Assembly: GCF_003426815.1 (NCBI RefSeq)
Contig: NZ_QKYK01000033.1
Location: 1-60,883, forward strand
DNA: 60,883 nt
Source: Desertimonas flava
GTDB taxonomy: Bacteria > Actinomycetota > Acidimicrobiia > Acidimicrobiales > Ilumatobacteraceae
Direction: 5' to 3'
Positions 1-60,883 of the stretch are shown piece by piece (positions within the stretch are counted from its first letter, which is position 1; each line of letters opens with the position of its first letter). The notes beneath the pieces are model-generated. The model saw only the letters and a program-made list of their open reading frames with translations. It had not been told where the DNA came from and made no database searches. The position numbers and the translations under genes were made by a program.

Positions 1-100
1 GGATCGGTGTCCACCGGCGGATCCGTCTCCACCGGCGGATCGGTCTCCACCGGCGGATCCGTCTCCACCGGCGGATCCGTCTCGACGGGCGGATCGGTCG
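1..100 (-). repeat. 18-bp tandem repeat encoding PPVETD
   Basis: About five in-frame 18-bp units encode Pro-Pro-Val-Glu-Thr-Asp. The array is cut by the window edge. The same unit occurs at 1738-1875 and 2092-2205 in the paralogous gene. Confidence 0.85.
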
Positions 101-1214
101 GATCGGGGGTGTCCGTCGGCTCGGTCGTCTCGGGGACCTCGACGCAGTCGGTGGGGAGGTCCACCACGTGCACGTAGATGTACTCGTCGTGCAGGAGGAT
201 CGGGTTGACCGAACCGAGCGGCTGGTCGGCGATCACGTCGGCCTCGTACATCTGGACGTAGACGGGGACGGGGTTGTCGGCGGGCGTGACGAAGGTGTCG
301 TCGGGCGGCAGGTAGCTCAGCGACGAGAGGACCGACTGCACCTGCTCCTCGGTGCCCACCACCGAGAACGACCCGGCGATGCCGAGCGGCGTGTAGGCGA
401 AGCCACTGGTGTCGGCGCCGACGAGCAGCGTGCCGCGATCGGAGGTGCCGGGCGGGTCGATCCTGACGAACGCCACCAGGCAGTGCCCCTGACCCTGCAT
501 CGTCGCCGGCACGTACGTGCAACCGCTGCTGTCGAACGGCGGGTCGATGGCGATGTTGCGGGCCTCACCGGTGACGGGGTCGGGCGCCACCGTGAAGTCC
601 AACTGGACGCCGCGGGGCGTGTAGACGTGCCGGGGAAGGTTGGTGAACCACGAATCGACGGCACCGACCATGTCGGTGACGTGGATGGCCACCTTGCGGG
701 TGCTGAGCCCGCCGCCTCCGGCGTCGTAGCCCTCCACCGTGAAGGGCACGGGGGCCCCACCGTCGGTGGTGAAGGCGGCCGGCGGGACGTACGTCACGCT
801 CGCCAGGGCCGCCTGGAGGGCGGCCTTCGGTCCGGTGACCGTGAAGTCGGCCTCGCCGCTGCGCCCGGCGCCGACGTAGGCGAGCTGGGAGTCGTCGATG
901 GTGACCGTCCCCATGCCCGGCGTCACGGCGAAGTGCGCGCCGGCGCAGTTGCCGACGTAGTCGTTGGTGGCCGGGGTGTTGACCACGCACGTGGCGTCGT
1001 CGCCGCCGAACTCGATCGCCAGCGCACGCGAAGCCCCGCTCACGGGGTCGGTGCCGCTGAACGGCAGGGGCGTCGCCAGCTCGGTCCACACCTCGCCCGG
1101 CGCCGAGCTGACGCTGGCGGCCGAGGCGCCCAGGCTGGGCACGAGGGACACACCGCCGACGGTCAGACCGGCGGCGACGAGGGGGATGACCTTCCGGCCA
1201 CGGAATGCGCTCAT
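1..1214 (-). CDS. Secreted repeat protein, likely LPxTG-anchored, 3' end outside window
   Basis: About 404 codons are present; the C-terminus runs off the left edge. The start at 1214 (MSAFRGRK) follows an AAGGAG ribosome site. Residues 1-34 look like a signal peptide ending in ASA. Then comes a pair of beta-rich modules of roughly 110 residues, each with a TDGG.PVP.TVEGYDAGGG-like stretch, and last a run of hexapeptide PPVETD/PPVDTD units at 1-100. The neighbour at 1427-2818 is a paralog: the first 150 residues and the repeat are close matches, and that copy ends in LPETG, so this one probably does too. Function is unknown; a cell-wall stalk or adhesin is inference. Confidence 0.8.
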   Translation of the reverse strand, partial: MSAFRGRKVIPLVAAGLTVGGVSLVPSLGASAASVSSAPGEVWTELATPLPFSGTDPVSGASRALAIEFGGDDATCVVNTPATNDYVGNCAGAHFAVTPGMGTVTIDDSQLAYVGAGRSGEADFTVTGPKAALQAALASVTYVPPAAFTTDGGAPVPFTVEGYDAGGGGLSTRKVAIHVTDMVGAVDSWFTNLPRHVYTPRGVQLDFTVAPDPVTGEARNIAIDPPFDSSGCTYVPATMQGQGHCLVAFVRIDPPGTSDRGTLLVGADTSGFAYTPLGIAGSFSVVGTEEQVQSVLSSLSYLPPDDTFVTPADNPVPVYVQMYEADVIADQPLGSVNPILLHDEYIYVHVVDLPTDCVEVPETTEPTDTPDPTDPPVETDPPVETDPPVETDPPVETDPPVDTD

Positions 1215-1260
1215 CGGGAAACTCCTTCATCAGAACGACTCCTCGTTGAGCCGTCGTGCC

Positions 1261-1299
1261 GTTCATGAGCGCGGCCGTCCCGACCGCTCGCGACTTTTC
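1261..1299 (-). promoter_or_regulatory. Conserved upstream element of the LPxTG paralogs (copy 1)
   Basis: On the minus strand this reads GAAAAGTCGCGAGCGG, nine variable bases, then CCGCGCTCATGAAC. The same blocks occur at 2864-2901 at nearly the same distance from the start of the paralogous gene. Conservation in the untranslated region suggests shared regulation or a recent duplication that included the leader. Confidence 0.5.
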
Positions 1300-1353
1300 G
1301 TGAAGTTTTCCGATGGGACCGGCGACGTGCCGCCGGGGCCCGGCGGACGCGAC

Positions 1354-1393
1354 CGAGGGACGGTGCGCACCGTTCGATGCACACCGTCCCTCG
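1354..1393 (-). terminator. Hairpin downstream of the 1427-2818 LPxTG gene
   Basis: CGAGGGACGGTG (1354-1365) pairs perfectly with CACCGTCCCTCG (1382-1393), a 12-bp stem with a 16-nt loop. It lies just after the stop codon at 1427. There is no T-tract, as is usual in high-GC actinomycetes. Confidence 0.6.
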
Positions 1394-1426
1394 TTCGGGT
1401 TGCCCCGTCGGACGGGGCGGTGTCGG

Positions 1427-2818
1427 TTACCGGTTCGACGTGTCGCCGCGAGCGGCGAGCAGGGCGACACCGCTGGCCGTCAGCAGACCGGCGAAGGCGG
1501 CGATCAGCAGCGTCGGTGAACCGGTTTCCGGAAGGGTGCCGCCGGGAACCGTGGTGTCAGGCGGGCAGGTCGGCAGCGGCACGAGGCCGGCGAGCGGGCG
1601 GGAGAAGCCGAACGAACCGGGCAGCGGCTGCTGGAGACCGGGCTCCGGAACGGTGGCGATCGTGAGCGGCGGGATCGAGATGTTCGGGATCGGGATCGTC
1701 GGGATCGTGGGGATCTCGAAGTCGTCGGGGATCGTGAACGTCGGCGGATCGGTCTCCACGGGCGGATCGGTCTCCACGGGCGGATCGGTCTCGACCGGAG
1801 GCTCCGTCTGGACCGGAGGTTCCGTCTCGACCGGAGGCTCCGTCTCGACCGGAGGTTCCGTCTCGACCGGAGGCTGCGTCGGGTCGGGCCCGTCGGAGCA
1901 CTCCGGTGTGACGGGGCACTCGGGCGTGGGCACGGGAGCCAGTCCCGGGCGGGAGAAGCCGAACTGGCCGTTGGGCGGCACCACGAGCACGGGCGGAGCC
2001 GTCGGCAGGACGTCGATGCTCGGGAACGTGATGTTGGGGATCGGGATCGTGGGGATCGTGGGGATCTCGAGATCGTCGGGGATCGTGAACGTCGGCGGAT
2101 CGGTCTCAACGGGCGGATCGGTCTCAACGGGCGGATCGGTCTCAACGGGCGGATCGGTCTCAACAGGCGGGTCCGTCTCAACAGGCGGCTCCGTCTCCAC
2201 GGGCGGCTCGGTCACCTCGGGGACGTCGTCGGGCTCGGTCGTCCCGGGGACCTCGGGGCACTCGACGGGCGGATTGTCGGTGACGTGGATCGACACGTAC
2301 TGCGTGTCGAGCCCGCCGCCGCCGGCGTCGTAGCCCTCCACCGTCATGGGGACGGGCGAGGCGCCGTCGGTGGTGAACCCGGGTGCCGGCACGTAGGTGA
2401 TCGAGGCCAGGGCGGCCTGGACGTCGGCGATCTTGCCGGTGATGGTGAATGTGTAGTCGCCGCTGACAGTGCCACCGACGTAGCCGACCTGCGAGGCGTC
2501 GACCGTGATCGTGCCCGTACCCATCGGGACGTAGAAGTGGGCCCCGGCGCAGTCGCCGGTGTAGTCGTTGGTCGCCGGGACGTTGACGACGCACGACGTG
2601 TCATCGCCGGCGAAGTCGATGGCCAGCGCGCGCGACAGCCCGTTGACCGGGTCGACGCCGGTGAAGGCCAGGGGCATGTCGACGCCCGTCCAGGCCTCGG
2701 CCGGGAAGGCGGTCACGCTCGCCGCCGAGGCGGAGAGGCCACCGGCCAGGGTGAGCCCACCGACGGTCACACCGGCGGCGAGCAGGGGGATGACCTTGCG
2801 GCCACGGAATGCGCTCAT
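1427..2818 (-). CDS. LPxTG-anchored surface protein with PPVETD stalk
   Basis: 463 residues. The start at 2818 is chosen because GAAGGAG lies just upstream and the paralog begins with the same MSAFRGRK; a longer reading from 2869 lacks such support. Signal peptide to about residue 33, one beta-rich module (about 34-190), then two low-complexity blocks of PPVET(D/E) hexapeptides, each followed by an IPTIPTIPIPN segment and a 40-residue spacer containing FGFSRP. The C-terminus is a sortase signal: LPETG at 429-433, a hydrophobic helix, and a short tail with Arg. Such proteins are covalently attached to peptidoglycan by a class E/F-type sortase; no sortase gene lies in the window. Confidence 0.85.
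   Translation of the reverse strand: MSAFRGRKVIPLLAAGVTVGGLTLAGGLSASAASVTAFPAEAWTGVDMPLAFTGVDPVNGLSRALAIDFAGDDTSCVVNVPATNDYTGDCAGAHFYVPMGTGTITVDASQVGYVGGTVSGDYTFTITGKIADVQAALASITYVPAPGFTTDGASPVPMTVEGYDAGGGGLDTQYVSIHVTDNPPVECPEVPGTTEPDDVPEVTEPPVETEPPVETDPPVETDPPVETDPPVETDPPVETDPPTFTIPDDLEIPTIPTIPIPNITFPSIDVLPTAPPVLVVPPNGQFGFSRPGLAPVPTPECPVTPECSDGPDPTQPPVETEPPVETEPPVETEPPVQTEPPVETDPPVETDPPVETDPPTFTIPDDFEIPTIPTIPIPNISIPPLTIATVPEPGLQQPLPGSFGFSRPLAGLVPLPTCPPDTTVPGGTLPETGSPTLLIAAFAGLLTASGVALLAARGDTSNR
1738..1875 (-). repeat. 18-bp tandem repeat (PPVET D/E) in LPxTG gene, distal array
   Basis: About seven in-frame 18-bp units with drift between Asp and Glu at position six. It follows a copy of the IPTIPTIPIPN-encoding segment that also borders the array at 2092-2205, so a larger unit (array plus segment) has itself been duplicated inside the gene. 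Confidence 0.8.
2092..2205 (-). repeat. 18-bp tandem repeat (PPVETD) in LPxTG gene, proximal array
   Basis: About six in-frame units, four of them identical at the DNA level, which implies recent slippage or conversion. Confidence 0.8.
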
Positions 2819-2863
2819 GGGGAACTCCTTCGTCTGCCGGCCCGTCAGTGGGCCGTTCGTGAC

Positions 2864-2901
2864 GTTCATGAGCGCGGGCCGCCGGCCCGCTCGCGACTTT
2901 T
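2864..2901 (-). promoter_or_regulatory. Conserved upstream element of the LPxTG paralogs (copy 2), with hairpin
   Basis: Matches the element at 1261-1299. Its centre (2874-2890) is GCGGGCC-GCC-GGCCCGC, a perfect 7-bp hairpin, which may also end transcription from pth (stop at 2939). Confidence 0.5.
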
Positions 2902-2938
2902 CCGGGATTCTTTTCGGGCTGCTTCGGTCGCCCGGAGC

Positions 2939-3562
2939 TCAGGCCTCGGGGACCCGCTTGGTGTTGAAGCGGCGCATCGCCGCGTCGGGCGACTCGGCGA
3001 CGATCAGCTCGACCGCGTCGGCGGCCTCCTGCACGGCGACGTCGAACAGCTCGCGCTGACGAGTCGGCAGCTTGGAGAGCACGTGGCCGGCCCCGCGTTC
3101 CTTCGACGGCGGCTTGCCGACTCCGATGCGCACGCGCACGAAGTCTTGCGTGCCGAGGTGCTGGACGATGCTGCGCAGCCCGTTGTGCCCGGCCAGTCCA
3201 CCGCCGACCTTGACGCGCACCGTGGTGGGCTCGAGATCGAGCTCGTCGTGGACGATGACGAGCTTGGCTGCGTCATCGATGCCGTACCGGCGCACGAGCG
3301 ACCGCACGGCGAGGCCCGATTCGTTCATGTACGTGAGCGGGAAGGCCAAGACGACACGCGGCGCGTCGGTGCCCGGGGGGCCGAAACGGGCCTCGCCCAC
3401 CAAGGCGTTGTCCCGTCCGCCCTTCATCGCCGCGCCGTGGCGCTCGGCGAGCAGGCTGACGACCTGTTGGCCGACGTTGTGGCGCGTGCCGGCGTACTCC
3501 TTGCCGGGGTTGCCCAGCCCGACCACGAGGTGGTCGAACGGTGTGGTGGAGCGGCCGCGCAT
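2939..3562 (-). CDS. pth: Peptidyl-tRNA hydrolase
   Basis: 207 residues, normal for bacterial Pth. It hydrolyses the ester bond of peptidyl-tRNA released from stalled ribosomes, recycling tRNA in the cytoplasm. Visible family motifs: LVVGLGNPGKEYAGTRHNVG near the N-terminus with the catalytic His in TRHNVG, LTYMNESG around residue 78, HDELDL near 105, and GGGLAGHNGLRS near 120. It starts 24 nt after rplY ends and is probably co-transcribed with it, as in other actinobacteria where glmU, prs, rplY and pth are clustered. Confidence 0.97.
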   Translation of the reverse strand: MRGRSTTPFDHLVVGLGNPGKEYAGTRHNVGQQVVSLLAERHGAAMKGGRDNALVGEARFGPPGTDAPRVVLAFPLTYMNESGLAVRSLVRRYGIDDAAKLVIVHDELDLEPTTVRVKVGGGLAGHNGLRSIVQHLGTQDFVRVRIGVGKPPSKERGAGHVLSKLPTRQRELFDVAVQEAADAVELIVAESPDAAMRRFNTKRVPEA

Positions 3563-3586
3563 CGCGCTGGCGGTGCGGCCGGCCGA

Positions 3587-4261
3587 CTACTCGGCGGCGG
3601 CGTCGCCCTCGGCGGCAGCCTCGCCGCCCTCGCCACCCTCGGCGGCCTCGGCCTCCTGCTCGGCAGCGGCCTCGGCGTCGGCCGCCTCGATCTCGGCGAC
3701 CTCGCCGCGCATCGTGAGCACGGTGACGACCGGCGACTCGGGATCGCCGGTGGGCGTGACGCCCTCCGGCATCGGCACGTCGGCGAGACGGATCACGGTG
3801 TCGAGCTCCATGGCGCTGATGTCGATGACGAACTCGGCCGGGATGTTCCGCGGCGTCGTGACGACTTCGATCGAATCCACGGCCGGGTCGACGAGACCGT
3901 TGTTCTGGGTGACGGCGTCGGCCTCGCCCTCGAGGCGCAGCGGCACCGAGACCGTGATCGACTCGTCGAGGTTCACCTGGATGAAGTCGACGTGGCTGAC
4001 GTTGCGGCGCACCGGATGGCGCTGCAGGTCCTTGACGATCGCCGGGTACACCTTGCCGTCGACGGTGAGGTCGAGCACGGTGTTGAAGCCGGCGGCGCCG
4101 GACACCGCGATTCGCAGGTCACGGCGGTCGACGGCGATCGACAACGGCTCCATGCCGTGGCCGTAGAGCACGCCGGGGATCTTGTTCTCGCGGCGCAGGC
4201 GACGCGACGCGGCGCTGCCGGTCTCGCGGCCGGTCTGGGCATTGAGGACGGTTGACGCCAT
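3587..4261 (-). CDS. rplY: 50S ribosomal protein bL25 (Ctc/TL5 form)
   Basis: 224 residues. The start MASTVLNAQ at 4261 is used; a longer open frame upstream has no family similarity. The N-terminal 5S-rRNA-binding domain shows SRRLRRENKIPGVLYGHG, followed by the C-terminal Ctc domain (VDFIQVNLDE, then EADAVTQNNGLV and IPAEFVIDIS). The last 40 residues are almost only Ala, Glu and Gly, an acidic tail typical of high-GC actinobacterial homologues. Binds 5S rRNA in the central protuberance of the large subunit. Lies between prs and pth. Confidence 0.96.
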   Translation of the reverse strand: MASTVLNAQTGRETGSAASRRLRRENKIPGVLYGHGMEPLSIAVDRRDLRIAVSGAAGFNTVLDLTVDGKVYPAIVKDLQRHPVRRNVSHVDFIQVNLDESITVSVPLRLEGEADAVTQNNGLVDPAVDSIEVVTTPRNIPAEFVIDISAMELDTVIRLADVPMPEGVTPTGDPESPVVTVLTMRGEVAEIEAADAEAAAEQEAEAAEGGEGGEAAAEGDAAAE

Positions 4262-4436
4262 GGCGAGGTGTTCCTTGCTTCGTTCGGTTCGTGCGGGGGG
4301 CGCGACGGCGCCCGAGCCGGCTCGCAATCCTATCCGGCCCAAGGCGAAATCGACCCACGCCTCGGCCACGCCAGGCAACGCGCGGATGGAGACCGGTCGG
4401 AGGACGACCAACGCGCGGTCGCCGTCGGGGGGTGCT

Positions 4437-4457
4437 CGAGGGGGGATTCCCCCCCTC
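4437..4457 (-). terminator. G/C-run hairpin downstream of prs
   Basis: A run of six G pairs with a run of seven C around an ATT loop, extended by CGA/TCG with one bulge. A second hairpin, GCGCAGC-TT-GCTGCGC, lies just upstream in the prs reading direction (about 4470-4485). Together they probably end the prs transcript. Confidence 0.5.
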
Positions 4458-4483
4458 GATGCGGCGATCAGCGCAGCTTGCTG

Positions 4484-4580
4484 CGCCGCCGCCTCTTTCA
4501 ACTCTTCAGTGCGAGCGAAGCGAGCTCGAATCAAACTCGCCGCAGGCGAGCGAGCGAAGCGATGCTCGCCGAGGACGAAA
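4484..4580 (-). repeat. Interspersed repeat E, copy 1 (after prs stop)
   Basis: Read on the minus strand this about 95-bp segment matches 60697-60790 over nearly its whole length with a few short indels: it starts TTTCGTCCTCGGCG, passes through GCATCGCTTCGCTCG, a CTCGCC-TGC-GGCGAG hairpin and CTCGCTTCGCTCGCA, and ends GAAGAGTTGAAAGAGGC. It begins one base after the prs stop codon. It fills most of the 320-bp gap between prs and rplY. Confidence 0.8.
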
Positions 4581-4581
4581 C

Positions 4582-5595
<1,014 letters not shown>

Positions 5596-5690
5596 CTCCC
5601 CACCAGTCCTCTCGTGGTCGCAGTGCGCTCACAGTGTAGGTCCACCCCCTTCCCACGGCCAGATTCCGCCCGCCGGGCAGGCGACACACC

Positions 5691-5706
5691 CGCGTCCGTG
5701 GACGCG
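5691..5706 (-). terminator. Hairpin right after glmU
   Basis: CGCGTCC-GT-GGACGCG, a perfect 7-bp stem 7 nt beyond the glmU stop codon at 5714. It suggests that glmU transcription ends here and prs has its own promoter. Confidence 0.45.
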
Positions 5707-5713
5707 TGGCGGC

Positions 5714-6754
5714 TCAGAGCGCGGAGGACGGCCCGAGGTGGGCGAACGGCCCGACCACCGTGCCGGGCGCGATGGTGGCCTGCTCCCCCACGCTGAACTG
5801 GATGCGCACGTCGTCGCCGACCCGGCAGTCGACGAGGCGGGTGGAGGGCCCGATCTCGCACCGGTTGCCCACCACCGTGCTGCCCTGCAACATCACGCCC
5901 GGGTACAGCGTGACGTCGCGCCCGAGCTGCACCGTGACGTCGATGAACGTCTGGCGCGGATCGAGCATCGTCACGCCGTTGAGGAGCCAGCCGCGGTTGG
6001 TCCGCGACCGGAGCTCCCGCTCGGCGAGGGCGAGCTGCCACCGGTCGTTGACGCCCTGCGTCTCGGTCGCCGGCGCCTCGACGGTGCCCACCCGGTGACC
6101 CATGCCGGCGAGCATGCCGACGACGTCGGTGAGGTAGTACTCGCCCTGGGCGTTGTCGGGCGACAGCTGGCGCAGGGCGGGGCCGAACAGGTCGCGCCGG
6201 AACGCGTAGATGCTCGTTCCCACCTCACGCACCTGGAGCTGCTCGGGGGTGGCGTCGCGCTGTTCGACGATGCCGACGACGTCGCCGTCCTTGCCGCGGA
6301 TGACCCGCCCGTACCCCGTCGGGTCGTCGAGGACGCTGGTGAGCATCGTCGCCGCGTTGTCGTTGGCGACGTGCGTGGCCACCAACTCGTCGAGCGTCTC
6401 GGGGAGGAGCAGCGGGGCGTCGCCCGGCAGCACCACAACCGTCGAGTCGTCGTCGAAGTCGTCACCGGGCAGGGCGGTCATGCCGTAGGCCGCGGCGTCG
6501 CCCGTGCCCCGCTGGGTGACCTGTTCGACGAACGCCAGGTTCGACCAGGCGGGCGCCAGCTTGGAGACCTCGCCCATCACGCGGTCGGCGCCGTGGCCGA
6601 CGACCAGTGCCGTGGTCGTGGGTCGTAGGGCGTGCAGCGCCTCGATGACGTGGAGCACCATCGCCCGACCGCAGATCATGTGGATCGGTTTCGGGCGGTC
6701 GGAGCGCATCCGCGTTCCCTCCCCCGCGGCCAGCACGATCGCTGCAACACTCAT
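5714..6754 (-). CDS. glmU: GlmU-like UDP-GlcNAc pyrophosphorylase, shortened C-terminus
   Basis: 346 residues against about 450-490 for complete GlmU. The N-terminal uridyltransferase domain is intact: LAAGEGTRMRSDRPKPIH at residues 8-25, GHGADRV near 60, QRGTGDAAAYG near 90, GDAPLL near 120. The left-handed beta-helix begins (IDVTVQLGRDVTLYPG, IGPSTRLVDC) and stops after VGPFAHL, so the acetyltransferase active-site coils that should follow are missing. Downstream DNA in all three frames shows no hexapeptide repeats, so this is not a simple frameshift. Its place beside prs-rplY-pth supports orthology with glmU. Start at 6754 (MSVAAIVLAAG); a TACGGT box ends 8 nt before it. Confidence 0.85.
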   Translation of the reverse strand: MSVAAIVLAAGEGTRMRSDRPKPIHMICGRAMVLHVIEALHALRPTTTALVVGHGADRVMGEVSKLAPAWSNLAFVEQVTQRGTGDAAAYGMTALPGDDFDDDSTVVVLPGDAPLLLPETLDELVATHVANDNAATMLTSVLDDPTGYGRVIRGKDGDVVGIVEQRDATPEQLQVREVGTSIYAFRRDLFGPALRQLSPDNAQGEYYLTDVVGMLAGMGHRVGTVEAPATETQGVNDRWQLALAERELRSRTNRGWLLNGVTMLDPRQTFIDVTVQLGRDVTLYPGVMLQGSTVVGNRCEIGPSTRLVDCRVGDDVRIQFSVGEQATIAPGTVVGPFAHLGPSSAL

Positions 6755-6834
6755 CGCTTCGCACCGTACCCCCACCGGACGGTCGGACCCACGCATTCCG
6801 TCGCCTTCCCGCGCTACCGTTTCGACGGCGACTT

Positions 6835-6908
6835 TCCGGGGTCGTTCAATGGTAGGACACCTGGTTTTGGTCCAGGGTATAGGGGTTCGAGTCCTCTCCC
6901 CGGAGCCA
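6835..6908 (+). tRNA. tRNA-Gln (anticodon TTG)
   Basis: A full cloverleaf can be drawn: acceptor TCCGGGG with CCCCGGA, D-arm GTTCAATGGTAGGAC, anticodon stem CCTGG/CCAGG around loop TTTTGGT giving anticodon TTG, T-arm AGGGG-TTCGAGT-CCTCT. Discriminator G and an encoded CCA end (6906-6908). Reads CAA, and CAG by wobble. It stands alone, divergent from glmU. Confidence 0.97.
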
Positions 6909-6975
6909 CGGCGCACGCGAACGTGACCCGTCGGCTACCGCATCGGCGGGGCCAGCCGATAGCGTGGCGGCCCTT

Positions 6976-7068
6976 ATGGGTTCGTTGATCAAGAAGCGGC
7001 GCAAGCGGATGCGGAAGAAGAAGCACAAGAAGATGCTCCGCCGCACGCGCCACCAGCGCCGCAAGTAG
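6976..7068 (+). CDS. 30S ribosomal protein bS22 (AURKAIP1/COX24 domain)
   Basis: A 30-residue, extremely basic protein beginning MGSLIKKRRKRM and ending RTRHQRRK. This pattern is that of mycobacterial bS22, a tiny small-subunit protein seen in actinobacterial ribosome structures and often missed by gene callers. It binds rRNA near the decoding region. It lies alone between tRNA-Gln and the convergent ispE. Confidence 0.93.
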   Translation: MGSLIKKRRKRMRKKKHKKMLRRTRHQRRK

Positions 7069-7114
7069 CTCCGCGTTCCACCACGTCGTCGGACCGCTGG
7101 TCAGGCGGGAGTGG

Positions 7115-7882
7115 TCAGGCGGAAGTGGTGGTCTCGATGACCGTCGCGCCATCGCGTTCGGTGGGCGCCAGCGTCTCTGCGTGGCTGCCCTCCACGAACC
7201 ATGTCGCGCCGCTCCCGGCGAGCACCGGAGTCGATCCCACGAGCGAACCGATACGGTCGCGCCACCACGACAGGCGTGGCTCGACGCGCACTGCCGCCGG
7301 TTCGAGATCGTTCGGCCCGTCCGCGGTCGGACCGCCCAGTTCGTCCCACGCCCGGTACACCGCCGGCGTGCTGACCGACAGCGGCGGCACGACGAGCGTG
7401 AACGTCCTCACCGTCGGCGTCATCGGTTCGATCCGCTCACCGATGCCCAGGACCCGCGCCCGGCCACCGACGAGGCAGAACGGCACGTCGGCGCCGAGCC
7501 CCACGGCGACCTCGAGGTCGGTGACACCGGCCCAACGCAGGATCGCCGCGGCGTCGGCGGAGCCGCCGCCGAGCCCCCCACCGTTGGGGATCTGCTTGAC
7601 GGCGTGCACCGCCGCCGTCCGTCCGACCACGTCCAGCGCCTTGAGCACCAGATTCGAGCGGTCGGTCGGCACCCCGTCGGCGAACGGACCCGACACGACG
7701 AGCGACGATTCGGCGACCGCCGGCTCGACGCGCAGCGTGTCGGCGAGATCGAGCGTGACCATCTCGGCGTCGATGAGGTGGTAGCCGTCCGGGCGCACGC
7801 TCGTGACACGGAGCGAGCACGTGAGCTTGGCCAGAGCGCGGAGCACCTGGGGCTCGAACGTGATGTCGGCGCCCACACTCAC
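7115..7882 (-). CDS. ispE: 4-diphosphocytidyl-2-C-methyl-D-erythritol kinase
   Basis: 255 residues from a GTG at 7882, whose GTGA overlaps the rsmA stop (4 nt), which indicates translational coupling. GHMP kinase fold: the N-terminal AKLTCSLRV replaces the usual AKINL-type motif, the glycine-rich ATP loop is PNGGGLGGGSADAAA, and GLGADVPFCL holds the catalytic Asp. Acts in the MEP pathway, phosphorylating CDP-methylerythritol on the way to isopentenyl diphosphate. Slightly shorter than E. coli IspE (283). rsmA-ispE adjacency is the standard actinobacterial order. Confidence 0.95.
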   Translation of the reverse strand: MSVGADITFEPQVLRALAKLTCSLRVTSVRPDGYHLIDAEMVTLDLADTLRVEPAVAESSLVVSGPFADGVPTDRSNLVLKALDVVGRTAAVHAVKQIPNGGGLGGGSADAAAILRWAGVTDLEVAVGLGADVPFCLVGGRARVLGIGERIEPMTPTVRTFTLVVPPLSVSTPAVYRAWDELGGPTADGPNDLEPAAVRVEPRLSWWRDRIGSLVGSTPVLAGSGATWFVEGSHAETLAPTERDGATVIETTTSA

Positions 7883-8718
7883 GTGTCGGCCCCATCCGTC
7901 GTTCCATCGGACCCGGCGACGGCGTCGGTGAGCCGGCACCACGCCGCCACATCGAGCTCCTCGGGGCGGGCCGTGGGCGCCACTCCGGCCGCCTCGAACT
8001 GCTCGTCGGTCACCAGGCCGGCGAGTGAACGGCGCAGCATCTTGCGACGCTGGCCGAACCCCGTGCGCACCAGCCGGAACAGCGGCTCGGGGTCGGTCTC
8101 CGGCGGTTCACGGCGTTCGATGGCGACGAGCGCCGACTCGACGTTCGGCCGCGGCACGAACACCGAGGCGGGAACGAGGCCCACCACCTTGGCCGTGGCC
8201 CAGTAGGCGACCTTGACCGACACGGCCCCGTAGGCGGGGGTTCGCGGGGCCGCGGCGAACCGCTCGGCGACTTCGCGCTGCACCATGACGAGCATGCGGG
8301 CCACTTCGGGCACGCCGTCGAGCAGGTCGCAGATCAGTGGCGTGGCGACGTTGTACGGCAGATTGGCGACGAGCACGACACGACGGCCGGCGAGCAGCGC
8401 CGCCCAGTCGAGCTCCATCGCGTCACCGCGGACCAGGGTGATGTTGCCGATCCCGTCGATCACGGACTCGAGGGCGTCGGCCAGACCGCGATCCACCTCG
8501 ACGGCGGTGACGTCGGCGCCCGTCTCGGCGAGGGCGAGCGTCAACGAACCGAGGCCGGCTCCGATCTCCACGACGTCGTCACCGGGACCGACCCCGGCGA
8601 GGGCGGCGATGCGCCGGACCGTGTTGGGGTCGGCGACGAAGTTCTGGCCGAGCTCGCGGCGTGGTGCCAACCCGCGGTCGGTGAGCAGGTTCCGCACCGC
8701 GGGGCGCGAATGGGTCAT
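7879..8718 (-). CDS. rsmA: 16S rRNA (adenine1518/1519-N6)-dimethyltransferase
   Basis: 279 residues. Start MTHSRPAV at 8718; upstream in-frame codons have no family similarity. Substrate loop GLAPRRELGQNFVADP near residue 15, SAM-binding motif VVEIGAGLGSLT near 50, and NLPYNVATPL near 115, the catalytic NLPY of the KsgA/Dim1 family. Dimethylates two adenines at the 3' end of 16S rRNA; loss is known to give kasugamycin resistance. Begins 4 nt after the stop of the preceding gene and overlaps ispE by 4 nt. Confidence 0.97.
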   Translation of the reverse strand: MTHSRPAVRNLLTDRGLAPRRELGQNFVADPNTVRRIAALAGVGPGDDVVEIGAGLGSLTLALAETGADVTAVEVDRGLADALESVIDGIGNITLVRGDAMELDWAALLAGRRVVLVANLPYNVATPLICDLLDGVPEVARMLVMVQREVAERFAAAPRTPAYGAVSVKVAYWATAKVVGLVPASVFVPRPNVESALVAIERREPPETDPEPLFRLVRTGFGQRRKMLRRSLAGLVTDEQFEAAGVAPTARPEELDVAAWCRLTDAVAGSDGTTDGADT

Positions 8719-8722
8719 CGTG

Positions 8723-9253
8723 CTACTGACGGATCTCGACGTGGATCGGCGCGGCGACCAGGTCGGCGATCGACTGGAAGTTCGAGGTGTGCATGACCAA
8801 CGTCTCGGACTCACCCCCGCTGAGGTAGGCGATCCGGCAATCGATCGAGCGTCCGTTGGCGACGTTCACGACGGTGACCCGTTCGCCGATCGCCAGACCG
8901 TTGAACTCACATTCGTTCCACGACACCCGTGCGCTGTAGGTGGCGACGGCGGTGGCGACGGCCTGATGGGGTTCGCGGCCCACCGCGATGGTGGGCACCG
9001 TCGGCGCCGTGACGGTGACCGTGGGCTGCAGGTAGACGGCGCCACCCGCCCCCATCGGGTCGAACTCGTCGGGCCGGTCCCCTGCCGTGGAGTGGTCGGC
9101 CTCACCGGGATCGATCCCCGCAGCGGCGACGTTCGGGCGCGCCGATCCGGGACCATCCCCACTGCGGTTGACCAACCAGATGGTCGGAAGCGCCAGCAGG
9201 GTGATCACGGTGGCCAGCAGGATCCGGCCGCGGTCACGGTCGTCGAGTCTCAG
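8723..9253 (-). CDS. Membrane-anchored protein with double-psi beta-barrel-like C-terminus
   Basis: 176 residues if read from a CTG at 9253. No ATG, GTG or TTG lies in a sensible place: ATG 9376 would overlap tatD by 77 nt, and GTG 9208 falls inside the hydrophobic helix. The CTG is preceded by GGAG at 5 nt and gives a tidy signal anchor, charged MRLDDRDRGR then about 20 hydrophobic residues. The C-terminal 90 residues include GERVTVVNVANGRSIDCRI and end PIHVEIRQ, resembling the RlpA/expansin double-psi barrel. In mycobacteria this slot between tatD and rsmA holds the resuscitation factor rpfB, so a peptidoglycan role is plausible. Not a confident family assignment. Confidence 0.6.
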   Translation of the reverse strand: MRLDDRDRGRILLATVITLLALPTIWLVNRSGDGPGSARPNVAAAGIDPGEADHSTAGDRPDEFDPMGAGGAVYLQPTVTVTAPTVPTIAVGREPHQAVATAVATYSARVSWNECEFNGLAIGERVTVVNVANGRSIDCRIAYLSGGESETLVMHTSNFQSIADLVAAPIHVEIRQ

Positions 9254-9299
9254 GGTTTCTCCGTGTCGTACAGGAAGTTTCAGTCTACGCGGGAGACGC

Positions 9300-10088
9300 T
9301 CAGGGCTGTGAGTCGGGCGGATCGAGCCGGAACAGCCGGCGCGCCGCGTCGCCTGTGGATAACCGTATCCGATCAACCGGCTCGTCGTGGACCGCGGCGA
9401 GGCAGGTCCCGACCAAGAGCACCCACGCCGGCCGGTTGGGCTTGCCCCGATTGGGCACCGGGGCGAGATACGGGCTGTCGGTCTCCACGAGCATCCGGTC
9501 GAGCGGGCAGAGCTCGGCGGCGGCCCGCACGTCGGCGGCGGTCTTGAACGTGACGATGCCCGAGAAGCTCAAGGCTGCACCGCGGTCGAGACACCGCCGG
9601 GCCTCGTCGGGCCCACCGGTGAAGCAGTGGAACACCGTGCGCTCGGGCGTGCCCACGGCATCGAGGACGTCGAACGTGTCGGCCCATGCGTCGCGCGTGT
9701 GGATGACGAGGGCCAGGTCGAGCCGGATGGCCAGGTCGATCTGGGCGGCGAACACGTCTCGCTGCACGTCCCGCGGTGAGTGGTCGTAGTAGTAGTCGAG
9801 CCCGCACTCCCCCACGGCGACCAGTCGGCGATCGCCGGCGTCGAGGAGATCGACGACGGTGTCCACGCCGTTGTTGGCATCGTGAGGATGAAGGCCCACG
9901 GTCGCGTAGACGTCGGCGTTGGCGTGGGCGCACTCGAGCGCGGCGATGGACGTCGGGCGATCGCATCCGACGGCGATCATCGTGACGACGCCGGCGTCCC
10001 GGGCCTCGGCGAGGGCGCCGGCTGGGCCGCCTGGCATCCGCTCGTCGTAGACGTGGCAGTGGCTGTCCACCCAGCCGTCGCCGCTCAC
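9300..10088 (-). CDS. tatD: TatD family metal-dependent hydrolase (DNase)
   Basis: 262 residues from a GTG at 10088 that overlaps the metG stop as GTGA. TIM-barrel amidohydrolase with DSHCHVYD near the start (metal-binding HxH), ATVGLHPHDA near 55, VAVGECGLDYYYDHSP near 80 (the metal-binding Glu), VIHTRDA, FHCFTGG near 140, and VETDSPYLAP near 200. Family members are 3'-5' exonucleases or DNA-repair nucleases. Coupled to metG, as in many actinobacteria. Confidence 0.95.
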   Translation of the reverse strand: MSGDGWVDSHCHVYDERMPGGPAGALAEARDAGVVTMIAVGCDRPTSIAALECAHANADVYATVGLHPHDANNGVDTVVDLLDAGDRRLVAVGECGLDYYYDHSPRDVQRDVFAAQIDLAIRLDLALVIHTRDAWADTFDVLDAVGTPERTVFHCFTGGPDEARRCLDRGAALSFSGIVTFKTAADVRAAAELCPLDRMLVETDSPYLAPVPNRGKPNRPAWVLLVGTCLAAVHDEPVDRIRLSTGDAARRLFRLDPPDSQP

Positions 10089-11605
10089 GGCTTGATGCGG
10101 GGGAAGAGGGGGTCGCCCTTGGTGACGGGCCGGCCGGCGGCAGCACCGCTCCATTCGACGTCGCCGGGCACGCGCTGGTCGCTGACCAGGCCGTCGAGAC
10201 CGAGTCGCTCCCAGATCCGCTGCGTGGTGGCCGGAATGGCGGGCGAGGCGAGCACGGTGACGATCCGGAGGGCCTCGACCGCGTCGCCGAGCACGACGTC
10301 GACGGCCGGCCCGGGCTCGGCCTTCCACGGCTCGTTGGCCTCGAGGTAGGCGTTGGTCGCCCGGATGAGCGACCACGTCGCCTCGAGGCCGCGATGGGGC
10401 GCGATCTCGTCCCACGCCGTGATGGCCGCCGTCACGGCGTCGGAGGCGGCGGCGGCCAGCGGGCTGTCGGGTGAGGCGGCCGGGGCGATGCCGCCGCACT
10501 TCGAGCCGACCACCGTGGCGACACGCGACACGAGGTTGCCGAGGTTGTTGGCGAGATCGGAGTTGTAGCGACCGATGATGCCGTCGCGGGTGAAGTCGCC
10601 GTCATTGCCGTAGGGGGTGTCGGCGAGCACGTAGTAGCGCAGGCCGTCGACGCCGACGGTGTCGACCATGTCGAGGGGCGTGACGACGTTGCCGGTCGAC
10701 TTGGACATCTTCTCGTTGTCGACGAGAAGCCAGCCGCCCACCGCGTAGCGGCGGGTCGGCTCGATGCCGGCCGACATCAGCATCGCCGGCCAGTACACAC
10801 AATGGAAGCGGATGATGTCCTTGCCGATGAAGTGGACGTCGGCCGGCCACCACGTCTCGAACGCCGTCTGCGACGCCTCGTCGGTGGCGCCGAAGCCGAC
10901 GGCGCTCATGTAGTTGGTGAGGGCGTCGAACCAGACGTAGGTGACGTGTTTGGCGTCCCACGGCAGCGGGACGCCCCACGTGAGGCTGGTGCGGCTGACC
11001 GAGAAGTCCTTGAGCCCCGAACGGATGAGGCCGAGCGCCTCGTTGCCGCGGAACTCGGGCACGATCGCGCCGGGATGGGCCTCGTACCAGTCGAGCAGGC
11101 GCTGTTCGAAGCGGCTGAGGCGGAAGAAGTAGTTCTCCTCCTCGAGCACGTCGACCGGGGTCTTGTGGATCGGGCACAGATCGACCGGGAGCAATTCGTC
11201 GTCGGTGTAGTACGCCTCGCAACGCACGCAGTACTTGCCGCGGTAGTAGTCGAGCTCGATGTCGCCCGCGTCGTAGCACCGCTGGAGCAGTTCGGTGACC
11301 GCCGTGTAGTGCCGCGGCTCGGTGGTGCGGATGAAGTCGTCGTTGCTGATGTCGAGCGAGTCCCACGCGGCGGCGAAGCGCGGGGCGATGCCGTCGGCGA
11401 ACGTCTTGGGGTCGAGACCGGCCGCGGCCGCCGCCTGTTGGATCTTGAGGCCGTGCTCGTCGGTACCGGTGAGGAATTTGACGTCCTCGCCGAGCAGCCG
11501 GTGCCAGCGCGAGACGGCATCGGCGACGATGGTGGTATAGGCGTGCCCGATGTGCGGTTCGTCGTTGACGTAGTAGATGGGGGTCGTCGCGTAGAACCTG
11601 CTCAC
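10085..11605 (-). CDS. metG: Methionyl-tRNA synthetase
   Basis: 506 residues, class I synthetase. ATP-site signatures PHIGHAY near residue 18 (HIGH) and KMSKSTGN near 300 (KMSKS). A CVRCEAYY...CPIH knuckle near 125 holds three Cys. YVWFDALTNYMSAVG is the Met pocket region. The C-terminal helical anticodon domain ends with RVPGDVEW and there is no fused dimerisation module, so this is the short form. GTG start at 11605, with TACCCT (11613-11618 on the complement) exactly 7 nt before it, which suggests a leaderless mRNA. First gene of a tight run with tatD. Confidence 0.97.
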   Translation of the reverse strand: MSRFYATTPIYYVNDEPHIGHAYTTIVADAVSRWHRLLGEDVKFLTGTDEHGLKIQQAAAAAGLDPKTFADGIAPRFAAAWDSLDISNDDFIRTTEPRHYTAVTELLQRCYDAGDIELDYYRGKYCVRCEAYYTDDELLPVDLCPIHKTPVDVLEEENYFFRLSRFEQRLLDWYEAHPGAIVPEFRGNEALGLIRSGLKDFSVSRTSLTWGVPLPWDAKHVTYVWFDALTNYMSAVGFGATDEASQTAFETWWPADVHFIGKDIIRFHCVYWPAMLMSAGIEPTRRYAVGGWLLVDNEKMSKSTGNVVTPLDMVDTVGVDGLRYYVLADTPYGNDGDFTRDGIIGRYNSDLANNLGNLVSRVATVVGSKCGGIAPAASPDSPLAAAASDAVTAAITAWDEIAPHRGLEATWSLIRATNAYLEANEPWKAEPGPAVDVVLGDAVEALRIVTVLASPAIPATTQRIWERLGLDGLVSDQRVPGDVEWSGAAAGRPVTKGDPLFPRIKP

Positions 11606-11612
11606 GGCCCGA

Positions 11613-11618
11613 AGGGTA
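11613..11618 (-). promoter_or_regulatory. -10 box of metG (leaderless)
   Basis: TACCCT on the minus strand, 7 nt before the GTG start at 11605. A transcript would begin at or next to the start codon. Confidence 0.5.
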
Positions 11619-11707
11619 CCGATGGCATGTCGCCACGGCTGACCGGGACGACCGGCCGGCGACGGCGGTCACAGTTCTACGATCAAACCCAGCGCCCGGC
11701 CGGTTCG

Positions 11708-11713
11708 TAGGAT
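11708..11713 (+). promoter_or_regulatory. -10 box of thioesterase gene (leaderless)
   Basis: TAGGAT, 7 nt before the ATG at 11721; no ribosome site lies between. Confidence 0.5.
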
Positions 11714-11720
11714 CGCGCAG

Positions 11721-12545
11721 ATGGCATCAGCGTTCGAGACGGCGACCGCCGCCACCCGGCGACCCGACAGCCCCGGTTCCCGTTCGGTGTACGACGGTGC
11801 GGTGGCCGACGGCTGGGACATCGGTGGTGTCGCCAACGGTGGGTATGTGTTGGCACTGGCCGCCCGGGCGATGGCCGACACCGCCGGCCGACCGCCGCTG
11901 TCGGTGACGGCCCACTACCTGGCGCCGGGCCGACCCGGACCGTGCGTTGTCGAGGTCGAGCCGGTGCGGATCGGCCGGCGCATGGCCACCGTGGCGGCGC
12001 GTCTGACGCAGGGCGACACCGAGGTGATCCGCGTGCTCGGCACGTTCGGGGCGCCGCCGGCCCCCGACGGGGAGCCGATCGCCACCGTCGCGCCACCCGC
12101 CGACCTCCCGGACTACGAGCACACCCCGACGATGGAGCGCTTCTCGCCGACGATGGCGCCGTCAGGCTTTCCCCGACAGGTGGAGATGCGCATCCGCCCG
12201 GGCGACGAAGGGTTCGCCGTCGAACGACCGACCGGCCGGGCCGAGCTCGCCGGCTGGTTCGCCCTGGCCGGTCAGGCGCCCGGCGACGCGATCGATGCCA
12301 TCGGGCTGCTGCTCGCGGCGGACGCCTTCTTCCCACCGGTGTTCAACGCCGGCGTCACCCCGGGGTGGGTCCCGACGCTCGAGTTGACCGTGCACATCCG
12401 GGCCGTGCCGGCGCCAGGGCCGGTCGCCGCCCGCTTCCACAGCGACGTGATCGCCGGCGGGTTGCTCAACGAGGACGGCGAACTGTGGGACTCGACGGGC
12501 ACGCTCGTCGCCCAGTCGCGCCAGCTCGCCCTGATGCCCCGCTGA
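11721..12545 (+). CDS. TesB-like acyl-CoA thioesterase family protein
   Basis: 274 residues with two hotdog-fold halves. The first half has GGVANGGYVLALAARAM near residue 34, typical of the 4HBT_3/TesB-like families, and RIGRRMATVAARLTQG near 82. The second half has TLELTVHIRAVP near 218, GGLLNEDGELWDSTG and LVAQSRQLALM, the usual final strand. Expected to hydrolyse acyl-CoA thioesters in the cytoplasm; the substrate cannot be read from sequence. Stands alone, divergent from metG and convergent with the PadR gene 13 nt away. Confidence 0.8.
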   Translation: MASAFETATAATRRPDSPGSRSVYDGAVADGWDIGGVANGGYVLALAARAMADTAGRPPLSVTAHYLAPGRPGPCVVEVEPVRIGRRMATVAARLTQGDTEVIRVLGTFGAPPAPDGEPIATVAPPADLPDYEHTPTMERFSPTMAPSGFPRQVEMRIRPGDEGFAVERPTGRAELAGWFALAGQAPGDAIDAIGLLLAADAFFPPVFNAGVTPGWVPTLELTVHIRAVPAPGPVAARFHSDVIAGGLLNEDGELWDSTGTLVAQSRQLALMPR

Positions 12546-12558
12546 CGCGTCGTTCGGG

Positions 12559-13230
12559 CTAGCCCTCCGCGTCGGGCGCAGGGTCGGACGCAGCGCCCGG
12601 GTCGGCCGGGCCGGCCGTCACGGTGTCGTCGCCGAGGAGCCGGTAGATCTCCCTGCGGGCATTGTCGACGATGGCGATCGCCGCGGCGAGCTGGGCCGGG
12701 GTCCCGGCGGCGACGACCTGCTTGGCGGCCATGCCGAGCGTGCCGAAGGAGCGAAACAGCAGCCCCGGGTTGGCACCGCCGCCGAACCCGGCCGTGGCCC
12801 AGGGCTCGGCGCCGGCGTCGGCGATGCGGCGGGCGGCCTCCGCCCGACCGGCGTCGGTCACGGTGTAGACACGCTTGCCGTCGCGCTCGGCCGACGTGAC
12901 GAGGCCCTCGTCCTCGAGCTGCTGGAGCGTCGGATAGACCGATCCGGCGCTCGGGCGCCAGACGCCACCGCTCTTCGCCTCGAGCCGGCTCATGATGTCG
13001 TAGCCGTGGCCCGGCTCCTCGCCGAGCACGGCGAGCACGGCGGTGCGGATGTCGCCGCGGCGCATCCGTCCGCGGCCTCCGCCGCGACGCCCGGGGCCGT
13101 GGCCCCAGCCGCCCCAGCCACCCTCCGGAGGCGGGCCACCGCGGTTGAAACGGGCGTCGGGGCCGGGACGTCGGTGTCCGTCTCGATGACCGTCTCGATG
13201 AACAAAGGGGAAGTGTTCTGCGTTGCGCAT
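12559..13230 (-). CDS. PadR family transcriptional regulator
   Basis: 223 residues. Start MRNAEHFPF at 13230, 8 nt after GGAG. The N-terminal 60 residues are rich in His, Arg and Gly (HRDGHRDGHRR, then GGWGGWGHGPGRRGGGRGR), a low-complexity lead common in actinobacterial PadR proteins. The winged helix follows: RRGDIRTAVLAVLGEEPGHG, YDIMSRLE, SVYPTLQQLEDEGLV, DGKRVYTVTDAGR. The C-terminal part is helical. The promoter region carries a 14-bp perfect palindrome (13288-13301), a probable self-regulatory operator. No obvious efflux target is adjacent. Confidence 0.9.
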   Translation of the reverse strand: MRNAEHFPFVHRDGHRDGHRRPGPDARFNRGGPPPEGGWGGWGHGPGRRGGGRGRMRRGDIRTAVLAVLGEEPGHGYDIMSRLEAKSGGVWRPSAGSVYPTLQQLEDEGLVTSAERDGKRVYTVTDAGRAEAARRIADAGAEPWATAGFGGGANPGLLFRSFGTLGMAAKQVVAAGTPAQLAAAIAIVDNARREIYRLLGDDTVTAGPADPGAASDPAPDAEG

Positions 13231-13287
13231 GTCGATGTCTCCAGATCGTTCGTTGCGACGACACGTCTCGTCGTGTCGCGATATGAA

Positions 13288-13301
13288 CACGATATATCGT
13301 G
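13288..13301. promoter_or_regulatory. Palindromic operator candidate upstream of padR-type gene
   Basis: CACGATATATCGTG, a perfect 14-bp palindrome in AT-richer sequence 58 nt before the PadR start. PadR repressors commonly bind such inverted repeats in their own promoter. Confidence 0.55.
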
Positions 13302-13357
13302 ATCGTTCGTAATGCAAGGCGCCGGGTGCGGCCCGACGGCGCATGCGATGCGACGGG

Positions 13358-14158
13358 TCAGCGCGACGCGGCGACGCGGGCGTAGCGAACGCCCCCGGCG
13401 AAGCTCGCTGCGGCGAGACCGGCGCCGGCGGCCCCCGACGCGACACGCCGGATCACCGACTTGGTGCGCTGGCTGAACTCCACCACCGGCCAGCCGTGTC
13501 TCGACGCGTGGCGCTCGAGTGCCGTGTCGGGGTTGACGGCCACGGGGTGGCCGACGGCCATGAGCATCGGCAGGTCGCTCGCCGAGTCGCTGTACGCGTA
13601 ACACTGGGCGAGGTCGAGACCCTCCCACCGGGCGATCTCCTCGATCGCCTCCACCTTGCCGGGTCCGTAGCAGAAGGGGCCCTCGAGCTCGCCGGTGTAC
13701 ACGCCGTCGACGATGCGGCTGCGCGTGCCGATCCCGGCGGTCATCCCCAACGTGGTGGCGAGGGGCTCGACGATCTCGACCGGTGACGCCGAGACGATGT
13801 AGGTCGCCCGGCCGGCGTGACGGTGGAGGTCGAGGAGCCGGCGGGCTTCGGGGCGGATCTTGCCGAGCAGCTTGGGCAGCACCTCGGCGTTGAGGGCGAC
13901 GAGGTCGTCCTGGCGCACGCCCTTGACCGCGCCGAGGATGCGATCGCGCACGCCGTCGGTGGTGCCGTCGCTGGCCCCCTTCAGCTTGAAGGCCACCGCG
14001 GACGCGGCGTCCTTGACGAACTGGCGGTTGCCGATCAGCCCGGCCGAGCGGGCGGTGGCGGCGACGACGAACACCGACGAACCGGCGATCAGGGTCCGGT
14101 CGAGGTCGAAGAAGGCCGCGCTCGGACCCGGCGCGATGATCGGCCGGTACTCGCTCAC
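13358..14158 (-). CDS. HAD-IB family phosphatase (SerB-like)
   Basis: 266 residues from a GTG at 14158 that overlaps the rsmI stop (GTGA). HAD motifs: AAFFDLDRTLIAGSS (DxDxT) near residue 15, VSASP near 120 (motif II Ser), and YAYSDSASDLPML near 188 (motif IV). KLLGKIRPEARRLLDLH forms part of the cap. IB-subfamily members act on phosphoserine, lysophosphatidic acid or similar phosphomonoesters. The C-terminal tail has an Ala/Gly-rich stretch (SGAAGAGLAAASFAGG) that could be a membrane helix. Substrate unknown. Confidence 0.85.
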   Translation of the reverse strand: MSEYRPIIAPGPSAAFFDLDRTLIAGSSVFVVAATARSAGLIGNRQFVKDAASAVAFKLKGASDGTTDGVRDRILGAVKGVRQDDLVALNAEVLPKLLGKIRPEARRLLDLHRHAGRATYIVSASPVEIVEPLATTLGMTAGIGTRSRIVDGVYTGELEGPFCYGPGKVEAIEEIARWEGLDLAQCYAYSDSASDLPMLMAVGHPVAVNPDTALERHASRHGWPVVEFSQRTKSVIRRVASGAAGAGLAAASFAGGVRYARVAASR

Positions 14159-15033
14159 GCCCCGTTCTTACCTGCTGCCGGGGTGGAGATGCCGGCAGAA
14201 CGGCGTGATCTCCGTCGCGCGACGGCGATGTCGTATGCCTCGCGCCGGCCGACGCCGAGCGCCGCCGACACGTCGGTGGCGGCCTCCTTGGTGGAGAGTC
14301 CTCGATCGAGCGCGCGGTCGACGGCGGCGGCAACGTCGGTCGGGGAGGCGGCCGCAGCAGCCGGGGCCCCGCCGAGCACCACGACGTACTCTCCCCGCGG
14401 TTCACCGAGGGTGATCGAACCGAGCGTGCCCCGCACGACGGTCTCGTAGAGCTTCGTCAGCTCACGGGCGACGGCGACCGGCCGATCGTCGCCACACACG
14501 GCGGCGAGATCGGCGATCGTGCGCTCGATCCGGTGTGGCGCTTCGTAGAGCACCACCGTGCGCTGCTCGGCGGCCACCTCGGCGAGTCGCTCCCTGCGGG
14601 CCGATCCGGAACGAGGCAGGAAGCCCTCCATGACGAATCGCGAGGTCGGCAGCCCGCTGATCACCAGCGCGGTCACGAAGGCCGCCGGGCCGGGCACCGC
14701 AGAGACCGCGAACCCGGCGTCGATCACGCCGTGCACGAGCCGCTCGCCCGGGTCGCTGATGCCGGGCGTCCCCGCGTCGGTGACGAGGGCGACATCGCCA
14801 CCCGCCGCGAGGACGTCGATCACCTCCGCCAGTCGGGCCGTCTCGGTGTGCTCGTTGGCGACCGCGAGGCGCCGGGCGTGGACGCCGGCGTGCTGCAGCA
14901 ACCGCCCCGTCCGCCTCGTGTCCTCGCAGCAGACCAGCTCGACCGCACCGAGCACCTCGATCGCCCGCGGCGGAAGGTCGCCGAGGTTCCCGATCGGCGT
15001 CGCGACGAGCACGAGCGAGCCGGCGTCAGGCAT
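14155..15033 (-). CDS. rsmI: 16S rRNA (cytidine1402-2'-O)-methyltransferase
   Basis: 292 residues from ATG 15033 (MPDAGSLVLVATPIGN); an alternative start at 15066 would overlap the upstream gene by 41 nt rather than 8. Tetrapyrrole-methylase fold: LVATPIGNLGDLPPRA at the N-terminus, CEDTRRTGRLL near 38, VTDAGTPGISDPG near 85, PGPAAFVTALVISGLP near 115, and LYEAPHRI near 165. Methylates C1402 in the ribosomal P site together with RsmH. Coupled both to the DUF192 gene upstream and the HAD gene downstream. Confidence 0.95.
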   Translation of the reverse strand: MPDAGSLVLVATPIGNLGDLPPRAIEVLGAVELVCCEDTRRTGRLLQHAGVHARRLAVANEHTETARLAEVIDVLAAGGDVALVTDAGTPGISDPGERLVHGVIDAGFAVSAVPGPAAFVTALVISGLPTSRFVMEGFLPRSGSARRERLAEVAAEQRTVVLYEAPHRIERTIADLAAVCGDDRPVAVARELTKLYETVVRGTLGSITLGEPRGEYVVVLGGAPAAAAASPTDVAAAVDRALDRGLSTKEAATDVSAALGVGRREAYDIAVARRRSRRSAGISTPAAGKNGA

Positions 15034-15370
15034 CGGCGGGGCCGTCGCGGAGCTCGACGACGTCACCGATCGACAGGCCCCACCGCTCGAAGGACCCGAG
15101 CCCGGTCTCGACGACCCACGTCGCCCGCTTCACCGGGGCGCCCAGTCGCCACCGCCGCATCCGCACGATCTTGATCACCACCCCGTCGGCGTCGACGAAC
15201 GCGACGTCGATCGGGAATCGCATCCCGAACGTGTGCACCCACCGGCATCGCTCGATGACGAGCGCACCGTCGACACCGTCGCGACCGCGCAGGCCGCGTC
15301 GCCGCTCACTTCTGGAGGCGGCAACCTCGGCCGACGCCAACACGCGCGCTTCGCTCACCAACCAGGCCAC
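15026..15370 (-). CDS. DUF192 family protein
   Basis: 114 residues from a GTG at 15370. The signature is FGMRFPIDVAFVDADGVVIKIVRM (two family blocks around residues 48-70), ending WGLSIGDVVEL. No signal peptide is seen, although many DUF192 proteins are exported. Function unknown. It starts an rsmI-HAD cluster with overlapping reading frames. Confidence 0.8.
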   Translation of the reverse strand: MAWLVSEARVLASAEVAASRSERRRGLRGRDGVDGALVIERCRWVHTFGMRFPIDVAFVDADGVVIKIVRMRRWRLGAPVKRATWVVETGLGSFERWGLSIGDVVELRDGPADA

Positions 15371-15446
15371 GCCCGCACTCTGCCATACCGGCGCGACACC
15401 GGCCAGACGCCATGCCGCCGATCAGGTCCGGAGGACGCCCGCCATC

Positions 15447-15452
15447 TACAGT
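15447..15452 (+). promoter_or_regulatory. -10-like box of the molybdenum hydroxylase gene
   Basis: TACAGT about 28 nt before the GTG at 15481, leaving a short leader that includes the GAAGGGGG ribosome site. Confidence 0.35.
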
Positions 15453-15480
15453 TCGTTTCTCCAGCATCGAAGGGGGCTTT

Positions 15481-17769
15481 GTGGCAGGCAGCGTTCTCGG
15501 CAATCGGGTCATCCGCAAGGAAGATCCGAAGTTCATCACCACCGGAGGGGTCTACGTCGGCGACCTCCACGACGTGCCCGAGCTGGACGGCGCGGCGTAC
15601 GTCGCCTACGTGCGATCGTCGGTCGCCCACGGCATCGTCACGGCGATCGACGCCGACGAAGCCCGCTCGATGCCGGGGGTCATCGGCGTGTACACGGCGG
15701 CCGATCTCGGCCTGCAGCCCGACGCCGCCTCGTTCAACCCCGGCGTCGCCCGCCCGCTCCTCGCCAGTGAGCGGGTGCGGTTCGTCGGTGAGCCCGTCGC
15801 GGCCGTCGTCGCCGAAACGTTCGAGCAGGCCGCCGACGCCGTGTCGGCCGTCATCGTCGACTACGACGTGCTCGAGGCGTACGTGGACCCGGAGCAGGCG
15901 CTCACCGGGACGACGCTGCTCTACGAAGGGGCCGGCAGCAACGTCGTGATGGACACGACGGCGATGGGCATGCCCGACCTCAGTGGCGACGAGTACTTCG
16001 CCGACTGCGAGGTCGTCGTGGAGGGCCGGTTCGTCAACCAGCGCGTGGCGCCGTGCCCGCTGGAGACTCGCGCGGCCGCGGCGGCGTGGGTCGACGGACG
16101 CCTCGTGCAGTGGGTCTCCACCCAGCATGCCCAGGGGATCCGCGATCGCATCGCCGCGGTGAACGGCCTCGACGCCTCGGCGGTCAGAGTCATCACCCCC
16201 GATGTCGGCGGCGGCTTCGGCGCCAAGATCGGCGTCTATGCCGAGGAGGTCCTCCTCGGTGGGATCGCCACCGCCGCCGGGCGGCCGGTGCGCTGGACCG
16301 AGACCCGCAGCGAGTCGATGATGGCGCTCGGCCACGGCCGGGCCCAGATCCAGTACGTGAAGCTGGGGGGCCGCCGCGACGGTCGCGTCACGCACTATCA
16401 GCTGCGCGTCATCCAGGACTGCGGCGGCTTCATGGACATGGGGGCGATCCTCGCCCCGTTCATGACCCGCCCGATGGCGTCGGGCGTGTACGACATCGCC
16501 AACATCGAGTGCCGTACCACGTCGGTGCTCACCAACACGACGCCCACCGTCGCCTATCGCGGCGCCGGTCGGCCGGAGGCCACCGCCGCCATCGAGCGGG
16601 GCATGGATCTCTACGCCGCCGAGCTCGGCCTCGACCCGACCGAGGTGCGGCGCATCAACCTGATCGCCCCGTTCACCGAGCCCCACACCACTGTCATCGG
16701 GCAAACGTACGATGTCGGCGACTACGTCGGGGCCCTCGACCGGGCCCTCGCCGCCGTCGGCTACGACGAGCTGCGGGCCGACCAGCAACGACGCCGCGAC
16801 GCCGGCGACCCGGTGCAACTCGGCATCGGCGTGAGCGTCTACGTCGAGATCACCGGTGGTGTGCCGCCGTTCGGCGACAACGCACGCATCGACATCGCCG
16901 ACGACGGCACCGCCACGGTCTACACCGGCACGTCGCCGCACGGGCAGGGGCACGACACCGCCTTCTCGATGATCACGAGCGCCCGCACCGGCATCGACAT
17001 CCACGACATCCGTCTCGTGTGGGGCGACACCGATCTGGTGCCCACCGGCGGTGGCACGATGGGGTCTCGCTCGCTGCAGCAGGGCGGCGCGGCGGTTGAC
17101 AAGGCCGCCGGTGAACTCGTCGAAGCCGCCAAGGCCCTCGCCGCGACGGTGCTCGAGGCGGACGTCGCCGACATCGTGCTCGACGTCGACCGCGGGGCGT
17201 TCCACGTGGCCGGCACCCCCGCCGTCGCCACGTCGTGGGCCGAGCTCGCCGTGGCTGTGGCCGCCGACGGTGGTCGGCTCGGCGTCGACTCGCGGTTCGA
17301 CGCCGTCTCGCCGACGTTCCCGTTCGGGGCCCACGTCGCGGTCGTCGAGGTGGACACCGACACCGGCCGGGTGCGGCACGTCCGCCACGTGGCCGTCGAC
17401 GACGCCGGCACGATCATCAACCCGCTGCTGCTCGAGGGCCAGATCCACGGCGGCATCGCCCAGGGCACGGCCCAGGCGCTCCTCGAGGAGGTTCGCTTCG
17501 ACGACGACGGCAACCCCGTCACGTCGAATCTGGCCGACTACGCGATGGTGTCGGCCGCCGAGCTCCCGAGCTTCGAGGTCGTCGAGATGGAGACGCCGAC
17601 GCCGGTGAACCCGCTCGGAGCCAAGGGCGTCGGTGAATCGGGCACGATCGGATCGACGCCAGCGGTGCAGTCCGCGGTGGTCGACGCCGTGGCCCATCTC
17701 GGTGTGCGCCACATCGACATGCCGACCACCCCCGAACGGGTGTGGTCGGCCATCCGCGCCGTCTCCTGA
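15481..17769 (+). CDS. Molybdopterin hydroxylase large subunit (xanthine dehydrogenase / CoxL form II type)
   Basis: 762 residues from GTG 15481 (VAGSVLGNRVIRKED), preceded by GAAGGGGG. Aldehyde-oxidase-type a/b hammerhead domain first (to about residue 110), then the molybdenum-binding domain: GGGFGAKIGVYAEE near 240, AYRGAGRPEATAAIER near 358, GQGHDTAFSMIT near 480, and the catalytic Glu in GVGESGTIGSTPAV near 718. AYRGAGR in the active-site loop is the form II signature; true aerobic CO dehydrogenases carry a Cys there. Such subunits need medium (FAD) and small (2Fe-2S) partners, and neither is encoded next to it. Substrate unknown. Confidence 0.88.
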   Translation: MAGSVLGNRVIRKEDPKFITTGGVYVGDLHDVPELDGAAYVAYVRSSVAHGIVTAIDADEARSMPGVIGVYTAADLGLQPDAASFNPGVARPLLASERVRFVGEPVAAVVAETFEQAADAVSAVIVDYDVLEAYVDPEQALTGTTLLYEGAGSNVVMDTTAMGMPDLSGDEYFADCEVVVEGRFVNQRVAPCPLETRAAAAAWVDGRLVQWVSTQHAQGIRDRIAAVNGLDASAVRVITPDVGGGFGAKIGVYAEEVLLGGIATAAGRPVRWTETRSESMMALGHGRAQIQYVKLGGRRDGRVTHYQLRVIQDCGGFMDMGAILAPFMTRPMASGVYDIANIECRTTSVLTNTTPTVAYRGAGRPEATAAIERGMDLYAAELGLDPTEVRRINLIAPFTEPHTTVIGQTYDVGDYVGALDRALAAVGYDELRADQQRRRDAGDPVQLGIGVSVYVEITGGVPPFGDNARIDIADDGTATVYTGTSPHGQGHDTAFSMITSARTGIDIHDIRLVWGDTDLVPTGGGTMGSRSLQQGGAAVDKAAGELVEAAKALAATVLEADVADIVLDVDRGAFHVAGTPAVATSWAELAVAVAADGGRLGVDSRFDAVSPTFPFGAHVAVVEVDTDTGRVRHVRHVAVDDAGTIINPLLLEGQIHGGIAQGTAQALLEEVRFDDDGNPVTSNLADYAMVSAAELPSFEVVEMETPTPVNPLGAKGVGESGTIGSTPAVQSAVVDAVAHLGVRHIDMPTTPERVWSAIRAVS

Positions 17770-17782
17770 TACTCGCCGGACG

Positions 17783-17821
17783 GGCGGTAACAGATGGTGC
17801 CTGGCACCATCTGTTACCGCC
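17783..17821. repeat. 39-bp perfect palindrome between convergent genes
   Basis: A 19-bp arm (starting GGCGGTAACAGATGGTGCC) is followed by one central T and its exact reverse complement. It lies between the convergent hydroxylase and HAD genes. No T-tract follows either arm. It may act as a bidirectional terminator or be a mobile REP-like palindrome. Confidence 0.9.
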
Positions 17822-17840
17822 GTCGTCGGAACGCTCTGGT

Positions 17841-18497
17841 TCAGCCGAGGATGGTGCGAACCACGTCGGCCGGTGTCGCCGCGTGGGCGAACGGCGCGGC
17901 GGCCACGTGCTCGTCGAGCGTGCCGTAGCCCCAGCCGACGGTGATGCTGTCGATGCCGTGCTCGCGCGCACCATCGACGTCGTGGTGGCGGTCGCCGACC
18001 ATCACGACCGACGGCCCGGCATCGACCCCGAGAAGGTCGAGCGCCCGAGCGATGACGCCCGCCTTGTCGACGCGGCCGGTCTCGAGATCCGCGCCGGCGA
18101 TGGCGTCGAAGTAGTCGACGAGGCGGAGGTGCTCGACGATGCGCAGGGCGTTGTGCTCGGGCTTGGAGGTGGCCACCGCCATCACGAGGCCCGCCGTTCG
18201 GAGGGCGTCGAGCATCTCGACGACTCCGTCGAAGACGGCCGTGTCGAACAGGCCCGTCACCCCGTAGGTGTCCCGATAGCGAGCGGTGACGGCCTCGAGC
18301 CGATCGAGCGGCACGCCGATCGCCGGGAGTCCGATGGCGAAGGGCGGGCCGATCGCCGTACGGAGGAGCTCGGCCGACGGGATCGGCAATCCTTCGGCGG
18401 CCATCGCCGCGACGAGTGACGACACGATGCCTGGCTCGGACGCGGACAGCGTGCCGTCGAGGTCGAACAGAGCCACCTTGCGGACCGGCGCGGTCAT
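17841..18497 (-). CDS. HAD superfamily phosphatase, phosphoglycolate phosphatase-like
   Basis: 218 residues from ATG 18497 (MTAPVRKVALFDLDGTL). Subfamily IA HAD: FDLDGTLSASEPG near 10, ATSKPEHNALRIVEHL near 112 (motif II region), KAGVIARAL near 150 (motif III Lys) and VMVGDRHHDVDGARE near 168 (motif IV). Helical cap between residues 20 and 90. The closest known types are Gph/PGPase and PpaX; exact substrate cannot be told. Starts 8 nt after the stop of the small membrane protein gene and is probably in one operon with it. Confidence 0.88.
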   Translation of the reverse strand: MTAPVRKVALFDLDGTLSASEPGIVSSLVAAMAAEGLPIPSAELLRTAIGPPFAIGLPAIGVPLDRLEAVTARYRDTYGVTGLFDTAVFDGVVEMLDALRTAGLVMAVATSKPEHNALRIVEHLRLVDYFDAIAGADLETGRVDKAGVIARALDLLGVDAGPSVVMVGDRHHDVDGAREHGIDSITVGWGYGTLDEHVAAAPFAHAATPADVVRTILG

Positions 18498-18505
18498 CAG
18501 GGTCG

Positions 18506-18922
18506 TCAGCTGACGAGATCGACGACGTCGACGACGGCGAGCACCACGAGGAGGACCAGCACCGAGCCACCGAGGCCGGCGTACCACCAGCGCTTGGGGT
18601 GCTCGGAGCGGAAGAACCGGCGCATGCTCATCACGATGCAGACCGCCGCCACCGCGTTGACGGCGAGGCCGACGGCCGGCCCGATGCCGCTGGCCAGACC
18701 GACGGCGGGCAGGACGAACGGGAAGACCAGGTACATCAGGACGCAGCGGACGGCGGCGACCATGATCGACGTCTGGAAGGCCTTGCGGGCGCCTTCGGCC
18801 GTCCCCCGCGGCCCGTCGAGCGGGAGGCGCAGGAGCCGCAACATGAACCGGTCGGCGTTGGATCGGGGGGAGAGCGACGGCGCCGCAGCGCTGTCGAGCG
18901 GAGTGTCGGCGACGACTGCCAT
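18506..18922 (-). CDS. Small membrane protein of unknown function
   Basis: 138 residues from ATG 18922. A 45-residue cytoplasmic lead (SNADRFMLRLLRLPLDGPRG) is followed by three likely membrane helices: MVAAVRCVLMYLVFPFVLPA, GPAVGLAVNAVAAVCIVMSM and GSVLVLLVVLAVVDVVDLV. The loop RRFFRSEHPKRWWYAG is basic. I do not recognise a named family with certainty. A TAGCCT box lies 10 nt before the start. Divergent from otsA; upstream partner of the HAD phosphatase. Confidence 0.75.
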   Translation of the reverse strand: MAVVADTPLDSAAAPSLSPRSNADRFMLRLLRLPLDGPRGTAEGARKAFQTSIMVAAVRCVLMYLVFPFVLPAVGLASGIGPAVGLAVNAVAAVCIVMSMRRFFRSEHPKRWWYAGLGGSVLVLLVVLAVVDVVDLVS

Positions 18923-19009
18923 ACGTCGCCCCAGGCTATGGCATCGGCCCTCGGACCGCATAGTGGTGACCGATTCGGGATCGGACGCTGACCGCGCCAT
19001 CCTGTAGGG

Positions 19010-20482
19010 ATGAGTTCCGGTACTGATCCCGGTCTCGCCGGGCGACCCGCGACACAGCACCGGCGGCCGCTCGTCGTCGCAGCCAACCGTCTCCCGGTCA
19101 TGCGCACCGCCGACGGATCGTGGGCCCCGAGCCCCGGTGGCCTCGTCCGCGCCCTGCTGCCGATGCTGCGCGACTCGGGCGGGATGTGGGCCGGCTGGAC
19201 CGGGTCCGTCGACGATGCGCCCGAGCCGTTCAACCTCGACGGCGTCGATCTCCATCCCATCCCGCTGTCGCAGTCGGAGCACGACGACTACTACGAGGGC
19301 TTCTCCAACGACTCGCTGTGGCCGCTCTACCACGACGCGATGCGCGACCCGTCGTTCAAGGCCGAGCAGTGGGCGGCCTACGTCGCGGTCAACCAGCGCT
19401 TCGCCGAGACGCTCGTCGAGGTGGCCCCGCCGGACGCCGTGATCTGGGTCCACGACTACCACCTGCAGCTCGTGCCGAGCATGGTGCGACGCCTGCGACC
19501 CGATGCGCTCATCGGATTCTTCCTCCATGTGCCGTTCCCGCCGTGGGAGCTCTTCGCCCGTCTGCCGTGGCGGGACGAGATCATCGACGGACTGCTCGGC
19601 GCCGACCTGGTCGGCTTCCAACGGGCGATCGGGGCGAGCAACTTCGCGGCGATCGCCCAGCAGCTCAATGCCGACCTCGACGTCGAGGAAGCCGACGCCG
19701 ACGGCTTCACCATCACCCGCGCCGTCGAGGGTGGCGACGACACGGATCGCGACGGCGGGCACATCACCACGGCGGGGGTCTTTCCGATCTCGATCGACGT
19801 GGACGAGTTCGACCTGCTCGCCGCCGAGCGCAACGTCCGGCGGGCCGCCGCCGCGCTGCGGACCAGTCTCGGCAACCCCGAGGTGATCCTGCTCGGGGTC
19901 GACCGGCTCGACTACACGAAGGGGATCGGACTGCGCATGCGGGCCTTCCGGTCGCTGCTCGAAGACGGCACGCTCGACGCCGATCGTTGCGTGATGATCC
20001 AGGTGGCCACGCCAACCCGAGAGGCCGTCGAGCACTACCGCGACGAGCGGCACGAGATCGAGCGTCTCGTCGGCGAGATCAACGGGCGCTACTCGCGGAT
20101 CGGCCATCCGGTCCTGCACTACCTCTACCGGGGCCTACCGATCGAGCAGCTCGTCGCCCTGTACCTCGCCGCCGACGTGATGCTCGTCACCCCGCTACGC
20201 GACGGGATGAACCTCGTCGCCAAGGAGTACGTGGCCAGCCGCCGCGACGTCAACGGCGTGCTCGTGCTGTCCGAGTTCGCCGGGGCGGCCGACCAGCTGA
20301 TCGACGCCGTGCTCGTCAACCCCCACGACGAGCAGGCGCTCCGCGACGCGATCGCCACCGCCGTCGAGATGCACCACCCGGAACGAACGGCACGGATGGC
20401 CAAACTGCGCTCGGCGGTGGCCCGCAGCGACGTGCGCGGCTGGGCGGAACGGTTCCTGCGCGAGTTGGAGGCCGCCCGATGA
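19010..20482 (+). CDS. otsA: Trehalose-6-phosphate synthase (GT20)
   Basis: 490 residues. Joins UDP- or GDP-glucose to glucose 6-phosphate. N-terminal VVAANRLPV near 23, [13 protein letters not shown] near 41 (glycine loop), GGMWAGWTG near 58, [13 protein letters not shown] near 146, [13 protein letters not shown] near 170, [10 protein letters not shown] near 295 (the Arg/Lys pair that holds the nucleotide-sugar phosphate), and [16 protein letters not shown] near 395 (acidic DGMN and EY contacts). Followed after 16 nt by otsB, giving a complete OtsAB route for osmotic and desiccation stress. Confidence 0.96.
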
Positions 20483-20498
20483 ACGGCAGGGCGGACCG

Positions 20499-21254
20499 GT
20501 GACGCCCGAGTACGACGATCCGGTCGAGGTCGCCGAGGCGGTGATGGCGCTGCCCGCTCCCCCGCTCGTCGGCTTCGACGTCGACGGCGTCCTCGCCCCG
20601 ATCGTCGCCCACGCTGCCGACGCCGCCCTGCTTCCCGGGGTGCTCGCCCGCCTGATCCAACTCGCCAAGCACGTCCCGGTGGCCGTCGTCTCCGGCCGGG
20701 CGGTCGCCGACCTCGCCCGGTTCGGTTTCCCGGCATCGATCATGGTGGCGGGCAGTCACGGCGCCGAGCGGCGCGGCCTCCCGCTGGTCCCCCTCACCCC
20801 CGTGGAGTCGACGCGGCTGTCGAGGTTGCGGTCACTGGCCGCCACCGCAGCCGACGAGGCCGGCCCCGGCGCCTGGGTGGAGCACAAGCCGACGGGCGTC
20901 GTGCTGCACATCCGCGAAAGCAATCCCGAGCGGGGCCAGGCCGCCGCCGATCGCCTCGTCGGGGTCGGCCGCCTCGTGGCAGGGGCCCAGGTGAAGCAGG
21001 GGCACGGTGTGGTCGAGTTGGTGGCCCGCCCGGCGAGCAAGGCGACGGCGATCCGCGCGATGTGGGACGAGTCGGGCGCGGCGTCGGTCTCCTACGTGGG
21101 CGACGACGTCACCGACGAGGACGTGTTCCGCTCGCTCACCCCCGTCGACCTGGGCATCCGCGTCGGCCCCGGCTCCACTGCAGCCACCCGCCGACTCGCC
21201 GACCCGACCGCTGTGACGGAATACCTTCGCGCCCTCGTCGACCGTCTCGGCTGA
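20499..21254 (+). CDS. otsB: Trehalose-6-phosphate phosphatase
   Basis: 251 residues from a GTG at 20499. HAD-IIB fold: [14 protein letters not shown] near residue 24 (DxDG; the second acidic residue of the usual DxDGT is kept and T is V), [14 protein letters not shown] near 62, GSHGAERRG near 85, and [16 protein letters not shown] near 196 (GDDxTDE signature). Dephosphorylates trehalose 6-phosphate to trehalose. Co-transcribed with otsA. Confidence 0.95.
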
Positions 21255-21325
21255 GTGCAAGCGGCGGGGCCGTCTCGACCGACCCCGTCGGCGGACGACG
21301 CCGGCCGGGACCTCGGCCCCCGCCG

Positions 21326-21679
21326 TCAGGCCGGGCGGTCCCGCTTGGGCAGCTTGGCGACCACCGCGTCGTAGGACGCGTCGATGGCTTCTTCGATCTC
21401 GTCGTCGGGGATCGCCCCACCGATGCGCAGCGTGTTCCAGCCGGAACGCCCGATGTAGGCCGACGCGGATGCGTCGTCCGGGTAGCGCACGAGCCATTCG
21501 TCGGCCTCGTCCCGGTTGGCACCGGCCTTCACCCCGACCGACCGCCCGTCACCGATGAAGGCGAAGATCTTGCCCCGACCGGCCGGACCGACTTTGGCCA
21601 CGACGTCGCCGTCCCAGGGCTCGTCCTCCCAGGCCCCGGGTTTCGCCAGACAGTAGGCCAGGAGTCTCTTCGGCCTCAT
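21326..21679 (-). CDS. MmcQ/YjbR family protein
   Basis: 117 residues from ATG 21679; TACGCT lies 6 nt before it, indicating a leaderless transcript. Compact CyaY/YjbR-like double-wing fold: YCLAKPGAWEDEPW near residue 8 (the family pattern of substrate-side aromatic residues), KIFAFIG near 37, SVGVKA near 48, and NTLRIGGAIPDDEIEEAIDASYD near 79. Thought to bind DNA, but function is not established. Convergent with otsB. Confidence 0.85.
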   Translation of the reverse strand: MRPKRLLAYCLAKPGAWEDEPWDGDVVAKVGPAGRGKIFAFIGDGRSVGVKAGANRDEADEWLVRYPDDASASAYIGRSGWNTLRIGGAIPDDEIEEAIDASYDAVVAKLPKRDRPA

Positions 21680-21685
21680 CGTTCC

Positions 21686-21691
21686 AGCGTA
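21686..21691 (-). promoter_or_regulatory. -10 box of MmcQ/YjbR gene (leaderless)
   Basis: TACGCT on the minus strand, 6 nt before the ATG at 21679. Confidence 0.45.
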
Positions 21692-21740
21692 GGCACCGGC
21701 ATGGCACACCAAATCCGCTCGGGTTGCGTCATGACTCTGG

Positions 21741-21759
21741 TTAGGAGTACCTTACGTAA
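21741..21759 (+). promoter_or_regulatory. Possible IdeR/DtxR iron box before the Bfd-like gene
   Basis: TTAGGAGTACCTTACGTAA agrees with the 19-bp DtxR/IdeR consensus (TTAGGTTAGSCTAACCTAA) at 13 of 19 positions, including both outer ends. A TACCTT -10-like hexamer lies inside it, and it ends 3 nt before the start codon, so a bound repressor would block the promoter. Confidence 0.5.
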
Positions 21760-21762
21760 CCG

Positions 21763-21963
21763 ATGGCGTTGGTGTGCCTGTGCTACGGAGTCAACGAGCG
21801 ACGGATCGTGCGAGAGATCGACCAGGGCGCGCGCTCGATCGCCGACATCACCGAGCGCTGCCGCGCCGGCGGATGCTGCATGAGCTGCCACGACACGATC
21901 GACGAACTGATCGTCGAGCGGTCGAGCTGCCCGCTCCCCGGCGTCCGCGTCTCACTCGCCTGA
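21763..21963 (+). CDS. Bacterioferritin-associated ferredoxin-like (2Fe-2S) protein
   Basis: 66 residues. Cys pattern CLCYG at residues 5-7 and GGCCMSCHD near 37-42 fits the Bfd-like [2Fe-2S] domain (CxC plus CxxC). Bfd proteins reduce iron in bacterioferritin to release it. Iron regulation is supported by the iron-box-like sequence over its promoter. No ferritin gene lies in the window. The 3' end overlaps the convergent S9 peptidase gene by 12 nt. Confidence 0.85.
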   Translation: MALVCLCYGVNERRIVREIDQGARSIADITERCRAGGCCMSCHDTIDELIVERSSCPLPGVRVSLA

Positions 21964-23784
21964 CGAGCGGTCGTCCTCCGGCGGCACGAGACGGTCGAGA
22001 AAGGCCTCCACGAGCCGGTACTCGATCTGCTTCGACTCGGGGCGGCGGAACCCGTGCCCCTCGGCGTCGATGAGGTGCAACTCGATGCGGCCGCCGGTCT
22101 GTCTGATGCGCCGGGCCAGCGCGCAGCTCTGGTCGACCGGCACGACGGGGTCGTCCGTGCCGTGGAGGACCAGCAACGGCGACGCGATCCGATCGGCGTA
22201 CGACTGCGGCGACCGGTCCCAGTAGCGCTGCCGATCGGCGGCCGTGTCGTCGGGCCCCACCAGCGAGAGCTGATAGTGGGCCTCGAACCGGTGGCTGTGC
22301 TCGTTCAGATCGTGGATGTCGCTCACCGGGTAGAGAGCGACGCCGCCGGCGACCAGCCCGGCGTGCCGGCCGAGCACGCCGAGCACGGTGAGACCGCCGC
22401 TCGACCCGCCCATCACCACGGTTCGCGGCGGCGTCGATCGCCCGTCGGCATGCGCGTGCTCGAGCATCGTCGCCGTGTCCTCGACGTCGAGTACTCCCCA
22501 CCCGCCACGGAGCGCCTGTTGATAGCGGCGGCCATGCCCGGTGGAGCCTCGCGGATCGACGAGCAGCACATCCCAGCCGCGCGAACACCAGAACGCCACC
22601 CCGGGATTGAACGAGACGTCCCACTGCGCCGTCGGTCCGCCGTGGATCCACACGAGCAGACGACCACAGGGAGACGGCGAGGCGTACCGTCGAGCGTGGA
22701 GGACGGTCCCGTCGCCGTCCGGCACCTCGACCAAGTCGGGCTCGACCAACACCCACTCGTGGTCGGTCCAGCCGTCCGCCGGCCCGCGCGAGATCCGGCG
22801 ACGGGACCAGTCGCCGCTGTCGGACTCCTCGTACACCACGATCTCGGTGGGGGTGCGGGCCCCGGACCGGAGGGCCGCCACGCGCCGCCCCGCCCAGGAC
22901 AGCTGACCATGCACCGCCCGTCCGAGCGTGATCAGCTCACCGGTCGCCACGTCGGCGACGACGAGGCGACCGAAGCCCGCCTCGTTCCGGGTGAAGGCGA
23001 TGCGCCGGCCGTCGGGGGACGCGGCCCACGTGCGCTGGCCGGGGCCCCACGTCGGTCCGGCGTGCTCGAACGGCTCGGCGACGATCGGACGGTCGCCGAC
23101 CGACACGTTGAGCCAGCCGTCGACATCGGAGACAGCGACCGGCGCGCCGTCCGGCAGGAAACCGGGCTGCTGGATCGCGGCACCGTCGAGCCGCTCCACG
23201 GAGAGCGCACCCTCGATGCCGACCGGATGCGAGTAGCGCGCCGCGGCGTCCCAGGCCATGTCGGGCACGGACCACCCCTGAAACGTGACCGAGGCGCCGT
23301 CCGGAGCGAACACGGGATCGAAGGCAAAGTCGGGTCCGGCCGCCGCCGTCACGACGACGGGATCGCCGCCATCGAGCGAGGCGACGACGATGTCGCGCTG
23401 GTCGACCATGAACGCGACGCGGCGACCATCGGGGGACACCGCCGGCGCCTGCGCGCCCGTTCCGCACCAGACCGACTCGGGGTCGCCGCCCGACGTCGAG
23501 ACGCGCCAGATCGATCCGTCACTGCCGGCGAACACGAGACCCGAGGCATCAGGCAACCACGCGAAGGCCCCGCCGCCCATCCCCCGCCCCGCGGCAGGCG
23601 CGGGATCGGTGACGATCCGCGAACCGGACGATCCGTCGTCGTCGAGGTCGACGACGACGAACCGGGACCCGGCGGCGTCGCTCTCGACGTAGGCGAGCCA
23701 TCGTCCCGAGCTGTCGAGGCGCGGCTCCGTGAGCTGCCGCCCACCGGTCACGAGGTCGACGGGAACCGGTCGCGGCGAAGACAC
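21952..23784 (-). CDS. S9 family peptidase (prolyl oligopeptidase / acylaminoacyl peptidase type)
   Basis: 610 residues from GTG 23784, with TACGTT 7 nt before it (leaderless). The N-terminal 340 residues form a beta-propeller with PD40-like repeats ([34 protein letters not shown]). The C-terminal alpha/beta hydrolase has the nucleophile in [11 protein letters not shown], Asp in [11 protein letters not shown] and His in [11 protein letters not shown], a complete triad. No signal peptide, so cytosolic. It would cleave short peptides. Two such peptidases occur in this window; the other is at 58125. Confidence 0.92.
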
Positions 23785-23791
23785 CCGGTCG

Positions 23792-23797
23792 AACGTA
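23792..23797 (-). promoter_or_regulatory. -10 box of S9 peptidase gene (leaderless)
   Basis: TACGTT on the minus strand, 7 nt before the GTG at 23784. Confidence 0.45.
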
Positions 23798-23867
23798 GCG
23801 CCGGTGGCGGACGCCGAGCAGCCGGTCGAGGGCCGGTCCCCCATTCGGCCACGGCGCGCCCGTTGCC

Positions 23868-23873
23868 TAGTCT
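23868..23873 (+). promoter_or_regulatory. -10 box of glpX (leaderless)
   Basis: TAGTCT, 7 nt before the GTG at 23881. Nothing resembling a ribosome site lies between them. Confidence 0.5.
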
Positions 23874-23880
23874 GGATCCC

Positions 23881-24903
23881 GTGCCTGACGAGACGACCCC
23901 CGCCAGCAGCGGCCCCTCCATTCCCCCCGACCGCAACCTGGCCATGGAGTTGGTGCGGGTCACCGAGGCCGCAGCCCTGGCCGCAGCCCGATGGATCGGC
24001 CGGGGCGACAAGAACGGCGCCGACGGGGCGGCGGTCACCGCGATGCGCACCGTGCTGTCGACCGTGACGATGGATGGCGTCGTCGTGATCGGCGAGGGCG
24101 AGAAGGACGACGCGCCGATGTTGTTCAACGGCGAGCGCGTCGGCGACGGGACCCCTCCACTGGTCGACGTCGCCGTCGACCCCATCGACGGGACCCGCCT
24201 CACCGCCGAGGGCCGGACCAATGCGCTGTCGGTCATCGCCGTGAGCGAACGCGGATCGATGTTCGACCCCGGCCCGTCGTTCTACATGCGCAAGATCGCC
24301 GTCGGTCCCAGCGCCGTGGGCGCCATCGACATCACGGCCACCCCGACGCAGAACCTGCGCTGGATCGCCAAGGCCAAGGGTGAGGACGTCCGCGACCTCA
24401 CGGCCGTGATCCTCGACCGGCCGCGGCACGCCGAGCTCATCGAGGAGGTCCGAGCGTCCGGGGCGCGGATCCGGCTCATCCGCGACGGCGATGTCTACGG
24501 TGCGTTGGCCACCACGTGGCCGCAGGCGGGCGTCGACGTGTTGTTCGGCATCGGCGGGACGCCCGAGGGCGTCGTCGCCGCCGCCGCGCTCAAGTGCATG
24601 GGCGGCGAGATCCAGGGTCAGCTGTGGCCGGAGGACGACGACGAGCGGGCCCAGCTCGCCGAGATCGGGCTGAGTGCCGACACGGTCTTGACCACCGACG
24701 ACCTCGTGAAGGGTGACAACTGTTTCTTCGCCGCCACCGGCATCACCGACGGGCCGCTGCTCGGCGGCGTGCGCGTCGAGTCTCGGGTCGTGCGGACGCA
24801 GAGCATCGTGATGCGGTCACGATCGGGAACGGTTCGCGTCGTCGACGCCACGCATCACATCGAGAAGATGAACACCCTCCTCGACTCGAACACGTCGACG
24901 TGA
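23881..24903 (+). CDS. glpX: Fructose-1,6-bisphosphatase class II
   Basis: 340 residues from GTG 23881. Catalyses the fructose 1,6-bisphosphate to fructose 6-phosphate step of gluconeogenesis; GlpX is the main form in actinobacteria. Motifs: [19 protein letters not shown] near residue 33 (metal Asp), [13 protein letters not shown] near 70, [17 protein letters not shown] near 95 (metal site of the Li-sensitive phosphatase fold), [18 protein letters not shown] near 222, and [18 protein letters not shown] near 275. The pirin gene overlaps its stop by 4 nt. Confidence 0.96.
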
Positions 24904-25781
24904 TCGAGGTGTCGGCCAGCCACGCGGCCGACGTCGCCGGCATGCCGGTCCGGCGGGCGCTGCCGCGCGCCGGTCGGCGAACCGTCGGTGCGTGGTGCTT
25001 CGTCGACCACATGGGGCCCGTCACGACCACTGCGGGAGCCGGACTCGACGTGTCACCGCACCCCCACATCGGGCTGCAGACGGTCACCTGGCTGTTCGAG
25101 GGGGAAGCGCTGCACCGTGACAGCCTCGGCACCGAGCAACCGATCCGGCCTGGCCAGCTCAACTTGATGACCGCCGGGCGAGGCATCGTCCACTCGGAGG
25201 AAGGGCTCGGGCGGAACGGCGGAACCGTGCACGGCGTCCAGCTCTGGGTGGCGCAGCCGGAGCGCACGCGCCATGGTGACGCGGCGTTCGAGCATCGCGC
25301 CGAACTCCCCCGGTTCGACTCGGCGACGATCAGCGGCACGGTCCTCGTCGGCGAGTTCGCGGGCGTGTCGTCGCCGGCGCGGCGGGACACCGACCACGTC
25401 GGTGTCGACCTTCGGCTCCGCGCCGGGCGGGGCGTCGTCGAGCTCGACCCGTCGTTCGAGTACGCCCTGGTGATGTTCGACGGCGCGGTCGGCGTGGCCG
25501 ACCACGAGGCACAGATGACGCCCGGTCACCTCGCCTTCCTCGGGGCGGGTCGCGCCGAGCTGGCGCTCGACGCCCCCGGTGACGCTCACGGTCTGCTGCT
25601 GGGTGGTCTCCCGTTCGAGTCGGCGATCTCGATGTGGTGGAACTTCGTCGCCCGGTCCCATGCCGAACTCGAGGACGCCAACCGCGACTGGCGCAGCGGC
25701 AGCGATCGGTTCGTCGACCCGGCCTCGCCCTTCCCGCGCGTCTCCTCGCCCGACACGCCCTGGTCGTCACCGCCCCGCTGA
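24900..25781 (+). CDS. Pirin family protein
   Basis: 293 residues from a GTG whose GTGA overlaps the glpX stop. Bicupin: [11 protein letters not shown] near 32, [19 protein letters not shown] near 52 (HPH metal ligands), HRDSLG and [20 protein letters not shown] near 80 (third His and Glu), then [10 protein letters not shown] near 115. The C-terminal cupin carries a family LLGGLPF and MWWNFVAR near 235. Pirins bind iron; some have quercetin dioxygenase activity, others modulate transcription or metabolic enzymes. The coupling to glpX is curious but no shared role is known. Confidence 0.93.
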
Positions 25782-25819
25782 CCGGGGACGCGGGATGCCG
25801 GTCTCGACGGTCGAGCGCG

Positions 25820-27685
25820 TCAGCCGATCAGGCCGGGGATCGTGATCACCGGCAACTGGATCGGCGGCAGCGGCAGGAGCGGCAGCTGGATCGGCGGGAT
25901 GCTGATGGGAGGCAGCAGGCCGCCACCGCTGGGCGGCGCCGCCGTCGGCGCACTGGTCGCCGGCGACGTCGCCGGTGTGGTGGCGGGCGAGGTGGCCGGC
26001 GGAGGCGTGGCCGTGGGAGCCGTTCCCGACGGAGTGCCGCCGCCCGACGGCGCGGTCCCCGACGACGGCGGGTTGGGCGCCGGCGTCGAGCTCGCCGGCA
26101 CGGATCCACCGCCCGACGCCTCACCGCTGGTGGTGCCTGGTGGCGCCGACGTACCGTCGGTGGTCGACGGCGCGGTCGACGACTGGGGCAACAGCACCAC
26201 GCCGGGGATCGACGGCAGGACGGCAGGATCGATCTCGATCGGGAGCAGGCTCAAGACGGCGTCGAGCACCGGGGCGACGACATCCCGGGTGACCGTCAAC
26301 ACGATGTCGTCCAGCGTCTCGACGGCGCCGACGAGCTGCGGCAGTCCGATCTCCTCGACGAGGTCGTCGACGCCGAGCGTGCCGAGCAGGCCCTCCTGAG
26401 TGGTCGACGTCGCGGGCGGCGCGGTGGTGGCGACCGTGGACGCCACGGTCGGACTGGGGACCGTGGGCGACGTGACGCCGGGGCCGCCGACGAAGTCATC
26501 GTCGCCACCCCCGGACGCCGGACGGATGCCACCTGCGGCCGGTGTGCTCGCCGCGACGGTGACGGGAACGCCCTCGGGCCGGTCGACCGCGCCGTTCCCC
26601 AGCTCGGCGGCGTTGAGCGGCGGGGCGACGGGGGACTCGCCCGCTGCGGCCGGCTCGTCGTCGGCGTCGGGCGCCGCGGCGACCTCATCGGTGCTCTCGT
26701 CGTCGAGCACCGTGGTGGTCGCCTGTTGGACCTCACGGATCAGGGCGTCGGGACTCGAGTCGCCGCCCTTGAAGAGCTCGACGCCGGTCACCAGGAGGGG
26801 GGCGAGCAGGAGCAGGCCGGCCACGCCCTTGAGGACCGTGCCGGCGTAGGGCAGGTTGAACACGGACGCCCGTGAGCCGCTGCGGGCGATCGGCGCGGCG
26901 ACCATCGCCACGGCAGCCACCGGTCCGGGACCGAGCGACCGCAGGCTGGCGTTGACGTCGCGGAGATCGTCCACCGCCTTGGTGCACGCCAGGCAGCCGG
27001 CGACGTGCCGCTCGACCGAGGAGAACCGGGCCGGCGGCAGCTGGCCGCGCACGTAGCCGGCGAGGTGGCGGGCGAAGTCGACGCACTCTGCCGAGACCGC
27101 CGCCGCCGAGTGCTCGGCGAGGTACGCCGTGGCGAAGGCCTCGCGAGCCCGGTGGTTCAGCGCGGCGACGGCGTTCGGCGACAGGTGCATCTGCAGCCCG
27201 ACCTCTTGCGCCGACTTCTGTTCGACCGCGGTCGACCAGAGCATCTGCTGCCAGCGCGGCGTGAGCGACGAGAACGCCCGGGCGACCGTGTCGGCCTCGA
27301 TGTAGCGCTCGGGATCCTCGAGCATCTGCGGCCCGGCGCCGGGACGGCTGGGCTCGAACCGACTGTCCTCGGGAGCGATCGGGATCGTCCGCTGACGGGT
27401 GCGGCATCCGTTGCGGACACATGCCATCAGGTAGCGGCGGAAGTTGTCCCGAGGGCCACGTCCGTTGCGGATGGCCGACAGGACTCCGGCAAAGGCATCG
27501 GAGACGACGTCGTCGGCGTCACTCCGGGAGCGCAGCAGACAGCGAGCGGTGGACTCGGCGGCACGACGGTGACGCCGGTACAGTTCCCCGAAGGCGACCT
27601 GGTCGCCGGAGCGGACGCGGTCGGTGAGCTGTTCATCCGACTCCGTCGTCGCTTCTCGGCGAGCCTTTACTAGGCCGTCAGGCAT
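25820..27685 (-). CDS. Membrane-tethered ECF-type sigma factor with fused anti-sigma zinc finger
   Basis: 621 residues from ATG 27685 (AGGGG site 5 nt upstream; a GTG 6 nt earlier is less likely). Residues 20-95 are sigma region 2 (GDQVAFGELYRRHR, DADDVVSDAFAGVL). Residues 135-190 are region 4 (LTPRWQQMLWSTAVEQKSAQEVG, LSPNAVAALNHRAREAF). Residues 200-240 are a ZAS/zf-HC2 finger with H227-x3-C231-x2-C234. A membrane helix spans about 281-303. The remaining 318 residues are Pro/Thr/Ser-rich and would lie outside the cell. ECF groups with C-terminal zinc finger plus membrane helix are known in actinobacteria. Activation probably needs release or a conformational signal. Confidence 0.88.
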   Translation of the reverse strand: MPDGLVKARREATTESDEQLTDRVRSGDQVAFGELYRRHRRAAESTARCLLRSRSDADDVVSDAFAGVLSAIRNGRGPRDNFRRYLMACVRNGCRTRQRTIPIAPEDSRFEPSRPGAGPQMLEDPERYIEADTVARAFSSLTPRWQQMLWSTAVEQKSAQEVGLQMHLSPNAVAALNHRAREAFATAYLAEHSAAAVSAECVDFARHLAGYVRGQLPPARFSSVERHVAGCLACTKAVDDLRDVNASLRSLGPGPVAAVAMVAAPIARSGSRASVFNLPYAGTVLKGVAGLLLLAPLLVTGVELFKGGDSSPDALIREVQQATTTVLDDESTDEVAAAPDADDEPAAAGESPVAPPLNAAELGNGAVDRPEGVPVTVAASTPAAGGIRPASGGGDDDFVGGPGVTSPTVPSPTVASTVATTAPPATSTTQEGLLGTLGVDDLVEEIGLPQLVGAVETLDDIVLTVTRDVVAPVLDAVLSLLPIEIDPAVLPSIPGVVLLPQSSTAPSTTDGTSAPPGTTSGEASGGGSVPASSTPAPNPPSSGTAPSGGGTPSGTAPTATPPPATSPATTPATSPATSAPTAAPPSGGGLLPPISIPPIQLPLLPLPPIQLPVITIPGLIG

Positions 27686-27709
27686 TACCACCCCTGGTTG
27701 GACCGCCTA

Positions 27710-27715
27710 ATTGTA
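27710..27715 (-). promoter_or_regulatory. -10 box of the sigma factor gene
   Basis: TACAAT on the minus strand, 24 nt before the ATG at 27685, leaving a short leader with the AGGGG site. Two CCGTTC direct repeats lie just upstream. Confidence 0.45.
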
Positions 27716-27908
27716 CGAACGGTTGAACGGTAGCAGAGTCGTCGGCTCGCCGTCCATTCGCTTGAACGACTACCGACTCCCAGGATCCATTTGGTCCTGG
27801 CACGTGGTCGAGGGGCCGGCGAAGGCCGTCTCGACCGCCGAGCGGCGGGAGGGGATGGTGCGCCCACACTCGCAACCAGTCCCCTCCCGTGCGGCCCGGG
27901 GGGAGGAT

Positions 27909-27955
27909 TCGCCGAGCAGGACGGGCATGCGCCCGTGTCCACTCCTGCTCGGCGA
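27909..27955 (-). terminator. Strong terminator after the LPxTG-type gene
   Basis: TCGCCGAGCAGGA pairs perfectly with TCCTGCTCGGCGA (13 bp), enclosing a second hairpin CGGGC-ATGC-GCCCG. It lies 10 nt after the stop at 27965 and separates this gene from the sigma factor gene downstream. Confidence 0.75.
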
Positions 27956-27964
27956 GACCTTGGG

Positions 27965-29350
27965 TCAGGCGCCTCGGCGTCCCGGCACCCGGCCGAGCAG
28001 TCGGGCGCCGGCACCGGTGGCGACGAGGACGGCCGCGACCAGCAGCGTTCCGGCGATGGCGATACCGGTCATGGGCAGCTCACCGCCCGTCTCGTTGACC
28101 GCGGGACGGCTCCCGGGGCCGCCAGGCGTGCCGCCACCGGGCGACGTACCGCCACCGGGTGTCGTGCCGCCACCGGGGGTCGTCGACGGCGTACCAGGCT
28201 GGGTGGTGCCCGGCGTCGAGGTGCCCGGGCCGCCAGGGACGGTGGTGGTGCCGCCCCCGCCGTTGGCGACGGTGGTGACGGGCGGGCAGGCCGCGGGCGC
28301 AGGCCCGAGCACACCGACGCCGGCGCACACGTCGACGTCGATCACGTCCGGTCCGCCCACGTCGGCGTTGGCGCAGAGATCACCGGTGGCGACCTCGCCG
28401 AGCACCTCGACGTCAGCGCAGATGTCGGCCGAGATCAACGACGGGCTCTGTCCGGCGGGGGTGCTGTTCGGGCACACGCCCGGGTTGGGAGTGAGCACGC
28501 TGAGGTCGAGACAGACGTCGCCGTTCAGGCCCTCGGGGGAGACGACGCCGCCCTCCGTGTCGACCGCAGCGTTGAGGTCGACCACGCCGGTGGCGACGTT
28601 GAGGACCGAGTTCACGTCGAGGCCGAGGATCGTCGGGAGCTCGGGCACCGACGCGAGGATCGGAGCGACGTAGGGCTGGAGGATCGGGCCGAGGATGCCG
28701 AGGTTGCACTCGGTGGTGGCGGCGAGCAAGGCGACGCCGATGTTGCAGTTGAGGATCGGCAGGTTGATGTCGGCGTCGGCGATGGGCGTTCCCGGCAGGA
28801 TCGCCGGCACCGGCGGCAGACCGGGGAGCAGCGTCGCGGGGACGGTGTTCGACGTGGTGGGAACCGTCGTCTCCGGGAGCAGGTCGACGCCGACGATCGG
28901 TGGCTGGCCGGGAAGACCGGGCAGCGTGACGTCCGGGCTCGAGGGCTGGATGATCGGTGCGGCGGTGGTCGCCGGCGCCGCCGTCGTCGCCGGAGCGGCC
29001 GTCGTGACGGGAGCGGGCGCGGCCGTCGTGACGGGAGCGGGTGCCGCGGTCGTCACCGGAGCCGGCGCGGCCGTGGTGGCTGGCGGCGCGGGGGTCGTCG
29101 GCTCGGGGCAACCGAGATCGACCACGACGACGCCGAGATCGACGCAGAGCGGCGGGAGTTCGGGAGCCGACGCGCGTCCGGCCGGCTCGGCTGCGCCGGC
29201 CGCTTCGGGGAGCAGGAAGGCGACGGCGGGCAGTGCGGCGGTCGCCAGAGCCACGCGGGCGGCGGCCGATCGGCGGCGGGACGGTCGGCCCGAACGCTTC
29301 TGCTGCGTCGCAGAATCGTCTCGGGACCGAGGGGCGGCGGAAACCCTCAT
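27965..29350 (-). CDS. Secreted LPxTG-type cell-wall protein
   Basis: 461 residues from ATG 29350, 8 nt after GGAG. N-terminal signal peptide with a long basic lead (KRSGRPSRRRSAAARVALATA) and a cut near AGAAEPA. A TTAAPAPV repeat region (about 90-130) follows. The central part has evenly spaced Cys in ADVEVLGEVATGDLCAN-like units that recur (DICADVEVLGE, DLCANADVGG, DVCAGVGVLG). A Gly/Pro/Thr linker leads to LPMTG, a hydrophobic helix and the tail RLLGRVPGRRGA. This is a sortase signal. Function unknown; the Cys-rich units could be disulphide-bonded. Confidence 0.82.
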   Translation of the reverse strand: MRVSAAPRSRDDSATQQKRSGRPSRRRSAAARVALATAALPAVAFLLPEAAGAAEPAGRASAPELPPLCVDLGVVVVDLGCPEPTTPAPPATTAAPAPVTTAAPAPVTTAAPAPVTTAAPATTAAPATTAAPIIQPSSPDVTLPGLPGQPPIVGVDLLPETTVPTTSNTVPATLLPGLPPVPAILPGTPIADADINLPILNCNIGVALLAATTECNLGILGPILQPYVAPILASVPELPTILGLDVNSVLNVATGVVDLNAAVDTEGGVVSPEGLNGDVCLDLSVLTPNPGVCPNSTPAGQSPSLISADICADVEVLGEVATGDLCANADVGGPDVIDVDVCAGVGVLGPAPAACPPVTTVANGGGGTTTVPGGPGTSTPGTTQPGTPSTTPGGGTTPGGGTSPGGGTPGGPGSRPAVNETGGELPMTGIAIAGTLLVAAVLVATGAGARLLGRVPGRRGA

Positions 29351-29531
29351 AGTGCAAACTCCGTTGTTCGGTTGTGTCGTGCGGTTGTCCATTGGCGTGG
29401 ACAACCATCAAGAAGTCGCCGGAGGGAGCGCAATGACGCGATGGCCGAAAGAATTGTCGTTGTGTCCCCCGTCACATGCCGGCGCGGGAGACCGGCACCC
29501 GTTCGATGCGGACCGTCGATGGCGCGCGCGG

Positions 29532-29560
29532 ACAGGCCGGCGCGGCCAGCGCCGGTCTGT
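29532..29560 (-). terminator. Hairpin downstream of Xre gene
   Basis: ACAGGCCGGCGC pairs with GCGCCGGTCTGT (12 bp, one G-T) around GGCCA. It lies 32 nt beyond the Xre stop at 29593. The rest of the gap to 29350 shows nothing else. Confidence 0.55.
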
Positions 29561-29592
29561 TCGCGCTCGAGTGCCCGGAGTCCGGGCGGGTG

Positions 29593-29871
29593 TCAGTAGT
29601 CGAGCAGCACGCGGTCGTCGTCGAACACCGCGGTGATCTCGAGCTGACCACCGAGTGCTTCGACGTAGCGCCGGACGGTGGAGACCGCCGGGTTGCTCTT
29701 CTCGAACTTCGAGACCGTCGCCTGGGACACCGCCAGCTTGCGCGCCAGCTGGACCTGGGTGACTTCACGCGAACGGCGAAGTTCGCCGAGCGCGCAGGCC
29801 GAGTCCCGATGGCTGCGCTGGATGATGCGCCGCCCGTTTCCGTACGTCGTAGGTGCGTCCGCCGAACGCAT
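29593..29871 (-). CDS. Xre family HTH regulator (antitoxin-like)
   Basis: 92 residues from ATG 29871, preceded by GAGGAG at 6 nt. The HTH spans residues 28-75: LGELRRSREVTQVQLARKL, VSQATVSKFEKS, VSTVRRYVEALGG, then a beta-hairpin LEITAVFDD. This compact form resembles HigA/HipB-like antitoxins and orphan Xre regulators. I see no toxin gene on either side (a Cys-rich surface protein downstream, the ATP operon end upstream), so it may be an orphan. Confidence 0.85.
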   Translation of the reverse strand: MRSADAPTTYGNGRRIIQRSHRDSACALGELRRSREVTQVQLARKLAVSQATVSKFEKSNPAVSTVRRYVEALGGQLEITAVFDDDRVLLDY

Positions 29872-30103
29872 GATGTGCTCCTCGCTGCGCCGCCGAACCT
29901 TCGTCCCGCCCCGTGGAGCTCGCGCTCGCAGGGGTCAGCACGCCGCTGAGTTCGTTCGCCGCCTTGATTGGTTTCCGCCCCCGAAATCGATCGGGGGAAC
30001 GCCTCCACCCGCGACTTCGAGTTGTCGCACCAGTGTAGAACAGTCTCGAGGGAATGTCTCCCCGAATCTCCGGACGCCGATCGACCCCACCCGAGACGCG
30101 CAA

Positions 30104-30137
30104 CGGCCGGCCCGAACCTCGCGGTCCGGGCCGGCCG
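30104..30137 (-). terminator. ATP synthase operon terminator
   Basis: CGGCCGGCCCG pairs perfectly with CGGGCCGGCCG (11 bp, 12-nt loop), about 115 nt beyond the atpC stop. It is the first strong hairpin after the operon. Confidence 0.65.
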
Positions 30138-30157
30138 TCACCAGTTCTGACTCGGCG

Positions 30158-30252
30158 ACGCCGTGCTGCTGCGGCTACGCCGTGCTGCTGCGGCTACGCC
30201 GTGCTGCTGCGGCGACGCCGTGCTGCTGCGGCTACGCCGTGCTGCTGCGGCT
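30158..30252. repeat. Five tandem copies of a 19-bp unit at the end of atpC
   Basis: The unit ACGCCGTGCTGCTGCGGCT is repeated five times without gaps; the third copy ends in CG rather than CT. Its last two bases reach into the atpC stop codon. Period 19 is not a multiple of three, so it is not a coding repeat. Confidence 0.9.
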
Positions 30253-30486
30253 ACGCCGAGAGGATGCTGACGGTGTCGCCGCTGACCTCGACGAAGCCCC
30301 CGGTCACCGTGAACTCACGGACCGTGCCGTCGGCCAGGAACACCCGCGTCTGGCCTTCGACGAGCGAGCCGAGGAACGGCGCATGACCGGCGAGGAACGC
30401 CACGTCACCTTCGGTGGTGCGCGTGATCACCTGCGTCGCCTCACCCTCGAAGAGCACCTCCTCGGGAGAAACAACCGAGCAGATCA

Positions 30487-30487
<1 letters not shown>
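30251..30487 (-). CDS. atpC: F1Fo ATP synthase subunit epsilon, short form
   Basis: 78 residues, only the N-terminal beta-sandwich (VVSPEEVLFEGEATQVI, EGDVAFLAGHAPFLGSL, FTVTGGFVEVSGDTVSILS). The two C-terminal helices found in most homologues (about 120-140 residues) are absent; the stop is natural and abuts the 19-bp repeat array. In other bacteria those helices inhibit ATP hydrolysis. ATG overlaps the atpD stop by one base (TGATG). Confidence 0.93.
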
Positions 30488-32951
<2,464 letters not shown>

Positions 32952-33004
32952 CGAACTTCCTTAGTGGGTGCGGGTGGGTCGGGTGCGGTCGGGTCGGGGG
33001 CTGA

Positions 33005-34594
33005 TCACTCGGTGGCGAGCGTCTTGGTGGAGTGGGCGTCGCCCACCTCGTCGGCGTTGACGGCCGTCGGGTCGGCCGCGTGGGCGTCGGTCGTGACCTG
33101 GAACTGCGCCTTGAACGCCTCGATCGCCGCACCGAGCCCGTCGGGGACACCGGCGGTGCGCATCTCTTCGAGCAGCGAGCCGTGCGTGGACCGTAGGTAG
33201 GCGATCAGCTCGGTCTCGAAACGCCGGACGTCGCTCACCGGCACGTCGTCCAGGTAGCCCTTGGTGCCGGCGAAGATCGACGCCACCTGCTCCTCGACCG
33301 GCATCGGCGAGTTGAGCGGCTGCTTGAGCAGCTCGACGAGCCGGTAGCCGCGCTCGAGCTGAGCCTTGGACACGGCGTCGAGCTCGGAACCGAACGTGGC
33401 GAAGGCCTCGAGCTCACGGAACTGGGCGAGGTCGAGCTTCAGCGTTCCGGCCACGGCCTTCATCGCCTTGGTCTGGGCGGCCGAGCCGACCCGGGACACC
33501 GAGTTGCCCACGTCGACGGCGGGACGCACACCGGACTTGAACAGGTTGTCCTGCACGAACACCTGGCCGTCGGTGATCGAGATCACGTTCGTCGGGATGT
33601 AGGCCGAGATGTCGCCGGCCTTGGTCTCGATGATCGGCAGGGCGGTCAGTGAACCCGCGCCGTTCTCGTCGGACAGCTTGGCGGCCCGCTCGAGCAGGCG
33701 GCTGTGCAGGTAGAAGACGTCGCCGGGGTACGCCTCGCGGCCCGGGGGGCGGCGCAGCAGCAGCGACACCTGGCGGTACGCCTCGGCCTGCTTGGACAGG
33801 TCGTCGTACACCACGAGGGCGTGCTGGCCGTTCTCCATCCAGTGCTGCCCCATGGCGCAACCGGCGTACGGAGCGAGGTACTTGAACGGAGCGGCGTCGG
33901 CGGCCGGCGCGGTCACCACGACCGTGTACTCCATGGCGCCGTTCTGGCGCAGCGTCTCCACGGTCTGGGCGACCGTCGAGCCCTTCTGGCCGATCGCCAC
34001 GTAGATGCACTTCACGCCCTGACCCTTCTGGTTCAGGATCGTGTCGACGGCGATGGTGGTCTTGCCCGTCTTGCGGTCGCCGATGATCAGCTCACGCTGA
34101 CCGCGGCCGATCGGGGTCATCGAGTCGATGGCCTTGATGCCGGTCTGCATCGGCTCGTGCACGGGCTTGCGACCCGTGATGCCGGGCGCCTGGATCTCCA
34201 TACGGCGAGGCTCGACTCCGGTGAGCTCGCCCTTGCCGTCGACGGGCTCGCCGAGGGCATTGACCACACGACCGAGGACGCCGTCACCGACGGGCACCGA
34301 GAGGATGCGGCCGGTGGCCTTCACCGTCTGGCCTTCCTCGATGGCGTCGACGTCACCGAGCACCACGGCACCGATGGAGTCCTCGTCGAGGTTGAGGGCG
34401 AGGCCGACCGAGCCGTCCTCGAACTCGAGGAGCTCGTTCACGCCGCAGTCGGGCAGGCCTGACACCCGGGCGATGCCGTCGCCGACCTCGACGACGCGAC
34501 CGACCGTGCGGGCCTCGAGCGTGGGCTCGAAGCCGGCGAGGTTGTTCTGGAGGGCCGCGGCGATGTCGGCGGCGGAGAGGGTGAGTTCAGCCAT
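33005..34594 (-). CDS. atpA: F1Fo ATP synthase subunit alpha
   Basis: 529 residues from ATG 34594 ([11 protein letters not shown]), 11 nt after AAGGA; an ATG at 34606 is possible but sits directly on that ribosome site. Non-catalytic nucleotide-binding subunit: [18 protein letters not shown] near 170, [11 protein letters not shown] near 200, [23 protein letters not shown] near 288, and ISITDGQVF near 345. The last 30 residues are Ala/Asp/Thr-rich. Precedes atpG in the standard order. Confidence 0.97.
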
Positions 34595-34669
34595 GGGCGT
34601 AGACATCCTTCAGTGCTGTTGGGTTGCGTCGTCCGTGCGGCGGTACGGCGTGAAGTCGGCGACGGCAGA

Positions 34670-35200
34670 TCACAGACGCGACTTGAGCTGGTCGAGACGG
34701 GTGCGGACCGTCCCGTCGATGACGGTGTCGCCGACGGTGGCGACGAGGCCGCCGAGCACGGTCGGGTCGACGACCACCTTGAGGTTGACGGAGCGTCCGG
34801 TGGCGTTGGCGAGGGCCGCCTTCAGGCGGTCCTGCTGATCGTCGGTGAGTGCGACGGCGGAGCGGACCTCGGCGACCGCTTCGTCCTTGGACTCCGCGGC
34901 GCGGGCGACGAGGCGGTCGATGATGGCCGGCAGGTCGCGACCGCGGCCGGAGCCGACGACCATCGAGACCAGCTGGGCGGTGGTCTGCGTGGCCTTGCCG
35001 CCGAGCAGCTCCTCGACGATCGCCTGGCGGCGCTCGACGGGGACGAGCTCGTCGGTCAGGGCGCTGCGCAGCTGATCGCTCGACTCGTAGGAGCGGGCGA
35101 AGCGGAACAGCTCGTCCTCGACCTCGTCGAGGGTGCCCTCCGCGCGGGCGATCTCAAAGAGGCCACGGGCGTAGCCGTCGATACGGGCATCGGTCGTCAT
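34670..35200 (-). CDS. atpH: F1Fo ATP synthase subunit delta
   Basis: 176 residues. Peripheral-stalk cap on F1: N-terminal RIDGYARGLFEIARAEG helix bundle, and the C-terminal signature VVDPTVLGGLVATVGDTVIDGTVRTRLDQLK. Its ATG overlaps the stop of the b subunit by 4 nt. In mycobacteria delta is fused to a b-type subunit; here it is separate. Confidence 0.96.
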   Translation of the reverse strand: MTTDARIDGYARGLFEIARAEGTLDEVEDELFRFARSYESSDQLRSALTDELVPVERRQAIVEELLGGKATQTTAQLVSMVVGSGRGRDLPAIIDRLVARAAESKDEAVAEVRSAVALTDDQQDRLKAALANATGRSVNLKVVVDPTVLGGLVATVGDTVIDGTVRTRLDQLKSRL

Positions 35201-35757
35201 GCGTTCACCCCTGTTCGGCCGACGTTGGCGATGAAGTCCTCGATGAGTCGCTGCTGCGTGGCGTCGTCGAGGGCCGACCCGACGAGTGCCTCGGCGGCGG
35301 CGCCCGACAGGCGGGCGATCTCGCCGTGCAGCTCGTCGCTGCCGCGAGCTGCGGCGGCGGCGATCTCGGCGTCGGCGCGTGCCTCGAGGTCGGCGATCTC
35401 GGCGTCGAGCCGCACCCGACCGTCGGCGAGCACAGCCTCGGCCTGGGTGTCGGCCTCGGCGAGGAGGCGGGTCCGCTCGGACTCGATGTCCCCGGCAGCC
35501 TTGCGGATGTCGGCGGCCTCGGCCTCGGCGGCGCTGCGCGCGGCGGACGACTCGTCGAGCTGCTTCTGGATCTTCGCCGTCCGATCAGCCAGCGCCTTGC
35601 CGACCATCTTGAAGACACCGAGCTTCCAGAACAGGGCGACGACGACGGCTGTGGCGATGAGCCCGAAGACCCACTCAGCGGTCTCCGGGAGCAGCCAGTG
35701 GTGCGTCTCGTCGATGGCGTGCTCGTCGGCTGCGACGAGCATGGTGGCGAGTGACAT
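35197..35757 (-). CDS. atpF: F1Fo ATP synthase subunit b
   Basis: 186 residues. One membrane helix (WVFGLIATAVVVALFWKLG, about 29-47), then a long charged Ala/Glu/Arg coiled coil, ending GSALDDATQQRLIEDFIANV. Stator stalk. It follows a second b-type gene with a one-base overlap (TGATG), so the two are made in coupled fashion and probably pair. Confidence 0.93.
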   Translation of the reverse strand: MSLATMLVAADEHAIDETHHWLLPETAEWVFGLIATAVVVALFWKLGVFKMVGKALADRTAKIQKQLDESSAARSAAEAEAADIRKAAGDIESERTRLLAEADTQAEAVLADGRVRLDAEIADLEARADAEIAAAAARGSDELHGEIARLSGAAAEALVGSALDDATQQRLIEDFIANVGRTGVNA

Positions 35758-36452
35758 CAGCGAACCCCCGCCGAGCTCGATGTGGTGGTGACGGACTCGA
35801 CAGCGGCGCGCACGGCGTCGTCACCCGGCCGGTTGCCGGTGACGATCTCGACGACCCGGACGGCGACGGATCCGGCGGCCTCGTTGACCTGACCGGCCGC
35901 AGCCTGGCGGGCGGCGTCGGTCTCGGCGGCGGCGGCACTGCGACGCTCGGCGATGCGGGCGTTGACCTCGGCCAGTTTCGCCTGGCGCTCGGCCTCGAGC
36001 GTCTGGCGGGCGGCGTCGACGCGGGCGGCGGCCTCGGCCTTCAGCGTTGCCAGCGACGCCTCGTAGTCGGCGACGGCGCCCCGGGCGTTGGCCCGCAGTG
36101 CGTCGGCGTCGGTGAAGCCCTGCTGGATCGAGTCGTAGCGGCGAGACATCCCCGCCCGAAGCTTCGGGTAGAGGAAGTAGCGCATGGCGACGGCGAGCAC
36201 GACGAAGGCGCCGAAGCCCCACGCCATCTCCTTGAGCTCGGGCGTGATGGGGCTCGGGCCCTCATCTGGCTCCTCGGTGTGTGTCGCTCCCTCGGCGTCG
36301 TGCGACTCTTCGGTCGCGGCGCCCTCGACCGCGGTGCCCTCGGTGGCCTGCTCGTCGGCAGCGCTCTCCGTGGTCGGCGGCTCGGACGTCGCGGCGTGCA
36401 GCCGGACGGAGACGAGCGAATCACCCGACAGGGTGACGACGGCTGTCAGCAC
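35757..36452 (-). CDS. F1Fo ATP synthase second b-type subunit (b')
   Basis: 231 residues. The first 70 are an acidic Thr/Glu/Ala-rich segment, possibly with a short signal-like start (MLTAVVTLSGDSLVSV). The membrane helix is MAWGFGAFVVLAVAMRYFLY (about 76-95), followed by the typical KLRAGMSRRYDSIQQGFTDA and a long coiled coil. The end has VVEIVTGNRPGDDAV. Two different b subunits in one operon imply a heterodimeric stalk, as in cyanobacteria and some actinobacteria. Confidence 0.9.
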   Translation of the reverse strand: MLTAVVTLSGDSLVSVRLHAATSEPPTTESAADEQATEGTAVEGAATEESHDAEGATHTEEPDEGPSPITPELKEMAWGFGAFVVLAVAMRYFLYPKLRAGMSRRYDSIQQGFTDADALRANARGAVADYEASLATLKAEAAARVDAARQTLEAERQAKLAEVNARIAERRSAAAAETDAARQAAAGQVNEAAGSVAVRVVEIVTGNRPGDDAVRAAVESVTTTSSSAGVR

Positions 36453-36519
36453 GTCTGCTCCTTACTCAATGAACTGGTACTCGATGTGTGGCCGGTGATG
36501 TCGTGCGATCCGCAGCGGC

Positions 36520-37690
<1,171 letters not shown>

Positions 37691-37699
37691 AGAAGCTCC

Positions 37700-38173
37700 T
37701 TACTTGGGCGATGCGGATCGATCGGACGGACTGGACGCCCGATCCGGACGCAGGCCGGGATGGGCAAGCGAGAGTGCGACGTACTTGAGCTCCCACGCAA
37801 GGAGCCCGACGTGCGTCACGATGATGGTCGCGCCGAGGGCCGGACGCGAAATCCAGCCGGCGTCCTTCACAAGAAGTACGGCGAGCAGGATCAATCCGAG
37901 CCGGACGAGGTAGCCGAAGAGGATGGCGCCCATCATCAGGCTCAGCGAGATCCGCGCCGTCACGGCGATGATGCCGGCGGCGAGGGCGAAGTTGACGAGC
38001 ACGATGCCGACACCGAACAGCGACGACCAGGCGCCGTTACCGCCCCAGATGACCGCGCACACCGCGATGATGAGCGGGGCGACGAGCAGGCCGCGCTTGG
38101 AGAGGTCCTTGGTGACGTCGACCTCGGGCGCCGGACCGTCCAGGCGCGTGGTGAAGGTGTTGGCGGCGTTCAT
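37700..38173 (-). CDS. AtpI-like ATP synthase accessory membrane protein
   Basis: 157 residues, four membrane helices (APLIIAVCAVIWGGNGAWSS, GVGIVLVNFALAAGIIAV, MMGAILFGYLVRLGLILLAV, LGATIIVTHVGLLAWELKYV). Matches the ATP synthase I family by position and pattern (VNF, GYLVRLG). Such proteins aid c-ring assembly. Its ATG overlaps the stop of the preceding gene by 4 nt. Confidence 0.82.
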   Translation of the reverse strand: MNAANTFTTRLDGPAPEVDVTKDLSKRGLLVAPLIIAVCAVIWGGNGAWSSLFGVGIVLVNFALAAGIIAVTARISLSLMMGAILFGYLVRLGLILLAVLLVKDAGWISRPALGATIIVTHVGLLAWELKYVALSLAHPGLRPDRASSPSDRSASPK

Positions 38174-38520
38174 GATGCGGCGGCTTCCGGCGTGGCCCCG
38201 ACGGGGTCATCCTGGGTGGGCGAGGCGGTGCGCTGGGCTGTGGCTGCGCTGCGGCGCTCGGCTTCGAGGGCCTCCATCGTGGCCGTGTACCGGGCCTTCA
38301 TGATGATGAAGGTGCCGACGCCGGCGAGGAGGAAGAGGCCGATCATGAACCACGGCGTGGTGCCGAGCCAGCGATCGAGGAGCCAGCCGATGCCGAGGAA
38401 CACGACGAGCGTGATGACGGCGTCCATCCCCCGCCCGAGGGAGTCGCTGGATGCGCCCGCACGGGGTTGCATCGGCCGGACGACGCGGCGCACGGCGGTA
38501 GGCGAAGGGAGGAGTTTCAT
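38170..38520 (-). CDS. AtpZ/AtpI family protein, first gene of ATP operon
   Basis: 116 residues from ATG 38520; starts at 38472 or at the MDAV codon further on are possible because no clear ribosome site marks any of them. Two membrane helices, AVITLVVFLGIGWLLDRWLG and WFMIGLFLLAGVGTFIIMK, with LGTTPWFMI between, the usual AtpZ/AtpI hairpin. Followed by a basic helix and an Ala/Thr tail. Opens the ATP synthase operon. In some bacteria AtpZ forms a channel with AtpI. Confidence 0.78.
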   Translation of the reverse strand: MKLLPSPTAVRRVVRPMQPRAGASSDSLGRGMDAVITLVVFLGIGWLLDRWLGTTPWFMIGLFLLAGVGTFIIMKARYTATMEALEAERRSAATAQRTASPTQDDPVGATPEAAAS

Positions 38521-38661
38521 CGGCGTTGATGATGGTTCACGGCTGGTGATCAAGCTTGTGAACGCGAGCACAATGTAGCGAGTCCGGGCGCGGCGCGCAA
38601 GGTGAACGCACGGTCGGACCAAGGTTTTTCCAGGGTTTCCCGGTGGTCCTTTACCACACCC

Positions 38662-39192
38662 CTACCAGACGTCGCCGTCGCGCCAGTCGCACGTGAGCGC
38701 GGCCGACAGATCGAGCTCGACGCGGCCGGGCAGGACGTAGATCTCGGCGTCGTCGTCGGGGGTGCGGACGACACCGTCGGGGGTCAGGGCGAACGTCGGC
38801 CCGAGCCACTTGCGCCAGCCCAGCGGTTGGTAGACGGCGGCACCGTCCGGTCCGGCGGCGAGCCCGCCCATGTCGTAGGCGTGGGCGATCACCGTGCCGA
38901 GCTCGATCATCATCGCCGTGGCCATCCGCTGGCGGCGATGCGACGACCGCACGACGACGTTCTCGACGTAGCCGCAGCGCAGCGCCCGGCCCTGGTGGAT
39001 CAGCCGCCGTTGCGCGACCGCGGCATGGCCGACGAGGCGGTCGCCATCCCACGCGATGGCGTGCAGACCGCCCAGACCGTGATCCCAGTCGTCGTCGGTG
39101 AACGACACGTACTCGGCGGCGCACAGGGCCTTGGCGGCCTCGAGCACGGCGGGGTCGAGCGATGACGTCGGGTCGACACGTACCTCGTACAT
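38662..39192 (-). CDS. Aminoglycoside 2'-N-acetyltransferase, AAC(2') family
   Basis: 176 residues from ATG 39192; TACCCT lies 7 nt before it (leaderless). GNAT fold closely following mycobacterial AAC(2')-I throughout: FTDDDWDHGLGGLHAI near 31, GHAAVAQRRLIHQGRALRCGY near 55, the acetyl-CoA loop VVVRSSHRRQRMATAMM near 78, and the C-terminal TRTPDDDAEIYVLP region and CDWRDGDVW, nearly identical to the mycobacterial ends. AAC(2') enzymes acetylate the 2'-amino group of gentamicin-type drugs; in mycobacteria the gene is intrinsic and may have a cell-wall role. Confidence 0.9.
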   Translation of the reverse strand: MYEVRVDPTSSLDPAVLEAAKALCAAEYVSFTDDDWDHGLGGLHAIAWDGDRLVGHAAVAQRRLIHQGRALRCGYVENVVVRSSHRRQRMATAMMIELGTVIAHAYDMGGLAAGPDGAAVYQPLGWRKWLGPTFALTPDGVVRTPDDDAEIYVLPGRVELDLSAALTCDWRDGDVW

Positions 39193-39199
39193 CGCGACG

Positions 39200-39205
39200 A
39201 GGGTA
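39200..39205 (-). promoter_or_regulatory. -10 box of AAC(2') gene (leaderless)
   Basis: TACCCT on the minus strand, 7 nt before the ATG at 39192. It lies in the 22-nt gap after the amidohydrolase stop, so the resistance-type gene can be transcribed on its own. Confidence 0.5.
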
Positions 39206-39214
39206 GGTCGGAGA

Positions 39215-40978
39215 TCAGGCGGGGGCGGGTTGGGCGCCGCGGACGAGATGGCCGGGCAGGGCGCCGGTGTGCTCCCCGCCGCGGAACGTGACGGTGCCCC
39301 GCTTGGCGGTCATCACGTAGCCGTCGGCGTCCTGCAGCAGGCGACGACCGCCGGCGGGCAGGTCGCGGACGATGTGAGGACGGCGGGCGGCGAGCCGGTC
39401 GAGGTCGATGACGTTGACGTCGCCGAGGTAGCCGGGCGCGAGGACGCCGCGATCCATCCATCCGACCTGGCGGGCGGTGCGCTGGGTGAGGTGGTGCACC
39501 ATCAGCTCGACGGGAAGGGCGCCGTCGCCCGGCCGCTTGGTCCACAGGGCGAGGGCGGTGGTCGGGAAGCTGCCGTCGCTGATCGCGCCACAGTGGGCAC
39601 CGGCGTCGGACAGCCCGATGACCGAGTGCGGCGACAGCAACATCTCCCGGACGTCGTCGAGGTTGCCGGCGGCGTAGTTGAACAGCGTCATGTAGAGGAG
39701 CTGGCGCCCGTGGTCCTCGACCATTCGGTCGAGCGTCTCGATCACCGGGTCGACCCCTCTCGCCGTCGCGACGGCGGCGATGCTGGTGGACGGCGCCGGC
39801 TCGTAGTCGACCGGGTCGCTCATCGGGAAGAGCTTGTCGAACGACGTGAACAGCGTGGCCGCCAGCCCGTCCATGCCCGCCGTGACGGTCCGGTGCTCGG
39901 TGACGAGCCGGTCGCGGACGTCCGGGTCCCGCAGGGCGGCGACACGTTCGGCGAGCGGGCGGTCGGCGATCGCCCGGTACGACGGGCAGATGGCGACGGG
40001 ATTGATCGACGCCTCGAGACCCTGGAGCACCCCGACGGGCCGGGGCGCGACCTGCAGGCGCAGCGGCAGCCCGTCGGCCACGCCGGCGGCGACCCACGCC
40101 TCCATCTCCCGCCAGCGCTGCGGCACCTGCTCGACCTGCTGGACCGTCATCGACAGCGGGCGGCCCGACGTCTCGACCATCGAGCGCATCAGTGACATCT
40201 CCTCGCGCGAGAAGTCGGCGTCGGGGCTGAGGTAGGCGTCGGAGATCATCTGCACCACGCCCGTCCCGGCCTCGCCGACGGCGCCGACGAGGGCGAGCAA
40301 CTCGTCGGCGGTCGAGAACCGTGTGCCCAGCGGATCGCCGTCCTTGGTGCGATGGGCGTAGGTGCGGCTGGTGGTGAACCCGAGCGCTCCCGCCTCCACG
40401 CCCTCGCGAACGAGCGCGGCCATGCGGCCCAGCTCCTCGGCGGTCGGGATCTCGTCGGGGTCGGCGCCCCGTTCACCCATCACGTAGGCGCGCAGCGGGG
40501 CGTGCGTGACGTGGGTGCCGACGTCGAGCGTGTAGTCCCGCCGGTCGAGGGCGTCGAGGTACTGCGGGAACGTCTCCCAGTCCCACGGCAGTCCTTCGGC
40601 GAGCGCCGACCCTGGGATGTCCTCGACGCCTTCGAGCATGCCGATGAGCCAGGCGTGGTGCTCGTCGGTCGGCAGCGCCGGGGCGAAGCCGACTCCGCAG
40701 TTGCCCATCGCCAGCGACGTGACGCCGTGCTGGCTCGACGGGGCGAGCACCGAGTCCCACGTGGCCTGCCCGTCGAAGTGGGTGTGGATGTCGACGAAGC
40801 CGGGGGTGACGAGCAGGCCGTCGGCGTCGACGACCTCGGCGTCGCTCGCGGCGGTATCGGCCTCGCCTGCGCCGACGGCGGCGACGACGCCGTCGCGGAT
40901 CACCACGTCGCCGACACGGGCCGGCGCCCCGGTGCCGTCGACGACGCGGCCGTTGCGGATCACGAGTTCACGAGCCAT
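39215..40978 (-). CDS. Amidohydrolase family protein, D-aminoacylase-like
   Basis: 587 residues. Opens with the composite beta-domain LVIRNGRVVDGTGAPARVGDV, then the metal motif VTPGFVDIHTHFDGQATWD near residue 60 (HxH). Later: GNCGVGFAP near 92, GALGFTTSRTYAH near 195, GLSDAGAHCG near 465 (metal Asp), and RQVGWMDRGVLAPGYLGDVNVID near 510. This is the Amidohydro_3/N-acyl-D-amino-acid deacylase type. The substrate is not certain; these proteins are abundant in actinobacteria and often misnamed. Same strand as the AAC(2') gene, 22 nt apart. Confidence 0.88.
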   Translation of the reverse strand: MARELVIRNGRVVDGTGAPARVGDVVIRDGVVAAVGAGEADTAASDAEVVDADGLLVTPGFVDIHTHFDGQATWDSVLAPSSQHGVTSLAMGNCGVGFAPALPTDEHHAWLIGMLEGVEDIPGSALAEGLPWDWETFPQYLDALDRRDYTLDVGTHVTHAPLRAYVMGERGADPDEIPTAEELGRMAALVREGVEAGALGFTTSRTYAHRTKDGDPLGTRFSTADELLALVGAVGEAGTGVVQMISDAYLSPDADFSREEMSLMRSMVETSGRPLSMTVQQVEQVPQRWREMEAWVAAGVADGLPLRLQVAPRPVGVLQGLEASINPVAICPSYRAIADRPLAERVAALRDPDVRDRLVTEHRTVTAGMDGLAATLFTSFDKLFPMSDPVDYEPAPSTSIAAVATARGVDPVIETLDRMVEDHGRQLLYMTLFNYAAGNLDDVREMLLSPHSVIGLSDAGAHCGAISDGSFPTTALALWTKRPGDGALPVELMVHHLTQRTARQVGWMDRGVLAPGYLGDVNVIDLDRLAARRPHIVRDLPAGGRRLLQDADGYVMTAKRGTVTFRGGEHTGALPGHLVRGAQPAPA

Positions 40979-41028
40979 GCCCCATCTTCACGCGCCCCAC
41001 TCCCCTGCGTTCAGTCGTGCGTCGCGAC

Positions 41029-41095
41029 CCATCCGAGTGTCGAACCGCACCGGAGTGCCGAGCGCCCGACTCCGGGGCCTCCGACACTCGGATGG
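41029..41095. repeat. Nested inverted repeat in a divergent intergenic region
   Basis: Outer arms CCATCCGAGTGTCG and CGACACTCGGATGG (14 bp, perfect) enclose inner arms CCGGAGT and ACTCCGG (7 bp). It occupies about half of the 144-bp gap between the divergently transcribed amidohydrolase and alpha/beta hydrolase genes. Could form a cruciform or be a small mobile palindrome. Confidence 0.85.
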
Positions 41096-41122
41096 CGGCC
41101 GCCGGATGGCAGGCTCGGCGGG

Positions 41123-41722
41123 ATGACGGTGCGGCTCACGACCTCCGACGGCCACCCACTCGCCGCCGACGTCGTCGATCCGGACGGGATGCCGGCCGCC
41201 GCGGTCGTCGTGTGCCACCCGCATCCGCTCTACGGCGGCAACCGATACCACCCGGTGGTCGACGCCGTGTTCCGGCTGGCGCCGACCACGGGGATCCGGG
41301 CGATCCGCTTCGACTTCCGGGCCGACCACGACAACGGCCGGGGCGAACGGCTCGATCTGGTCGCCGCCCTCGAAGCGATCGCCTCGGGCGCCACCGGGCC
41401 CGCCTTCGTCGTGGGCTACTCGTTCGGCGCCGCCGTGGCGATGACCACCGAGGACGATCGCATCGCCGCGGTCGTCGCGGTCGCGCCACCCCTCGTGGCG
41501 ACGTCGCCTCCGCCCGTCCGGCCGACGCTGATCCTCACACCGAGCGACGACCAGTTCTGCCCGCCGGCGGCCGCCGCGGCGATCGCCGCGACGTGGCCGG
41601 TCGACGGTCCCGACGTGGCGCTCGAGGTGGTCGACTCCGCAGACCACTTCCTGCTGGGCCGCGCCGACGAGATCGCCCGGCGGGCGATCTCGTGGATCTC
41701 CGACCGCATCGACGGGTCCTGA
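41123..41722 (+). CDS. Alpha/beta hydrolase (CHPHP-type)
   Basis: 199 residues from ATG 41123. Compact hydrolase with the oxyanion segment VVCHPHPLYGGNRYHPVV near residue 33, nucleophile in VVGYSFGAAVAM near 98, Asp near TPSDDQFCPP (140) and His in DSADHFLLG near 175: a complete Ser-Asp-His triad. Lacks a lid domain. Related proteins are dienelactone-hydrolase-like; substrate unknown. Its stop codon abuts the stop of the convergent ThrRS gene with no gap. Confidence 0.87.
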   Translation: MTVRLTTSDGHPLAADVVDPDGMPAAAVVVCHPHPLYGGNRYHPVVDAVFRLAPTTGIRAIRFDFRADHDNGRGERLDLVAALEAIASGATGPAFVVGYSFGAAVAMTTEDDRIAAVVAVAPPLVATSPPPVRPTLILTPSDDQFCPPAAAAAIAATWPVDGPDVALEVVDSADHFLLGRADEIARRAISWISDRIDGS

Positions 41723-42991
41723 TCACGGCCAGTCGACGGGGCGGCGGGCGGCGTGGGCGGCCGCGGCGAGTGCGACGAGATCGGCGAGGGCCAGCTCGAC
41801 GCGCGCGCCGTCGCCGAAGTCGTTCACCTGCAGCACTCCCGCCGCCGCCTCGGCGTCGCCCACCACGGCAACGAGCGCGTCGCGGGTGGTGCGGCACTGG
41901 CGGATCCGCGTCCCGATCGACCCCCCGACGACGAGCCGGGCCCGGAGTCCGGCCGCCACCAGGGCGTCGACCGCCCGCCGCGCCGCGACGTCGTGATCGG
42001 CCGCCACCGGGAGCACGCTCACCTGCACCGGTGCCAGCCACAGCGGCAGGCGGCCGCGGTGACGCTCGAGCACCGCTGCTGTGACGCGCTCCATCGAGCC
42101 GACCGTGCCGCGGTGCACCATGACGACGCGCCGGCGGGATCCGTCGGCGGCGTCGTAGGTGAGGTCGAACCGCTCCGGCTGGTTGCCGTCCACCTGGACC
42201 GTGGCGATCGTCTCGTCGTGGCCGCGGCCGTCGCGGACCTGGAGATCGAGCTTGGGTCCGTAGAAGGCCGCCTCGCCGGGCCCGTCGACGAGCTCGAGCC
42301 CGAACGCGTCGAGATCGACCGCCGCCGCAGCCTGGCGCAACGACTCCTCGGCCTGCTGCCACCACGCCTCGGAGCCGAGGAACCCGGGCCCGGGTCCGCG
42401 CCGTGACAACCGCACGTGATCGACCGACAGTCCGAGGATCCGCTGGGCTTCCAGCGCCGAGCGCAGCGCCACCGCCACCTCGTCGGCCAGCTGGTCGGGA
42501 CGGCAGAAGACGTGCGTGTCGTCGAGGTTGATCTGGCGGACACGAGCGAGCCCCGACACCACTCCCGATCGTTCGGCCCGGAACATCGCCCCCACCTCGT
42601 GCAGGCGCACCGGCAGCTCCCGCCACGAATGGCGGTCGGCGGCGAAGATCAGGGCGTGATGCGGGCAGTTGGCCGGTCGCAGCACGAGCTCGTCGCCGCC
42701 CACCGGCATCGGGGGGAACATGTCGTCGGAGAACTTCGCCCAGTGCCCCGACCGCTCGTACAGCGCCCGTTTGCCGAGCACCGGCGTGCGCACCTCCACG
42801 CAGCCGTCAGCTCGAGCGATGTCCCGGGCCAGCCGCTCGAGCTCGTCGCGGATCACCGTGCCGGCGGGGAGCCACAACGGCAGGCCGGCGCCGGCGAGCG
42901 GGTCGGTGTCGAAGATCCGCAGGTCGCGGTTGAGCTCGCGGTGGTCCGCGGGCTGGTCGCCGGGGTCGGCATCGGACGGGATGGCTGCCAT
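41723..42991 (-). CDS. thrS: Threonyl-tRNA synthetase, short form without TGS and editing domains
   Basis: 422 residues from ATG 42991, preceded by GAGGAG at 8 nt. Full-length bacterial ThrRS has about 640. The catalytic core is complete: motif 1 region LPLWLPAGTVIRDELERLARD, LRPANCPHHALIFA (zinc Cys), motif 2 RLHEVGAMFRAERSGVVSGLARVRQI, NLDDTHVFC (zinc His), motif 3 VMVHRGTVGSMER (zinc His), and the C-terminal anticodon-binding domain (VQVSVLPVAADHD). TGS and the second additional (editing) domain are missing at the N-terminus. It may be a paralog of a normal thrS elsewhere or the only copy. Preceded by a Thr-rich leader peptide. Confidence 0.88.
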   Translation of the reverse strand: MAAIPSDADPGDQPADHRELNRDLRIFDTDPLAGAGLPLWLPAGTVIRDELERLARDIARADGCVEVRTPVLGKRALYERSGHWAKFSDDMFPPMPVGGDELVLRPANCPHHALIFAADRHSWRELPVRLHEVGAMFRAERSGVVSGLARVRQINLDDTHVFCRPDQLADEVAVALRSALEAQRILGLSVDHVRLSRRGPGPGFLGSEAWWQQAEESLRQAAAAVDLDAFGLELVDGPGEAAFYGPKLDLQVRDGRGHDETIATVQVDGNQPERFDLTYDAADGSRRRVVMVHRGTVGSMERVTAAVLERHRGRLPLWLAPVQVSVLPVAADHDVAARRAVDALVAAGLRARLVVGGSIGTRIRQCRTTRDALVAVVGDAEAAAGVLQVNDFGDGARVELALADLVALAAAAHAARRPVDWP

Positions 42992-43054
42992 GGCGTTCGC
43001 TCCTCGAGCTGGGTCGGGTGTCGTTCGGCCGCTGGAGCCGGGACCGCTGCGAAC

Positions 43055-43077
43055 GCCTCGGAGCCGAGCTCCGGGGC
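43055..43077 (-). promoter_or_regulatory. Leader hairpin between the Thr leader peptide and ThrRS
   Basis: GCCTCGGAGC and GCTCCGGGGC form a 10-bp stem (one G-T) with loop CGA in the 5' leader, 15 nt after the leader-peptide stop. A later GGCTCC (minus strand, about 43033-43038) could compete for the GGAGC arm, so alternative folds are possible. No T-tract is seen. Confidence 0.45.
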
Positions 43078-43091
43078 CAGTTGGGTCTGCG

Positions 43092-43148
43092 TCAGTGCAG
43101 GTGGTCGCCGGAGGGATCCGGCGTGGTGGTCTGCATGCTGCGACGCAT
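43092..43148 (-). CDS. Threonine leader peptide of the ThrRS gene
   Basis: 18 residues, MRRSMQTTTPDPSGDHLH, with three Thr codons in a row (ACC ACC ACG). The ATG lies 7 nt after a TACCGT -10 box, the same leaderless arrangement seen at other genes here. The codons just after the Thr run can fold as CGCCGGA-TCCC-TCCGGCG. Stalling at Thr codons when charged tRNA-Thr is scarce would change folding of the leader and favour synthetase expression: classical attenuation logic, here inferred. Confidence 0.55.
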   Translation of the reverse strand: MRRSMQTTTPDPSGDHLH

Positions 43149-43155
43149 GGACGCG

Positions 43156-43161
43156 ACGGTA
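43156..43161 (-). promoter_or_regulatory. -10 box of the Thr leader / ThrRS transcript
   Basis: TACCGT on the minus strand, 7 nt before the leader-peptide ATG at 43148. Confidence 0.5.
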
Positions 43162-43180
43162 GTCGAGTCCACGTCGCGAT

Positions 43181-43256
43181 CCGGAGGGTAAATACCGGAC
43201 GCTTCGGTGGGGTACGTACCCTCCGGTCGCTGCGGTGGGCAACTACCCTCCCGTTG
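43181..43256 (+). repeat. Interspersed repeat AB, copy A
   Basis: Bases 43181-43214 (34 bp, CCGGAGGGTAAATACCGG then ACGCTTCGGTGGGGTA) are identical to the reverse complement of 51750-51783. GGAGGGT and its complement ACCCTCC recur three times to 43251, with a CGGTGGG spacer. Lies just upstream of the Thr leader promoter. Confidence 0.85.
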
Positions 43257-43265
43257 CCGGGGGGC

Positions 43266-44168
43266 TCAGGGGGTGGGGGCGGCGTTGGCGCGGAGGGTGA
43301 TGACGGCGGCGACCGTGAGGTAGCCGCGCCACTCGAGCTCGGCGGCCGGCGAGTAGCTGTCGAACTCGGGCGGCCAGCCGCCGTCGTCGAGCTGGCGGCT
43401 CGCCAGCCGGTCGAGCTCGGCGCCGATGATCGCCGGGTCGAAGAGCGACCGAGACGGCCCACCCGGGAACGGTGAGAAGTTGAGCGGGCGGAGGAACTCG
43501 TCGTCGCGCCCGCCCTCCACGTGCATCATCCCGTCGGCCGGGATCACCGCGCCGAGCCGCCGGGCGTGCCCGGTCGTCTCGTCGGTGGCGGCGAGGGCGT
43601 CGAGGAACGCGAGCGAGTACGTCAGCTCCAACGTGCTCGAGGATCGCTGTCTCGCGGCGATCTGGTCGAGGCAGTACCGCGTCGAGCGCACGAGCCACGG
43701 GTGGGCGGCGACCACCTCGTCGTGGCGCGCCAGCCGCAGGGCCGGCGCGGTCACGGCAGCGGTGATGTGGAGCGACGAGACGGTCGGGTCGGCGTCGCGC
43801 CAGAACGGGGCGCAGCCATCGGGACGGACGACGGGGAGGGCGAAGGGCAGCCCACCGTCGGCGAGGGCGACGCCGCCCAGCCAGTCGCAGAGCTTCACGG
43901 CGCTCGGCGTACGGATGCCGGTGAGGGCCGCCACCTCGTCGAACACCTCGAACGCGTGGAGGGCGGCACCGGGTTGACCCGCCCGATCGCGAAGGTCGGG
44001 CTCGAGCCCCCAGCCGTAACTGCCGTCGGGGTTCTGGTAGCCGTCGAGGGCCGACAGCACCTGCGGCGCGTCGACCGCACCGAGCTGCAACTGCAGCCGG
44101 AGCCGATCGAGCTGGCGTCCGTGGGTGGTCAAGAAGGCCTCGGCGGCAGCGAGGTCGACGTCGTTCAT
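43266..44168 (-). CDS. Terpenoid-cyclase-fold (alpha/alpha barrel) protein of unknown function
   Basis: 300 residues from ATG 44168, with GAGAGGAG 7 nt upstream. The protein is built of helical pairs with repeats such as ALDGYQNPDGSYGWGLEPDLRD (QNPDGSYGWG near residue 45), DGGLPFALP and DDGGWPPEFDSYSP near the end, the QW-like pattern of squalene cyclase and prenyltransferase folds. The catalytic DxDD of cyclases is not evident. Soluble. Upstream neighbour is an AraC regulator on the same strand. Confidence 0.72.
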   Translation of the reverse strand: MNDVDLAAAEAFLTTHGRQLDRLRLQLQLGAVDAPQVLSALDGYQNPDGSYGWGLEPDLRDRAGQPGAALHAFEVFDEVAALTGIRTPSAVKLCDWLGGVALADGGLPFALPVVRPDGCAPFWRDADPTVSSLHITAAVTAPALRLARHDEVVAAHPWLVRSTRYCLDQIAARQRSSSTLELTYSLAFLDALAATDETTGHARRLGAVIPADGMMHVEGGRDDEFLRPLNFSPFPGGPSRSLFDPAIIGAELDRLASRQLDDGGWPPEFDSYSPAAELEWRGYLTVAAVITLRANAAPTP

Positions 44169-44219
44169 CGTCCGGCTCCTCTCATCGGTCGGGTCATGGA
44201 TCGTGGGCCCGATCGTCAC

Positions 44220-45050
44220 TCACGCCGCGGCGTCGTGTCTTGAAGGATTCGGCCGCCGGGCTGGCTCCTTCGCCTGCAGCCGTTCGGCCTCGGCAGCGAG
44301 CAGGCGGGCCGGAGGCGCCCCGGCCAGCCGGGTGGACTCCCGGGTGAGGTGGGCTTGATCGGCGTAGCCGGACGAGAGCGCCAGCGACGCCAGCTCGCGG
44401 GTGGACGGATCGGCCTGCCGGGCTGCACGCAGGAAGCGTTGGAACCGGACGACGCGGGCCAGCGTTCGTGGCGAGTAGCCGACGGCGTCGTCGATGCGCC
44501 GGCGTAGCTGCCGCTCGCTGAGACCGACCTCCTCGGCGAGGTCGGGGACGGGGCGGTCGGGACGTTCGGCGATCAGGCCGGCGACGTGGACCGCTGCCGC
44601 GTCGGCCGTGTGCCGCCCCGCTGTCAATCGTGCGGCGACGGCGTCGACGAGCAGACCGGGCCACGCCTCGGGCGCCGCGGTGTCGCAACGTTCCACCAGC
44701 GCGCTCGCCGAGCGCCCCCAGAGATCGACGAGGGGAACGGTCCGGTCGCGCAGCTCCGACGCCGCCACCCCCAGCACGGCGGGTGCGACGCCGGTGCGGA
44801 ACCGCACGCCGACGGTGACCGAGCCGGGCGTCATCCGTGCGGTCACCACCGTCGTCGCCGGACCGGCCACCCGAATGCCCTGCTCACTGACGACCAGGTC
44901 GAGGCACGCGTCGGGAAGGATCGGCTGCTCGAACGTGACCCCGCCACCGGAGACGTCCCCGATCGACTCGCCGACGCGTTGCGTCCACACGCACCCGACG
45001 ACCGGCGTGAGTCGGGCCGGCGGCGCCAGTTCGACGTACCTCGACGACAT
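44220..45050 (-). CDS. AraC family transcriptional regulator
   Basis: 276 residues from ATG 45050 (MSSRYVELAPPARL). The N-terminal sensing domain (about 1-150) has VWTQRVGE, LPDACLDLVVSEQG and AGPATTVVTARMTPGSVTVGVRFR, the DUF6597-type pattern. The C-terminal double HTH begins VPDLAEEVGLSERQLRRRIDDAVGYSPRTLARVVRFQRFLRAAR in two blocks and ends LALSSGYADQAHLTRESTRLAG. Possible targets are the terpenoid-fold gene downstream or the divergent GNAT gene. Confidence 0.88.
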   Translation of the reverse strand: MSSRYVELAPPARLTPVVGCVWTQRVGESIGDVSGGGVTFEQPILPDACLDLVVSEQGIRVAGPATTVVTARMTPGSVTVGVRFRTGVAPAVLGVAASELRDRTVPLVDLWGRSASALVERCDTAAPEAWPGLLVDAVAARLTAGRHTADAAAVHVAGLIAERPDRPVPDLAEEVGLSERQLRRRIDDAVGYSPRTLARVVRFQRFLRAARQADPSTRELASLALSSGYADQAHLTRESTRLAGAPPARLLAAEAERLQAKEPARRPNPSRHDAAA

Positions 45051-45170
45051 CACCGACGTCGACGCTACGCCGTCGGACGAGCCCGGCGTCGACGGCCCGG
45101 ACGAGCCCGGGGGCGCCCGCCCTGCCCCGCCAGGATGGCGAATACGCCCACCGCCGGGCATCCTGAGTCG

Positions 45171-45893
45171 ATGACCGCACCCCTCTCGCCGCGGGACGTC
45201 GAGCTGCTCGACAACCTGCCGTGGTTCGCCCTGACGTCCCGGCACCGCCATCTCGCCGAGGGCACCGGAGCGGCGCGGCGGTATCGGCCCGACGTGGCGG
45301 GATTCGTCGGCATCGAGACGACCCGACCGGAAGCGTGGGACGACCTCGCCGCCGTGGTGGGAACCGGGGAGCAGGTGGCGGTGTTCGGGGCGATCTCGAC
45401 CGATGCACCGGCCGGGTGGACGCGACTCGGCGGCGGAGCCGGCCGGCAGATGATCCTGGTCGACGACTCCCGCCTCTCCGCCGCCGACGATCGCATCGTG
45501 CGGCTCGACGTCTCTCACGTTCCGCAGATGCTGGCCCTCGTCGAGCTCACCAAGCCCGGTCCGTTCCGACCCCGAACGATCGAGATGGGCTCGTACTTCG
45601 GGGCGTTCGACGACGACGGGCGCTTGATCGCCCTGGCCGGCGAGCGTCTCGGCGTGGACGGCTTCACCGAGATCAGCGCCGTGTGCACCCATCCCGACGC
45701 GCAGGGCGTCGGGTGGGGCGGCCGTCTCACCTCGCACGTCGCCCGCCACATCGCAGCTCGCGGCGAGAGCGCGATCCTCCATGTCGCCGAGACCAACGTG
45801 AATGCCCAGCGGGTCTACGACCGACTGGGGTTCACGCTGCGCAGCGAGGTGCAGTTCACGTTGCTCGAGTCACCGTCGGCCGCGGCCGCCTGA
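45171..45893 (+). CDS. GNAT family N-acetyltransferase (FR47-like)
   Basis: 240 residues from ATG 45171. The first 110 residues are a family-specific region (ELLDNLPWFALTSRHRHLAEG). The GNAT domain follows: SYFGAFDDDGRLIALAGERL near 140, the acetyl-CoA loop VCTHPDAQGVGWGGRLTSHVARHI near 167, and VAETNVNAQRVYDRLGFTLRSEVQF near 203. FR47-like members acetylate small amines or amino acids; the substrate is unknown. Divergent from the AraC regulator. Confidence 0.87.
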   Translation: MTAPLSPRDVELLDNLPWFALTSRHRHLAEGTGAARRYRPDVAGFVGIETTRPEAWDDLAAVVGTGEQVAVFGAISTDAPAGWTRLGGGAGRQMILVDDSRLSAADDRIVRLDVSHVPQMLALVELTKPGPFRPRTIEMGSYFGAFDDDGRLIALAGERLGVDGFTEISAVCTHPDAQGVGWGGRLTSHVARHIAARGESAILHVAETNVNAQRVYDRLGFTLRSEVQFTLLESPSAAAA

Positions 45894-45914
45894 CCTCGCC
45901 CCCGCCCGTCGGCG

Positions 45915-48900
45915 TCACCGCAGACGACGGGTGGCGAGCAACGCGCCGGCCCCGGCGGCGAGCAGCGCCAGGGCGGCGACGGACACGAGCGACGAGGACG
46001 TTCCGGTCGTCGGAAGCGTCCCCGGCACGGTGGACGTCGGCGCGGTGGAGGTGGGATCGGTCGGCGACGGTCCCGACGTCGTGGGCCCGAGCGTGGTGGG
46101 CGGTTCGGACGTCGGCGGGGCGGTCGAGGACGTCGTGGACGGAGTCACCTGTTCGGTGACGGTCATCACGAACGACAGCGGCTCGCTCTCCGTGCCGTCG
46201 GGATCGACGACGGTCGCCACCACCGTGAACGTTCCGGCCCGGGTGTAGGTGTGGGTGACCGGCGGGTCGGCCGGCCCGGGCAGCGTCACCGGCGGCGTCC
46301 CGTCGCCCCAGTCCACGGTGAACATGAACGTGCCCGCCATGTCGTCGGGCGAGGGGTCGACGGCACCGACCTTGATGGTCACGGGCTCGCCGACGATCGC
46401 GCTCGACGGGCCGTCGATCGTGGCCGTAGCGGCCGCGTTGGTGATCGTGATGGTCGTGGTGAGCTCGGCCGAGGCGCCACCGTCGGGATCGGCGACGAAC
46501 GCGGTGACCGTGCGGGTGCCCGGTCCGTCACTGAGGTACGACGCCGGCACGACCGCCGTCGGTGACGAGCCGACGTGGTCGTCGGTGCCGTCGTCGTCGA
46601 AGTCGAAGTGATAGGTGAGAGCGGCGAGGTCCGCCGTCGACGGGTCGTCGGCGCCGGTGATCGTGACGGTCGCGGTCGAGCCCTCGGCGACGGGACCGTC
46701 GTCGTCGAGCGCGGTGGCGGTCGGGGCCACGTTGGCGATCGACAGCGTGGTGACCGCCGAGAACGCCACCCCGTCGGTCAGTCGCAGGGTCACCTGATGT
46801 ATCGCCGCCGGATCGTCGCCGTCGAAGCCGAGCGCTTCGAGCTCGGCCCAGCTCAGCGTCGGCGCGGCGCCGGTGGCGTCGTCGAAGTCGCCATCGTCGT
46901 CGACGTCCCAGGCGTAGCTCGCACCGGGTCCGGCGATCGACCCCGAGCCGTCGAGTGTCAGGCTCTGACCCTCGTCGATCGCGTACGGACCGCCGGCGTC
47001 GGCCACCCCGTCGACGACTTGGGTGAGCGAGTCCGAGCTGGCGGCCAGCGCGGTCGTCGGGCCGAAGCTGGCCACGATCGCGTGACTCCCGACGGCGAGC
47101 GCCGACGTCGTCAACGATGCCTGCCCCGAGGCGTCGACCGGCACGGTGGCGAGCGTGCTCGCGCCGTCGGAGTACGTGACACTGCCGGTGGTCACCGGAC
47201 TGCCACCCGACGTGACCGTCGCCGTGAACGTGACGCTCTGGCCGAACGTCGTCGGGTTCACCGACGACGTGAGCGACGTCGACGTCGGCGCCAGGTTCAC
47301 CACCTGGGTGAGCGAGTCGGAGCTCGCCGCCGCCGTGGCCGTCGCGCCGAACGCGGCCGTGACGGTGTGGCTTCCGACCGAGAGCGCCGACGTGGTGAAC
47401 GACGCCTGCCCGGAGGCGTCGACCGGCACGGTGGCGAGCGTGCTCGCGCCGTCGGAGAACGTGACACTGCCAGTGGTCACGGGACTGCCACCCGACGTGA
47501 CCGTCGCCGTGAACGTGACGCTCTGACCGAACGTCGTCGGGTTCACCGACGACGTGAGCGACGTCGATGTCGGCGCCAGGTTCACCACCTGGCTGAGCGA
47601 ATCCGAGCTGGCCTCGAACGCGGCGGTGGCGCCGTACGCGGCGGTGATGGGATGGGAGCCGACGGTGAGGGTGGAGGTGGTGAGCGTCGCCTGACCGGCG
47701 CCATCCACCGCCACGGTGCCGAGCGTCGAGGCGCCGTCGGTGAACGTGACCGATCCGGAGGTGACCGGGCTGCCGTCGCTCGTCACGGTGGCGGTGAACG
47801 TGACCGCCTGACCAAACGTCGATGGGTTGAGCGACGACGTCAGGTCGGTGGTCGTAGGCGCCGGGGTGGTGATGTTCAGGCACCACCCCCCGCTGACCGC
47901 GCCGGAGTCTGCGCCGGCGTCGTCGACCACGAACAGCTGCCACACGCCATTGGGATCGGTGCCGTTGAAGGTGCTGAGGGCGGTCGCCGATGAGACCACG
48001 GGGGCGGGGGCCGGGAACGGGGCGTCGGCGGCATCGGCGTCGCTGTCGCTCGGGCGGAACGTCCCGCTCGACAGCGGTCCGCCCACCGGGATCGTCCCGC
48101 CGGCGGCGTCGGCGAACGTCAGTGTCGCTCCGGAAGCGGCCTCAGTTCCGCCGACGTCGCTCATCAGCACCAGGTTCTGCCCGGCCGGGCCGACGAGCAG
48201 GACGTCGAAGTCGACCGGTACCTGGTGCGACACACTCCCGAGTTGCACGGTGACGAGGGATGTCGACGTGCCGGCTCCACTGACGGTGATCCGCGACGGG
48301 TAGGGGGTCGCCGGGCCGCTCGATGCGGGTCCGGTGATCGCTCCGGTGTTGCACCATTGCCCCTGGGCCGGCGTCGAGGTGGGAGTGTCGACGGTCTGGG
48401 TGATCGATCCGGAGCTCGTGAGCAGGCCGGCTGCGCCGCTGTAGGTGGCCGTGATCACGTGGGCGCCCTCGGTGAGCGCGCTGGTGGTGAGCGTCGCCTG
48501 GCCGGACGCGTCGAGGGCCACGGGGCCGCCGAGCGACGTGGCGCCGTCCTGGAACGACACCGTTCCCGTGGGGGTGCCCGAGCCTTCGGCCCGCGTGACC
48601 GTCGCCGTGAAGGTGACGCTGCCGCCGACCAGCGAGGGGTTGGCGCTGGAGGTGACGACCGTCGTGGTGGCGACGGCCGCCTCCTCGGTGTCGATCGTCA
48701 GACTCCAGCCGCCGGCGATGCTGCCGGCGTCACCGGTGGCGTCGTCGACGATGTAGAGGCTCCACGTCCCGTTGGGGTTGGTGCCGACGAACGCCGCGGC
48801 GAGCGTCGTGTGACCCGCCGGGGTCGGGGCGGGCGCGGGGAACGCGTCGTCGCCACCGACGGCGTTGTTCGTCGGCCGATAGCTCACCGTGCCGCTCACC

Positions 48901-49541
48901 ACGCCGGTGTTCGGGTAGGGGCCGGCCGCGCCGTCGTCGAACGTGAGGTCGGCGTTGCTGACCCCGAACCCGCCGCCCGATCCGGCGTCGGACATGACGA
49001 TGATGCTCTGGCCGCCCGGACCCACGAGCAGGATGTCGATGTCCTGGGCGATGACGTGGGTGACCCCGAACAGGTGCAGGTCGACGTCGGTGATCAGCCC
49101 CGGCTGGCCCGACACGGTGATCGACGACGGATACGGCGAGGCCGTGCCCGTTGCGGGAATGGTGATCGCCCCGGGGTTCGGCGGGACGTCGATGAGTGCG
49201 AGCGGGGTGAACACGTCGTCGGGTTCGCCGGTCGACACGGGCGACTCGGTGGTCGCCGTCGGCGCCTCGGTGGGATCCGGGGCGTCGGTGGGATCGGGAC
49301 CCTCGGTCGACGGTGTCGGCTCGGCAGGCTCGGTCGTCGCCACCGGTTCGGTGGCGACCGGGTCCTGTGGCGCGGCGGACTCGACCGGCTCGGTCGTCGC
49401 CGCCGGCTCGATCGTCGCCGCGGGCTCTGACGGTTCCGTCGTGCCGACGCCGGCCGCGGCGGCACCAGAGACGCCGATCACGACGCCCAGCACACCGACC
49501 ACTACCCCGCTGACCCGATGCAGCCCACGCGATCGACCCAT
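45915..49541 (-). CDS. Large LPxTG-anchored protein with P-domain-like, Ig-like and PKD-like modules
   Basis: 1208 residues from ATG 49541. Signal peptide about 1-31, a Thr/Glu/Pro linker to about 115, a proprotein-convertase P-like beta-sandwich (SPYPSSITVSG...DIDILLVGPGGQ...GTWSLYIVDDATGDAGSIAGGWSLTI in pieces), an Ig-like repeat, a second P-like module (VDFDVLLVGPAGQ, GVWQLFVVDDAGADSG), three more Ig-like repeats of 95 residues, PKD-like modules with DVDDDGDFDD and VDWGDGTPPV, a Thr/Pro stalk, then LPTTG, a membrane helix and RRLR. Probably a cell-surface adhesion or polymer-binding protein. Confidence 0.9.
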   Translation of the reverse strand: MGRSRGLHRVSGVVVGVLGVVIGVSGAAAAGVGTTEPSEPAATIEPAATTEPVESAAPQDPVATEPVATTEPAEPTPSTEGPDPTDAPDPTEAPTATTESPVSTGEPDDVFTPLALIDVPPNPGAITIPATGTASPYPSSITVSGQPGLITDVDLHLFGVTHVIAQDIDILLVGPGGQSIIVMSDAGSGGGFGVSNADLTFDDGAAGPYPNTGVVSGTVSYRPTNNAVGGDDAFPAPAPTPAGHTTLAAAFVGTNPNGTWSLYIVDDATGDAGSIAGGWSLTIDTEEAAVATTTVVTSSANPSLVGGSVTFTATVTRAEGSGTPTGTVSFQDGATSLGGPVALDASGQATLTTSALTEGAHVITATYSGAAGLLTSSGSITQTVDTPTSTPAQGQWCNTGAITGPASSGPATPYPSRITVSGAGTSTSLVTVQLGSVSHQVPVDFDVLLVGPAGQNLVLMSDVGGTEAASGATLTFADAAGGTIPVGGPLSSGTFRPSDSDADAADAPFPAPAPVVSSATALSTFNGTDPNGVWQLFVVDDAGADSGAVSGGWCLNITTPAPTTTDLTSSLNPSTFGQAVTFTATVTSDGSPVTSGSVTFTDGASTLGTVAVDGAGQATLTTSTLTVGSHPITAAYGATAAFEASSDSLSQVVNLAPTSTSLTSSVNPTTFGQSVTFTATVTSGGSPVTTGSVTFSDGASTLATVPVDASGQASFTTSALSVGSHTVTAAFGATATAAASSDSLTQVVNLAPTSTSLTSSVNPTTFGQSVTFTATVTSGGSPVTTGSVTYSDGASTLATVPVDASGQASLTTSALAVGSHAIVASFGPTTALAASSDSLTQVVDGVADAGGPYAIDEGQSLTLDGSGSIAGPGASYAWDVDDDGDFDDATGAAPTLSWAELEALGFDGDDPAAIHQVTLRLTDGVAFSAVTTLSIANVAPTATALDDDGPVAEGSTATVTITGADDPSTADLAALTYHFDFDDDGTDDHVGSSPTAVVPASYLSDGPGTRTVTAFVADPDGGASAELTTTITITNAAATATIDGPSSAIVGEPVTIKVGAVDPSPDDMAGTFMFTVDWGDGTPPVTLPGPADPPVTHTYTRAGTFTVVATVVDPDGTESEPLSFVMTVTEQVTPSTTSSTAPPTSEPPTTLGPTTSGPSPTDPTSTAPTSTVPGTLPTTGTSSSLVSVAALALLAAGAGALLATRRLR
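47106..47580 (-). repeat. 285-bp near-identical tandem repeat in the large surface-protein gene
   Basis: The last two Ig-like units are offset by 285 bp (95 codons) and are almost identical at the DNA level; for example GTGGCGAGCGTGCTCGCGCC occurs at 47146 and 47431. The first two Ig-like units are more diverged. Confidence 0.85.
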
Positions 49542-49692
49542 CGCTTCACCCCGTTCCGGCCCACGACCCTGGCCCACGACGCCACGAACAGCCAGCCCCC
49601 AGCGGCAGGCGTAGCTTTCGACTCTACTTGTCTCGCCTCGTGCTGACCAGAAGTCCCTGTCGCGCCGGCTCGCCTGCGGGTCACCGGGCGTT

Positions 49693-50724
49693 TCAGTGAC
49701 CGCTGAACGCCCGCCGGTAGGCCTGCGGCGCGACGCCGACGATCCGTCGGAAGTGCGGCCGCATCGAGACGCCGTCGCCGAACCCACAGGCGGACGCGAC
49801 GGCGTCGATGTCGAGCGACGACGTCTCCAGCAGGCGCTGAGCCTGCAGCACCCGTTGTCCGATCAGCCAGCTGAGCGGCGAGCTGCCCGTGCGAGCGCGG
49901 AACTGCCGGTCGAACGTGCGCCGACTCATGTTCGCACGAGCCGCCACGGCGTCGATGTCGAGTTCGCGGTCGGCGAGGTGTTCGACGCAGTGGGTGATCA
50001 CCTCGGCGAGCGGGTCCCCGTCAGTGGGCTGGGGCACCGGCCGCTCGACGTACTGGGCCTGACCGCCGGCCCGGTGCGGCGCCACGACGAGCGAGCGGGC
50101 CACGGCGTTGGCCGCGGCCGCGCCGTGGCGGCGGCGGACGAGGTGAAGGCAGGCGTCGATGCCCGCCGCGCTCCCGGCACTGGTGAGCACGTCGCCGTCG
50201 TCGACGTACAGCACGCCCGGATCGATCTCGAGGTCGCCGTGCTCGCGTTGTAGGGCGTCGGCGGCCTGCCAATGCGTCGTCGCCCGACGTCCGGCCAGCA
50301 AGCCAGCCGCGGCCACGACGAAGGCGCCGAGACACAACCCGGCGATCGTCGCCCCGCGCCGGTGAGCAGCGCGGATCGCGTCGAGCAGCTCGAGTCGGGG
50401 CGGTGCGCCTCCGGGAGGACGCCACGACGGGACGATCACGATGTCGGCGGCGGCCAACACGTCCGTCATCTGGCGCCAGCCGTACGGCACGTCGAGCCGC
50501 ACGCCTGCGGTGGACGTCAACGGGCCGGGCTCGCCGGCCACCATCCGCACGTCCCATCGCGGCACACCGAGCCGCGTGAGATCGACGTCGAACACCCGCG
50601 CCGGCGCCGCCACCTCGAGCAGGCCGGCCCCGTCGCCCACGACCACGGCGACGATGTCGCCGTCGCGACCGTCCTGGCCGTGATCGTGATCGTGATCGTG
50701 ATCGTGATCGGCGCGAACGGGCAT
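49693..50724 (-). CDS. GlxA-type transcriptional regulator (DJ-1/PfpI domain plus AraC HTH)
   Basis: 343 residues. Residues 25-190 form a DJ-1/PfpI-like domain (IVAVVVGDGAGLLEVAAPARVF, IVPSWRPPGGAPPR, IAGLCLGAFVVAAAGLLAGRRATTHWQ with the nucleophile-elbow Cys). The AraC HTH spans about 230-340 (DIDAVAARANMSRRTFDRQFRARTG, LLETSSLDIDAVASACGFGDGVSMRPHFRR). The N-terminus is DHDHDHDHDHG, encoded by a GATCGT hexamer repeat, so the true start could lie a little downstream. Divergent from the cysteine hydrolase, its probable target. Confidence 0.9.
   Translation of the reverse strand: MPVRADHDHDHDHDHGQDGRDGDIVAVVVGDGAGLLEVAAPARVFDVDLTRLGVPRWDVRMVAGEPGPLTSTAGVRLDVPYGWRQMTDVLAAADIVIVPSWRPPGGAPPRLELLDAIRAAHRRGATIAGLCLGAFVVAAAGLLAGRRATTHWQAADALQREHGDLEIDPGVLYVDDGDVLTSAGSAAGIDACLHLVRRRHGAAAANAVARSLVVAPHRAGGQAQYVERPVPQPTDGDPLAEVITHCVEHLADRELDIDAVAARANMSRRTFDRQFRARTGSSPLSWLIGQRVLQAQRLLETSSLDIDAVASACGFGDGVSMRPHFRRIVGVAPQAYRRAFSGH
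50680..50709. repeat. Hexanucleotide microsatellite GATCGT
   Basis: Five units of GATCGT in frame at the 5' end of the GlxA-type regulator gene, encoding alternating His and Asp. Such arrays can change length by slippage. Confidence 0.8.
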
Positions 50725-50794
50725 GGCTGAAATCTATCGACAGATGACGTTCAAGCCACTTCCGCGGCTGCGCTGCCGAGCGCATGCTGGCGGT

Positions 50795-51427
50795 ATGACG
50801 ACCTCCAACCAGCCCGCCCGCCGGGCCCTCATCGTGATCGATGTCCAGCAGGAGTACTTCACCGGCCGCCTGCCAGTGACGTTCCCCGATCCGCAGATCA
50901 GCCTCGCCAACATCGGCCGGGCGATCGATGCCGCCACCCACGCCGGTACGCCCGTGATCGTGATCCAGCACGACGCCCCCGAAGGTACTCCGATCTTCGC
51001 CGTCGGCAGCCCGGGCTGGGAGCTCCACGACGTCGTCGCCTCACGACGCCACGACGTGATGTTCCACAAGCGGCTGCCCGGCTCGTTCACCGGGACCGGC
51101 CTCGAGGACTGGTTGCGCGAGCACCAGATCGACACCCTGACCGTCACCGGCTACATGACGAACATGTGCGTCGACACCACGTCGCGCCAGGCCGCCCACC
51201 TCGGGCTGAGGGTGGAGATCCTCTCCGACGCCACCGGCACACTCGACTACGCCAACGAGGTCGGCAGCGTCACCGCCGAGCAGGTCCACACCTCCACCTT
51301 GACCGTGCTGCACTCCGCGCTTGCTGCCGTCGGCACCACCGACGCCTGGATCGCCACCCTCGGCGGCGACCCGCTGCCGGCCAGCAACCTCGTCGCCTCG
51401 ACCCAACACGCTGTCGCCACCCGCTGA
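50795..51427 (+). CDS. Cysteine hydrolase, isochorismatase family
   Basis: 210 residues from ATG 50795; an upstream ATG at 50723 would overlap the divergent regulator gene. Catalytic triad visible: Asp in LIVIDVQQEYF near 20, Lys in VMFHKRLPGSF near 93, Cys in VTGYMTNMCVDTTSR near 128 with a cis-peptide-type GYMTN before it. Family members hydrolyse isochorismate, nicotinamide or carbamates. The divergent GlxA-type activator suggests inducible expression. Confidence 0.92.
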   Translation: MTTSNQPARRALIVIDVQQEYFTGRLPVTFPDPQISLANIGRAIDAATHAGTPVIVIQHDAPEGTPIFAVGSPGWELHDVVASRRHDVMFHKRLPGSFTGTGLEDWLREHQIDTLTVTGYMTNMCVDTTSRQAAHLGLRVEILSDATGTLDYANEVGSVTAEQVHTSTLTVLHSALAAVGTTDAWIATLGGDPLPASNLVASTQHAVATR

Positions 51428-51442
51428 GCGCCCGACAGCGCG

Positions 51443-51660
51443 GTGGGGACGCCCGATCTGCGGATGCTCACCACGCTTCTGGAACCCACTGCGGGTACCG
51501 CGACCGTGGCCGGGATCGACGTCGCGACCGACCCTCGCGCCGTTCGCCGACGCATCGGGTACGTCGCCCAGATCGGCGCCACGCCGGCCCCGGGGACCCG
51601 ACTCGGCGAGGAGCTCGTCGCCCAGGCGCGGCTGCAGGGGCTGTCCAAGGCGGGGCGACC
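51443..51660 (+). pseudogene. Remnant of a DrrA-type ABC transporter ATPase
   Basis: An open stretch encodes LRMLTTLLEPTAGTATVAG, AVRRRIGYVAQIG and ELVAQARLQGLSKA, the part of a daunorubicin-resistance-type ATPase just after Walker A through the Q-loop. The P-loop itself, the ABC signature, Walker B and the rest are missing, and the ends are unrelated. It directly follows the cysteine hydrolase and is bounded by repeat AB copy B, so it is a leftover of a deletion or rearrangement. Confidence 0.75.
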
Positions 51661-51737
51661 GACCGGCTGCGCGTGCTGCTCCCCCGCCACGCGTACTCCC
51701 GGGCACTCTCTCGCCGCGGGGAGACCTCAGGTACGAA

Positions 51738-51783
51738 CGGGAGGGTAAATACCCCACCGAAGCGTCCGGTATTTACCCTCCGG
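51738..51783 (-). repeat. Interspersed repeat AB, copy B
   Basis: GGGAGGGTAAATACC at one end and GGTATTTACCCTCC at the other make inverted ends; 51750-51783 is the exact reverse complement of 43181-43214. It lies between the ABC remnant and the end of the wecA-like gene. The remaining 80 bases to 51866 show no feature. Confidence 0.85.
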
Positions 51784-51866
51784 TCGGGACGGCGACCAGC
51801 GAACGGCCCTCCGCCTCGCACGCCCTTTCCGCTCACCGCCGAGGCACATCTCACTGGCGTGCGGCC

Positions 51867-53003
51867 TCAGAGATCGCCGTTGCCGACGCGCTCGCGGCGG
51901 TGCCGACGGACGCTCGGGTGGAGCACCGTGTAGAGCACGATCGCGCTGGCGCCGATGCCGAACGGCAGGTACGACGGGTTGGAGTCGTTGAGGATCGGAT
52001 AGAGCACGAACCCCGACAGCAACGCGGTCCACGCCCACAGGATCAGCACGCTGCGCCGATGTCCGTGACCGAGGTTCATCAACCGGTGGTGAAGGTGTCC
52101 CTTGTCGGCGACGTCGAGCGACTGGCGGCGGCTGGCCCGACGGACGATGGCGAAGGCGGTGTCGAAGATCGGCACGCCGAGGATCAGCAACGGGATGGCC
52201 AGCGGGGCGAGGAAGAAGTAGGTCTGGCCGACCTCGCTGTTGTCGCCCGGCTCGGCCCGGCCGCCGACGACACTGGTGGCCACGGCCATCATCAGGCCGA
52301 GCAGGAGGGCGCCACTGTCGCCCATGATGATGCGGGCGGGGTTGAAGTTGTGCGGCAGGAAGCCGACGCACATGCCAACCGCCATGATGGCGATCAGCGG
52401 GCCGAAGTTCGGCGGCGTGAGGCCGCCGATGTCGCTGAGCTTCTGGCTGTACAGGAAGAATGCGAACCCGCCGATGGCCACGATGCCGGCCGCCAGGCCG
52501 TCGAGGCCGTCGATCAGGTTGATCGCCTGGGTCATGCCGAGCAGCCACAGCACGGTCACGAGCGGCACCCAGTCGTCCGACAGCAGCGGGGTCTCGACGA
52601 ATGGGATGCGGAAGTAATACATCGTCACGCCCCAGTAGGCGAGGGCGAGGCCGGCGAGGACGATCGCCGTCACCTTCGCCGGAGGGGCCGTGCCCTTGAC
52701 GTCGTCCCACAGGCCCACGGCGATGATGATGATCGCCGCGACGATGATGCCGCGCGGCTCCGAGTTGCGCGCGAAGAGCTGGTCGAAGCGATCGAGCAGG
52801 CGGGCGACGGCGAAGGCGACGACGAAGCCGACGAACATGGCCAGGCCGCCGATCGCCGGCATCGGCTTGGTGTGCACGGTGCGCTCAGTCGGCTGGTAGA
52901 GCCATCCGAGGCGGAATGCCAGCCTGCTGACCAGGGGTGTGGCGGCGAACGTGGCGACCGCGGCGACGGCGCCGATGAGCAGGTAGTCGCCTATCGAGGG
53001 CAT
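51867..53003 (-). CDS. wecA: Undecaprenyl-phosphate GlcNAc-1-phosphate transferase (WecA/TagO/MraY family)
   Basis: 378 residues, about eleven membrane helices. Family motifs: VHTKPMPAIGGLAMF near 43, the Asp-rich AVGLWDDVKG near 93, NLIDGLDGLAAG near 163, FLPHNFNPARIIMGDSGALLLG near 212, and the cytoplasmic DKGHLHHRLMNLGHGHR near 300 (HxHH Mg/nucleotide loop). Transfers a sugar-1-phosphate to the lipid carrier for envelope glycan synthesis, such as the arabinogalactan linker in mycobacteria. In mycobacteria the gene lies beside the ATP operon; here it is 13 kb away, downstream of glyA. Confidence 0.92.
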   Translation of the reverse strand: MPSIGDYLLIGAVAAVATFAATPLVSRLAFRLGWLYQPTERTVHTKPMPAIGGLAMFVGFVVAFAVARLLDRFDQLFARNSEPRGIIVAAIIIIAVGLWDDVKGTAPPAKVTAIVLAGLALAYWGVTMYYFRIPFVETPLLSDDWVPLVTVLWLLGMTQAINLIDGLDGLAAGIVAIGGFAFFLYSQKLSDIGGLTPPNFGPLIAIMAVGMCVGFLPHNFNPARIIMGDSGALLLGLMMAVATSVVGGRAEPGDNSEVGQTYFFLAPLAIPLLILGVPIFDTAFAIVRRASRRQSLDVADKGHLHHRLMNLGHGHRRSVLILWAWTALLSGFVLYPILNDSNPSYLPFGIGASAIVLYTVLHPSVRRHRRERVGNGDL

Positions 53004-53037
53004 GGGTGAGGCGAGCGGTCCCCGTGTCCCCGGGGGC

Positions 53038-54318
<1,281 letters not shown>

Positions 54319-54384
54319 CGGCTCTTCTCCGTTCGGTCCTGGTCGTGTCGGCTCGCGTGACGGGACCGTGACGATCGTACGGCC

Positions 54385-54840
54385 TCAGGACGTGCCGAAG
54401 CGCTCTTCCAGCTCGGTGATCTGGGCCACCCTGCGGGCGTGGCGCCCGCCGTCGAACGCCGTGGCGAGGAACAGGTCGACGATCTCCTCGGCGAGCCCCT
54501 CCCCCACGACCCTGGCCCCCATCGACAACACGTTGGCGTCGTTGTGGGCGCGGGCCATCCGGGCGGTGTAGAGCTCGTTGCAGAGCGCCGCGCGCACGCC
54601 CTTCACCTTGTTCGCCGCGAGCTGCTCGCCCTGGCCGCTCCCGCCGAGCACGATGCCCACGTCGGCGTCGCCGGTGACGACGCGGCGGCCGACCGCAGCA
54701 CAGAACGGCGGGTAGTCGACGCTCTCGGTGGATTCGGTGCCGAGGTCGATCATCTCGTGTCCGGCCGCACCGAGGCGTTCGATCAGATGGGCCTTCAATT
54801 GGAATCCGGCGTGGTCCGATCCGATGGCGATGCGAGTCAC
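54385..54840 (-). CDS. rpiB: Ribose-5-phosphate isomerase B
   Basis: 151 residues from GTG 54840, with TACCTT 7 nt before it (leaderless). RIAIGSDHAGFQLKAHL at the N-terminus, DYPPFCAAVG near 42, VLGGSGQGEQLAANKVKGVRAAL near 65, HNDANVLSMGARV near 98. The active-site Cys of E. coli RpiB is replaced by Ser in GGSGQGE with a nearby Glu, as in mycobacterial RpiB. Interconverts ribose 5-phosphate and ribulose 5-phosphate. Same strand as glyA, 66 nt before it. Confidence 0.95.
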   Translation of the reverse strand: MTRIAIGSDHAGFQLKAHLIERLGAAGHEMIDLGTESTESVDYPPFCAAVGRRVVTGDADVGIVLGGSGQGEQLAANKVKGVRAALCNELYTARMARAHNDANVLSMGARVVGEGLAEEIVDLFLATAFDGGRHARRVAQITELEERFGTS

Positions 54841-54847
54841 GGGCGCC

Positions 54848-54853
54848 AAGGTA
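54848..54853 (-). promoter_or_regulatory. -10 box of rpiB (leaderless)
   Basis: TACCTT on the minus strand, 7 nt before the GTG at 54840. Confidence 0.5.
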
Positions 54854-54917
54854 CTTGGGTCACACCGGCCGGGCCCGATCCTCGGCCCCGGGAGTCGCCT
54901 CAATACTGTTGCGTGGC

Positions 54918-56396
54918 GTGACGATCGATCCGCGCACCCCTGTCATCATCGGCGTCGGCCAGTTCCTCCAGCGGACGGCTTCGCTCTCCGAGGCCAGGGA
55001 GCCGGTCGAGCTGATGGCCGACGCCGTCGAAGCCGCCGCAGCCGATGCCGGGCTGGCCGGCGTTCCGAACGCCGTGGACTCGATTCGCGTCGTGAACCTC
55101 CTGTCGTGGAAGTACGGCAATCCGGCCGCCATCCTCGCCGATCGCCTCGCCGTCACGGCCAGGGAGTTCGGCTACACCAGCGCCGGAGGCAACACGCCGC
55201 AGTCGCTGGTGAACCTCACGTCGCTCGACATCGCCGCCGGCAACCTCGACGTGGCACTGCTCGTCGGCGGCGAGGCGTGGCGGACCCGCATGCGCTCCCG
55301 CAAGGAGGGCGTCACGCTGGATTGGGCGAAGAGCGCCGACGAGCCGGTGCTGATCGGCGGCGACCTCGACATGACGCATCCGGCGGAGGCGGAGCGTGGC
55401 CTCTATCTCCCCGTGCAAATGTACCCGATGTTCGAGACGGCGATCCGCGCCGCCGCCGGTCGCAGCCCTGCCGACCACCTCGTGTACATCTCGGAGCTGT
55501 GGTCGCGCTTCTCCGAGGTGGCGGCCGGCAATCCCTACGCCTGGCTGCCCGAGAAGCGCACGGCCGAGGACCTGCGCACGGTCACCGAGAAGAACCGCAT
55601 GATCGGCCTGCCCTACCCGAAGTCGATGAACTCGAACAACGACGTCGACATGGCCGCCGCCCTGCTGATCTGCTCGGCGGCGTGGGCCGACGAGCACGGC
55701 GTTCCCCGTGACCGGTGGGTGTTTCCCCATTCCGGCACCGACTGCCACGAGCACCAGTACGTGTCCAACCGATGGGCGTTCGCCGAGACGCCCGCCGTGC
55801 GCCGCGGCGGCGAGCTGGCCCTCGAGCTCGCCGGGATCGGCATCGACGACGTGTCGGTCGTCGACCTCTACTCGTGCTTCCCGTCGGCCGTGCAGCTCGG
55901 CGCGGCGTCGCTCGGCCTCGACATCACGTCCCAACTCACCCGTACCGGCGGCTTGAACTTCGGTGGCGGCCCCTGGAACAACTACGTCATGCACGCCATC
56001 GCCACGGTGGTCGGCGACCTGCGCGAGCGCCCGGGCGAGCGGGGGCTGGTCTGGGCGAACGGCGGCTACCTGACCAAGCACGCCTTCGGCGTGTACTCGA
56101 CCGAGCCGCCGGCGGGCGGGTTCCGCCACGCCAAACCGCAGGCCGAGATCGACGCCCTTCCGCGCCGGGAGCTGGCGACCGGCGAGGACGCGGCCGGCCC
56201 GGCGACCGTCGAGGCGTACACCGTGATGCACGATCGCGACGGTTTGCCCGAGCTCGGCATCGCGGCCTGCCTGCTCGCCGACGGCCGGCGAGCCTGGGGC
56301 TTGTCGAAGGACGCCGAGCTGACCGTGGCGATGACGGACGGCGAGTGGGTCGGTCGCGACGTGGCCCTCGACGCCGAGGGTGCCCTGCATGCCTGA
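54918..56396 (+). CDS. Thiolase-like protein (SCP-x/acetyl-CoA acetyltransferase family)
   Basis: 492 residues from GTG 54918 (VTIDPRTPVIIGVGQ). Thiolase fold: PVIIGVGQFLQRTA, ADAVEAAAADAG, GNTPQSLVNLTSLDIAAGNLDVALLVGGEAW near 100-130, and VVDLYSCFPSAVQLGA near 315. The usual nucleophile Cys of degradative thiolases is not evident in GGNTPQSLV, so activity is uncertain. The C-terminal 110 residues form an OB-fold-like extra domain (VEAYTVMHDRDGLPE, GIAACLLADGRRAWG), common in actinobacterial thiolase-like proteins. It overlaps the nucleoside hydrolase by 8 nt. Confidence 0.8.
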   Translation: MTIDPRTPVIIGVGQFLQRTASLSEAREPVELMADAVEAAAADAGLAGVPNAVDSIRVVNLLSWKYGNPAAILADRLAVTAREFGYTSAGGNTPQSLVNLTSLDIAAGNLDVALLVGGEAWRTRMRSRKEGVTLDWAKSADEPVLIGGDLDMTHPAEAERGLYLPVQMYPMFETAIRAAAGRSPADHLVYISELWSRFSEVAAGNPYAWLPEKRTAEDLRTVTEKNRMIGLPYPKSMNSNNDVDMAAALLICSAAWADEHGVPRDRWVFPHSGTDCHEHQYVSNRWAFAETPAVRRGGELALELAGIGIDDVSVVDLYSCFPSAVQLGAASLGLDITSQLTRTGGLNFGGGPWNNYVMHAIATVVGDLRERPGERGLVWANGGYLTKHAFGVYSTEPPAGGFRHAKPQAEIDALPRRELATGEDAAGPATVEAYTVMHDRDGLPELGIAACLLADGRRAWGLSKDAELTVAMTDGEWVGRDVALDAEGALHA

Positions 56397-57345
56397 CCGG
56401 CCGCTCGTCGTACTCGACTGCGACCCGGGTCACGACGACGCCCTGGCCATGGTGGTGGCCGCCCGGTTCTGCGACCTCGCCGGGGTGACGACGGTGGCCG
56501 GCAACGCCCCGCTGTCACGAACCACCTACAACGCCCGGGTGATGCGCGAGCTGCTCGGGGTCGACGTCGAGGTCCATGCCGGCGCGGCGCGGCCTCTCGT
56601 CGCCGAGGCGCACGCCGCGGCGAGCATCCACGGGGCGAGCGGCCTCGACGGCGCCGACCTGCCCGCACCATCGCGCCCGGTCGACTCCGAGGACGCGGTG
56701 CGCTTCATCGTCGACACATGCCGCCGGAACGAGGGCGTGACGATCGTCGCAACGGGGCCGCTCACCAACGTCGCCCTGGCCCTGCGCGCTGCGCCCGATC
56801 TCGCCGGGCGCATCGCCGGCATCTCGATCATGGGTGGCGGGTCGTTCGGCAACCGCACCCCGGTCGCCGAGTTCAACATCTGGGCCGACCCCGAGGCGGC
56901 CGCGATCGTCTTCCACACGGCCGCCGCCGGTGAGCTCGGCGGTCCGTTGACGATGGCGGGGCTCGACGTCACGCACCGCTTCCAGGCGACTCCCGACCGC
57001 ATCGCCGCGGTCGACGCGATCGGCGGACTGCTGGCTCGCACCCTCGCCGACCTCCTGCGGTTCTTCTCCTCGGCCTATGAAGGCCGGCACGACCCGGGGA
57101 CGATGGCGGGTGCGGCCATGCACGATCCGCTGGCGGTGCTGGCGTTGACCCATCCCCACCTGTTCACCGTGGCCGAGCGCCACGTCACCGTGGAGACGGC
57201 CTGGGGAGCGTCCACCCGCGGCATGACCGTCATCGACGAGCGGACCCTGGTGGAGCGGGCGGCCCCGAACGCCCGGGTGCTCGTGGATGTCGACGCCGAC
57301 GGGGCGTTCGCCGTCCTCGTGGACGCCGTCGCCTCGTTCAGCTGA
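56389..57345 (+). CDS. Inosine/uridine-preferring nucleoside hydrolase
   Basis: 318 residues from ATG 56389, inside the last codons of the thiolase-like gene. Signature VVLDCDPGHDDALAM near residue 8 (DxDxxxDD calcium site), VTTVAGNAPLSRTTYNA near 32, IVATGPLTNVALAL near 122, GISIMGGGSFGNRTPVAEFNIWADPEAA in parts near 147-175, and AAMHDPLAVLAL near 242 (Asp ligand). Splits ribonucleosides into base and ribose for salvage. No transporter is adjacent. Confidence 0.94.
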   Translation: MPDRPLVVLDCDPGHDDALAMVVAARFCDLAGVTTVAGNAPLSRTTYNARVMRELLGVDVEVHAGAARPLVAEAHAAASIHGASGLDGADLPAPSRPVDSEDAVRFIVDTCRRNEGVTIVATGPLTNVALALRAAPDLAGRIAGISIMGGGSFGNRTPVAEFNIWADPEAAAIVFHTAAAGELGGPLTMAGLDVTHRFQATPDRIAAVDAIGGLLARTLADLLRFFSSAYEGRHDPGTMAGAAMHDPLAVLALTHPHLFTVAERHVTVETAWGASTRGMTVIDERTLVERAAPNARVLVDVDADGAFAVLVDAVASFS

Positions 57346-57354
57346 GCGCCGGCC

Positions 57355-57513
57355 TCAGCGCAGCGTGTGCTCCGAGCCTCGACGCGTGGCGATCAGCGAC
57401 AGCTCGTGATGGCAGTCGTCGATCACCGACGTGCCCGGCCCGCCTGCGGCCAGCCAGCGAGGCCGGCCCGACCGCGGGCTGACGATGTGGTTGCGACGGA
57501 ATCGATGCCGCAT
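57355..57513 (-). CDS. Small protein of unknown function, divergent from HxlR regulator
   Basis: 52 residues from ATG 57513, a start with an AGGTG-like site 4 nt upstream. Basic N-terminus (MRHRFRRNHIVSPRSGRPR), a DDCHHELSLIATRRGSEH segment with Cys and two His, no membrane helix. A good minus-strand promoter (TTGACA, 18 bp, TACTCT) lies upstream. I recognise no family. Its position suggests it could be a target of the HxlR regulator. Confidence 0.5.
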   Translation of the reverse strand: MRHRFRRNHIVSPRSGRPRWLAAGGPGTSVIDDCHHELSLIATRRGSEHTLR

Positions 57514-57556
57514 GGCTCACCTGCTTCCTCGTGCCCCGGTCACACCCGGGAATCTC

Positions 57557-57574
57557 AGTTCGTTCGACGAACTC
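57557..57574. promoter_or_regulatory. Inverted repeat in the hxlR-type divergent promoter
   Basis: CAGTTCG-TTCGA-CGAACTC has 6-bp arms AGTTCG/CGAACT, close to the -10 of the minus-strand promoter. Two further GAACTCAG blocks lie at 57568 and 57607. Candidate operator of the HxlR-type regulator. Confidence 0.4.
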
Positions 57575-57604
57575 AGAGTACGGAGACCCTGCTGACTCTG
57601 TCAA
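57575..57604 (-). promoter_or_regulatory. Promoter of the 52-residue ORF
   Basis: Minus-strand TTGACA (57599-57604), an 18-bp spacer and TACTCT (57575-57580), the best consensus-like sigma-70 promoter noticed in the window. Confidence 0.55.
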
Positions 57605-57621
57605 GAGAACTCAGCTAGAGT
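57592..57621 (+). promoter_or_regulatory. Promoter of the HxlR regulator (leaderless)
   Basis: CTGACT (57592-57597), 18-bp spacer, TAGAGT (57616-57621); 6 nt later is the GTG at 57628. It overlaps the divergent promoter. Confidence 0.5.
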
Positions 57622-57627
57622 GGCCAC

Positions 57628-58080
57628 GTGTCACACCCCGAGCCGCTGCGCACCCCACCGAGTGAGAACTGCTCGATCGTCGGGACGGTCGACGCCCTGG
57701 GTGACTCGTGGTCGATCCTGGTGCTGCGCGAGCTCTTCTTCGGCGTGCACCGGTTCAACGACATCCAGCGGGACCTCGACATCTCACGCAGCGTGCTGAC
57801 CAACCGGCTGAACCGGCTCGTCGACCTCGGCGTGGCCAAGGTCGTGCCGTACCAGGAGCCCGGCGACCGCGCCCGCAGCGAGTACCGGCTCACCCGCAAG
57901 GGGGTCGCCCTCCTCCCGGTCATGGTGGCGCTGATGCAGTGGGGTGACCGGTACCTCAACGACGGCAACGGGCCGGTCGCGCTCCGCGACCGGGCGACCG
58001 GGGAGGCTGTGCGCCTCGAGTTGCGCACGGGCGATCGACCCGTCGAGCCCAACGAGATCGTGCCGACCGTCAACACCTGA
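57628..58080 (+). CDS. HxlR family transcriptional regulator
   Basis: 150 residues from GTG 57628. MarR-like winged helix of the HxlR type: NCSIVGTVDALGDSWSILVLRELFFGVHRFNDIQRDL in pieces at 13-50, then ISRSVLTNRLNRLVDLGVAKVVPYQ, the recognition helix, and EYRLTRKGVALLPVMVALMQWGDRYL. One Cys (C14) precedes the HTH, where many HxlR proteins sense redox or aldehydes. Divergent from the 52-residue ORF. Confidence 0.92.
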   Translation: MSHPEPLRTPPSENCSIVGTVDALGDSWSILVLRELFFGVHRFNDIQRDLDISRSVLTNRLNRLVDLGVAKVVPYQEPGDRARSEYRLTRKGVALLPVMVALMQWGDRYLNDGNGPVALRDRATGEAVRLELRTGDRPVEPNEIVPTVNT

Positions 58081-58111
58081 TCCGGCCCCGCAGGCACCCC
58101 GCCGGCCCATC

Positions 58112-58117
58112 TAGTGT
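58112..58117 (+). promoter_or_regulatory. -10 box of the 58125 peptidase gene (leaderless)
   Basis: TAGTGT, 7 nt before the GTG at 58125. Confidence 0.5.
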
Positions 58118-58124
58118 CGGCGGC

Positions 58125-60743
58125 GTGGATGACCGCGAGATCGACCCGGAGAGCGACACGGAGATCATCGACGCCGAGATCGTCGATGATGACGACGGCC
58201 GCGACGACCCGCGCGACGCGGTGATCGAGTCGCTCGCACCGGACAGCGACGACGAAGAGATCGCCGACGCCGAGGTGGTCGAGCTCACGGGCGCTGACGA
58301 CCCACCGCCACCGCCTGGCCCACCGGCGTCCCCGAGCCCCGCTGCGTCCGGCCTCCCGCTCCCCGATCCCACCGGGGAAACCCCGCGCCCGGTCCCACCG
58401 CCGCCGGTCGCCGAGGCGCCGTCAGCTCCGTCGACGCCCGTTGCGCCGCCTGTCGCGCCAACGCCCGTGGCCCCGCCCACCGCGTCACCGTCGGCCGACG
58501 GGACGCCGCTCCCCCCGCCGTTGCCGAGCGAGCCGCTCGTCGCCCCGGCACCGACGGCCGGCACGGCTGCCCCGGAGGACGACGACCTCTCATCGGTCAG
58601 CTACCCCCGCCTGTCGGCTCGCACGCAGCGCTTCACGCTCGGTGAACCCCGCACCGTCAGCGTGTCAGGAGACGGCGCGCTGATCCTGTTCCTCCGCAGC
58701 CGGGGCCCGACGGACTCGGTCAACTGCCTGTGGGCGGTCGACGCCGCCACCGGCGACGAGCGCCTCCTCGCCGACCCCAACGCCCTGCTCGGCGCCGGCG
58801 ACGATCGCGACCTGCCGCCTGAGGAGCTGGCCCGTCGCGAGCGGCTGCGCGAGGCCGCAGGCGGCATCACGTCGTACGCCACCGACGCCGACACCACGCT
58901 GGCTGCGTTCTCGCTGGCCGGCCGACTGTTCGTCACCGACATCGCGTCGGGACGGTCGAGCGAGCTGCACGTCGCCGGTCCGGTGTTCGACCCGCGGCCT
59001 GATCCCACGGCCCAACGGGTGGCCTACGTCTCGGGGCGCAAGCTGTGCGTCGCCGAGCTCGACGGCACCTGGCGGGCGATCGCCGGCGGCGACCCGCCCG
59101 GAGCCGGCGACCCCGAGCCCGACAGCGTGACCTGGGGCAGTGCCGAGTTCGTCGCCGCCGAGGAGATGGGCCGGTACCGGGGCTACTGGTGGAGCCCCGA
59201 CGGCACGGCGGTCCTCGCCGCCCGCGTCGACACGGCGGCGGTGAACCAGTGGCACTTCACCGATCCCGGGAACCCGGCATCGCCCCCGCACACGGACCCC
59301 TACCCAGCGGCCGGGACGCCCAACGCCGACGTCTCGCTGCACATCATCGGGCTCGGAGCAGCCGACGCCCCGGCCGGCGCCGTCGTCGACATCGAATGGG
59401 ATCGGGCGGCGTTCCCGTACGTGACCGACGTGTTGTGGGACGGTGACGGTGTGCTGGTCTCCGTGCAGTCCCGCGATCAGCGCAACGTCGAGAATCTCGC
59501 CGTCGACCGCACATCGGGCGAGACGACGGTGCGCGCCGCCGACACCGACGCGGCGTGGGTCGAGCTGGTCGCCGGGGTTCCGCGCCGGTGGACGTCCGGT
59601 CGCCTCGTCACGTGCGCCGACCGCGACGGCGCCCGCCGGCTCCTCGTCGACGGCGAGCCCGTCACGCCGCCGTCCCTGCAGGTCCGTTCCGTCGCCGCGG
59701 CCGACGCCGGCGGCATCGTGTTTCTCGCCAATCCGATCGACGACGCCACCGTCCTGCACGTCTGGCGGTACGTCGAGCGCGACGGTGCGGCGGAGCTCGA
59801 GGCGCTCACCGACGAGCCGGGCATCCACGCCGTCGCCGCAGCCGGCGGCACCGTCGTCATCCGCACGGCGACGATGGGCGAGCCGCGCACGTACTGGGAG
59901 ACGCTCGACAGCGTCGAGCTCGTGTCACATGCGGCCGAACCCAACCTCACGCCCAACGCCTCGTTCTCGTTCCTCGGTCCCCGGCGCATCGCCACCACGG
60001 TGCTGCTGCCCGACGGGCACGACGGGTCGCCGTTGCCGGTGCTCGTCGATCCCTACGGCGGCCCGCACGCGCTGCGCGCCGTCCGGGCGAGGCACGCTCA
60101 TCTCTCGTCGCAGTGGTTCGCCGATCAGGGATTCGCCGTCGTCGTGGCCGACGGTCGGGGCACCCCGGGCCGGGGTAGCGAGTGGGAGCGCGCCGTCCAC
60201 CACGATCTGGCATCGGGCGTGTTGGAGGATCAGGTGGACGCGCTCGAGCAGGCCGCCGCCGACTACGGCTGCCTCGATCTCGAGCGGGTCGCGATCCGCG
60301 GTTGGAGCTTCGGCGGCTATCTCGCCGCCCTCGCCGTGCTCCTGCGACCCGACCGCTTCCACGCCGCCGTGGCCGGGGCGCCCGTCACCGAGTGGCGGCT
60401 CTACGACACGCACTACACGGAGCGCTACCTGGGCGATCCGGAGGAACGGCCCGACGCCTACGACGGCTCGTCACTCCTGCCGCTGGCCAAGGATCTCACC
60501 CGGCCCCTCCTCCTCATCCACGGGCTCGCCGACGACAACGTGGTGGCGGCGCACACGCTGCAGCTGTCGTCCGCCCTGCTCGCCGCCGGCCGTCCCCACG
60601 AGGTCCTGCCGCTCGTCGGCGTCACCCACATGACCCCGCAAGAAGTCGTCGCCGAGAACCTCCTCCGCCACCAACTCGACTTCTTGAGACGCGCCCTTTC
60701 GTCCTCGGCGGCATCGCTTCGCTCGCCGCCTGCGGCGAGTTGA
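58125..60743 (+). CDS. S9 family peptidase (dipeptidyl peptidase IV type) with acidic/proline-rich N-terminal extension
   Basis: 872 residues from GTG 58125. Residues 1-60 are highly acidic (DTEIIDAEIVDDDDGRDD), 60-150 Pro/Ala-rich and probably disordered. The DPP-IV beta-propeller follows (about 160-620), with AAEEMGRYRGYWWSPDGTAVL carrying the substrate-amine EE motif region. The catalytic domain has AIRGWSFGGYLAALAV (nucleophile), LLLIHGLADDNVVAAH (Asp) and LVGVTHMTP (His). No signal peptide, so cytosolic. It releases N-terminal dipeptides. The last 14 codons (SSSAASLRSPPAAS) are encoded inside repeat E, which also supplies the stop codon. Confidence 0.92.
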   Translation: MDDREIDPESDTEIIDAEIVDDDDGRDDPRDAVIESLAPDSDDEEIADAEVVELTGADDPPPPPGPPASPSPAASGLPLPDPTGETPRPVPPPPVAEAPSAPSTPVAPPVAPTPVAPPTASPSADGTPLPPPLPSEPLVAPAPTAGTAAPEDDDLSSVSYPRLSARTQRFTLGEPRTVSVSGDGALILFLRSRGPTDSVNCLWAVDAATGDERLLADPNALLGAGDDRDLPPEELARRERLREAAGGITSYATDADTTLAAFSLAGRLFVTDIASGRSSELHVAGPVFDPRPDPTAQRVAYVSGRKLCVAELDGTWRAIAGGDPPGAGDPEPDSVTWGSAEFVAAEEMGRYRGYWWSPDGTAVLAARVDTAAVNQWHFTDPGNPASPPHTDPYPAAGTPNADVSLHIIGLGAADAPAGAVVDIEWDRAAFPYVTDVLWDGDGVLVSVQSRDQRNVENLAVDRTSGETTVRAADTDAAWVELVAGVPRRWTSGRLVTCADRDGARRLLVDGEPVTPPSLQVRSVAAADAGGIVFLANPIDDATVLHVWRYVERDGAAELEALTDEPGIHAVAAAGGTVVIRTATMGEPRTYWETLDSVELVSHAAEPNLTPNASFSFLGPRRIATTVLLPDGHDGSPLPVLVDPYGGPHALRAVRARHAHLSSQWFADQGFAVVVADGRGTPGRGSEWERAVHHDLASGVLEDQVDALEQAAADYGCLDLERVAIRGWSFGGYLAALAVLLRPDRFHAAVAGAPVTEWRLYDTHYTERYLGDPEERPDAYDGSSLLPLAKDLTRPLLLIHGLADDNVVAAHTLQLSSALLAAGRPHEVLPLVGVTHMTPQEVVAENLLRHQLDFLRRALSSSAASLRSPPAAS

Positions 60744-60790
60744 TCTGGGCTCGCTTCGCTCGCACGAAGAGTTGAAAGAGGCGGCGGCGG
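60697..60790 (+). repeat. Interspersed repeat E, copy 2 (overlaps the end of the S9 peptidase gene)
   Basis: Matches the minus strand of 4484-4580: TTTCGTCCTCGGCG, GCATCGCTTCGCTCG, the GCC-TGC-GGC hairpin core, GGCTCGCTTCGCTCGCA, GAAGAGTTGAAAGAGGCGG. In both copies it sits at the 3' end of a gene in the same sense. Confidence 0.8.
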
Positions 60791-60795
60791 AGTTG

Positions 60796-60811
60796 CTCCT
60801 TTGTCAAGGAG
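60796..60811. terminator. Small hairpin between the S9 peptidase and the partial gene
   Basis: CTCCTT-TGTC-AAGGAG, a 6-bp stem between two convergent gene ends, 5 nt beyond the stop at 60817. Could be a terminator or part of the end of a mobile element. Confidence 0.35.
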
Positions 60812-60816
60812 GGTGG

Positions 60817-60883
60817 TCATGCGGCGATGGGTTGGGCTTGTTGGCGGGTGTCGTTCCACATGCGTCGGATGATGCGGTCGGCG
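60817..60883 (-). CDS. C-terminal end of an unidentified gene
   Basis: The last 21 codons read ADRIIRRMWNDTRQQAQPIAA and stop at 60817. The gene enters from the right edge. The composition could fit a transposase tail next to a repeat, but this is too short to assign. Confidence 0.4.
   Translation of the reverse strand, partial: ADRIIRRMWNDTRQQAQPIAA

Follow-up and report, generated by a model that had tools for sequence, protein, structure and literature searches.

An auxiliary threonyl-tRNA synthetase (ThrRS) gene of Desertimonas flava, reduced to the core of the enzyme, is very probably controlled by a ribosome-mediated transcription attenuator of the trp/thr type. The gene lies on the minus strand of a 60,883-nucleotide stretch of DNA, here called the window. 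Comparison with relatives points to such control through the leader, the promoter spacing, alternative RNA pairings with compensatory change, a second thrS copy and a split in Thr codon use between leaders and enzyme genes; from these we infer how the element responds, which isoacceptor it senses and what triggers it physiologically. A conserved Thr attenuator of the classical type before a spare core-only ThrRS belongs to a kind already known. New here are the scope of the family, the pairing evidence and the codon split.

The leader and the core-only synthetase

In the window, a −10-like hexamer, TACCGT (43161..43156), lies 7 nt 5′ of the ATG (43148) of an 18-codon leader peptide ORF, MRRSMQTTTPDPSGDHLH, which spans 43148..43092 including its TGA stop (43094..43092). 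Three consecutive Thr codons, ACC ACC ACG, lie at 43130..43122. An earlier sequence-only reading had described this ORF, its Thr run and its distance from the box, and we recover all three on the minus strand. The box spacing fits a leaderless start, and the leader transcript is probably leaderless, with RNA polymerase starting at or beside the ATG.

Segment A (CGCCGGA, 43123..43117) overlaps the third Thr codon and pairs with segment B (CTCCGGCG, 43113..43106). Segment B lies within the leader ORF and can pair either with A, as a protector, or with segment C (GCCCCGGAGC, 43077..43068), as an antiterminator. C is also the 5′ arm of a terminator-like hairpin, of which segment D (GCTCCGAGGC, 43064..43055) is the 3′ arm. 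The window has seven A:B pairs, six B:C pairs and nine C:D pairs. The 7-bp hairpin across the leader codons (43123..43117 with 43112..43106) is as first read; the hairpin behind it, proposed as ten perfect pairs, exists but consists of nine pairs and one C–A mismatch (43077..43068 with 43064..43055). The T tract that follows is weak, with 3 T among the 12 nt after D. A Shine-Dalgarno-like GAGGAG (43005..43000) stands 8 nt 5′ of the ThrRS start, and the ThrRS gene occupies 42991..41723 (422 aa; codons to 41726, then a stop). The sequence-only reading had favoured peptide control over a T-box, and at the Rfam gathering score the sole match in the window is a tRNA. With its covariance-model core unrecognised there at that score, a T-box riboswitch was rejected; the window likewise has no match to the thr operon leader at the gathering score.

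The encoded protein combines catalytic and anticodon-binding domains (Pfam tRNA-synt_2b and HGTP_anticodon, nothing else). It scores 381.2 against the NCBIfam thrS profile TIGR00418, just short of the cut-off of 383.65, which 31 of 39 core-type genes from the tested genomes pass. Since the match covers only profile positions 171–558 of 565, the TGS and editing domains are absent, as had been proposed. By sequence, its nearest solved relative is the core of Staphylococcus aureus ThrRS. The catalytic and zinc residues C413, R442, D462, H464 and H590 (human numbering), which bind zinc and threonine, are intact in all 54 rows of a comparison that includes a duplicate, L035. A zinc-independent isoform is disfavoured because the zinc ligands are retained.

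The proposed genome check for a second, full-length thrS was positive: the window's genome also carries a full-length thrS (C72) with a SAD editing domain. Besides the window's own gene, we found 53 distinct relatives of the core gene, all Actinomycetota by title or lineage (L035 and L079 are one contig and were counted once). Each of the 39 genomes tested among these has exactly two thrS matches. One begins at profile position 1 in 37 of the 39 (it is partial in G900 and G947), and the other is confined to positions from about 148 onward in all 39. Within its family (200 genomes searched, cut-off 1e-30), the other matches listed had at most 43% identity. This is about the level of the full-length thrS of the window's genome (40%). 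In 395 genomes of the class, the window's gene alone passes 1e-94, and in 396 genomes of the phylum the 13 matches at 1e-92 comprise the window's own gene, 11 core-type genes and L046, which we take to be a full-length thrS. A scan of species-level genome contigs returned 45 loci, of which 43 (L047–L089) are core-type and two (L090 and L091) are not. The core gene is spread across distant actinobacteria; the near relatives sampled yielded no copy. In a tree that includes 36 of the 54 paralogues, all lie on one side of a branch supported at 100/100. A single origin of the core-only ThrRS followed by horizontal spread is likely on this basis, and a recent duplication of the housekeeping thrS is rejected.

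Conservation of the leader and its alternative pairings

The earlier reading had suggested testing whether the Thr run is conserved upstream of orthologues, and in the relatives it is. A mini-ORF with an (ACN)3 run (at most 30 codons, within 350 nt upstream) precedes 50 of 54 core-type genes; across 40 dinucleotide-shuffled sets the average was 0.75 of 54, and no set exceeded 3. The 54 regions are those of core-type genes with enough upstream sequence and include the window and the duplicate L035. For the window's own upstream region, such a mini-ORF appeared in 12 of 2,000 dinucleotide shuffles. Among full-length thrS genes taken as a control, 5 of 30 upstream regions also carry one. Two of the four exceptions, L068 and L078, carry a leader with two Thr codons in the corresponding position; in L089 the leader lies farther upstream, and L088 is a frame-broken gene with no leader.

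For closer comparison we used an alignment (A1) of 52 leader regions, the window included. Three loci were left out: L083 lacks upstream sequence, L088 has a broken frame and L035 lies on the contig that also gave L079. At least three Thr codons occur in 50 of these leaders and two in the remaining 2. All 52 loci have a TANNNT box 6–8 nt before an in-frame start (5–9 nt allowed), a test that 0.45% of background positions pass, with 1.8 candidate starts per locus. The start is ATG in 46 loci and GTG in 6. After the Thr-Pro-Asp/Glu part, the frame shifts by one nucleotide between leaders, giving SGA or LRR endings; what is conserved is thus the RNA and not the end of the peptide. Conservation suggests that the leader ORF is translated. 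The box spacing in these 52 loci also agrees with that of the leaderless thrL of Streptomyces lividans.

All three helices are well kept in A1, with paired cells at 93.0% for A:B, 95.5% for B:C and 92.3% for C:D. The helix is retained in 47 of 52 sequences for A:B (at least 5 of 7 pairs), 51 for B:C (at least 5 of 6) and 50 for C:D (at least 8 of 10); 44 of 52 keep all three. Doubly changed cells number 8, 20 and 23 for A:B, B:C and C:D, respectively. Shuffling gave means of 2.7, 5.2 and 6.7, and none of 500 shuffles was as high for any helix. The number of B:C pairs with a double change is two, a number that 413 of 500 shuffles reach, and the support for B:C therefore comes from two variable pairs. 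At one B:C column pair (38–99), U–A becomes C–G in twelve sequences; the A:B pair that uses column 38 is unpaired in 15 sequences.

We examined folding of the nascent RNA with a partition function. Unmasked, B:C forms in 4 of 52 RNAs; when the RNA was masked to mimic a ribosome stalled at the first Thr codon, it forms in 50 of 52. The mask, whose extent was our choice, hid the RNA as far as 13 nt from the point where the Thr codons begin, and for L068 and L078 it was counted from the codon before the first Thr. With the ribosome at the leader stop, 4 of 52 RNAs form B:C and 51 form C:D; C:D also forms in 51 of 52 when B is covered. Once D is present, equilibrium folding favours C:D even under the stall (mean C:D 0.86, B:C 0.03), which means that most members must switch kinetically; the window, at 0.39 and 0.52, is more balanced than the family. 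A race between ribosome and polymerase is part of the classical attenuation scheme, as set out in PMC1183508. Across the 52 loci, the 12 nt after D contain on average 5.0 T, compared with 1.9 expected.

These properties are consistent with the following scheme. Transcription would begin at or beside the leader ATG. With ample Thr-tRNA, the ribosome would reach the leader stop, leaving B either covered or held by A; with B unavailable, C would pair with D and transcription would stop. When Thr-tRNA is scarce, through starvation or inhibition of the housekeeping ThrRS, the ribosome would stall on the Thr codons and cover A. B would then be free to take C before D exists, and transcription would continue into the spare ThrRS. 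Peptide-controlled attenuation, as first proposed for this locus, is supported by the conserved leader and pairings.

Control of further genes by this element was rejected on the following searches. In the window's genome, the covariance model matched its own locus at 61.5 bits and the next site at 26.1. RNA matches of at least 45 bits in 396 genomes of the phylum comprised the own locus, ten sites before known core-ThrRS genes and L144 (45.8 bits), in which a two-Thr leader is followed by a relative of ThrRS (52% identity over residues 16–238). No ThrRS motif was found downstream of nine weaker matches (L145, L146 and L148–L154) or in the ORFs downstream of two weaker matches in the window's genome (L130 and L131).

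Threonine codons in leaders and enzyme genes

ACG accounts for 134 of 150 leader Thr codons (codons one to three of the 50 loci with at least three Thr), and the third codon alone is tied into the A:B pairing. In the enzyme ORFs of the 52 loci, ACG makes up 49 of 589 Thr codons (8%), compared with 1,159 of 3,464 (33%) in flanking ORFs picked by length and codon-position GC. The enzyme is lower in 42 of the 44 loci whose flanking ORFs supply 20 or more Thr codons. In 35 matched genomes, the paralogue has 27 ACG among 419 Thr codons and the full-length thrS has 295 among 1,113 (26.5%), the paralogue being lower in 32 of 35. For this set, 37 full-length genes were fetched and two (G604 and G924) dropped after failing the motif filter; G900 and G947, whose long matches are partial, lie outside it.

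Seven other fourfold boxes show no comparable drop of G- versus C-ending codons. Among the 16 strongest codon shifts, all eight gains are of codons rare in the housekeeping gene, and the Thr shift runs opposite to these gains, toward the commonest codon. By odds ratio alone, TGC and AAG drop more than ACG, in favour of rare codons. Expression-level codon bias was rejected as the cause of ACG avoidance since in its other codons the paralogue is less well optimised than the housekeeping copy. ACG is also rare (34 of 374) among Thr codons at 131 positions where the family majority is not Thr, and is wholly absent from 30 of 53 enzyme genes; inheritance alone therefore does not explain the avoidance.

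The split recurs in a Streptomyces-like genus with large genomes, that of genome G586, where 80 of 150 genomes have an RNA match at E values up to 0.001. The best 28 new loci, which share no genome with the rows of the RNA model, all have a ThrRS ORF, and our leader pattern recognised 25 leaders, 24 of them with the box. ACG makes up 75 of 75 Thr codons in these 25 leaders and 3 of 296 in the enzyme genes of the 28 loci, although several loci have identical leaders and may closely duplicate one another or rows of the model. The G586 genome contains tRNAThr genes with CGT, GGT and TGT anticodons (most of 68 tRNA matches scanned).

In most relatives, which have ACG leaders, the sensor would most likely read the charging of tRNAThr with a CGU anticodon, and an enzyme gene poor in ACG would stay translatable during the same shortage. 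Such an isoacceptor-specific alarm, in which the ACG leader reports loss of charged tRNAThr(CGU) and the ACG-purged enzyme gene remains translatable at most loci, is plausible, if just short of probable. The window is an exception, with ACC ACC ACG in the leader and ACG at 7 of 12 Thr codons in the enzyme, and isoacceptor sensing is therefore unsupported for this copy. L068 resembles it (leader ACT ACC; enzyme ACG 4 of 9). That an ACG-poor leader pairs with an ACG-rich enzyme, as in the window and L068, is only suggestive because other loci do not fit: L078 has leader ACC ACG and no ACG among four enzyme Thr codons, and L045 (5 of 15), L073 (4 of 16) and L075 (3 of 10) have ACG in the enzyme under ACG-rich leaders.

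Alternative explanations and known systems

The same attenuator may serve a spare ThrRS that is chiefly an inducible resistance enzyme against a natural ThrRS inhibitor such as borrelidin, a serious possibility that we nevertheless lean against. Blockage of the housekeeping ThrRS would leave uncharged tRNAThr, which would induce a ThrRS with an altered inhibitor-contact site; TrpRS1 is an altered-site resistance enzyme of this kind for indolmycin. While the catalytic and zinc residues are kept, positions that contact borrelidin are changed in the core-type rows: M411A/S (51 of 54), Y392F (44), H391K (42), Q460L (all 54) and A592G (43), in human numbering. Four of these are near-constant in the 35 matched housekeeping ThrRS (M411 in 35, Y392 in 34, Q460 in 33 and A592 in 34), and the scattered distribution of the gene across distant actinobacteria would also fit a resistance function. 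Against this, 33 of the 35 housekeeping enzymes have Y, W or F in place of H391, that of the window's genome has W391 and H567, and L460 and G592 are found in S. aureus ThrRS as well. L567 is Q in 16 of the 35, which weakens borrelidin resistance from L567Q alone as an explanation. We take from PMC4389257 which positions touch borrelidin, as well as H309/H388 and L489/L567 as sites of resistance; there the ThrRS of the borrelidin producer is listed with four changes, F539 among the changed positions, whereas F539 is unaltered in all 54 core-type rows. Resistance of the core-only ThrRS to an inhibitor is thus possible from its residues.

The other alternatives concern how the hairpins act, what the enzyme does and whether the leader is real. 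Control of translation through access to the Shine-Dalgarno site, or Rho-dependent rather than intrinsic termination, would suit the poor T tract of the window, and PMC8079986 could not assign a terminator in S. lividans. We consider it unlikely, as T is enriched after D across the family and Shine-Dalgarno accessibility is barely below that of shuffled sequence (0.32 versus 0.36; lower in 32 of 49 loci with a recognised site), which gives no clear signal of sequestration. The missing editing domain could instead mark a deliberate mistranslation enzyme, induced by Thr shortage to place Ser or another residue at Thr codons; editing-defective Anabaena T2 yields Ser-tRNAThr under stress, according to PMC4787780. 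This is improbable given the second, longer ThrRS in 39 of 39 genomes tested, which could edit in trans, as such a partner does in Anabaena. That the ORF arose by chance and the conserved element is merely the terminator of the upstream gene is scarcely credible: short ORFs are common in GC-rich DNA, and some full-length thrS genes follow an (ACN)3 mini-ORF, but the start codon, its distance from the box, the Thr codons and the pairing segments are kept in divergent sequence, and the RNA model has a single strong match in the window's genome.

Attenuation of a spare synthetase gene has precedents. Vecchione and Sello reportedly described in 2010 an auxiliary, antibiotic-resistant TrpRS whose gene is controlled by ribosome-mediated attenuation of transcription, said to be trpRS1 of Streptomyces coelicolor. 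That system likewise pairs a spare synthetase with leader-peptide attenuation; unlike ours, it concerns tryptophan, and resistance was tested for TrpRS. The thr operon leader of Escherichia coli and other gammaproteobacteria has a Thr codon run and competing hairpins. The E. coli leader shares both with the present element but controls Thr biosynthesis and uses ACC codons, eight in the account given in PMC1183508. Attenuators of trpS and leuS in Streptomyces are described in PMC1262725, which covers trp, cys, leu and ile elements and reports no conserved RNA structure for threonine operons. S. lividans also has leuL2, trpL2 and alaL, the first two reported leaderless (PMC8079986); like the leuS and trpS attenuators, these are leaders before actinobacterial synthetase genes, but for other amino acids.

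The closest precedent is in S. lividans TK24, where a leaderless thrL precedes thrS (SLIV_19412/SLIV_19410; PMC8079986). Its leader peptide, MKRVRPFLETTPGFVPAR, has two Thr and lies directly before thrS, and it ends in -VPAR, as do leaders among the Streptomyces-like loci described above; thrL is probably an orthologue of the present element. The thrL passages of PMC8079986 judge termination unclear and do not say which of two ThrRS is meant; domain loss, conservation, competing pairings and the choice of codons go unmentioned there. The sequence-only reading had called peptide-controlled attenuation of a synthetase gene, combined with a non-editing enzyme, uncommon. This is too strong, as trpS and leuS (PMC1262725), thrL (PMC8079986) and the auxiliary TrpRS are precedents for joining an attenuator to a spare synthetase. 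Apart from thrL, we found no description of the core-only ThrRS family or of the codon split in open-licence literature. Anabaena T2 is likewise a stress-induced second ThrRS without effective editing, beside an editing ThrRS; according to PMC4787780, it keeps an impaired N-terminal editing domain and low zinc frees it from Zur repression. In the core-only ThrRS, the editing domain is absent, the zinc ligands are kept and an attenuator is present.

The family thus provides a clearly structured Thr attenuator common to many actinobacterial lineages, and its codon split is a ready test of how leaders choose their codons. Selective tRNA charging theory predicts sensitive codons in the sensor. The controlled enzyme is the mirror image for Thr, opposite to the general codon drift of the enzyme gene. 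If the isoacceptor-specific alarm is correct, sensor and message would form a built-in pair, one sensitive and the other insensitive, as that theory implies, and the pair would serve a stress-induced, editing-free and possibly inhibitor-resistant ThrRS. A shared, inducible spare ThrRS may matter for the tolerance of these bacteria to antibiotics that target ThrRS.

Other features of the window

The only Rfam match at gathering score in the whole window is a tRNA gene on the plus strand (6835-6905). The ORF listing includes a long minus-strand frame of 1290 aa (45915-49787), with repeated Ig-like stretches and an end consisting of LPTTG and a hydrophobic tail; we take these motifs to resemble those of a sortase-anchored surface protein. 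On the same strand, Pfam matches to DUF6597 and an AraC-type HTH_18 domain fall in the C-terminal part of the ORF at 44223-45782, whose real start is probably internal to the listed frame. The minus-strand amidohydrolase ORF at 39218-40978 (Pfam Amidohydro_3) may encode a D-aminoacylase-like enzyme.

Core ThrRS relatives and leader-like elements

Core ThrRS genes in other genomes carry in-frame stops at L037 (one), L045 (one) and L088 (five), reflecting either gene decay or assembly errors. The RNA model, a covariance model of the leader element, detected one more ThrRS relative of the core type, L144 (G853:C12), whose leader has two Thr codons; L144 was left out of the count of 53 core ThrRS relatives. 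Mini-ORFs with three Thr codons also occur ≤350 nt upstream of full-length thrS in small-genome relatives (loci L008, L014, L023, L027 and L033), and represent either chance occurrences or a separate leader. In alignment A1 of leader regions, the columns 3′ of D, the 3′ arm of the terminator-like hairpin, show TTnTCGT in many terminator tails. These tails could pair with ACGACGA of the Thr codons.

An editing domain elsewhere in the genome

A third tRNA_SAD domain of the D. flava genome lies at G000:C29:12668-12796, within a 254-aa frame. This frame may encode a stand-alone trans-editing protein.
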